From Candidatus Amesbacteria bacterium RIFOXYB1_FULL_44_23 (GTDB lineage Bacteria > Patescibacteriota > Microgenomatia > CAZETR01 > Amesbacteraceae), in the NCBI GenBank assembly GCA_001773775.1, contig MEXR01000043.1, positions 1 through 32,210 of the forward strand: a stretch of DNA of 32,210 nt, given 5' to 3'. Within the stretch, counting starts at the first letter, position 1, and every line of letters starts with the position of its first letter. The translations under genes were made by a program, and so were the position numbers. Under the pieces are notes generated by a model, which did not search any database, had not been told where the DNA came from, and saw only the letters and a list, made by a program, of their open reading frames with translations. Below are positions 1 through 32,210 of the stretch, in pieces.

Positions 1-175
1 CTCTGGCAGTACTTATCAAGCCTAAAATTGCAAAAATGGTGTTGGCGGCTGAACTAAGAGGACTTTTTGAGCGTTCTTTGTAGGCGGCTTTAATGTTTAG
101 GGTGGTGGCAGCCAAAGGAAGCATCCAGAGCAAATCAGGGTGGTTTCTAACCATTTTTTGAATCTCGGTTTTCAC
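1..175 (-). CDS. Partial unknown protein (N-terminus only)
   Basis: An open frame runs on the minus strand from a GTG at 175 (or an in-frame ATG at 154) off the left edge with no stop. The visible 58 residues begin VKTEIQKMVRNHPDLLWMLP and continue with a polar stretch (KAAYKERSKSP) and a more hydrophobic end (ANTIFAILGLIST) that could begin a membrane segment. I do not recognise a family. It is divergent from mltG, with 54 bp between them. The GTG has no clear ribosome binding site. The frame is open throughout and the composition looks coding, but the evidence is limited by truncation. Confidence 0.5.
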   Translation of the reverse strand, partial: MKTEIQKMVRNHPDLLWMLPLAATTLNIKAAYKERSKSPLSSAANTIFAILGLISTAR

Positions 176-217
176 GACTTATAGTATATCATTAAGCCCA
201 TTTTAATGAAAGTGTGG

Positions 218-230
218 TATTAATAGTCTA
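218..230 (+). promoter_or_regulatory. Extended -10 promoter abutting mltG
   Basis: TATTAA at 218-223 is preceded by TG plus one base (215-217), an extended -10 arrangement. The mltG ATG begins 6 nt after the box, so the expected transcription start falls on or next to the ATG at 230. No Shine-Dalgarno sequence lies between. This fits a leaderless mRNA. No good -35 is seen. Confidence 0.45.
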
Positions 231-1207
231 TGAAGAAAGTAGTCGTTGTGATTTTAGTTTTTCTGGCGCTTTTAGGAGTCGGAGGTTTTGTAACTTACGA
301 CAAGTTATTCGGAGCCGTGGACCCGAAATCGCCCCAGGAGAGCACATTTGTTGTGCCGATGAAGGAAGAGGAAGCCAAGACTATTTCTAGATTGAAAACA
401 GATGGATTTATAAAAGACACTTGGGCATTTAATTTTGTTTTGGGGTATAAAAAACTACGAGGGCAGATTAAGCCGGGCGGATATAATTTAGCCAAGAACT
501 TAAATGCCTGGCAGCTGGCTCAAAAAGTTACAGCAGCGCCTGATATGAAATGGATTGTAATTAAAGAAGGGATAAGAAAAGAACAAATTGCGGAATTGAT
601 GGCCACAAAATTCGGGTGGAGTCAAAAAGACGTAGATGACTGGAACGATTTGTATACCAGACAGAAGCTTGAGTATCTGGAAGGAGTGTATTTTCCGGAT
701 ACGTACTTAATTCCGGTTTCTGAAAAAAACTGGGAACTGGCGCAGAGACTGATTAATCGGTTTAACGAAAAATTTGCTCCGTTTGTAGAGAAATTTTACG
801 AAAAAAACATTCAGTGGACTACGGGCCTCAAAATTGCTTCACTAATCGAAAGAGAAACAGGTGACGTAAAAGATATGCCTCTAATCTCCGGAATTATCTG
901 GAAACGCCTGGAAATTGATATGCGACTGCAGATTGATGCTACCTTGCAATATGCCAAAGGCAAAGTCGGAGATAAATGGTGGAGTCTGGTCAAACCTGAA
1001 GACAAATACATCGATTCCCCTTACAACACATATCAAAACAAGGGCCTGCCGCCAACTCCGATTTGCAACCCCGGACTGGATGCAATTGAGGCGGCCTTAA
1101 ACCCGACCGAAACGGAGTGCTTGTTTTACCTGCACGATCCTTCCGGAACCATGCACTGTGCGGAAACTTACGAAGAACACATAGAGAATGTTAAGAAGTA
1201 TCTGTAG
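230..1207 (+). CDS. mltG: Endolytic murein transglycosylase MltG (YceG-like)
   Basis: MltG cuts nascent peptidoglycan strands at the outer face of the membrane and so sets glycan chain ends during wall synthesis. The 325-residue product starts with a short lysine patch and one hydrophobic anchor (about residues 4-22), as expected for a single-pass membrane protein. The family block is clear: GLKIASLIERETG carries the catalytic glutamate, followed by PLISGIIWKRL, then LQIDATLQYA, and near the end SPYNTYQNKGLPPTPICNPG. The length is typical. The start at 230 is supported by the position of the membrane anchor and by a -10 box just upstream with no ribosome binding site. The 3' end overlaps the convergent gene by 17 nt. 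Confidence 0.95.
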   Translation: MKKVVVVILVFLALLGVGGFVTYDKLFGAVDPKSPQESTFVVPMKEEEAKTISRLKTDGFIKDTWAFNFVLGYKKLRGQIKPGGYNLAKNLNAWQLAQKVTAAPDMKWIVIKEGIRKEQIAELMATKFGWSQKDVDDWNDLYTRQKLEYLEGVYFPDTYLIPVSEKNWELAQRLINRFNEKFAPFVEKFYEKNIQWTTGLKIASLIERETGDVKDMPLISGIIWKRLEIDMRLQIDATLQYAKGKVGDKWWSLVKPEDKYIDSPYNTYQNKGLPPTPICNPGLDAIEAALNPTETECLFYLHDPSGTMHCAETYEEHIENVKKYL

Positions 1208-1973
1208 AAACTCGGCCGACCAGATTCCAGTGAACTAAAGTGTTAATGGCTCTTTTTAGCTGGGCCTGCGATTTGTCAGGAGTCTCAAAATCCAAGCTGA
1301 TAACTATTCTGGGATCAATTCTTCCGGCTCTGAGAATTCTGGATAGCGAAGCGGGGAATCTTTGAAATCCAAGGCTAAGTTTTTCCAGGATATCTTTGTC
1401 GGTGTGGCTGCCGTTTGATATTGCAGTTTCTGCTGACGAATTACAAACGATAATGCCGTGAATTAATGAGGCGAATATTCTGCAATAACCCTTAAAGGCC
1501 TGGATGTCTCTTTTGTAACTAGGCAGGTTTCCATACTGAGCATTCAGTGCTTCCGCGAATACGAATTGGTCAATCAGGCCGCGTTCATAAAGAGTGATTA
1601 AGCGGTCAACCTGAGAGTTGGTAATTAGTTTGGCAATTCCGACAGCTGCAAAACCCAGGTTGTAAATCATGGCGTCGAAGTCGTCTCTTTTCAGATTGTC
1701 CGGTTTTCTGGCTTGGGACTCGTCGGGTTGAACGTGTACGGCGATGGGGTAGGCTTGAGCCGACTCTATTTGATTTAAAACGGTGGACTTTCCCCATCTG
1801 GGCATACCGGTAACCAAAATGCCCATATTTTCAATCCGGTCTAATTCAAAACTTTCATCCGGCCTAAGTTTGTGTTTGTGCCTTCGATAAACAAGTCGGG
1901 TGTGTTTACATATCTCTTCTGCAGTAAGTAATTCAAGACTAGATTCACCAAAATTTTTTTCCACCTCTGCCAT
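1191..1973 (-). CDS. P-loop kinase-like ATPase
   Basis: A 260-residue protein if started at the ATG at 1973; a TTG further out at 2009 would add 12 residues but is less likely. A Walker A loop GMPRWGKS is at about residues 56-63, preceded by the hydrophobic strand MGILVT. LYERGLIDQFVFAEAL recalls the DRG/DRW region of thymidylate-kinase-like or AAA_33-type nucleotide kinases, and a late basic stretch (ILRAGRIDP) could be part of a lid. I infer a small-molecule or nucleotide kinase fold; the substrate cannot be told. The next gene on this strand, metK, ends 48 nt upstream of the ATG, so the two may be co-transcribed. The 3' end overlaps mltG convergently. Confidence 0.6.
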   Translation of the reverse strand: MAEVEKNFGESSLELLTAEEICKHTRLVYRRHKHKLRPDESFELDRIENMGILVTGMPRWGKSTVLNQIESAQAYPIAVHVQPDESQARKPDNLKRDDFDAMIYNLGFAAVGIAKLITNSQVDRLITLYERGLIDQFVFAEALNAQYGNLPSYKRDIQAFKGYCRIFASLIHGIIVCNSSAETAISNGSHTDKDILEKLSLGFQRFPASLSRILRAGRIDPRIVISLDFETPDKSQAQLKRAINTLVHWNLVGRVSTDTS

Positions 1974-2021
1974 TTGAGGTGAATATATGATGAATTTGAA
2001 CAAAGTCAAATGTTACCCGCT

Positions 2022-3134
2022 TTACAATTGGACAATTTTTTCCCAGGGAAATTCCGGGCGACCAAAATGCCCGTAGCGGGCAGTGGGTTCGTAAATCGGC
2101 TGGCGGAGGTTTAAGCCTTCGACAATTCCTTTGACCGAAAGATCCAAAAGTTTGCGGAAAGCAAAATCTTCCAGTGCTGGTTGAGATACTTTTTGTGAGC
2201 CAAAGGTTTCGATCGAAGTTGTGATGGGTTTGGGCTGGCCGATGACGTAGGCCAGTTGGACTTCGCAGCGGCCGGCAAGTTTGTGAGCCACAACGTTTTT
2301 GGCTATGTATCTGGCTGCGTAAGCCGCACTCCGGTCAACTTTACTGGGATCTTTGCCGGACATGGCTCCTCCGCCCATTCGGGACATGCCGCCATACGTG
2401 TCGACAATCAACTTGCGGCCGGTTAAGCCGGTATCGCTAGCCGGGCCGCCTATTTCCCATCTGCCGGTGCCGTTAATTATGAGTTCACTTTTTTTGATTG
2501 AGTATCCGTATTGGGAGAGGACCGGGGAGACCAGATATTTGTAAAGATCGTGGTAAAGCTGAACGTTAGAGATTTTGGGATCGTTGGGGACTGCTACTAC
2601 GACCTGGTTAACCTTAAACGGCCGGCCGTTTTTATATTCGACTTTAACTTCGCTTTTGCCGTCGGGGCGAAGATAGTTAAGTTTTTTTGACTGCCTTAAC
2701 TGGTCCATTTTTTCCACCAACCGGTGAGAAAGAGTTATCGGAAGCGGCATTAATTCTTCAGTTTCGTTTACGGCATAGCCAAACATCATGCCCTGATCCC
2801 CTGCCCCGTCTAAATCGACTCCCAGGGCAATATCGGGAGACTGATGATGGATGGCCACTTTAACCTTTGAAGTATGGGAAAAATGATAGGCTTTTTTGGT
2901 GTAGCCTAATTTTTTAATGACTGACCTGGCGATTTGCTCATATGGAATTTTGTGTTTACAAGTAACTTCTCCGGCAATTACTAATTGTTCGTAGGTGGCC
3001 AGACATTCCACTCCGACTCTGGCTTTGGAGTCTTTGGTCAAAACCGCATCCAGAATAGCATCAGAAATCTGATCGCAAATTTTATCGGGATGGCCGGAAG
3101 CAACTGATTCAGAAGTGAAGTATTTGTAATTCAT
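2022..3134 (-). CDS. metK: S-adenosylmethionine synthetase
   Basis: MetK makes S-adenosylmethionine from methionine and ATP in the cytoplasm. The 370-residue protein shows the family hallmarks: SGHPDKICDQISDAILD at the N-terminus (ATP and metal binding), GAGDQGMMFGYA in the middle (a family signature) and GGGAMSGKDPSKVDRSAAY, the glycine-rich phosphate-binding loop. The length is a little below the usual 380-400. The ATG at 3134 has a good Shine-Dalgarno sequence, AAGGAAG, 5 nt upstream. That site lies in the 3' arm of a hairpin which follows a SAM-I riboswitch, so the gene is very probably repressed by its own product at the level of translation. The SAM made here would serve the methyltransferases in this window among others. 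Confidence 0.97.
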   Translation of the reverse strand: MNYKYFTSESVASGHPDKICDQISDAILDAVLTKDSKARVGVECLATYEQLVIAGEVTCKHKIPYEQIARSVIKKLGYTKKAYHFSHTSKVKVAIHHQSPDIALGVDLDGAGDQGMMFGYAVNETEELMPLPITLSHRLVEKMDQLRQSKKLNYLRPDGKSEVKVEYKNGRPFKVNQVVVAVPNDPKISNVQLYHDLYKYLVSPVLSQYGYSIKKSELIINGTGRWEIGGPASDTGLTGRKLIVDTYGGMSRMGGGAMSGKDPSKVDRSAAYAARYIAKNVVAHKLAGRCEVQLAYVIGQPKPITTSIETFGSQKVSQPALEDFAFRKLLDLSVKGIVEGLNLRQPIYEPTARYGHFGRPEFPWEKIVQL

Positions 3135-3141
3135 ATGGCTT

Positions 3142-3248
3142 CCTTACTTTGTTTAAGTAAGGCGTATTTAATCTAGAATTAGCACCTTTACCTTTTTTAG
3201 GTTGCTGGATGGATTATCGGGCTAGTTCCCTCCCCATCCTCTAAATAC
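3142..3248 (-). promoter_or_regulatory. SAM-I (S-box) riboswitch with ribosome-site-sequestering hairpin
   Basis: Read on the minus strand, the S-box core is present in order: P1 5' arm GTATTTA (3242-3248); P2 with GGATGG pairing CCATCC; the kink-turn and loop segment GGAGGGAACTAGCCCGAT; GCAACC; P3 (ACCT pairing AGGT); the J3/4 signature AAAGGTGCTAATTC (3176-3189); and the P1 3' arm TAAATAC (3164-3170). P4 is very short or absent. Right after P1 comes a perfect 8-bp hairpin, CCTTACTT with AAGTAAGG (3155-3162 with 3142-3149), whose 3' arm holds part of the metK Shine-Dalgarno sequence. There is no U-run, so control is probably translational: SAM binding stabilises P1 and leaves the hairpin free to hide the site. 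Alternative pairings in the unbound state were not resolved. Confidence 0.92.
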
Positions 3249-3255
3249 TGGTAGA

Positions 3256-3264
3256 AGTATATCA
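3256..3264 (-). promoter_or_regulatory. Extended -10 promoter of the riboswitch-metK transcript
   Basis: On the minus strand TGATATACT forms an extended -10 (TGn plus TATACT; hexamer 3256-3261). The predicted start, about 3249, lies one base before the first base of riboswitch P1 (3248), so the aptamer would sit at the 5' end of the RNA. The same TTTGTGATA-ACT string precedes the ATPase gene that starts at 22120. Confidence 0.55.
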
Positions 3265-3268
3265 CAAA

Positions 3269-4222
3269 CTAGCGAATTTCCCTGATACTGAAGAGTTTAT
3301 ACTGAGCTTCGTCAATTAAGTCGTTTCGAACGAAAACTGAAGTGCCGGGATCAAGAAGTACTTTTTCCGGACCGTAACCACATTTGGCCACGGTATCCAT
3401 TCCGGAGTCGGTTTGAGACCAGGAACCGGAGTCGGTGTACTGGGCCAATTTTTCCCAGGTGCCGCCGTTTTTACCATCAGTCATGTCCCGATAAAGTTCG
3501 AGTTTGACTGACTTTTGGTCCGGGTTAGTTCTGACCACAAACTTCATGCCAACCCAGACATTTTTAGGCAGAGTGCCATTTGGGGTATTCCAGGAAGTCT
3601 TATTGTTTTCGCTGGGCATGTTGACGCTGTAAGCGCCTTCGTGAACGACTTCTTTTTGAAATACGGCCCGGCCGTCATATAAAATTCTGCCGTAATACGA
3701 TCTGCCCAGGCAGGGGTCGGAGTCGGCTACGTCCTGATGTTCACTTCTGGTGCCGATGACAAAACCCTGGGACGAGGCTACACCAAATTCGGAAACCCGT
3801 TTGCCGTAGAGAGTGACTTCCACATTTTCCCATTTCAATTTCCGCTTCGGGTCATAAACATACATTCTGGGGGAGCTTCCGGAAATAGTGGCCAGGCCAT
3901 TGCCGTCAAGTTTGACTACCCCATTACCACGGGCAACAAATTCGTTATCGAAAGGATCCACGTCGCCTGAGTTTAAGGTTTGTTTCTGGCCATTGTTCCA
4001 GTCTGAATACCAGACTCTTCCCCCCGGAAGATCCGGATACAGCTTTTCGAGACCGAATTTATCCAATTCTTTTGGTTTGACCTCTTTTTTTGTGGGCGCT
4101 AAGGTTACGGTTGGTGACGAAACTTGAGGAAGGTCATTAACAACCGGAGCCGGCTTTTGAGATATCAAAACAATTCCGGCGATAATTAAAATTAATCCGA
4201 TAATGATTGCACTTTCTTTCAT
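3269..4222 (-). CDS. Membrane-anchored lyase-like jelly-roll protein
   Basis: A 317-residue protein from the ATG at 4222; a GTG at 4243 would add seven residues. It begins with a signal anchor (MKESAIIIGLILIIAGIVLI) and a Pro/Thr/Val-rich spacer, then a single extracytoplasmic domain. The pattern YPDLPGGRVWYSDWNNGQ, the segment PRMYVYDPKRKLKWENVEVT, the basic GKRVSEFG and the later YGRILYDGRAVFQKEVVH recall the Cip1/glucuronan-lyase-like beta-jelly-roll family (PL20 type); this is a judgement from memory of the family, not a search. Cysteines in DPCLGRS and AKCGYG could pair. It is the last gene of the polysaccharide operon and starts just after the stop of the lyase-deacetylase gene, so it probably acts on, or binds, the same uronic-acid-type polymer outside the cell. 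Confidence 0.6.
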   Translation of the reverse strand: MKESAIIIGLILIIAGIVLISQKPAPVVNDLPQVSSPTVTLAPTKKEVKPKELDKFGLEKLYPDLPGGRVWYSDWNNGQKQTLNSGDVDPFDNEFVARGNGVVKLDGNGLATISGSSPRMYVYDPKRKLKWENVEVTLYGKRVSEFGVASSQGFVIGTRSEHQDVADSDPCLGRSYYGRILYDGRAVFQKEVVHEGAYSVNMPSENNKTSWNTPNGTLPKNVWVGMKFVVRTNPDQKSVKLELYRDMTDGKNGGTWEKLAQYTDSGSWSQTDSGMDTVAKCGYGPEKVLLDPGTSVFVRNDLIDEAQYKLFSIREIR

Positions 4223-4248
4223 AGACTTATTGCAGTGTAGCACACGAC

Positions 4249-7200
4249 TTAGCTGGCTAATACCCTGAACACTTTGGCAAAGGCGTTGGTAATTAAGTAG
4301 ATTAAATAGTTACTTTTATTTAAGCTGACTTCCATTTGCCGCGGATAAGGTCGGGCGTCAAATTTTTGATATTGGGTGATTTTTACAGAATAAGTTTCTT
4401 GGGTGGAAACGGACCGGAACATTTTGAACTTATCAACCTTAACACCTTTGATTTTTGATTCGACGGAAATTGTGTGGGCGCCTTTTTTAAGTTGGGCCGT
4501 GACGGTATATCCGCAGTAATATTGGTTTTTGTACAGCGTACATTTTTCGGCCGAAGCGGTTTTACCCACCGGTCTTTTGATTCCATCCACAAAAATATCG
4601 ACAGTGTTTTCCTGGGCATAAACAGGGAGGCTTGCGGCGTTAACAGTACCAAAAACCTCAATGGTGTAGGTATCATCCCGGGAAACAATGAATTTGTTGG
4701 AGATGCGATCTCCGGCATCCCATAAATCAACGATTCCGTAGGAGCTGGGTGTGGGGTCGTAAGAAGACAGGGGTCTAATGCTTTGGCCCGGGTCGTTATC
4801 AATTCTGTAGCCTTCTTCAAACTGCCACCAGGAGTTATAGCCGATGGAGTTTTCAATTTGTTTTGGTGTTAATAACTCCGGCTTGAAGTAGTGCATGTGC
4901 CAAACAAATTCCGTTCCGAATCCGGCGGTTGTCGGGCGGGGCTCCCGCCAGGAGTTATCTTTGGCAATATCCCTGCCGGCTTGGTAATACTTTTTGGTTA
5001 GGTTGACGATGTTTTGATTTTGTTCTCCCCCGGGATAGGCAAACATGGTTACCCGGTAGCCCTGACTCTCCAGCATTTTTCGGGATTCTTCGAGTTGGTA
5101 AACCAGTTCTTTTTGGTTGTAGCGATAGGTCATCAGGTTTCCGGCATTGACGGTGTGAGAACCGATTTCGTTACCGTTTCGGTACAATTCGTCCAATTCA
5201 CTAAGATTCAGGTAGACAGGATTATCGTTGAGGACTCTTTGAGAAATGATGTAAAAAGTAGCAACTGCTCCGTATTTTCTGAAGACGCGGTAGCCGTTGG
5301 TGAAATGATCCTTTCTGCCGTCATCAAAATTAATGACACAGGCTCTTTGAGGAACTTTTTCGGCTTTTAAAACATAGTTTTCCATGATGTCACCGAAAGT
5401 AAACCAGCGGCAGCCGGAAGTATTGGTCAGATAGTCGATTTGTTTTTCAAAATCCGAAACGTGCATCTCCAAACTGGGACTGACGATCTTTTGATCGTCA
5501 TCAATTACATGGTGGTAGCCTAGGATGGGGACGAAGTCTTCCTGTTCGTAAATTCTGAAAGTTTTGATTGCGGGATTTCCGGGAATATTTAAATTCAGTT
5601 TTTGGTCAATGGAATAGTAAGTATCAACTCCGGATATTTCGGCTACGTAAGACGGCCTTTTGGCATATTCCGGATTTGGGTCCGGCTGTTTGGGACTAAT
5701 AACCAGGCTTTGGTCGGCAGCAACTTTTACCTCAAATTTTTCGCTTCCCGGACCAGTTAGCTGCCAATCAGTTTTGCTTTGAGCTAGCTCCATCTGATAC
5801 TCGGCAACCGGTTTTGTGGCGGCCTTGGATTCGGTAAAAAAGTTAACTTCAGCGCTGCTTAGACTTAGTTTGTAAACGCCTTTTTTGGTGACAACGGTAA
5901 TTAAATTATCATTTGAGACGCCGGCGGAAACCAGTCCGCTTTTACTGCCTATTTCCAGCAGAGTTACAAAGGAAGCATTCTGGCTACTGGTTTTGGTTGT
6001 TACTGTGGGACAGGCGACGGTTATTTCATACTCAAAAGAACAAAGTCCGTCTTTAACACTAATCTCTCCACCCTGAATTAACTGATGAATGGTTAGCTTC
6101 TGATTGTCGCCTCCCCAGTCGGCAACCAATTTTCCGTCTTTGATTTCAGTTTTAGCCTGGGGAAATAAATGAAATTGCTGCTCGTAATCATGATCTTTGG
6201 CTGAAATCAGCCGGTCAACTACAACTACAAAATCATGACCCAATAAGGCAACGGATCTTTGGTGCACGGTTTGAGGGTAAAGAGTGTGCTGGGCTGAATG
6301 GATGGTGTAGCCATCTTTTTGCACGAATTTTCCGGGGACCGGAGAGCCGGTTCGTTGGTTTTGTCCGTCAACGATTACGGTATTGTGTCCGGAAGTCCCG
6401 TGAAAGTAATTACGCAACTGGTTCTGGGCTTCGTAGGTGTACAGGCCGGTATCGGTGATCATGGTTTGGCCGTTACTGAAGTGGTTGATATTCAAAGCAT
6501 CCAGGTCGCTATGGTTGGTTCGGTAGGGACCGACGTCGAATATGACCTGGGTTTGATCGGCAAACTTGTTTTCAAACTTGGTTTTTTTGTCCCAGCCGGA
6601 GCGCATGATGGTTTGGCCGGTGGTGGGATAGTATTTGCTTAAATCTTTAGGCTTCTGGCCCTGCCGGCCTTGCGTTAAAACATACAAAAACTCAGGATTT
6701 TCTTTGGAAATTTCCTTAAAAGTGCCGGTATTTCCGATTTGCCGATCAAGGGAGGCCCCTACAATGGGCACTTTTAAATTAGGCTGGAGAATATAAGTGG
6801 CATAGGAGACCATTTTTTTAATTTTTTCTCGAGATGCAAGATCCAGGCCGACTTTATTTTGGGCTATGTACTCATAAATTTTCCAATATTTTTCCAGTGC
6901 GTAAAAGTGATAATAGGGCGAATTTTCAACCAGTGCCCCGTCCTCATCGACTATCGTATCAAGGCTGTTTTTTATTCTCTGTTGAGCTACCTGCTTCCAT
7001 TTTTCGGACCCGAGAAGATCCGGGAAATTAACACCCAGAAGCAAGAGGGCAGCAGCCTGGCTGATGCCGTGGTTGTGTAGGGGTTCGTAGTGGGCCTCGT
7101 TTAACATAAATTCCCCGTGAACCTGTAGTGATTTGAGAATTTTCTCGCTTAAGTCCAAAGGCAAAGCCCCTTCCTGTCTTAGCTTCCACCAGGTATTTAG

Positions 7201-7815
7201 TAGAGTCATGGATCTGAAGGCTACGGCATGATAGTCGTCCCAGGCGTGGGGTTTGCCTGCTCCTTCATCAAGAAAACTGCCGACAGTTTCGACTAATAAT
7301 TTTTGATATTTATCCTGACCGGTTTGTTTAAATGCGTAAAGTAAGTGTCTGGTTTCCCGCAAGCTATAGTACATGAAACGCCAGTACCTTTCGTTAAACG
7401 GATCTTCTTCCCAGGTGGGAGGAAATGACATTTCAATCGGTTCGTAGCGGTCAAACGGCTGCAGACCGGCAATCATCATGTCGGCTGATTTGATATCTCC
7501 CTGGTCGAGAAAGTCGTAGACGATTTCTTTACCGGTGGAAACGGTTGGGTAACTATCAAATATGTGCAACCAGGCTGAGGGACTAGCCTCTGGCCGACAC
7601 AGGTTGCCGTTGGAAGTTTTAATAAAGACCAGGTCAGGGGCACAGCTGAAGGTTTGCTGAGCCTTGGTGATCTTAGTTGTCGTGTGCAGAACTTCGACCA
7701 GCTTTTGATATGTGCCTTTGAGCCAAAAACGATGATACTTTCCGGCTACGGCGACGAAAATTATGATAGCCAGTAGCAGAAACGGAACTTCTTTGGGCTT
7801 TAACCTCTTGACCAT
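4249..7815 (-). CDS. Heparinase II/III-type lyase fused to NodB-type deacetylase domain
   Basis: A 1188-residue multidomain envelope protein. Order: a short basic N-terminus and one membrane segment (about 10-28); a helical toroid like alginate and heparinase II/III lyases (about 120-340); the heparinase II/III beta domain with NHSDLDALNINHFSNGQ, ITDTGLYTYE and YFHGTSGHNTVIVDG (about 430-490); a linker; a polysaccharide deacetylase (CE4/NodB) domain starting VPILGYHHV with NFDDGRKD (Asp831/832), SHTVNAGN (His887) and FAYPGG; and a C-terminal beta-sandwich like a carbohydrate-binding module (about 1010-1150). In the CE4 HxxxH motif the second His is Ala891, so metal binding may be weak or lost. 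The GT2 synthase gene overlaps its start by 16 nt, suggesting coupled translation. Likely role: trimming and de-N-acetylating, or just guiding, the polymer made by that synthase. Confidence 0.85.
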   Translation of the reverse strand: MVKRLKPKEVPFLLLAIIIFVAVAGKYHRFWLKGTYQKLVEVLHTTTKITKAQQTFSCAPDLVFIKTSNGNLCRPEASPSAWLHIFDSYPTVSTGKEIVYDFLDQGDIKSADMMIAGLQPFDRYEPIEMSFPPTWEEDPFNERYWRFMYYSLRETRHLLYAFKQTGQDKYQKLLVETVGSFLDEGAGKPHAWDDYHAVAFRSMTLLNTWWKLRQEGALPLDLSEKILKSLQVHGEFMLNEAHYEPLHNHGISQAAALLLLGVNFPDLLGSEKWKQVAQQRIKNSLDTIVDEDGALVENSPYYHFYALEKYWKIYEYIAQNKVGLDLASREKIKKMVSYATYILQPNLKVPIVGASLDRQIGNTGTFKEISKENPEFLYVLTQGRQGQKPKDLSKYYPTTGQTIMRSGWDKKTKFENKFADQTQVIFDVGPYRTNHSDLDALNINHFSNGQTMITDTGLYTYEAQNQLRNYFHGTSGHNTVIVDGQNQRTGSPVPGKFVQKDGYTIHSAQHTLYPQTVHQRSVALLGHDFVVVVDRLISAKDHDYEQQFHLFPQAKTEIKDGKLVADWGGDNQKLTIHQLIQGGEISVKDGLCSFEYEITVACPTVTTKTSSQNASFVTLLEIGSKSGLVSAGVSNDNLITVVTKKGVYKLSLSSAEVNFFTESKAATKPVAEYQMELAQSKTDWQLTGPGSEKFEVKVAADQSLVISPKQPDPNPEYAKRPSYVAEISGVDTYYSIDQKLNLNIPGNPAIKTFRIYEQEDFVPILGYHHVIDDDQKIVSPSLEMHVSDFEKQIDYLTNTSGCRWFTFGDIMENYVLKAEKVPQRACVINFDDGRKDHFTNGYRVFRKYGAVATFYIISQRVLNDNPVYLNLSELDELYRNGNEIGSHTVNAGNLMTYRYNQKELVYQLEESRKMLESQGYRVTMFAYPGGEQNQNIVNLTKKYYQAGRDIAKDNSWREPRPTTAGFGTEFVWHMHYFKPELLTPKQIENSIGYNSWWQFEEGYRIDNDPGQSIRPLSSYDPTPSSYGIVDLWDAGDRISNKFIVSRDDTYTIEVFGTVNAASLPVYAQENTVDIFVDGIKRPVGKTASAEKCTLYKNQYYCGYTVTAQLKKGAHTISVESKIKGVKVDKFKMFRSVSTQETYSVKITQYQKFDARPYPRQMEVSLNKSNYLIYLITNAFAKVFRVLAS

Positions 7816-9293
7816 GTCATTTTCTTGATAGTTAAAGCGGAATAGAAAATCAGCCAGGAAATAATCAAAGTGGAGAATAAACTCATCAGCGGCCGGTAGA
7901 TCCAGTAATGACTGTCTTTATCTTCGAGCTTATAGGCAAAGCCGAACATCAGGCCTACAAAGGTAATCCCGGCCAGGTATAAAAATGCCGAAGAAACGTC
8001 CCCTCTTATGGGAAGGTAAATTAAGTGGCGAAAGGAAATATAAGGACCCATGAGAACAAACAAAACATGCAGGTAGTAGACGGTGGCTGTGGGAAGGGGT
8101 TTTTGCCAGTAGAAAAGACCGGTGAAAAAGATGTTTCTGATGAAACTTTTTTTCCAGCGAACCTGTTGCTTGATTAACCGCCTGAAAGTGTCGGGAACTA
8201 TGGTCCAGGATTTGGCTGATTTGCAGTAAACAACCCGCCAGTCTTTGTTGGGATAATCGTGTTTTTTAACAAAAGGAGAATTCCGGTAGCGGTTTTTTAA
8301 CTGGGAACCCATGGCCTTACTGCCTAAGACAAACCCGGTCATGGTGCGGTCGGTGGCAAATTTAAATTCCTGGCCTAGGAAACTATCGTTTTCCCAGGCC
8401 GGAATGAAGTTAAAAATGGCTTCTTTGCGAAAGACTGCCAAAGGACCTGAGACGCAGGTTACGGCTCCAAAAACGCTCTCAAAGGCTTTACGAATGGAAA
8501 ATTGGCCCTCCATCCAAGAGTCCTGAACTTTGGTTAATAGATTCTGGTCCCGGTTTGAGGCCCGGCCATGGCCGCTGACGGCTCCCACATCAGGAAAATA
8601 CTCGAAGACCTTAGTGATTTTTTCAATCACGTCGGGAGCCCAAGTGGAATCACTGTCGGTATGGGCAAAGATCTGGCCTTTGGCTATTGCCATAGCTTTG
8701 GCCAGAGCTCTTTTTTTACCAACGTTTATTTTTAAGTTGATCAGTTTAATTTTTTTGGATTTTTCATATTTTTTGAGAACGGTCAGGGTTTTGTCAGTAC
8801 TGGCGTCGTTGACGACGATAACTTCAATATCGGGGTAAGTTTGGTTGAGCATTGACTCAACGCATTCAGAAATGTGATCCTGTTCGTTTTTAACGGCTAC
8901 CATGCAGCTGACTAAGTATTTTTTGTCGAGCTTGTGCTTTTTTTCTTTGTGCAAGGCCAGACGGTATGGGTCTTTGTAGATTAAAAATGAGACCACAAAG
9001 GTCATCCACATAACGGCCGAAACAACAATTCCGTAGGAGGCTAAAAACAGAGTTCCGCTGTCGTCTCTTAAGATCAGCTTACCCAAAAGAACCATCAGAA
9101 TGGCCATCAGGATGAAAAGCTCAACTAAACGGTGCCGGAGTGATTTGGGGATTAAAAAGGGATTGGCTTCAGCTTTGGTGCCTATTTTGATGATTTTGAA
9201 ACCCGGTTTGGGATCTTTTGTGGCAACGGGAAGATCAAGGTAGCCCAATCCAATGGCTGAGGCTGACTGTTTGAGTTTGGAGAAGAAATTCAT
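7800..9293 (-). CDS. Processive GT2 polysaccharide synthase (NodC/hyaluronan-synthase-like)
   Basis: A 497-residue membrane glycosyltransferase. Two membrane segments lie at about residues 54-105, then a cytoplasmic family 2 domain: MVAVKNEQDHISECVESML and VIVVNDASTDKT (nucleotide-sugar binding), HTDSDS at about 210 (DxD metal site), ATDRTMT (acceptor-site region, like DDRxLT in hyaluronan synthases) and QQVRW at about 374, the QxxRW motif of processive enzymes. At least three further membrane segments follow. This layout is that of synthases that both polymerise and export a chain, such as hyaluronan, chitin or cellulose synthases. Substrate is not readable from sequence. The gene opens a three-gene operon with a promoter upstream (9327-9355) and overlaps the lyase-deacetylase gene by 16 nt, so polymer synthesis and modification are tied together. 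Confidence 0.9.
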   Translation of the reverse strand: MNFFSKLKQSASAIGLGYLDLPVATKDPKPGFKIIKIGTKAEANPFLIPKSLRHRLVELFILMAILMVLLGKLILRDDSGTLFLASYGIVVSAVMWMTFVVSFLIYKDPYRLALHKEKKHKLDKKYLVSCMVAVKNEQDHISECVESMLNQTYPDIEVIVVNDASTDKTLTVLKKYEKSKKIKLINLKINVGKKRALAKAMAIAKGQIFAHTDSDSTWAPDVIEKITKVFEYFPDVGAVSGHGRASNRDQNLLTKVQDSWMEGQFSIRKAFESVFGAVTCVSGPLAVFRKEAIFNFIPAWENDSFLGQEFKFATDRTMTGFVLGSKAMGSQLKNRYRNSPFVKKHDYPNKDWRVVYCKSAKSWTIVPDTFRRLIKQQVRWKKSFIRNIFFTGLFYWQKPLPTATVYYLHVLFVLMGPYISFRHLIYLPIRGDVSSAFLYLAGITFVGLMFGFAYKLEDKDSHYWIYRPLMSLFSTLIISWLIFYSALTIKKMTWSRG

Positions 9294-9326
9294 AGAGGCT
9301 GACCATGGCAGTTCTGGATTCTGTGA

Positions 9327-9355
9327 ATTATAGTCCTATAGTGAGACTTAAGCAA
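9327..9355 (-). promoter_or_regulatory. Promoter of the polysaccharide operon
   Basis: On the minus strand TTGCTT (9350-9355), a 17-nt spacer and a perfect TATAAT (9327-9332). The expected start near 9320 gives a 5' untranslated region of about 27 nt before the GT2 ATG at 9293. No strong Shine-Dalgarno sequence is seen in it. Confidence 0.6.
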
Positions 9356-9379
9356 ATACAAACTAACCCGAAACTGACT

Positions 9380-10348
9380 TTAGTAGTAAATGGAATATGT
9401 GCGGTGATAAGGTCGGGGGTTGGGCTGCTTTTGGCTGAGTAGCCAGATGGCATTGTCAATTTGGGCCGCAGTGCGGTTTGGAAGCTGCTTTTTAATCAAT
9501 TCAATAGCCCAGACGGTGGCGGCCCTGATTTCAGTTTCTTGCCGGCTTCCCTTTTTAATCAACACCTGGTTATCAATCGTTTCGGCCAGGTCCAAAGCAT
9601 ATTCGATTATCCCGAACTCTCTGAGAATTTGCGGCAGTTTGTAATCGGCAAAAGCGGTGAGTTTTTCCAGATTACGGATTTTTTGAGGAGCTGGCTTTAA
9701 GTACGATATATCATGGGCACAAAGTTGGGCCCGTTTTAAAAAGTAAATCGTTTTGCCCTGATAACGGGCGATATCCCTAAAGGAGCTAAAGTTCTTGTAG
9801 ATTAATTTTACTAGCGTGGCTGCGTCGTAGTCGGCTTGTTTTATAACATTTATGAACTGGCCGTCGAATTTCTTAAGTAAGACTTCACCCGCCTGCTTTA
9901 AGTTTTCCAGTCTTTTTTCAATCAGCGGAATCTGTACCTGGTTACTACTTCTGAACAGATGGTTGATTTGCCTTGGGGTAAGCTTAGCCAGGTACTTAGC
10001 GTCTAACACCGGAATTTTTTCGGACAGGGCGCGTTTAAAAGAACTGGCCATGGCGTAATTGCCGCCATTTATGATGTTGCCTTGAGGAAATTCTATCTGC
10101 CATTTGGGCTGATCTTTTTTGGCCCAGAAACAAAAATTCACTGCATCCTGAATAAAGAGCAACTGTGCGTCTTGTTCGAAAATACCTGAGGCCCCAAAGC
10201 CGGTTTCGGCTGAGTCTAAACCCAAATCAAACTGCCGACTTATTTCAGGCAAGATTGAGCTGATTTTATCTTTGTTTATAAAAACACTTTGGGAGTGTTT
10301 GACTACGTAATCCGTGGTAGACAGAACATGTAGGGGGTCACTTCTCAT
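9380..10348 (-). CDS. Queuosine 5'-phosphate N-glycosylase/hydrolase, Q salvage (Qng1 family)
   Basis: A 322-residue protein from the ATG at 10348; upstream in-frame codons lie inside the preceding Nudix gene. It matches the Q_salvage family (formerly DUF2419), which releases the base queuine from queuosine nucleotides for reuse in tRNA. Seen here: NFCFWAKKD (the substrate-pocket FxFW segment) and a C-terminal stretch DYKLPQILREFGIIEY, then KKGSRQETEIRAATVWAIEL, which follows the animal and bacterial members closely (VPQ.L...G...Y and GSRQE.EIR). Length is typical. The ATG overlaps the Nudix stop in ATGAGAAGTGA, 11 nt, so the two are translationally coupled. Queuine from salvage would be placed by a tRNA-guanine transglycosylase, not in this window, into GUN anticodons such as the tRNA-His encoded at 15313. 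Confidence 0.85.
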   Translation of the reverse strand: MRSDPLHVLSTTDYVVKHSQSVFINKDKISSILPEISRQFDLGLDSAETGFGASGIFEQDAQLLFIQDAVNFCFWAKKDQPKWQIEFPQGNIINGGNYAMASSFKRALSEKIPVLDAKYLAKLTPRQINHLFRSSNQVQIPLIEKRLENLKQAGEVLLKKFDGQFINVIKQADYDAATLVKLIYKNFSSFRDIARYQGKTIYFLKRAQLCAHDISYLKPAPQKIRNLEKLTAFADYKLPQILREFGIIEYALDLAETIDNQVLIKKGSRQETEIRAATVWAIELIKKQLPNRTAAQIDNAIWLLSQKQPNPRPYHRTYSIYY

Positions 10349-10904
10349 AAGATTTGGTTTTCTTAAGCTTAATATTTTCCAGGCATGCAAACAACTTGCG
10401 ATATTCGTCAGGGTGAGGAACAAAGGTTTCGGTTTTGCGATCAATCATTTGTTTGAGCTTCTTAAGACCGACAAATTTAATTTCCGAAACCTCTTTCTTC
10501 TGGAGCCGAAGATCCGAAAGTTTGACGTCTTTTTTAACTAAAAATACATCCTGGATCTCGTTTTCAATTAAGGAGCCAGAGTTTAAGACCAAAGATCGGG
10601 TGTTTGTAAAAAGATAGATTAAGTCCTGAGGGTTTAGAGTCAAACCGAGTTCTTCCTGGGTTTCTCTTAAGGCTGAAGTCAGGCTATCTTCTCCCGCTAC
10701 CACATGGCCGGCGGACGAGATATCCCAATGGTTGGGAAATGCGGCCTTGCCCGGAGCTCTTTTTTGAATCAGGATCTGGTTTTGGGAATTCATCAGCCAA
10801 ACGTGCACGGAGCGATGCCAGTCCCCTTGTTTATGGACGTCGGATTTAAGTTTTTTAACTCCGGTTTTACTGCCGTTTGCGTTTAAGACTTCAAGGTATT
10901 CCAT
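10338..10904 (-). CDS. Nudix hydrolase (YfcD/IPP-isomerase-like)
   Basis: A 188-residue protein from the ATG at 10904; a TTG at 10919 is possible but neither has a clear ribosome binding site at the right distance. A complete Nudix box is present: GHVVAGEDSLTSALRETQEE followed by LGL, matching GX5EX7REUXEEXGU with metal-binding glutamates intact. Upstream, HRSVHVWLMNSQNQILIQKR and FPNHWDISSAG are typical of the YfcD and isopentenyl-diphosphate-isomerase-like branch, which acts on small diphosphate compounds. The substrate is unknown. The C-terminus is lysine-rich. It lies between nrdR and the Q-salvage gene and overlaps the latter, so it may clean up or hydrolyse nucleotide diphosphates in the same context; that link is inference. 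Confidence 0.85.
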   Translation of the reverse strand: MEYLEVLNANGSKTGVKKLKSDVHKQGDWHRSVHVWLMNSQNQILIQKRAPGKAAFPNHWDISSAGHVVAGEDSLTSALRETQEELGLTLNPQDLIYLFTNTRSLVLNSGSLIENEIQDVFLVKKDVKLSDLRLQKKEVSEIKFVGLKKLKQMIDRKTETFVPHPDEYRKLFACLENIKLKKTKSYEK

Positions 10905-10926
10905 GAGCTGATTGTACAATGACCCT

Positions 10927-11385
10927 CTAGTTGAGAGCGTACTTGTTCAACTCTCTTTTCATCTGCGATTCGTTGGTAATGTCCTTGCAGTATGCTAAAA
11001 ACCTCAGAAAAGTGCCGGTGTGGTCCTTTCTAAGTTTTCCTAGAACGATATCCGCAATTTCCTGGGAACTAATTCTCTTTTTTTTAAGAAATAAAATTTG
11101 TCTCTCGACGTCTCGGGTGAATTTTTCGGCTGTTTTTTCCCGATTTGGAAGTCGGGCTCCGATGGTGGCTCCATAAATTCCCGAATATAACTTGATGTGG
11201 CTAAACATTTCGGTTTTGCCTGACTTTTTAATCACTACTAATTGGGATAAATCAATAATTTCATGGGTGGTAAATATTTCGCCGCAGTTTAGACACTTGC
11301 GCCTTCTCCATATCTGAACGTTACCCCGGGATGGCCGGGAATTGGTGACTTCGGTTAAGGCTTTATGACAATAAGGACATTCCAT
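10927..11385 (-). CDS. nrdR: Transcriptional repressor NrdR
   Basis: NrdR represses ribonucleotide reductase genes when dATP is plentiful. The 152-residue protein has the N-terminal zinc ribbon (Cys3, Cys6, Cys31, Cys34, with the basic RRRK before the second pair) and then an ATP-cone (LVVIKKSGKTEMFSHIKLYSGI onward), the sensor of ATP or dATP. Size and order of domains match the family exactly. The ATG at 11385 has no ribosome binding site; a -10-like TATAAC (11397-11402) lies 11 nt upstream, giving an almost leaderless mRNA. I found no NrdR-box pair nearby, and no reductase gene is in this window. A second, free ATP-cone protein is encoded at 16044. Confidence 0.95.
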   Translation of the reverse strand: MECPYCHKALTEVTNSRPSRGNVQIWRRRKCLNCGEIFTTHEIIDLSQLVVIKKSGKTEMFSHIKLYSGIYGATIGARLPNREKTAEKFTRDVERQILFLKKKRISSQEIADIVLGKLRKDHTGTFLRFLAYCKDITNESQMKRELNKYALN

Positions 11386-11511
11386 ATCAACTGGTAGTTA
11401 TATAAAAACAGTATTTACGCCGTAGGTAATGGAATGTCAAGGCTAAAGATTTAATTTTTATATCTACATCTGGATCTATCAATATATTGTCACCTGTCTT
11501 ATTTTAGATTT

Positions 11512-12105
11512 ATGAGTAAGGAAGACGGTCGAACTCTGACATTGGTCAATGCCGGAAGACCTGGATATTTAGGAAAAAACAAAGACCATCAAATAGCCCT
11601 GTGGAATGAGGAATTTGGTTTAGGTAACTGGAGACTGGTGTGGATTCTCAGATCCGGACAAATTCTTAATTTTAGGCAAATATTTGAGCAGTACGTGTGG
11701 TCATATGCCAAGTATTTTGCTGGCCACCCTAAAGAAGCTGAATTTTTGATAACTAATTTTTCTTTTGCGTACGATAAAGAGCTGATTTCCAGAGCCGAGG
11801 CTTTTGATCCGTACGCTTTATATAACAAACCGGGAAGACCTAATCAATTTCATCATGTAGCCTTAAATATGGCGCTGGAAAAGGTATTAAGACTGCCTTT
11901 TGCAGGTCTGAAACCAATTCAAGTGCGGGAAGGAAAACCCGGCAGTGATCAAAATCTCTGGCCTGAAGGTTGGCGGTGGAGTCCGGGGCGAATTCCGGCG
12001 GCCACTGCCGAATTGATCCCTGAAGATAATTTGCCGTCCTGGTGGCAAAAAGGAAGTATTGAGCACTTATATCAATCTGCAAAAGCATCGCTAATTGCAA
12101 AATGA
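11512..12105 (+). CDS. Unrecognised 197-residue protein, first in a nucleotide-metabolism cluster
   Basis: I do not recognise the family. The protein has no signal or membrane segment, so it is probably cytoplasmic. It is rich in Trp and aromatic residues (WNEEFGLGNWRLVWILRSG, QYVWSYAKYFAG, WPEGWRWSPG, PSWWQKGS) and has conserved-looking polar patches such as NAGRPGYLGKNKDH and NKPGRPNQFHHVALN. The ATG at 11512 follows an AT-rich box TATTTT (11500-11505) with no Shine-Dalgarno sequence. Its last bases overlap the HD nucleotidase gene by 4 nt (ATGA), so the two are translated together. Neighbours point to nucleotide or small-molecule metabolism, but no activity can be given. Confidence 0.7.
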   Translation: MSKEDGRTLTLVNAGRPGYLGKNKDHQIALWNEEFGLGNWRLVWILRSGQILNFRQIFEQYVWSYAKYFAGHPKEAEFLITNFSFAYDKELISRAEAFDPYALYNKPGRPNQFHHVALNMALEKVLRLPFAGLKPIQVREGKPGSDQNLWPEGWRWSPGRIPAATAELIPEDNLPSWWQKGSIEHLYQSAKASLIAK

Positions 12106-12686
12106 CCAAAGACTATATAAAACTAGCCCAGTTTTTGTACGAAATCGGCACTTTGCGAAAAATTGCCAGAAGTCACAGGCAGACATTATTAACCGATGAT
12201 CTGTCTGACAATATTGCAGCGCATTCGTTTCGAGTGGCGATGATCGGCTGGTTTTTGGCAAAAATCAAAAAGGCTGATCCGTATAAAGTGGTGATGATGT
12301 GCCTGCTTCATGACACCAGCGAAACCAGAACCGGTGACCAGAATTGGGTACATAAGAAATTCGTTAAAGCGTTTGAAAACGAAGCCATTGCCAGTCAGTT
12401 CTCTCAATTGATTGGAGAAGAAGAGCTGCTCAAACATGCCGATGAATATAGTAAAAGACTGACTATTGAGGCCAAACTGGCAAAGGATGCCGATTTACTT
12501 GATCAGGTACTTCTTTTAAAGGAATATGCCTGGAGCGGCAATCAGGAAGCTCAATTGTGGTTAAAAGATAATCAACAGATTAAGTACATGTCGAGCGAAC
12601 AGGCTAAACTGATGGCAAGACAGATAATTTCTCAACGACCGGGCGATTGGTGGAAGGGTATTTGGTCGGTTGATAGAAGAAAGTAA
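12102..12686 (+). CDS. HD-domain phosphohydrolase, YfbR/HDDC2-like 5'-deoxynucleotidase
   Basis: A 194-residue soluble protein with the HD metal-binding series: DNIAAHSFRVAMIGWFLA (first His), CLLHDTSETRTGD (the HD pair plus the conserved Glu) and KDADLLDQVLLL (distal Asp). The SEHS-like region followed by LLHDxSE is characteristic of the YfbR and HDDC2 family, which removes phosphate from deoxynucleoside 5'-monophosphates. Length is within the family range. Translation is coupled to the preceding gene by an ATGA overlap. With the deaminase 40 nt downstream and nrdR nearby, a role in balancing or cleaning deoxynucleotide pools is reasonable; the exact nucleotide is inference. Confidence 0.85.
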   Translation: MTKDYIKLAQFLYEIGTLRKIARSHRQTLLTDDLSDNIAAHSFRVAMIGWFLAKIKKADPYKVVMMCLLHDTSETRTGDQNWVHKKFVKAFENEAIASQFSQLIGEEELLKHADEYSKRLTIEAKLAKDADLLDQVLLLKEYAWSGNQEAQLWLKDNQQIKYMSSEQAKLMARQIISQRPGDWWKGIWSVDRRK

Positions 12687-12725
12687 GCAGAGTTTGGGCA
12701 AGCGAGGTAGAATTTACTGATACCG

Positions 12726-13235
12726 ATGGATGATAAACAATATTTAGACCTGGCTTTAACCGAAGCCGAAAAATCATTAAACCTGGGAAATTACCCGGTC
12801 GGAGCGGTACTGGTGATTGATGATCAAGTTGTAGGTGTGGGCGGAAATTTTGGGGAAACAAGCCAGAACTATATTAATCACGCTGAATCACACTTGTTAA
12901 TTAACCACGGCCCAATTCTTTTGCGAGCAGCCAAAGATGGTCAAAATATTACTCTGTATTCAACTCTCGAGCCCTGTTTGATGTGCCTGGGTGAGGCCAT
13001 AATGAATAAAATCGACAGAATCGTTTACATTCAAAAAGATCCCCGGGCCGGAGCCTGTGGAATTAATAAGGATAGTTTGGGGGTCAGATATCAGGAATCC
13101 TGGCCGGAAATTGTGCACAATCCGTATTCTTCCAGATCAAAAGAGCTGATAACCCAATTTTTAAAAAAACAGATTGAAAACGGCGACAGAGTCGATTGGA
13201 GCACTAACTTTTTAAAACTGCTAGAGACTTGTTAA
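12726..13235 (+). CDS. Nucleoside/nucleotide deaminase (TadA/dCMP deaminase superfamily)
   Basis: A 169-residue zinc-dependent deaminase. The N-terminus LALTEAEKSLNLGNYPVGAV resembles TadA. The zinc site is complete: NHAESHLL gives the ligand His and the proton-shuttle Glu, and STLEPCLMCLGEAIMNKI gives the two cysteines (PCxxC). The C-terminal half (RYQESWPEIVHNPYSSRSKE) is unlike the RNA-contacting tail I know from TadA, so a free nucleoside, CMP/dCMP or guanine-type substrate is just as possible. It has its own weak -10 (TAGAAT, 12708-12713) and follows the HD nucleotidase by 40 nt on the same strand; the pair suggests pyrimidine deoxynucleotide interconversion. Confidence 0.8.
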   Translation: MDDKQYLDLALTEAEKSLNLGNYPVGAVLVIDDQVVGVGGNFGETSQNYINHAESHLLINHGPILLRAAKDGQNITLYSTLEPCLMCLGEAIMNKIDRIVYIQKDPRAGACGINKDSLGVRYQESWPEIVHNPYSSRSKELITQFLKKQIENGDRVDWSTNFLKLLETC

Positions 13236-13255
13236 ATCCACACATTTTTTTGAAT

Positions 13256-13861
13256 ATGAACATGAATCAAAAAGTCAAAGCCGGTTACAATATAGCAGCC
13301 AAGAATTATTCTTTTGAGTTTAGAGACCAATTTAAAAACGAAAAGTATTTGGAAAAGCTGGTAAATGTATTACCTCAAGGTTCAACCGTTTTAGATATCG
13401 GATGCGGAGCCGGAAAGCCGATTGACAGCTATTTGGTATTAAAGGGCATGAAAGTTTCCGGAATTGATATTTCTGAAGCCCAAATCGAACTGGCAAAGCA
13501 GAGCGTTCCAGAAGCCCACTATGAAGTTCGCGACATGTCCGAGCTGAAAGACTCTGAGTTTCAAGTTGACGCCATGGTGTCATTTTATGCAATTTTTCAT
13601 ACTCCAAGAGAAAAACACCTGGAACTTATAAAAAAGTTTAAATCTTTTCTAAAGCCAAACGGTTATCTGCTGATTACGATGGGGGCTAGCGAGTGGGAAG
13701 GCAAAGAAGATAACTTTTGCGGATCAGAGATGTATTGGAGTCATTACGGAGCCGAGAAGAACATTGAAATTACCAAAAATGCCGGATTTGAAATTGAATT
13801 TTCGGAGGTTGATACTTCAGGCGGAGAAAAACACCTGATAATTCTGGCTAAGGCAAAATAG
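13256..13861 (+). CDS. Class I SAM-dependent methyltransferase
   Basis: A 201-residue methyltransferase from the ATG at 13256 (another at 13262); the frame is open to a TTG at 13229 inside the deaminase gene, which is a less likely start. Motif I, VLDIGCGAGKPID, binds SAM; VSGIDISEAQIELAKQ carries the acidic residue for the ribose; MVSFYAIFHTPREKHLELI is the motif IV region and NGYLLITMGASEW is the later strand. This is the general UbiE/Methyltransf_11 type. The acceptor is unknown: small molecules are most common for this size. It is the last gene of the plus-strand run starting at 11512 and is followed by a convergent small gene. Confidence 0.85.
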   Translation: MNMNQKVKAGYNIAAKNYSFEFRDQFKNEKYLEKLVNVLPQGSTVLDIGCGAGKPIDSYLVLKGMKVSGIDISEAQIELAKQSVPEAHYEVRDMSELKDSEFQVDAMVSFYAIFHTPREKHLELIKKFKSFLKPNGYLLITMGASEWEGKEDNFCGSEMYWSHYGAEKNIEITKNAGFEIEFSEVDTSGGEKHLIILAKAK

Positions 13862-13888
13862 ACTTTTATTTCTTACAGCACCATATTC

Positions 13889-14092
13889 TTATGGGTCGAA
13901 CGAAGGTGGCCGAGGATTTTTGAACTCTTGTTTGTAAAAAGTGTAGCAGGTGGTGTGGCTTTTGGTGTAGATTGATCCGGGAAAATTTACGCACTGTGCA
14001 AATGTTTTTGGAAGCAGTAAATAAATTAAAAAGCTTCCGATGGCAAAACAAAAAACAACCAGCGGCAGGATAAAATGTTTTTTTAAGCTCAT
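13889..14092 (-). CDS. Small membrane-anchored protein (67 residues)
   Basis: A short protein with a basic start (MSLKKH) and one hydrophobic segment (FILPLVVFCFAIGSFLIYLLL), then a polar tail with three cysteines and several aromatic residues. The segment could be a signal peptide cut after TFAQ or a membrane anchor. No family is recognised. I accept it as a gene because an extended -10, TGATATAGT (hexamer 14099-14104), ends 6 nt before its ATG, the same spacing seen at other genes here that lack a ribosome binding site. It is divergent from the CYTH gene. The overlapping frame at 13866-14051 lacks such support. Confidence 0.5.
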   Translation of the reverse strand: MSLKKHFILPLVVFCFAIGSFLIYLLLPKTFAQCVNFPGSIYTKSHTTCYTFYKQEFKNPRPPSFDP

Positions 14093-14127
14093 GATACGAC
14101 TATATCACTTTTACTACTGTGCGATGT

Positions 14128-14133
14128 TATAAT
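14128..14133 (+). promoter_or_regulatory. -10 box of the CYTH gene
   Basis: A perfect TATAAT ends 11 nt before the ATG at 14145. The expected start near 14140 leaves a leader of about 5 nt with no ribosome binding site. No clear -35 is present. It lies close to the divergent promoter of the small membrane protein gene (14099-14104, minus strand). Confidence 0.55.
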
Positions 14134-14144
14134 TTTCCCACATC

Positions 14145-14675
14145 ATGGACGAGATTGAACGGGAAAGAGTATTTTTGTTAAAACAACTGCCGGCCGATAT
14201 TTTGAACTATAAAAGTGTTTCCATTCAAATTGGTGACTTCACCCTCTCAAATGCAGTTGATCTACTCAAAATCCGTAGGAAAGGCGAGAAATACGAGCTA
14301 ATCAAAAAAGAAGACATTAAAGACGGAACACGTCATGAGCATGTGATCCCCTTGAACAAAGAAGAGTTTGAACTATTATTTCCGGTTACCGTTCGAAAAC
14401 ATTCCAAGTTAAGAGTTTTTTATCCATTGGGTAGCCTGATGTGCGAGATTGATATTTATCTGGATGACATGGCTGGCTATGCCAGAGCAGAGGTAGAGTT
14501 TGACAGCGATAAAACAATGAATGACTTTGTAGCACCAGATTGGTTTGGGGATGAAATTACTTTATTAAATCACACAATTCATGAAGGTTTGGGGACAATC
14601 ACATTTCAGACAATGGTAGATAGGTTTAAAGAGAAAAACATCTCACTTAATGCTGTTTTTCTTCCAACGGTCTAA
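14145..14675 (+). CDS. CYTH-domain protein (triphosphate tunnel metalloenzyme-like)
   Basis: A 176-residue soluble protein. The N-terminus DEIERERVFLLKQLP has the alternating charged pattern (ExExK-like) that opens CYTH domains, where glutamates bind metal inside an eight-stranded tunnel. Later basic and acidic strands follow the family: LKIRRKGEKYELIKKED (phosphate-binding arginines and lysines), KLRVFYPLG and the acidic strand CEIDIYLDD with RAEVEFDSD. CYTH enzymes cleave inorganic triphosphate, thiamine triphosphate or nucleoside triphosphates, or cyclise ATP. Here the third charge of the opening motif is not textbook, so activity is uncertain. It stands alone, transcribed from its own TATAAT box. 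Function beyond the fold is not claimed. Confidence 0.75.
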   Translation: MDEIERERVFLLKQLPADILNYKSVSIQIGDFTLSNAVDLLKIRRKGEKYELIKKEDIKDGTRHEHVIPLNKEEFELLFPVTVRKHSKLRVFYPLGSLMCEIDIYLDDMAGYARAEVEFDSDKTMNDFVAPDWFGDEITLLNHTIHEGLGTITFQTMVDRFKEKNISLNAVFLPTV

Positions 14676-14769
14676 TTTTGTAATAATTTATATTCGAAAC
14701 TCAACTTATTAACCCCATTAACAGGAATTGGATGCCCAAATGATTCAGATAGACACCTCCTACCAATTT

Positions 14770-15210
14770 CTATGACTCGCCTTCAATTTCCGTATAGCCG
14801 AATTCTAATTGCTCTTCATACATTTCTTCTGACCAAAGAACGTATGAAGGCTTTTCTCCTTCATTTTGCCAGCGGGATATAAACCATTTATCTCCCTCTT
14901 GTCCCAGCGGAACGTTATAAACTACTACTTTTGTCACTTCATCTGGAGATATGTATCTAGTTTTAATAGGCGCATTATCCGGTTTTGCTCCGAGTTTTCT
15001 TTCAATCCATGCTTCAACTTCTGCAATTTCTCTTGGATTTAATGTCTCATCATTTAAGTCAAGTATTGGACCCACAAAACCTTCTCTCGGGTCTAAACTT
15101 TCTTTAGAAGGATAATCTGAGGCATAATTTCCTGCAATTATATCGTCAGCAGCGCGAATTGTATGAGAAATTTCTTCTCGAATTTCTTGAGGAGGTAGTT
15201 GTCCTTCCAT
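14770..15210 (-). CDS. Unrecognised acidic soluble protein (146 residues)
   Basis: An acidic protein without signal or membrane segments. The first half looks helical and polar (EIREEISHTIRAADDIIAG, NPREIAEVEAWIERKLG); the second half alternates hydrophobic and polar residues as in beta strands (TKVVVYNVPLG, DKWFISRWQNEG, PSYVLWSEE). I do not recognise it. The ATG at 15210 lies 6 nt after CATAAT, preceded by TGA, an extended -10 on the minus strand, and has no Shine-Dalgarno sequence. It is downstream of tRNA-His on the same strand and could be read from there as well. Confidence 0.6.
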   Translation of the reverse strand: MEGQLPPQEIREEISHTIRAADDIIAGNYASDYPSKESLDPREGFVGPILDLNDETLNPREIAEVEAWIERKLGAKPDNAPIKTRYISPDEVTKVVVYNVPLGQEGDKWFISRWQNEGEKPSYVLWSEEMYEEQLEFGYTEIEGES

Positions 15211-15312
15211 TTTTCAATTATGTCACTTCTTTTAAGTGATATATAGCTTCAGAGATTTGAACCCTGTCTTGGGCTACAATAGTCTGACATATTTACTTGA
15301 GGTTAGAAAAAT

Positions 15313-15389
15313 TGGGGTGGTGTACGGGAATCGAACCCGCTAACTTCGCCTCCACAGGGCGACGCCTGGACCGGTCGGCTTACACCACC
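15313..15389 (-). tRNA. tRNA-His (GUG)
   Basis: A cloverleaf folds on the minus strand. The acceptor arm is GTGGTGT with ACACCAC; an extra G at 15389 pairs as G-1 with C73, the identity mark of tRNA-His. The anticodon loop CTGTGGA carries GTG in a 5-bp stem TCGCC/GGCGA. The T arm is GCGGG-TTCGATT-CCCGT. CCA is encoded (15313-15315). Position 8 is A rather than the usual T. GUG is one of the GUN anticodons that receive queuosine. The upstream HNH gene stops inside the acceptor arm. Confidence 0.95.
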
Positions 15390-15874
15390 ATATTGAGAAC
15401 CTTTTGGTTAAATGAACTGTCGTGATGAGAAAGATAGTGACAATTGAAACAGAGCCAAATCAGATTTCGAATATGATTATTGCTTCTGTCGTGGTCTATA
15501 TGGTGAGCTGATAGAATTCGTGGGTCAGAGTTTTTACAAATGGCACATACAGGTTCGACTCCACCTCTCAAAAGAATCTTTCTGTATGCCTGTTCCCCGT
15601 TTTTCCAATTTGCACTTTTTTCTCCGATGAAAGTCTTATTCCTCCACAAGGTCTGGCAGGATTTGGAACAAAAATAAAAACCACTTTTTGAGCGAGTGAG
15701 CATTCTAGGAGAGCGGTATATCTGTTGATGACAAGTGTGGCACGTAACAGATTGTCCTCTGAGCTGAGATTTGGAGCGACAGTTGGTGGAGCAATATTTC
15801 CCCCAACCACGTTTTTGATGACTGGCTTTTACTTCAAAACACTTCGCGCAAATTGAACATTTTACGCGTATCAC
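15380..15874 (-). CDS. HNH endonuclease with zinc-ribbon N-terminus
   Basis: A 164-residue protein. Residues 1-80 hold repeated CxxC-type pairs (CSICAKC, YCSTNC, CHTCHQQ, FCSKSCQ), probably two zinc ribbons that contact DNA. The C-terminal part is an HNH nuclease: CAICKNSDPRILSAHHIDHD, then NHIRNLIWLCFNCHYLSHH, with the paired cysteines and the His-Asn-His residues in order. Stand-alone proteins of this build are typical of mobile or phage-derived homing-type nucleases. The last codons (NMVV and the TAA) lie in the tRNA-His gene directly downstream on the same strand, a 10-nt overlap. That position suggests insertion next to, or co-transcription with, the tRNA. Its own promoter was not identified. 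Confidence 0.85.
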   Translation of the reverse strand: MIRVKCSICAKCFEVKASHQKRGWGKYCSTNCRSKSQLRGQSVTCHTCHQQIYRSPRMLTRSKSGFYFCSKSCQTLWRNKTFIGEKSANWKNGEQAYRKILLRGGVEPVCAICKNSDPRILSAHHIDHDRSNNHIRNLIWLCFNCHYLSHHDSSFNQKVLNMVV

Positions 15875-16016
15875 GACTTAATTTTAAAGTGCATGCGACC
15901 AGTGGTCAACTAACCGGTTGTGCAGAAACGGGTGCATTTCCGGAATTGACCTGCCTGGGTAAGTTTATCAGACTTGAGGTCAAAGTAGTAATGCAGGCTT
16001 GATTAATAATTAATTC

Positions 16017-16045
16017 TTGACTGAAGATGGTTATTTTTTTATCAT
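16017..16045 (+). promoter_or_regulatory. Promoter at the ATP-cone gene
   Basis: TTGACT (16017-16022), 17 nt, then TATCAT (16040-16045). The -10 overlaps the ATG at 16044, so transcription would start near 16052, next to an in-frame GTG at 16053. Either the real start is that GTG on a leaderless mRNA, or this match is chance and a promoter further upstream is used. Confidence 0.4.
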
Positions 16046-16316
16046 GACTGTTGTGTACAAGATTCTGAAGAAAGACGGAAGCATCCAGGATTTCGATTGG
16101 AGTAAGGTAATTTCCGGAGCCATAAACTCAGGCGCTACCCAGGAGGAAGCCGATAAACTGGCTACAGCGGTGGAGTCATGGTTGTCCGTTGCGGCTGACT
16201 GCGACGGAATGATCAAATCTTACGACTTGCATGTAAAGGTAATAGAAGAGCTGAAGCAGATTAATGCAAAAGTGGCCGAAAGTTTTGAAGCATTTAAGAA
16301 GCCGGAACCTCAGTGA
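16044..16316 (+). CDS. Stand-alone ATP-cone domain protein
   Basis: A 90-residue protein consisting almost only of an ATP-cone: VYKILKKDGSIQDFDWSKVI (the basic K-DG strand and first helix), a middle helix EEADKLATAVESWLSV, and IKSYDLHVKVIEELKQINAK near the end. ATP-cones bind ATP or dATP and usually sit at the N-terminus of ribonucleotide reductases or in NrdR. Here there is no reductase or zinc ribbon attached, so it may act in trans as a nucleotide sensor or be a remnant. The start could be ATG 16044 or GTG 16053. No Shine-Dalgarno sequence is present. It overlaps the convergent membrane protein gene by 7 nt. Confidence 0.75.
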   Translation: MTVVYKILKKDGSIQDFDWSKVISGAINSGATQEEADKLATAVESWLSVAADCDGMIKSYDLHVKVIEELKQINAKVAESFEAFKKPEPQ

Positions 16317-18037
16317 ATCTCCGACCGTTTTTCCTTGAGAAAATCGCTCCAGTTTTCAATGATTTTAGTCAGCAGATTGAAGGGGGTTTCGACCAGGAAA
16401 CTAAAGAAGATAGCAATGATGTTGTATTCTTTCCACTTGTTGGCCAGGAATGATCCGACCTTGGCTACCGGGACAGAGAACATATCCATGACAAATTCAG
16501 GCAGTGAGGTCTTTTCGTCGACAATCAGCTCTTTGGATTTGTTTCTGATGTTAACGGCGGCAAATACGGTTAAGGCGATAGTCAAAGTGTCAAAGACAAC
16601 TGAAGTAAGGGGCAGTCCAGCTGCGTAGAAAACATATCCGACGCCGTAGAAAGCCACTCCTGTTAAAAGCAGGTAGAAGGAAACGATAAAGAACATCAGA
16701 ATGGGATTTCGGCGCCTGTTTAGACGGATTTCATAGAGGTTAACTTTCTCACCCTGATAGACGAAGCTGTACAGAGTCGATAGGACACTGTCGATATTTT
16801 TGGCAGGCGGCGGCCGGATAACCGAAACCAGAATAAACATCACCAGAGTGGGGACCAGAAAATCGATAAAAGTGGTAAAGGCGTTAAAGCCTTCATAAAA
16901 GATTTTAGCCAGGGGAATTTCGACCATGAAAAAAGTAAACCAATTTGAAGCAAAGACAGACAGGGTCGAGAAAGCCGCCAGCCTCATTAACCGGGTGTTT
17001 AAGGTCTTGTGCCGTTTTTGATAGAAAGCGGTAATTTCTTCACTGAACTTACTTTTGTATCTGATGATGTCTTTTATTTTTTCCGGTTCGTTTTTGTATT
17101 TTTGCAGGAAATCATCCAAAAGCACGAAAACGGTGTCTACTCTTTCACAAATGGAGTACAGCTGACGGGAAATGGGGTGGGTGATAAATTTGTCGGTCTG
17201 GCTCCAGACACGAATAATCTCCTCTTTTAAAGGTTCAACCTGGTCATCGGGCAAGGTTTTCCAATCCGGATATTGGAACTGAAGCAGGTTATAGGCGATG
17301 TATGAATCATCCAGATCATAAATGGTACGACAGGCGGCAATAAAAACATGGGCGTTTAACTCGTCCGGAGTGAGACTGTTTTTGGGAAAAATGCTTAGCC
17401 GGGAATGAATCAGCCGGGTCATGGTTAGAATGATTAATTTTTCCTTGAAGGGATGGGAAAGTTCGTCTTCGATCTCGCAGGCCAGGACTTCAATTAGAAA
17501 GGTGGTGAAGTTGATCCGCTCTTTAATAGTGACGAATTGTTTGGCTGTGGAAGCGTATTTTAGAAACTGTAAGTACTTTCCTACTGATTTGGTCACGGAT
17601 TCAATTCTTTCCTGAGGGATTTCGTCGTTTGGCAGATGACCGCCCCTGATTAGATCGGTAGTGACGGTTTCGGCGATCAACTGAGGATCGTCGGCAAAAT
17701 CACTTTTAAGTCCGGCTACCCGGGAAAATAACAGTCGTTTGAGAATTCGCTCAATTGCCGACCGCCTTAGGGCGTAGTCCTCTTTCCAGTCGATGACTTT
17801 TCGGACCAGTTCGTATATTTTGGCTACAGCTACTGCAATGTCGTTGACATGAATGGGGGTAATTCCCCGGCTTTCGGCTTTGACCTGAGCTACAAAATTG
17901 GTGATCAAATCGTCAGTTGCTTTGACTAGCTCCAGGGGCTGCTCGACCGGTTCTTCGGATTTGGCGTCTAAAGCTATGAGTTTGCCGTCGATAATCACGT
18001 ACTTAGGAGGGGTCTCCTGCGGCTTTTGGGGGTCCAT
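16310..18037 (-). CDS. Large unrecognised membrane protein (575 residues)
   Basis: The N-terminal 340 residues are soluble, mostly helical and polar, without a signal peptide, so they are probably cytoplasmic. The C-terminal part holds several membrane segments: around FSTLSVFASNWFTFFMV, FIDFLVPTLVMFILVSVI, ILMFFIVSFYLLLTGVAFYG and VFDTLTIALTVFAAV, and an amphipathic region IIAIFFSFLVETPFNLL. No catalytic motif is recognised. A perfect TATAAT (18046-18051) lies 8 nt before the ATG with no ribosome binding site, so the mRNA is probably leaderless. The HD-like gene upstream ends 16 nt away. It may be a lineage-specific envelope protein; no function is claimed. Confidence 0.7.
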   Translation of the reverse strand: MDPQKPQETPPKYVIIDGKLIALDAKSEEPVEQPLELVKATDDLITNFVAQVKAESRGITPIHVNDIAVAVAKIYELVRKVIDWKEDYALRRSAIERILKRLLFSRVAGLKSDFADDPQLIAETVTTDLIRGGHLPNDEIPQERIESVTKSVGKYLQFLKYASTAKQFVTIKERINFTTFLIEVLACEIEDELSHPFKEKLIILTMTRLIHSRLSIFPKNSLTPDELNAHVFIAACRTIYDLDDSYIAYNLLQFQYPDWKTLPDDQVEPLKEEIIRVWSQTDKFITHPISRQLYSICERVDTVFVLLDDFLQKYKNEPEKIKDIIRYKSKFSEEITAFYQKRHKTLNTRLMRLAAFSTLSVFASNWFTFFMVEIPLAKIFYEGFNAFTTFIDFLVPTLVMFILVSVIRPPPAKNIDSVLSTLYSFVYQGEKVNLYEIRLNRRRNPILMFFIVSFYLLLTGVAFYGVGYVFYAAGLPLTSVVFDTLTIALTVFAAVNIRNKSKELIVDEKTSLPEFVMDMFSVPVAKVGSFLANKWKEYNIIAIFFSFLVETPFNLLTKIIENWSDFLKEKRSEIH

Positions 18038-18053
18038 GGCTAAGAATTATATC

Positions 18054-18749
18054 CTATTTACTACCGGGAGTGAGGACCTCGCGAATAAGCCTTTTGCTTT
18101 CAGCGAAAAAATCCGGCTTGGCCTGTTTTAGCCTGATTTTGGCCCAGGGCATAAAGGTCAGGTGCGACTTGGGGTATTTGTAGTAGCGAAGGTACAAATT
18201 GACCAGTCTGGTGGCCAGGGGGCTAATCCGTCTTTGGGAAGTTAAGGCTTCAACCGCGTTTCTTAGACGGGGGGCTGAAAAAAGTTCCAAAGTATCGAGG
18301 TTATAGAGCAGTTTGGCTTCCAGTCCACGAAGCGGCAGAAGCTGCAGTTCGGAATGTTTTCTGATGGCGTATTTCACTTTTTTAACCGTAATTTTGTCCA
18401 GGCCGTATTTTCGTGAATTGCGGGAGAAGATGCGCATGGAGGCTAAGCCTTCGGCCACTTGATTAAAAAAAAGTTTGAATGGGTTGGAAGTTATCTGTTG
18501 GGATTTCCAGGTGTCGTGCCAGATAATTGATAACAGCATGACCTTAAAGTCGATTTTGGGTTTTAAATGATGATTCTGCTGATCGGCCAGAAACTCGTCT
18601 AGAAGCGTTAAAAGATCCTTGACGTGCAGATGCGTGTGAATACCGTCTTTGCCGTTGGACATGTAGTGCAACCCATCCATGCAGGCTTGGTAGACATTTT
18701 CAGGCAGAACGATATTGTGTTTTTTAAGAAACGAATCAAAAAAATCCAT
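18054..18749 (-). CDS. HD-like domain protein (231 residues)
   Basis: A soluble protein with an HD-like pattern: GIHTHLHVKDLLTLLDEF (His38, His40, His42), then VMLLSIIWHDTWKSQQ with the paired His78-Asp79, and a basic helix KVKYAIRKHSELQLLPLRG that may hold a further His. A distal Asp may be in NLDTLELF. This resembles metal-dependent HD phosphohydrolases in order, although the sequence is divergent and the family is not named with certainty. The basic C-terminus (WAKIRLKQAKPDFF) could bind nucleic acid or membranes. It starts 5 nt after the stop of the 144-residue gene upstream, an operon arrangement. Confidence 0.6.
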   Translation of the reverse strand: MDFFDSFLKKHNIVLPENVYQACMDGLHYMSNGKDGIHTHLHVKDLLTLLDEFLADQQNHHLKPKIDFKVMLLSIIWHDTWKSQQITSNPFKLFFNQVAEGLASMRIFSRNSRKYGLDKITVKKVKYAIRKHSELQLLPLRGLEAKLLYNLDTLELFSAPRLRNAVEALTSQRRISPLATRLVNLYLRYYKYPKSHLTFMPWAKIRLKQAKPDFFAESKRLIREVLTPGSK

Positions 18750-18754
18750 AACTT

Positions 18755-19189
18755 CTATTTCGGAATCGGGGCAATCACATCCGATAAATGACTATCTATT
18801 GAATAACTAGAGGGTGAATTGGCCAGCTCGGCTACAATAAACTGACGATCGTAAGGGGTTAGGCAAATCAAATCTCCCGGAGTGAGCTGCTTGTCGAATG
18901 ATTTATTTTCATCAACTCTGGGTTCAACCACCTCCATGATGGTATACAAAGGTTGCACATCCCCGGTGAGTTTTAAACTTCGGGCCAACCCCAAATATTT
19001 AAGGCGGGCATCTTTTTTCAAATACAGATAATCCATGATTTTCCAATACGGATGGATATCCGGAAGCTTATGAATAACACCGATATTTACGGTAGCTAGG
19101 GTGCGGCACATCTGCCCCGGATAGATGTAACGGGGATAAAGTTTTAATAATAAATTGTCTAAAAAATTGGGATGAGTTGGGGAAGACAT
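18755..19189 (-). CDS. Unrecognised soluble protein (144 residues)
   Basis: A protein without signal or membrane segments that I do not recognise. Features: YPRYIYPGQMCRTLATVNIG near the N-terminus, an aromatic-rich HPYWKIMDYLYLKKDAR, and a beta-like second half (QLTPGDLICLTPYDRQFIVAEL). The last part reads like a small barrel, but this is only a pattern impression. The gene opens the minus-strand unit continuing into the HD-like and possibly the 575-residue genes. Its promoter region is shared with the divergent SurA_N-like gene: the palindromic ACTATAAC gives TATAGT on this strand, leaving a leader of roughly 20 nt. Confidence 0.6.
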   Translation of the reverse strand: MSSPTHPNFLDNLLLKLYPRYIYPGQMCRTLATVNIGVIHKLPDIHPYWKIMDYLYLKKDARLKYLGLARSLKLTGDVQPLYTIMEVVEPRVDENKSFDKQLTPGDLICLTPYDRQFIVAELANSPSSYSIDSHLSDVIAPIPK

Positions 19190-19229
19190 GCTCTTGCAAT
19201 TAGTTTGATTTGACTATAACATGGTGCTC

Positions 19230-19937
19230 ATGGCAGTGAAAAGAACGAGTAAAAAAGTCAAAACAAGCGCCCCTGTTGAGAAGTTTGAAGTGGCTCCGAC
19301 TTTACCTCATTTAGTAAATACCGAAAGTAAACCGGTTATGAAAAGCTGGAAGGGACTAGCGATTGCAGCTGCAGTTTTAGGAGCAATTGTTTTGTTCTGG
19401 TACAAAACCGATACCTGGCCGATTGTAGCCATGGTTGGATTAAGACCGGTAACCCGAATGGAAGTAGACATGGCTCTTTTTTCCAGATCCGGAAAAGTGG
19501 AAGTGGACAACAGAGTGACGGAATTGCAAATCAAGGCCGAGCTAGCAAGATTGGGAATAAAAGTAACCGCATCGGAAGTGGATGCCAAGATTGCCGAGAT
19601 TAAAGCTAACTTGGGAGAGAATGCCGATCTGGAAACATTACTATTGGCCCGGGGGATGAAAATGTCCGATTACAGAAAACAACTGGAGCTATTGTTGGGG
19701 GCTGAGAAAGCCGTGGCTGACAAGTTGGTGGTAACTGACGAAGAGGTTTCGGCATACCTGACGGAAAATAAAGATTTGTTCGCAGATGCCTCACAGGAAG
19801 CAAAAGTAAAAGAAGCTACCGATACCCTGAGACTTTCCAAAATTGATCAAGAGATTTCCGGTTGGGTAAATGAAGTACGAACCAAATCCAAAGCCTGGGT
19901 GCTTCCGAGTCTGAGAGTATCTACTTCCGGTATCTAG
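19230..19937 (+). CDS. SurA_N-like membrane-anchored chaperone-type protein
   Basis: A 235-residue protein: a basic, Thr/Lys-rich cytoplasmic start, a membrane anchor (GLAIAAAVLGAIVLFWY) and an extracytoplasmic helical domain. The segment VDNRVTELQIKAELARLGIK, then TASEVDAKIAEIKANLG, a DYRKQLELLLGAEKAVADKL helix and VTDEEVSAYLTENKDLF matches the N-terminal chaperone domain of SurA and PrsA foldases. The parvulin peptidyl-prolyl isomerase domain that usually follows is absent; about 50 residues remain after it. Likely role: holding exported proteins. A -10 box TATAAC (19215-19220) abuts an ATG at 19221; the predicted transcript starts near the second ATG at 19230, which I take as the start. 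Confidence 0.75.
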   Translation: MAVKRTSKKVKTSAPVEKFEVAPTLPHLVNTESKPVMKSWKGLAIAAAVLGAIVLFWYKTDTWPIVAMVGLRPVTRMEVDMALFSRSGKVEVDNRVTELQIKAELARLGIKVTASEVDAKIAEIKANLGENADLETLLLARGMKMSDYRKQLELLLGAEKAVADKLVVTDEEVSAYLTENKDLFADASQEAKVKEATDTLRLSKIDQEISGWVNEVRTKSKAWVLPSLRVSTSGI

Positions 19938-19948
19938 TTTCCTGGTCT

Positions 19949-22120
19949 TTATTTTTTAACCGAATAACGCTCCCTGCTTGATTTGAGGATTTTTTCCCGA
20001 TTTTGATTGACTGATTTATGTGGAGGAAGAGTGGTGGCCAAAAACGGCAGGGACACGGCAGCATCTATGGTCATCTTCAGAGCAATTTGGTGTTTTTGCA
20101 AAGAGACCAAATTGGCAGCTGTAAAGGAGCCGCCAAACTCTGCTTCCATGACCCGGGCGTCGTCTGCTCCCAACACAAAACAAACTGTAGTGCCGACGTT
20201 GCCGAAGATGGCTTTTTGGATCTCCTCCGGAATCTGAGCAATATATTGATTGGCCAAAACCAGCCCCAGGCCGAATTTCCTGGCTTCAGAAAGAATTTTG
20301 ATAAAGCTTTCGGTGGCAAAGTTCTGGAACTCGTCTACATACAAAAAGAACTCCCCTCTTTGATCTTTGGGTTTGTCGACTCTATTCATGGCCGCCAGTT
20401 GAAGCTTAGTTATAAACATGGCTCCTAAAAGGGCTGAGTTGTCTTCTCCCAGCTTGCCCTGAGAAAGGTTGGCGATGAGGATTTTGCCGGAGTTTAGAAT
20501 CTCATCTAACTTGATGGTGGACTTAGGGTGACAAATGAGGTTGTGAATCAGAGGAGAGTTAACAAACTGGCCGACTTTATTGAGGATGGAACTTATCTGC
20601 TCGGCACGGGTTCGCTCCTCCAGGACGTCGTATTCGTTTTGCCAGAAGGCCAGAAGCTGGTGGTTGGTCACCTTGGGGTAGACGGACTTTCTGAATTTGG
20701 CGTCGGTGAGCATTTTGATGACATCAGGCAGGGTTGAGCCGGGGATTTGGGTGAGGGTCAAAAGAGTGTTTCTGAGGTAATACTCCAGTCTGGGACCCCA
20801 GGAGTGACCATAGAGCTTGTGGAAGATGGCTACAATCCCCGAGGAGACCAACTCAGCCTGGTCGGGATTGTCGACTTCCAGGATGTTTAGGGAGATGGGG
20901 AACTCCTTGTCTGCCGGGTTGAAGTAAACTACGTCATTAATCCGGTGTGACGGGATGTAGTTTAAAAGGGCTTCGGCGCTGTCGCCATGAGGATCAATGA
21001 AGGCCACTCCCCTGCCCTTTTTAAAGTCGTCTACGGCCATATTCTCCAGAAGGGTTGATTTACCCGTTCCGGACTTACCCAGGATGTAGGTATGGCGCAG
21101 GCGGTCTGTGAGCTTAAGCCCGAAGGTGGCGGCGGCATTCTTAAAGGTGGTGGTGGCAAAGAAGTTAATTTGGTCGTTGGCCTGCTGGATTTGTGATCCT
21201 TCGCCTTTCTGGTGCACCGGAAGGTTTTCTGGGGCTTCGGAGAAGGAGGCGGAGACGGACCAGGCCACATTAGGGATTTTGGTGTAGATGCCCGGTAAGT
21301 GCCACAAGGAAGACAGCTCCATGACGTTGAGCGTCGTGGGTGGCAAGCTGAGAGACTTAAAAGGAGAGCGAGTGCGAATGCACTCCCACAGACGTTGTTT
21401 TTGCCAGGAGAAGAGCTTGCCTGCAATAAGCGAGTTGCCGTCAGGTCGGTCTAGAACTGATACGGCTCCCCTAAGGTCATGCAGGAGTTCAGGTCGGCTG
21501 GCGGCAAAGCTGATGGTAGTGCCGACCAGGGGGTAAGATAGTTTCTCCTCGACGATTTTTTTGCTCTCCGGGGGTGCCTCCTTGATCAGCTTGCCCATTT
21601 CGTCGTAGTGGGGTTTGGGACGCAGATGACGGTAGGCGCTGTAGATTACCGATTTGGGAGCCGGGGCCAGGACAAACTGGATAAGTATCCGGTCATCAGG
21701 ACCGGCTTTGCTTAAGACTCCCAGAAGCGGCAGCATGGGATCTACCTCTTTGTAGTCAGAATAGTCCCTTAGGGGGAAGTAAGGGGCGTAGGATTGTCGG
21801 ATAATTGCCAGATGGGGAGGAGTGGGCGGCCAGTCTGTCAGGTAGTCTTTGATGTCAGCCATGACCACGTCCGGGTAGGTAGCCATGACTTGGGATTGGA
21901 CAAAGGTGGCCAAATGCTCGGGAAAGACTATGGTGAAGTTAACTTGGCCGGCTACGATAGTGACTTCCAGGCTAAGAAAGAGGGGTTGAGAGCCCAGCCA
22001 CTTACTCAGGAAATGGGGGGATTTGGTCGCCTTGGCCAGGGAAACCAGGAGTTGGGCTGACTGCTCCGGGGTATTTTCTGATTCCCGGGGTACCCGAAGG
22101 GAAAGCAACTTCAAAGCCAT
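19949..22120 (-). CDS. VirD4/TraG-like AAA+ ATPase
   Basis: A 723-residue protein. The N-terminal 320 residues are a beta-rich module without catalytic motifs. The ATPase core follows: Walker A LGKSGTGKSTLLENMA at about 347-362, RGVAFIDPHGDSAEALL, the hallmark VVYFNPADKEFPISLNILE, Walker B EFFLYVDEFQNFAT at about 590, and LANQYIAQIPEEIQKAIFGN (sensor region). This order is that of type IV coupling ATPases (VirD4, TraG, TraD with TraM-recognition) that move DNA or protein across membranes. No membrane segment is visible, so it could be a soluble motor or partner with other subunits. No other type IV genes are in the window. TAGACT (22126-22131, extended -10) ends 5 nt before the ATG, indicating a leaderless mRNA. 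Confidence 0.85.
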   Translation of the reverse strand: MALKLLSLRVPRESENTPEQSAQLLVSLAKATKSPHFLSKWLGSQPLFLSLEVTIVAGQVNFTIVFPEHLATFVQSQVMATYPDVVMADIKDYLTDWPPTPPHLAIIRQSYAPYFPLRDYSDYKEVDPMLPLLGVLSKAGPDDRILIQFVLAPAPKSVIYSAYRHLRPKPHYDEMGKLIKEAPPESKKIVEEKLSYPLVGTTISFAASRPELLHDLRGAVSVLDRPDGNSLIAGKLFSWQKQRLWECIRTRSPFKSLSLPPTTLNVMELSSLWHLPGIYTKIPNVAWSVSASFSEAPENLPVHQKGEGSQIQQANDQINFFATTTFKNAAATFGLKLTDRLRHTYILGKSGTGKSTLLENMAVDDFKKGRGVAFIDPHGDSAEALLNYIPSHRINDVVYFNPADKEFPISLNILEVDNPDQAELVSSGIVAIFHKLYGHSWGPRLEYYLRNTLLTLTQIPGSTLPDVIKMLTDAKFRKSVYPKVTNHQLLAFWQNEYDVLEERTRAEQISSILNKVGQFVNSPLIHNLICHPKSTIKLDEILNSGKILIANLSQGKLGEDNSALLGAMFITKLQLAAMNRVDKPKDQRGEFFLYVDEFQNFATESFIKILSEARKFGLGLVLANQYIAQIPEEIQKAIFGNVGTTVCFVLGADDARVMEAEFGGSFTAANLVSLQKHQIALKMTIDAAVSLPFLATTLPPHKSVNQNREKILKSSRERYSVKK

Positions 22121-22203
22121 AACTTAGTCTATCACAAAATATCACCCCCTCTAATCCCCTCTTACTTTAAGTGGGGGAAGTATTTTTCATCGTCCTATAG
22201 TTA
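22121..22203. other. Intergenic start of the divergent region
   Basis: Between the ATPase gene and the surface-protein promoter. It holds the ATPase -10 at its left end and a C-rich/G-rich pair (TCCCCTC and GTGGGGGA around 22155-22177) with a T-run after it, a weak terminator-like element on the plus strand. No gene seen. Confidence 0.4.
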
Positions 22204-22232
22204 TTGACACATGACCTGTAGTATGTTACTAT
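22204..22232 (+). promoter_or_regulatory. Strong sigma70-type promoter of the surface-protein transcript
   Basis: A perfect -35 TTGACA (22204-22209), a 17-nt spacer and an extended -10, TGT then TACTAT (22227-22232). This is the best promoter in the window. Transcription should start near 22239, about 420 nt before the first start codon with a good ribosome binding site. Confidence 0.85.
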
Positions 22233-22238
22233 CGTGCA

Positions 22239-22659
22239 CGAGACTAACTAGCACGTGTCTCATAAGCGAGATAATTTGCAAGTCTAAGTCTCTTTTTTCT
22301 AGCACATTAAAAAGAGAGATTGGAAAGAATAACTGTTTTTGGTTTAGCAGTTCCCCTTTTGTTTTGTGTAGCAGGTTGAGGTCCGATTTTTGGTCAGTCA
22401 AAGGCCCTAGTATTCTGTGCTAGGGACGCTAGGACTTTTATTTAAAAGCTGATTAATTGTCGGGCTTCTGTCTGCTACATGAAACGGGGGATAAGAGTAG
22501 CAGGAAAATTACCCGGTTCGGGGATAAACGAATAGTTTTTGGCCTGACCATGGAATCAGAAGTGTGATTTTCCAGTCAGATCTCTCATGAACTGATAGAA
22601 ATTGAAGTTCTCCAAGAGAGATATAGCCCGATTTTCTAAAACAACTAGGAGAAAAAAAG
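22239..22659 (+). ncRNA. Long structured 5' leader RNA of the surface-protein transcript
   Basis: About 420 nt without a convincing gene, lying between a strong promoter and an AGGAG site. Several perfect or near-perfect hairpins are readable: CGTGC/GCACG near the 5' end; CCCTAG (22405-22410) with CTAGGG (22420-22425); CTGCTAC (22472-22478) with GTAGCAG (22497-22503); CTGAC and TGGAA (22544-22555) with TTCCA and GTCAG (22570-22579); and directly abutting it ATCTCTC and GAACT (22580-22593) with AGTTC and GAGAGAT (22606-22622). A second CTAGG at about 22430 offers alternative pairing to the first. It does not match a riboswitch class I know. Likely a regulatory leader, possibly with a stable processed RNA. 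Confidence 0.6.
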
Positions 22660-22758
22660 ATGGCTAAAGAGAAGTTTATTAAAAAACCCAAAGGAATCAA
22701 GCACAAGCAGTGCATCCTCTGGGAGTTGTTCAGAAAAAAGAAAGGCAGTATAAAATGA
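22660..22758 (+). CDS. Short basic upstream ORF (32 residues)
   Basis: ATG at 22660 preceded by AGGAG (22647-22651) at 8 nt, the clearest Shine-Dalgarno sequence in the window. The product, MAKEKFIKKPKGIKHKQCIL then WELFRKKKGSIK, is strongly basic and has one Cys and one Trp. It ends in an ATGA overlap (22755-22758) with the surface-protein start, so ribosomes that translate it would reinitiate there. It may be a functional small protein or mainly a coupling leader peptide. There is no family match that I recognise. Confidence 0.65.
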   Translation: MAKEKFIKKPKGIKHKQCILWELFRKKKGSIK

Positions 22759-24011
22759 AGAAGAAACTGCATGCCGCAGTAAGTTTCGTTTTGGTAGCGA
22801 TGCTTTTAGTCGGATTGTTTTTGAATCCTCAAATTGCATTCGCTAATCCCGATTGGCATGGGTCGACTGATCCACACCCAACCTGCGAAGGTTGGAGTGT
22901 AACCGTCAATACGAACTGGGGGGGCTATGTAGGTTACATAATCGAGTCCACGAATCTGTCAGGTTCATGGACCACTAACCAGGTTGGAGTTGATTGGTAT
23001 GTTTTAATCGGTTGGGATTGGGTTGACGAGAATGGAGTTAGTCACCACGAAGAGTGGGATGACTCAGGCTATATAGCCCGCCCGCCTTGTCCGACTGATA
23101 CAGCCGTGCCTACCGCAACCACCGAGCCGACTGCAACAGCAGTACCGACCAATACCCCGACCTTGGAACCCACGCCTACCACCGAGCCGACTGAGGCACC
23201 CGCCAAAATGCGGATTTGCCATCGAATTGGCGAGTCAGCCCCCTGGGGCTGGCAAGCCATTGAAATAGCAATTGCCGCTTGGCCTAGCCACCAGCAGCAC
23301 GGTGACTTTGAGTGGGAAGGGCCGGAAGAGGACTGGGGGGAGCCAGGAAACGGGGGGATAACCCCCGCCGATCAGTGGTGTCTGGACAACCAGCCCACGG
23401 ATCCTACTCCGACTCCGCTGCCAACTGCGACGCCCATCCCAGACCCAGAATGGGAGTTTGAATGGTCATACGAGGTCAACTGCGTGCAGCCTTGGTTGCG
23501 CGTTAACAACTTGAACTCGGAGACTGTTTGGGTGGAGGGTGAAATCCTGGCAAACGATATTTTGGTGGCTCGTGTGCCACCTCAATATTCTGAGTGCCCT
23601 CCTGGAGGATGGTGTGGTCCCGAAGGTGACATGCCGGCGAATTTCTTTGGCATAGTGACCATGTGGGTTGAAGTATCATACGGTGGTGAAATCGTGGCTG
23701 AAAAAAGGATAAGCGAAGTGCTTAATTGCACGCAGCCGCAGGCGCCAACTGCCACTCCCACCGAGCCATCCGAGACCCCCCCCACCCCGACGCCGGGGAC
23801 TGGGCCAACCAACACCCCTACCCCCACGACCATCGTCCCGCCCCCAGGGCGGACCCCACCCCCTGATGGGGTGATTGTGGATTCCGGAGCTGATCCGGAA
23901 GACTATGATGAAAATGCGATGATGTGGAACATCGGCATATGGGCAGTAATTCTGTGCACGATTGGTGCAATTTGGATTGCAATCCACAATCGTAGTCGTC
24001 GTCGCAACTAA
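22755..24011 (+). CDS. Secreted, stalked surface protein with C-terminal membrane anchor
   Basis: A 418-residue envelope protein. Start chosen at 22755 (MKKKLHAAVS) because it gives a standard signal peptide (cleavage probably after AFA, residue 30) and overlaps the coupled 32-codon ORF; the open frame reaches further back. Order: a Trp/Cys-containing beta domain (about 31-112); a Thr/Pro/Glu stalk with repeats like PTATTEPTATAVPT; a small Cys module MRICHRIGESAPWGWQAIEI then SHQQHGDF, like the CHxxG...HGD module of many surface proteins; a second Pro/Thr linker; another beta domain with cysteines; a third stalk; and a C-terminal membrane segment (MMWNIGIWAVILCTIGAIWI) followed by RSRRR. The gene is richer in G and C than its neighbours. 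Probable adhesin or surface-layer-like role. Confidence 0.85.
   Translation: MKKKLHAAVSFVLVAMLLVGLFLNPQIAFANPDWHGSTDPHPTCEGWSVTVNTNWGGYVGYIIESTNLSGSWTTNQVGVDWYVLIGWDWVDENGVSHHEEWDDSGYIARPPCPTDTAVPTATTEPTATAVPTNTPTLEPTPTTEPTEAPAKMRICHRIGESAPWGWQAIEIAIAAWPSHQQHGDFEWEGPEEDWGEPGNGGITPADQWCLDNQPTDPTPTPLPTATPIPDPEWEFEWSYEVNCVQPWLRVNNLNSETVWVEGEILANDILVARVPPQYSECPPGGWCGPEGDMPANFFGIVTMWVEVSYGGEIVAEKRISEVLNCTQPQAPTATPTEPSETPPTPTPGTGPTNTPTPTTIVPPPGRTPPPDGVIVDSGADPEDYDENAMMWNIGIWAVILCTIGAIWIAIHNRSRRRN
23095..23205 (+). repeat. Thr/Pro-rich stalk-coding repeat
   Basis: Imperfect short repeats of codons for PTA(T)TEPT units inside the surface-protein gene. They encode the first extended linker; similar low-complexity tracts recur at about 23400-23440 and 23735-23870. 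Confidence 0.6.
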
Positions 24012-24018
24012 CCAAAAA

Positions 24019-24056
24019 GGAGAGAGGTTCTCTGTACGTTTGGGGGACCTCTCTCC
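24019..24056 (+). terminator. Perfect 10-bp inverted repeat after the surface-protein gene
   Basis: GGAGAGAGGT (24019-24028) pairs exactly with ACCTCTCTCC (24047-24056) across an 18-nt loop, 7 nt after the stop codon. A pyrimidine-rich tract (CTGTTTCTTTCC) follows instead of a clean U-run, so it is either an imperfect terminator or a stem protecting the 3' end of the mRNA. Confidence 0.55.
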
Positions 24057-24275
24057 CTGTTTCTTTCCAAGCTCCGCCATTAATCCTGGGTTTGACGCCC
24101 TCCAAAAATTCTTTGGAATAAGGCTAGAGCCTTTAAAGATTGATGGCATGGAGGTGTGTGTTGTGAGTAAGGTATCAAGTTGGATATGGGAAATTGCATT
24201 TTGCAATTATTATTTCATTTATTTGAAGTAATTTCCCCCAACCGCTGATCTCCCCAATTACAGCACCACCTCCGA
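24057..24275 (+). other. Intergenic stretch between the inverted repeat and the ribozyme
   Basis: No convincing gene. It contains a second hairpin, AATTGCA (24192-24198) with TGCAATT (24202-24208), loop TTT, followed by a moderately T-rich tract, again terminator-like but weak. A frame at 23962-24231 crosses it but has no ribosome binding site and overlaps the surface-protein gene. Confidence 0.4.
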
Positions 24276-24336
24276 CCGTTTTCCCGCTAAGCGGGACTGA
24301 TGAGCTCTCCGGGTAACCCCGGCAGAACGAAAACGG
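24276..24336 (+). ncRNA. Type III hammerhead self-cleaving ribozyme
   Basis: All hammerhead core residues occur in order with three helices. Stem III (open end): CCGTT (24276-24280) with AACGG (24332-24336). Cleavage position H17 is U (24281). Stem I: TCCCGC (24282-24287), loop TAA, GCGGGA (24291-24296). Core CTGATGA (24297-24303). Stem II: GCTCT and CCGGG (24304-24313), loop TAAC, CCCGG, a bulged C, then AGAAC (24318-24328), with one C-A mismatch. Core GAA (24329-24331), and A15.1 pairs U16.1. The ends lie in stem III, so it is type III. The cleavage triplet is UUU, allowed by the NUH rule but not the fastest. It ends 28 nt before the ATG at 24365. Predicted cut: after 24281. Confidence 0.88.
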
Positions 24337-24349
24337 CAGTTTTAAATGT

Positions 24350-24355
24350 TAAAAT
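24350..24355 (+). promoter_or_regulatory. -10-like box TAAAAT before the 97-residue gene
   Basis: TAAAAT lies 9 nt before the ATG at 24365, the same hexamer as at the tRNA-Arg and tRNA-Gln genes. If used, it would make a nearly leaderless mRNA that excludes the ribozyme; if not, the gene is read through the ribozyme from upstream. AAGGG, which could serve as a ribosome binding site, sits between. Confidence 0.35.
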
Positions 24356-24364
24356 AAGGGCTTT

Positions 24365-24658
24365 ATGAAGACTGTTTTAATAAAAATTGATAAGAAAATC
24401 CGGACAATGACAGGTCCGGGAATTTCCAGTTATGAAGAGATCTGGGGAGACGTGTGGTATGAAATAGCCCGCTTTTTGTCGGAGAAGCTGCCGGCTGAAT
24501 CTGTGGATGAACTATTAGTGATTATGGAAAGCCAGGCGGATGAAGAAGAGAAGCTTGAAAAATTGGCCGGACTAGTTTCCCGACTGGAAATGGGAAAAAT
24601 GAGACTTTTAGAAAAAATTATTTATTTTTTAGACAACTATGAGCGAACTACTAAATAA
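24365..24658 (+). CDS. Unrecognised small acidic helical protein (97 residues)
   Basis: A soluble protein of mostly predicted helix: an N-terminal strand KTVLIKIDKKIRTM, then WGDVWYEIARFLSEKLP, SVDELLVIMESQADEEEKLE and a last helix RLLEKIIYFLDNYE. No signal peptide and no family that I recognise. A ribosome binding site AAGGG is 4 nt before the ATG. Its end overlaps the following peptidase gene by 20 nt, so the two are translated together and the product may be a cytoplasmic partner of the N-terminal part of that protein. The hammerhead ribozyme lies directly upstream. Confidence 0.65.
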   Translation: MKTVLIKIDKKIRTMTGPGISSYEEIWGDVWYEIARFLSEKLPAESVDELLVIMESQADEEEKLEKLAGLVSRLEMGKMRLLEKIIYFLDNYERTTK

Positions 24659-27140
24659 CGGATCCAGGTTGGAAAACTACGTGGCTAAAATGCAAAAAGA
24701 GCAGGATGGCCTAATTTTTGGGTCAGATTTTTCGCAATATGTGGCCATGGGCAAAAAGGGATTAAAGCTGACCCGTGAAGGGCGGGCGATGGCGGCCCGG
24801 GTGGCTTTACGGGCATTGCCCAGTGATTATTCCGGAAGCCTGGATGAGATGAAAAAGGAGTCCGATGACAAGTTGGCTCAACTTCGACAGTACCGACAAG
24901 GTGAAAAAGTGGAAGAGTCGGAACGAGTGTTTTGGGAAAAAGCCGAGAGATTGGTCAAACAAAGACTGGGTAAGGCCCGGAGGCTATTAACTATGGATCG
25001 AATTTCTGATAGAAGCAGCGAATTGGGACAGGCTATGGACTATTCGGTTAAAAAACTGGGGGGTGAAGCCGGGGTAGTCAAACAGTTTTTGAATTACGGA
25101 TTAGAAGTTGATGATGTTTGTGCTCAATTGGGAATAACCGGCGAAAAGCTGTCAAAAGTCCGGGCATATTGTGATAGCCGTGTGGCAAAAACAATTACGG
25201 AATACACCGGGTCAATGACCGATGGAAGTTTGGAAATCAAAAAACAAATAAGAAAAAATTTGGTTAACCAAGCCTTGCTGTGGCATGACTATTTAAGTGA
25301 TGACAAAGATGCGGTGCAAAATTTGGTATGCGAAGCTGTGAATGGTCTGAGTAATTCCCCTACTTTGCCAATTTCAAGAGTGGTGGAGGTGGAAAATTTT
25401 GATACTTCGCCGAAGTCCAAATTGAAAGTCCTGGGGCAAAAAATGAAAGAGGTATTTGGCGGAATGAAATTTTTGAAGGAAAGGGAGTTTTGGTTGGCTT
25501 TTTTGGGGATATCCAGCGCATTGATAGGAGTTGGCTTGATAGAGATCGATAAAATTGAACAATGGATGGAGCCACTTAAGCCGAGTGCAACAAATCCTGA
25601 TTTTGATCAACCATATACTGATTTAATACAAAAAATGCCGGATCGGCCTCTGGACTTTGCACTGCCCGTCTTAGCCCTCACACCGGAATCAAGTCCAACG
25701 GTTGCACCAACCAGCACAGCTACTCCAGTGGCCCCGATATCCATTATTGATACGATTCTCGAAATCAAGCAATTGATTGTTCCTCACCTTAAAGCGTCAA
25801 AGCCCACGTTTGAGATTTCCAATGATCGTGCAAATTTAGATTTATCCAAGAGTTTAACCATCAAGTGGTCAGACGCTGATGCTAAAAGGATGGGCATGAG
25901 TGCCAATATGCCGTTTGTAACTCGACCCATAACAGCTTTGTCGGTACCCAAGAACATCGAATTGGCTGAGATGTTCGACGGAACCTGGAGAGAAGATCCC
26001 GATCTAACCGGAATTGTTAAAACTACATACCCCGGCAGATTTGTGGTTTGGTGTCATAGCGGAACACCTAATGTAAAACCGGTAGAGATGAACCCAACCT
26101 GGCTTGATAGATGGCTTAAGTTCCATCCGGGTTCTGATGTTGAAAAAAAACAGCAGGTAGAGTTGGGATGCGAGTTGCCCAGGAGATTGGGTGAAAACGC
26201 ACCGGGTAAAATTCTGACCATTGAGCAAAATGGTCAGGAAACCAGGTGGATTGTGACCGACGCAAGAAAATTGAGCGAGCCGGCTTTGTTGGCTACTATG
26301 GGAACAACGGAGGGAAGTATAGTAATGGATTTCGCGCTCGATTTGGCCGGGGTTCCTGCTGAGGTGGCTAATTCTGACGGCCTGACTTTTATAACCTGCG
26401 ATGATTACAACAGCGACACCAAAGAGTTTGATTCCCGGGTGCTTGTGAGCGTGGTACAACTTCCACCTGCAATTGAGCTAGGTGTTTTTGAGACTGATTC
26501 GGAGGCGCAAAAATTGGTTGCCGTTGCCGAAACGGTTAACAGTTTTCAAGAGGAAAATTCTGGACTCCGGATGGGTGATTTTGTTAAAGAGAGTCAGTGG
26601 TTTAAATCCCTACCCAAAACCGAAGCGCAAAATATGACGCCCATTTTAGATACGTTGGTAAATTACGGCACTAACATGTTTCCGAATCCCGGTGAAAGCG
26701 GAATGCAGTGTATCGGTTGGGCTGGACTGAGAGTTGGAGTGATTTCGGACCCATTGTATTTTGGAGGGGATGAAGGAGCTTTGGGTCCTGCCGACGTGGT
26801 TCCCGAAGCGGTTAAGGCTGCATCTTTTAAGGATGATTTACAGGTAATCGTTGATGGGGCGAGGGAATACTGGACGGGGTTTGTTGATTACCGAAAGTTA
26901 AGACCAGGAGATCAGATAATGATGTGGGGTAATCCGGGCGAAGCGGGTCATGTGGTTGTGGTGGAAATGGTCAAAGAAGTAAATGGGGTTTTTTCAGTGC
27001 TGGTGTCCGAAGCTAATCACAATTTTTACCCTGGTCAAGTCAAGCTGTCTACCATAGACAGTCAGGAGGAGTTTGATGATGGGTTTGGAGACAGCCGGGC
27101 TATTTTGGTTAAAAATGAGATTGAAGGAAAAGAAAGATAA
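24639..27140 (+). CDS. Single-pass membrane protein with C-terminal CHAP-like cysteine peptidase domain
   Basis: An 833-residue protein. Residues 1-280 are charged and helical with no signal peptide (cytoplasmic); a membrane segment is at about 282-303 (REFWLAFLGISSALIGVGLI); then an outside part with a Pro/Thr linker (SSPTVAPTSTATPVAP), a middle beta-rich region, and a C-terminal domain of CHAP type. Candidate catalytic residues: Cys691 in MQCIGWAG, His771 in EAGHVVVVEMV and Asn793 in SEANHNFY, with the typical RPGDQIMMWG turn before the His. CHAP enzymes cut peptidoglycan peptides. The middle region may be substrate-binding. The cytoplasmic part is unrecognised. Coupled to the 97-residue gene, it may remodel the wall in step with display of the surface protein encoded upstream. 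Confidence 0.75.
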   Translation: MSELLNNGSRLENYVAKMQKEQDGLIFGSDFSQYVAMGKKGLKLTREGRAMAARVALRALPSDYSGSLDEMKKESDDKLAQLRQYRQGEKVEESERVFWEKAERLVKQRLGKARRLLTMDRISDRSSELGQAMDYSVKKLGGEAGVVKQFLNYGLEVDDVCAQLGITGEKLSKVRAYCDSRVAKTITEYTGSMTDGSLEIKKQIRKNLVNQALLWHDYLSDDKDAVQNLVCEAVNGLSNSPTLPISRVVEVENFDTSPKSKLKVLGQKMKEVFGGMKFLKEREFWLAFLGISSALIGVGLIEIDKIEQWMEPLKPSATNPDFDQPYTDLIQKMPDRPLDFALPVLALTPESSPTVAPTSTATPVAPISIIDTILEIKQLIVPHLKASKPTFEISNDRANLDLSKSLTIKWSDADAKRMGMSANMPFVTRPITALSVPKNIELAEMFDGTWREDPDLTGIVKTTYPGRFVVWCHSGTPNVKPVEMNPTWLDRWLKFHPGSDVEKKQQVELGCELPRRLGENAPGKILTIEQNGQETRWIVTDARKLSEPALLATMGTTEGSIVMDFALDLAGVPAEVANSDGLTFITCDDYNSDTKEFDSRVLVSVVQLPPAIELGVFETDSEAQKLVAVAETVNSFQEENSGLRMGDFVKESQWFKSLPKTEAQNMTPILDTLVNYGTNMFPNPGESGMQCIGWAGLRVGVISDPLYFGGDEGALGPADVVPEAVKAASFKDDLQVIVDGAREYWTGFVDYRKLRPGDQIMMWGNPGEAGHVVVVEMVKEVNGVFSVLVSEANHNFYPGQVKLSTIDSQEEFDDGFGDSRAILVKNEIEGKER

Positions 27141-27147
27141 AGTACGT

Positions 27148-27153
27148 TAAAAT
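27148..27153 (+). promoter_or_regulatory. -10 box of the candidate structured RNA
   Basis: TAAAAT followed by TG, 7 nt before the first base of the long helix at 27161. The same TAAAATTG occurs 9 nt before tRNA-Arg and 8 nt before tRNA-Gln, which supports a stable RNA starting near 27160. The -35 is weak. Confidence 0.5.
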
Positions 27154-27160
27154 TGATTGG

Positions 27161-27299
27161 CTTCTAAATCCAATCGGGAGCCTGGAAACAGGTGACGGAA
27201 GGCTGCAAGCCGTGTGCTAGCGGCTGGCGGTAACCGATGCCTAAAAACTGCTTATTTGCAACAGCTTTTAAGCACCGGGCTTCCGATTGGGAGTAGAAG
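27161..27299 (+). ncRNA. Candidate structured RNA of unknown class
   Basis: A 139-nt segment closed by a long helix: CTTCTA (27161-27166) with TAGAAG (27294-27299), a 3x3 internal loop, then CCAATCGGGAGCCTGG (27170-27185) with CCGGGCTTCCGATTGG (27275-27290), up to 16 bp including G-U pairs. Inside are smaller hairpins: CCTG-GAAA-CAGG with a GNRA loop (27181-27192, partly competing with the helix tip), AGCCG/CGGCT (27208-27225), CGG-TAA-CCG (27228-27236) and CTG/CAG near 27258-27273. The GNRA loop favours the plus strand. It does not fit SRP RNA, 6S, tmRNA, RNase P or a riboswitch class that I know. It lies just upstream of tRNA-Arg. Confidence 0.6.
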
Positions 27300-27317
27300 T
27301 ATTGGGATGATTTGGGG

Positions 27318-27323
27318 TAAAAT
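27318..27323 (+). promoter_or_regulatory. -10 box of the tRNA-Arg/tRNA-Lys unit
   Basis: TAAAAT followed by TG, 9 nt before tRNA-Arg. A weak -35 (TAGAAG, 27294-27299) would sit 18 nt upstream and coincides with the last helix strand of the candidate RNA. Confidence 0.5.
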
Positions 27324-27332
27324 TGCTGTGTA

Positions 27333-27404
27333 GCCCCTGTAGCTCAATGGATAGAGTAAGTCTCTTCTAAGGACCTGATGCAGGTTCGATTCCTGCCAGG
27401 GGCA
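27333..27404 (+). tRNA. tRNA-Arg (UCU)
   Basis: Acceptor GCCCCTG with CAGGGGC, discriminator A73; D arm GCTC...GAGT; anticodon loop CTTCTAA with TCT; T arm GCAGG-TTCGATT-CCTGC. The top anticodon-stem pair is A-C. CCA is not encoded. tRNA-Lys follows after 4 nt, so the two are surely processed from one transcript. Confidence 0.92.
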
Positions 27405-27408
27405 CTAC

Positions 27409-27480
27409 GGGTCCGTAGCTTAATGGTAGAGCAACATCCTCTTAAGATGATGGTTGAGGGTTCGATTCCCTCCGGGCCCA
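27409..27480 (+). tRNA. tRNA-Lys (CUU)
   Basis: Acceptor GGGTCCG with CGGGCCC (one G-T pair), A73; D arm GCTTAATGGTAGAGC; anticodon loop CTCTTAA with CTT flanked by CATC/GATG; T arm GAGGG-TTCGATT-CCCTC. CCA is not encoded. The convergent membrane protein gene ends 6 nt downstream. Confidence 0.92.
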
Positions 27481-27486
27481 CATAGC

Positions 27487-28752
27487 TTATTCGATAACTT
27501 CGGAAGGGGTAGCTATAGCTGAAGATGAAGCAGGAGTTTGAAGCTCGTAGATTTTTTTGATCAATTCTTCGTAAGTAAAAGATGTAGTAGGAGGAGTAAT
27601 TGGTAAAACTTTGCCAAAATCAGATAATCTTAAAACGACAGACAGCGTAACAGGTGAAGAAGACAACTTTCCATAAACAGTCTGGGAGTTTTTAACTTGT
27701 GTGGGATCATAAGAAGCATTTAAGGCTAATTTAACCAGGTATCCGTCTTTTTGGGAAAACCAGAGGGAAAGATTGGGGTTTGAAATATACTCCGATGGAA
27801 GCGGTTGGTTTTTGACATTGTCGGCGGCGTTGGGAAGTGCTTTCTTTAGTTCAGTTTGTATCTTGGTATAGACAGCGTCCAACTGCTCGTTTGTGGGAGA
27901 ATAAGTGAGTTTGTAAGTAGATATACCGTCAAGATTTTCTGTAGATTGTTTAACCTGAGGCAGGATATCAGTTTCAAAAACTTTCCGCAGTACTTTTTGT
28001 GCGGTTTCGGTATCTGATGAGTCTGAAGATGGGTTGGATTGCAAAGTTTTTTTGGCTTGGGCGGCTAAGGGAGCCGTGTCAAACGAAATCCAGCTTTCAG
28101 TAATTAAACTATATGATTGCTGGGTAATACCGATAGATTGCAGCAGATTTAAAGGAAAACGGTCAATTTTGAAATAAATTACCGGATCATTTTTTATTAC
28201 TTGGCCACCAATCGCTTCGCCAAGATCAATGGACATAGTAAATCTTGGATTCTCAGAATCGGAATAATTCACGTAACCTGCAAATCTAAGATTGGTGGTT
28301 GATTGTCCCAACGCAGCTTCTAAGTCTTTTGAATCGGCCGATACCAAAAGATCAAAGGAGCTTTGAGTAAGTTCTTGATGGGCCAGAGTGGATGACTTGA
28401 GGACCAAGGTTGGGTTTTTAGGTATTAGGGGAAATGCGATTATTGCTTTGGTAATAGTTTGTTGTAACTGGGGGTTACCGAGGTCAATTTTATCTGTGGC
28501 CACAAAATAACCAGAAACTCCGAGACCAGGAATCATTATTAATCCAAGGAGTACCAGCAAAAACAACAATATTTTAAACGGGGACTTACGTTTTGGAGCA
28601 GACGAAGTATCGACAGAATTGGTATTTGATGAAGTTATAATCGTGACCGGAATTGGGGTTATGGGCTGCTCTGATGTGGCTGTTTGGGCAGGAGGGGAAA
28701 GAGAGTCAGTCGGTGCCTGGACAGGTTGAGTAGACTCGGCATTTGGCTGCAT
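27487..28752 (-). CDS. Unrecognised membrane-anchored protein with long extracytoplasmic domain
   Basis: A 421-residue protein. The first 55 residues are Gln/Pro/Thr/Ser-rich and disordered, then KRKSP and a single membrane segment (FKILLFLLVLLGLIMIPGLGVSGYFV), and about 330 residues outside. The outer part alternates strands and polar loops (FDLLVSADSKDLEAALGQST, VIYFKIDRFPLNLLQSIGI, ISTYKLTYSPTNEQLDAV, VKLALNASYDP), like LolA/LppX-type or DUF-style beta domains that occur widely in these bacteria; no exact family is named. There are no cysteines in the outer part. It lies between two tRNA units on the opposite strand. Role probably envelope-related. Confidence 0.7.
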   Translation of the reverse strand: MQPNAESTQPVQAPTDSLSPPAQTATSEQPITPIPVTIITSSNTNSVDTSSAPKRKSPFKILLFLLVLLGLIMIPGLGVSGYFVATDKIDLGNPQLQQTITKAIIAFPLIPKNPTLVLKSSTLAHQELTQSSFDLLVSADSKDLEAALGQSTTNLRFAGYVNYSDSENPRFTMSIDLGEAIGGQVIKNDPVIYFKIDRFPLNLLQSIGITQQSYSLITESWISFDTAPLAAQAKKTLQSNPSSDSSDTETAQKVLRKVFETDILPQVKQSTENLDGISTYKLTYSPTNEQLDAVYTKIQTELKKALPNAADNVKNQPLPSEYISNPNLSLWFSQKDGYLVKLALNASYDPTQVKNSQTVYGKLSSSPVTLSVVLRLSDFGKVLPITPPTTSFTYEELIKKIYELQTPASSSAIATPSEVIE

Positions 28753-28782
28753 GAGACAAGTGTACCGGAGTTTTGGTAAAAT
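28753..28782 (+). promoter_or_regulatory. Promoter of tRNA-Gln
   Basis: GAGACA (28753-28758), 18 nt, TAAAAT (28777-28782) followed by TG; the tRNA begins 8 nt later. It starts at the first codon of the divergent membrane protein gene. Confidence 0.55.
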
Positions 28783-28790
28783 TGGAATAT

Positions 28791-28862
28791 TGCGGGGTCG
28801 TCTAATGGTAGGACTCCAGACTTTGGATCTGGCTATTCTAGGTTCGAATCCTAGCCCCGCAG
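28791..28862 (+). tRNA. tRNA-Gln (UUG)
   Basis: Acceptor TGCGGGG with CCCCGCA, discriminator G73; D arm around TCTAATGGTAGGA; anticodon stem CCAGA/TCTGG with loop CTTTGGA giving TTG; T arm CTAGG-TTCGAAT-CCTAG. CCA is not encoded. The U1-A72 pair is typical of tRNA-Gln. An AT-rich gene unit begins 39 nt downstream. Confidence 0.94.
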
Positions 28863-28900
28863 CTTAGTTTTTAGCGAAAACAAGAATTATTGTTAAAAAA

Positions 28901-29098
28901 ATGAAAGTTAATAAAAAATTAATATTTTTAGTTTTTATAATTCTTTTGTTTATTTTAACTTTTAGCAAAATAATTAAAAAACAAATATGCGAGGCTAATT
29001 GTAAAACGGAGATGGGAAACAGTTCTTGTGTATCTGTTCCGGGTGGTTGTCCTCTTTCAACTTGTATTTCCCAGTGTAGTGAAATAATACTTCGATAA
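28901..29098 (+). CDS. Small Cys-rich secreted or membrane protein (65 residues)
   Basis: A basic start (MKVNKK), a hydrophobic segment (LIFLVFIILLFILTFSKII) and a short outside tail with six cysteines (QICEANCKTEMGNSSCVSVP, GGCPLSTCISQC), spaced as if to form disulfides. It could be a secreted peptide, a small binding module or a membrane-tethered protein. No family is recognised. The gene is very AT-rich. It lies 39 nt after tRNA-Gln and 6 nt before the hydrolase gene, so the three plus-strand genes here probably form one unit. Confidence 0.6.
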   Translation: MKVNKKLIFLVFIILLFILTFSKIIKKQICEANCKTEMGNSSCVSVPGGCPLSTCISQCSEIILR

Positions 29099-29104
29099 TT
29101 TAAA

Positions 29105-29830
29105 ATGAAAACGGTGGTACTTTTACAAGGATTTCCCGAGGCATTCTTATCTAAAAAGACTTTGATACATTCTTACTTCGAAGACAATAAATATCGAATT
29201 GTGCTACCGGATTTGAATTCTGAAAGTTTGTTTGACTCTGAATTTGTTCTGAGTGATGTTGAATCTAAATTGGACGGAAAATCTCCTGATGTAATTGTTG
29301 GAGTGTCCATGGGTGGGTTACTGGCTCCTGTATTGGCAAACAGATACCCCAAATCTAAATTGGTCCTAGTTGCTACGGGACCTTATTTTAAAACTAAAAT
29401 TTCTGCATACAATCTTCTGGTTGCGCTGGAGGCACGTGACAAAAAAACGATTTTGATTAGAATTCTAAGATTAATTCCCAGGGGTTTGTTTAGGTTTGCT
29501 TACAAAAATTTCAATCGCAGTAGCACCATATCTGATGTTGAGTATGCGCAAAGGGCAGATGAAAATTTTGACGGAGTAATGAGTATCCCAGTCGAAAATA
29601 TTAAACTGATATTAAAATTTGTTAGTAAAACAAATAACACAAATGTTCTTGGGAATTTGTTAAATCGAACGCTGATATTTGCCGGTAAATCTGACTTATT
29701 GATGCCTCTTGCTTTATCCAGGCAGTTGCAGTCCCTGTTACAAAACAGCCAATTAATTGTAAATGAAAGAAATCATCATGACGTTTTCACTAAATCCGAA
29801 TTTGTGCATTTAGATAAGTTTTTGAGCTGA
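29105..29830 (+). CDS. Alpha/beta hydrolase
   Basis: A 241-residue soluble hydrolase with the fold's standard marks: strand and oxyanion loop VVLLQGFPEA (in place of HG), the nucleophile elbow VGVSMGGLLAP with Ser68, a late Asp in FAGKSDLLMP (about 199) and the catalytic His in VNERNHHDVF (about 224). An inserted lid lies around residues 100-150. The substrate cannot be inferred: esterases, lipases and C-C hydrolases share this layout. It is AT-rich like its neighbours, and the HD gene starts one base after its stop, so co-expression is likely. Confidence 0.85.
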   Translation: MKTVVLLQGFPEAFLSKKTLIHSYFEDNKYRIVLPDLNSESLFDSEFVLSDVESKLDGKSPDVIVGVSMGGLLAPVLANRYPKSKLVLVATGPYFKTKISAYNLLVALEARDKKTILIRILRLIPRGLFRFAYKNFNRSSTISDVEYAQRADENFDGVMSIPVENIKLILKFVSKTNNTNVLGNLLNRTLIFAGKSDLLMPLALSRQLQSLLQNSQLIVNERNHHDVFTKSEFVHLDKFLS

Positions 29831-29831
29831 A

Positions 29832-30431
29832 ATGAAGACGAAGGTGCTTTTCCAGATCAAGAAATTTGCCAAGTCAGAGTATGAGCAGTCTGGTGACTCT
29901 CAACATGATTTTGGACATGCGGAAAGAGTGGCCAACAATTGTGAGTTAATAGTCAGAGCATTGAAACTAGATAATAAAGTCAATGGCAGACTACTGACTG
30001 CGGCTTCTTATTTGCATGATGTTGTTTCGGCAAGAAAAATTATGAAAAATTATTTATTGAATCATATATTCGAAAAAAACTTGAATAGAAAATTCTTATC
30101 AAAAATTTTGGATAATTTTGACTTAACTTCAGCAGAAAAGCAGGTCCTGAAAAATTCCATTGTAAATCACCCGTATTCGATCCCCTACCGGATTTCAAAT
30201 AAACACAACGATTTATATTCTAAAATTTTGCAGGATGCGGACAGTTTAGATTATGTGTCGCCGATAAGAGAAAAAAGTTTTTTGTACAAATCTGGAAGGT
30301 TGATGCAAAAGTTGACGACTGTTTACATGACTTACATCAGAAAGAATTTGAAAAGCTACCTAAACTTTCCCGAGATATTGTCAAAGCTGGAACTAGATGG
30401 GTTGACGGCCGGACACGTAAACAAGACCTGA
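29832..30431 (+). CDS. HD-domain phosphohydrolase
   Basis: A 199-residue soluble protein with a clear HD domain: HDFGHAERVANNCELIV (His25, His29), AASYLHDVVSARK (His62-Asp63), VNHPYSIPYR and LQDADSLDYVSPI (distal Asp). This resembles the YedJ-like HD proteins, metal-dependent phosphohydrolases acting on nucleotides or other phosphoesters. The second motif and the DADSLD motif are complete, so activity is expected. The start lies one base after the hydrolase stop. The last 39 nt overlap the convergent gene at 30393. Low G+C sets it apart from the genes to its right. Confidence 0.8.
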   Translation: MKTKVLFQIKKFAKSEYEQSGDSQHDFGHAERVANNCELIVRALKLDNKVNGRLLTAASYLHDVVSARKIMKNYLLNHIFEKNLNRKFLSKILDNFDLTSAEKQVLKNSIVNHPYSIPYRISNKHNDLYSKILQDADSLDYVSPIREKSFLYKSGRLMQKLTTVYMTYIRKNLKSYLNFPEILSKLELDGLTAGHVNKT

Positions 30432-31025
30432 TTTTATGACCAGGGTTTTAATTTCTATTCGGAATAGCTGTGAAAGTGAGTCTCCAAGCAGTCTGGCTAC
30501 CATTTTGTCGGGTTCAAATTCAGGTCGGTTGAAATTTATTTTGGAAATATTTAATTTTTCGGTTTTGATATTAAGTACGCTATCGGTTACCGACAATTGG
30601 CAACGTAGGTCTATTGCAGAAACGGAGGGCAGCATTTTGAATATGGTGTTTAATATCGGAGGAACGTTACCGCTGTCGTTTTCATAAAGAAAACGGACAA
30701 TCTTTTCAAAACTGATTTTTCCGACCAGCTCTGCAACCCCATCCCGAGGAAATTTGACAGTGGCTTGGTATAGTGGCAGAAACTCATTTGCAGGACGATT
30801 GAGGTATTCGTTTATTTGGGATTGGGATAAGGAAGTTTCAAAGGCTTCGTATCTGGTTGGCGGCATGGGCGTGGGAGTGTCGGGGTTAGCCAGAGAGACT
30901 ATCTGGCGAGTGGCGTTTGACAGAGGTCTTAGATTGATGACTAATACCGTCAGAAGAATCAAGGACGGTATTATGATGGCTGCCCAGGCTAACAAGTGTT
31001 TGGCCGGTAATTTGCTCTTGGCCAT
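30393..31025 (-). CDS. Unrecognised membrane-anchored protein (210 residues)
   Basis: An N-terminal signal anchor (LLAWAAIIIPSLILLTVLVI) after a basic start MAKSKLPAK, a Pro/Thr spacer (NPDTPTPMPPTRYEAF), and an extracytoplasmic domain with QSQINEYLNRP near its start, then strands VKFPRDGVAELVGKIS, LRCQLSVTDSVLNIKTEKLN and IKTLVIKSGLVYVSG. The pattern SQ-INEYL followed by long amphipathic strands is like lipid-carrier or tubular-type domains (LolA/DUF2993-like); that is only a hint. It is the last gene of a minus-strand operon, 2 nt after the RNA methyltransferase stop. Confidence 0.7.
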   Translation of the reverse strand: MAKSKLPAKHLLAWAAIIIPSLILLTVLVINLRPLSNATRQIVSLANPDTPTPMPPTRYEAFETSLSQSQINEYLNRPANEFLPLYQATVKFPRDGVAELVGKISFEKIVRFLYENDSGNVPPILNTIFKMLPSVSAIDLRCQLSVTDSVLNIKTEKLNISKINFNRPEFEPDKMVARLLGDSLSQLFRIEIKTLVIKSGLVYVSGRQPI

Positions 31026-31027
31026 AT

Positions 31028-31741
31028 CTAGTTTTGAGTATAAGCGGCGTAGGCGGCGATGGCAACTGCAGAGCTGAGATTTAAACTGTCTATACCCTTT
31101 GTGTGAGGGATTACTACAGGTGTGCCAAGGCGAGAGAATTCTTCAGGCAGCCCGTCGCTTTCACTGCCAAAAATTAGCGAATAGGGTGAGGTAAAGTTGG
31201 TGTTTGGAAGCGATGCCTTGGCATTTGTCATGAATGGATAATAATTGGCTTTGAACTTCTGAGAATAATCAGTAAAACTTTCAAAATATGAAAAATTGAT
31301 TTTAAAGATTGCGCCCATGGAAGACCGGATTACCTTGGGGTCAAAAATGTCGACTGCCGGCTTGATCAGAGCCAGATTATGAAAATTAAATCCCACCAGA
31401 GTTCTAACTATCGATCCTAAATTCCCCATATCCTGGGGGCTGACTAAGACTATATGGTTAGATTTGGGATCGAGAGAACAGGTAAATTTGTTAAATACCC
31501 CCATGGCATAAGCGTTGGGAGCGGCTCCCAATTTGGAAAGAGCCGGGTCATTTTGGGAAACAGGAATTTGATTTAGCCGGCAAATTTCCAATAGTCGATG
31601 CACTCCGGAATTAGCTGAAGCTTTGGAGCTAATAATGACCTGAGAAAGTATTTGGGGGTTATTTATGGCCAATTCGAGGGTGGGAAAAACGCCAAAGGAG
31701 TACGAATGATTAAAGTCGGATTTGTAGGATTTTAAGGTCAT
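31028..31741 (-). CDS. SpoU/TrmH-family RNA 2'-O-methyltransferase
   Basis: A 237-residue member of the SPOUT superfamily: these trefoil-knot enzymes methylate ribose in tRNA or rRNA using SAM. All three motifs are present: MGNLGSIVRTLVGF (motif 1, with the catalytic Arg), LIFGSESDGLPEEF (motif 2) and GIDSLNLSSAVAIAAYAAY (motif 3, SLNLS-AVAI). An N-terminal substrate-binding part of about 90 residues is like that of RlmB and TsnR. The target nucleotide cannot be told. Its ATG overlaps the stop of the upstream methyltransferase (ATGA, 4 nt), and the next gene starts 2 nt after its stop, so it sits in an operon. Confidence 0.9.
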   Translation of the reverse strand: MTLKSYKSDFNHSYSFGVFPTLELAINNPQILSQVIISSKASANSGVHRLLEICRLNQIPVSQNDPALSKLGAAPNAYAMGVFNKFTCSLDPKSNHIVLVSPQDMGNLGSIVRTLVGFNFHNLALIKPAVDIFDPKVIRSSMGAIFKINFSYFESFTDYSQKFKANYYPFMTNAKASLPNTNFTSPYSLIFGSESDGLPEEFSRLGTPVVIPHTKGIDSLNLSSAVAIAAYAAYTQN

Positions 31742-32210
31742 ATTTTTTGTGCCAGTATGGCCATAAACAACGGAAATTCTGTTCTGGCCCTGTTTTCTGA
31801 CTTAGAGTTTTTGCCCTGACTTTGTTTGTCAGACGTCCATTCTTCCAAACTTGAAACCAATAATCCGGCCTGTTTGAGACTGGCAAAGTAATCAGACAAA
31901 GGACGGTGATAGCTCCATGTTACAGGGCTGTTTTTTTGTCCGGGATGAATATTAATGGGAATTTCCAAAGGTGAAAGGTATCGATTAATCCGGCGATACT
32001 GAAGCTTGTTCTGGGGGTCAGTTTCCCAAGATGATTGGCGGGGAATACGAAAACACGGGTGGTTAAGCACAATCAGCAGACGGCCGTTTTTAGTTAAATG
32101 AGCAGCAGCAAGCTTAGTAGCGGAATCGGAATTGTTAACATTTTGTAGCGAAAGAATAAACACGGCGTGAGTAAAATCAAAAGCGGCATCATAGGGTTGG
32201 GTTACGTCTG
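31738..32210 (-). CDS. SAM-dependent methyltransferase, C-terminal part (truncated by window)
   Basis: The frame is open to the right edge; a GTG at 32163 is only an internal codon, because the upstream residues DVTQPYDAAFDFTHAVFILS continue a Rossmann-type methyltransferase. The visible part fits the second half of a class I enzyme: YDAAFDFTHAVFILSLQNV (motif IV and following helix), HLTKNGRLLIVLNHPCFRIP (strand 5), then an insertion and EFPLFMAILAQKI, the final strand. The SAM-binding motif lies outside the window. The sequence NHPCFRIPRQSSWE is typical of UbiE/Methyltransf_11-like enzymes of this phylum. Overlap with the SpoU gene by 4 nt suggests coupled translation. Confidence 0.8.
   Translation of the reverse strand, partial: DVTQPYDAAFDFTHAVFILSLQNVNNSDSATKLAAAHLTKNGRLLIVLNHPCFRIPRQSSWETDPQNKLQYRRINRYLSPLEIPINIHPGQKNSPVTWSYHRPLSDYFASLKQAGLLVSSLEEWTSDKQSQGKNSKSENRARTEFPLFMAILAQKI

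What the first reader, a model, noticed from the sequence alone, without database searches (positions are those of the whole stretch)
24276..24336. A complete type III hammerhead ribozyme between two envelope genes
The full catalytic core (CUGAUGA, GAA, A15.1-U16.1, H17) occurs with three well-paired stems in the correct order: stem III 5 bp open, stem I 6 bp with a UAA loop, stem II 10 bp with one mismatch and one bulge. A chance match of all these is very unlikely. Hammerheads are known from bacteria, but I know of no described case in this setting: between a surface-protein gene and a wall-peptidase unit. A cut after 24281 would separate the two messages and leave a 2',3'-cyclic phosphate end on the upstream RNA. 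Loop I is very short, so the usual loop-loop contacts may be unusual.
Basis: partly seen in the sequence, partly recalled or inferred. Interest (0 to 1): 0.88.

Follow-up and report, generated by a model that had tools for sequence, protein, structure and literature searches.

The report
Hammerhead ribozyme in Patescibacteria envelope genes
A 61-base stretch between two cell-surface genes of an uncultured Patescibacterium encodes a very probable self-cutting hammerhead RNA, one of a large family in these bacteria that the standard RNA library misses; this copy belongs to a structural subtype with an unusually short loop paired with a single-base bulge.

Summary
Rfam gives no hammerhead hit in the window, but blastn finds the element in two other genera of the family, and the stems re-pair: 8 of 21 pairs change on both sides among three sequences. 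Covariance models from these recover 154 distinct type III hammerheads, in 66 of 374 class and 41 of 380 phylum genomes. G5, A6, G8, A9, G12, A13 and A14 are essentially invariant; H17 is never G; all eight U15.1 changes carry A16.1. RF00008 matches most relatives tested, always below its cut-off. The position is conserved: G003 has a hammerhead upstream of its CHAP homologue, and G013 has one after the same gene block, at a contig end. The copy belongs to a subtype in which a 6-bp stem I with an NNA triloop goes with a one-base bulge in stem II (17/22 versus 1/132, p = 2.6e-17), a candidate replacement for the usual loop-loop contact. Neighbouring genes are mostly chromosomal, not phage. Likely role: cutting after U24281 in the CHAP operon leader, giving a 5'-OH mRNA capped by a hairpin. 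Cleavage and role are untested.

The parts
24276..24280 (+). stem III, 5' strand (CCGUU); U24280 = U16.1
   Evidence: 4 of 5 pairs change on both sides among three relatives
24281..24281 (+). H17 (U), predicted cleavage after this base
   Evidence: never G in 154 relatives
24282..24296 (+). stem I hairpin, 6 bp UCCCGC/GCGGGA with UAA triloop
   Evidence: covariation in the wider set; triloop subtype
24297..24303 (+). catalytic core strand CUGAUGA (C3-A9)
   Evidence: conservation in 154 copies
24304..24328 (+). stem II: 5-bp base with one CxA mismatch, then 5 bp, UAAC loop
24323..24323 (+). bulged C in the 3' strand of stem II, proposed contact for the stem I triloop
   Evidence: bulge goes with the triloop in 17/22 versus 1/132 copies
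24329..24331 (+). core strand GAA (G12, A13, A14)
   Evidence: invariant in 154 copies
24332..24336 (+). stem III, 3' strand (AACGG); A24332 = A15.1
   Evidence: 8/8 U15.1 variants in relatives carry A16.1
24187..24273 (+). conserved leader just upstream of the ribozyme; its end is C-rich, G-poor and unstructured (CCCCAATTACAGCACCACCTCC)
   Evidence: aligns with the G003 leader, score 37 versus shuffled 19 +/- 2.7, max 34 of 300
24019..24056 (+). terminator-like hairpin after the upstream gene
22710..24011 (+). upstream gene: Thr/Pro-rich secreted, membrane-anchored surface protein
   Evidence: no Pfam family
24365..24658 (+). downstream gene 1, 97 aa, starts 29 nt after the ribozyme
24639..27140 (+). 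downstream gene 2, 833 aa, CHAP domain at the C-terminus (below the Pfam cut-off)
   Evidence: homologues in G003, G009, G088

Best explanation
Window 24276-24336 is a self-cleaving type III hammerhead ribozyme. The nascent RNA folds into the three-way junction and cuts itself between U24281 and U24282. The upstream fragment ends in a 2',3'-cyclic phosphate; the downstream fragment starts with a 5'-OH directly at the 6-bp GC-rich stem I hairpin and carries the 97-aa and CHAP genes. The short NNA triloop of stem I most likely docks on the single-base bulge and CC/GG platform of stem II in place of the common loop-loop or pseudoknot contact. Most likely role: constitutive trimming of the leader of the CHAP operon, giving an mRNA with a hairpin-capped 5'-OH end and detaching the C-rich leader. 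Shown: sequence, fold, covariation, core constraint, conserved position, subtype correlation. Inferred: catalysis of this copy, the triloop-bulge contact, the effect on expression. The confidence given is for the ribozyme; the leader-trimming role alone deserves about 0.5.
For: Fold and core. Relatives with compensatory changes (39-sequence set: 20 of 21 pairs change on both sides, 96% of cells paired). Strict core in 154 copies and H17 never G, the constraint expected of the reaction and not of a structural hairpin. All eight A15.1-to-U changes compensated at 16.1. Same-subtype relatives match RF00008 at E 3e-5 and 0.007. Conserved position: G003 hammerhead 95 nt upstream of its CHAP homologue; G013 hammerhead after the same gene block. 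Leader conserved with G003. Triloop-bulge rule. UxU at 10.1-11.1 in 4 copies matches a mismatch known to be tolerated (PMC3088659).
Against: No cleavage data. The window itself is not matched by any Rfam hammerhead model. This copy has a CxA mismatch at the second pair of stem II and may be slower, though a G119 copy (L060) has a mismatch there too. G009 and G088 have the CHAP gene without a detected ribozyme, so it is not essential to the operon. No promoter could be placed. The G013 contig ends before any CHAP gene. The leader function is inference.
Confidence: 0.85

Rival explanations
1. The ribozyme serves 3'-end formation of the upstream message: the cut leaves a defined 3' end with a cyclic phosphate, in place of or after a weak terminator.
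For: In relatives the gene before the ribozyme is on the same strand in 66 of 80 cases versus 55 of 81 for the gene after it (counts). A strong hairpin (-10 kcal/mol or better) lies within 50 nt upstream in 39/153 versus 9/153 shuffled, often flush with stem III, as in the G293 array. In G013 an intrinsic terminator follows the ribozyme directly.
Against: In the window the hairpin lies 220 nt upstream and is itself terminator-like; the flanking upstream RNA is unstructured and the ribozyme is 29 nt from the next start codon.
Confidence: 0.35
2. A decayed or inactive copy of a once mobile or phage-borne hammerhead.
For: CxA mismatch in stem II; single copy in this genome; hammerheads in G002 sit in repeated units.
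Against: All core bases intact; conserved position across genera; covarying stems; 0 viral contigs with the subtype patterns; no real phage match.
Confidence: 0.08
3. Only a terminator or palindromic repeat; the hammerhead is a coincidence.
For: TCCCGCTAAGCGGGA alone recurs in many genomes of the class.
Against: No U-tract after stem I; covariation in all three helices; conserved catalytic strands and H17 rule.
Confidence: 0.02
4. A regulated switch in which the leader, a ligand or translation decides whether the ribozyme folds and so controls the CHAP gene.
For: Leader conserved with G003. In G119 and G264 a leader reading frame starting MKKRL ends on the UGA of the core (read by hand).
Against: No alternative fold or aptamer was identified; no leader frame ends on the core in the window (read by hand).
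Confidence: 0.12

Closest known systems
Type III hammerhead ribozyme (Rfam RF00008 Hammerhead_3)
   Same: Strand order stem III - H17 - stem I - CUGANGA - stem II - GAAA - stem III; core; covarying stems; RF00008 matches 9 of 10 genomes tested at E <= 1.
   Different: None of those matches reaches the curated cut-off (48.5 bits); the window copy is missed altogether; 6-bp stem I with NNA triloop and a long bulged stem II.
Clustered bacterial/prophage hammerheads (Perreault et al. 2011, PMC3088659)
   Same: Hammerheads between genes, sometimes in same-strand clusters; transcript processing proposed and cleavage shown there for several.
   Different: The window has a single copy; neighbours here are mostly ordinary chromosomal and cell-surface genes; host group Patescibacteria not covered in the papers found.
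Extended hammerheads with loop I-loop II contacts or pseudoknot (PMC6155905, PMC3088659)
   Same: Need for a stem I-stem II contact at physiological Mg2+.
   Different: Here the candidate contact is a terminal triloop of stem I with an internal one-base bulge of stem II. Whether this exact pairing is among the contacts tabulated in the supplement of PMC3088659 could not be checked.

Membership tests
Type III hammerhead ribozyme (structural class) | Core C3 U4 G5 A6 N7 G8 A9 / G12 A13 A14 | tested here: met
   24297-24303 and 24329-24331; near-invariant in 154 relatives
Type III hammerhead ribozyme (structural class) | H17 is A, C or U, directly 5' of stem I; A15.1-U16.1 pair | tested here: met
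   U24281; A24332-U24280; relatives C 96, U 41, A 17, G 0
Type III hammerhead ribozyme (structural class) | Three helices around the core, stem III open | tested here: met
Type III hammerhead ribozyme (structural class) | G10.1-C11.1 pair opening stem II | tested here: met
   G24304-C24328; GC in 149 of 154; the next pair is a CxA mismatch in the window
Type III hammerhead ribozyme (structural class) | Stem I-stem II tertiary contact | tested here: inconclusive
   triloop and bulge co-occur 17/22 versus 1/132; no structure
Type III hammerhead ribozyme (structural class) | Self-cleavage 3' of H17 | not testable with these tools
   needs in vitro transcription
Curated model Rfam RF00008 (detection, not a biological feature) | Score above the gathering cut-off | tested here: not met
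   no match for the window; relatives up to 39.1 of 48.5 bits
Prophage hammerhead array | Several hammerheads nearby and phage genes around | tested here: not met
   one copy in the genome; no phage genes recognised next to it; 0 viral contigs with the subtype patterns
Intrinsic terminator | GC hairpin followed by a U-tract at the element | tested here: not met
   stem I is followed by CUGAUGA; the scan finds terminator-like sites only near 23955-23969 and 24019-24059, none at the element

The most novel reading that the evidence does not exclude
Patescibacteria use hammerheads as a general, chromosomal, non-phage RNA-processing device that sets mRNA ends, in part by pairing a 3' hairpin with a ribozyme flush behind it; and one lineage of these ribozymes evolved a triloop-to-bulge contact between stems I and II not described before.
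Probability: 0.35. Interest if true: 0.82.

Novelty: new variant of a known kind. Interest (0 to 1): 0.62.

Why it matters
What hammerheads do in bacteria is an open question, and known cases cluster in prophages. About one in six sampled genomes of this class carries at least one that the standard Rfam cut-offs miss, between ordinary genes, with arrays and conserved positions that make an mRNA-processing role testable. The triloop/bulge subtype is a specific, mutable prediction for how a hammerhead with almost no loop I could reach high speed.

Tried and rejected
Chance: descriptor on 100 shuffled windows, 1 weaker hit. Rfam: whole window and the 221-nt region at E <= 10, no hammerhead. Phage origin: 0 hits in viral contigs for two subtype patterns, one partial 25-nt phage match, PHROGs of 145 neighbours mostly glycosyltransferases and enzymes. 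A 27-codon frame in the window leader (read by hand) is not kept in G003 and was dropped. First class-wide counts with model R1 are inflated by bare stem I hairpins (false matches in L067, L068 and L070) and are not used; R2 counts are. In-frame leader stops seen in G119/G264 are absent from the window.

Full report
OBSERVATION. Its free fold is the three-way junction. A descriptor scan finds it as the only site in the window; 100 shuffled windows give one weaker hit.

RELATIVES AND COVARIATION. blastn over 95 related genomes found the element in G013 (83%) and G002 (81%), both other genera of the same family, with the alignment limits falling on the ribozyme. G013 is Candidatus Amesbacteria RBG_19FT_COMBO_48_16, so the window comes from an Amesbacteria-like Patescibacterium (Microgenomates; class name from general knowledge). 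Among these three sequences 61 of 63 pair cells are standard pairs and 8 of 21 pairs change on both sides; shuffled and slid controls are far lower. A covariance model (R1) brought in a clean set of 39 hammerheads with 20 of 21 pairs covarying. Model R2 finds hits at E <= 0.001 in 66 of 374 genomes of the class and 41 of 380 of the phylum.

CORE CONSTRAINT. In 154 distinct copies: C3 153, U4 147, G5 153, and A6, G8, A9, G12, A13, A14 all 154. H17 is C 96, U 41, A 17, G 0. Eight copies have U15.1, and all eight have A16.1. 10.1-11.1 is GC in 149, UU in 4 (UU is known to be tolerated, PMC3088659). The models favour the core, so its conservation is partly built in; the absence of G at H17 and the 15.1-16.1 compensation were not built in to the same degree. 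RF00008 matches 9 of 10 of these genomes at E <= 1, best 39.1 bits against a cut-off of 48.5; the controls (3 of 14 well-known genomes at E <= 1) show that the weakest of these are chance level. The G002 and G013 counterparts of the window element score 31.5 and 23.1 bits, which ties the subtype to the known family.

SUBTYPE. Copies with a 6-bp stem I and a triloop (ending in A throughout: TAA, TTA, TCA, GAA, ATA, AAA, CTA, CAA) have a one-base bulge in the 3' strand of stem II about five pairs from the core in 17 of 22 cases; other copies in 1 of 132 (Fisher p = 2.6e-17; relatedness is not corrected for). The bulged base is C 11, U 5, A 1. None of the 69 copies of the second batch is of this subtype, so the positive half of the test rests on the first batch. 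The bulge was scored by a rule written after the pattern had been seen in that batch. I read this as a docking contact replacing loop-loop contacts; this is inference.

POSITION. In the window the order is 19221 (+), 19949-22120 (-; VirD4/TraD-like ATPase), surface protein (+), hammerhead, 97-aa gene, CHAP gene. G003 has the same block (ATPase 77% identical), a Thr/Pro-rich secreted protein, a hammerhead with a different stem II, then a CHAP-gene homologue. G013 has the block, a PKD surface protein and the hammerhead; its contig ends there. G009 and G088 have the CHAP gene without a detected ribozyme. The 87 nt before the ribozyme align between window and G003 beyond 300 shuffles.

SETTING IN RELATIVES. 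The gene before the ribozyme is on the same strand in 66 of 80 cases, the gene after it in 55 of 81 (crude ORF calls). In a quarter of copies a strong hairpin lies within 50 nt upstream (39/153 versus 9/153 shuffled), often ending 0-2 nt before stem III, for example GGGGUGGGGGCGAAAGCCCCCACCCC in G293. Arrays exist: eight copies on one strand in 11 kb of G293:C5, six in G495:C16, three in G002:C2, with repeated flanks. Neighbour proteins are chromosomal: glycosyltransferases are commonest, and phage structural families do not recur.

MECHANISM. Best reading: the ribozyme cuts co-transcriptionally after U24281. The downstream mRNA then begins at the base of the stem I hairpin with a 5'-OH, features that in other bacteria slow 5'-end-dependent decay (general knowledge). 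Because a terminator-like hairpin follows the upstream gene and the leader is conserved, I favour leader trimming over separation of a common transcript, at roughly 55:35. The cut itself is strongly predicted but not shown.

NOVELTY. Hammerheads between bacterial genes, singly or clustered, are known, with processing proposed and cleavage shown for some (PMC3088659); reviews stress the phage link (PMC6155905). I found no paper in the held library joining hammerheads with Patescibacteria; subscription papers and supplements were not searched. Hence a new variant of a known kind.

Noticed in passing
window 3161-3251 (-), gene 2022-3134 (-): A SAM-I riboswitch candidate (42.3 bits, cut-off 44.4) directly upstream of an S-adenosylmethionine synthetase gene: very probably real, just under the cut-off.
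   Followed up: partly
L063 (G002:C2) 2242-4689; L056 (G002:C34) 1105-2166: Three same-strand hammerheads about 1.0-1.4 kb apart with repeated flanks; the stretch between two of them holds a DUF3800 gene on the opposite strand, and the C34 copy also lies by a DUF3800 gene. Looks like a repeated or mobile cassette.
   Followed up: partly
L058 (G293:C5:14000-33900): Array of eight hammerheads between surface and unknown genes beside a VirD4/TraD-like ATPase, several preceded by an identical 26-nt hairpin; repeated leaders suggest gene-cassette duplication.
   Followed up: partly
L055 about 740-817 and L041 about 1485-1550: A leader reading frame starting MKKRL runs through stem I and stops on the UGA of the hammerhead core, just before a downstream gene start: translation could block ribozyme folding.
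   Followed up: no
class-wide, e.g. L008-L024: The bare hairpin TCCCGCTAAGCGGGA recurs in many genomes of the class without the rest of the ribozyme.
   Followed up: no
window 4249-7815 (-): One 1188-aa protein with heparinase II/III-like and polysaccharide deacetylase domains beside a glycosyltransferase.
   Followed up: no
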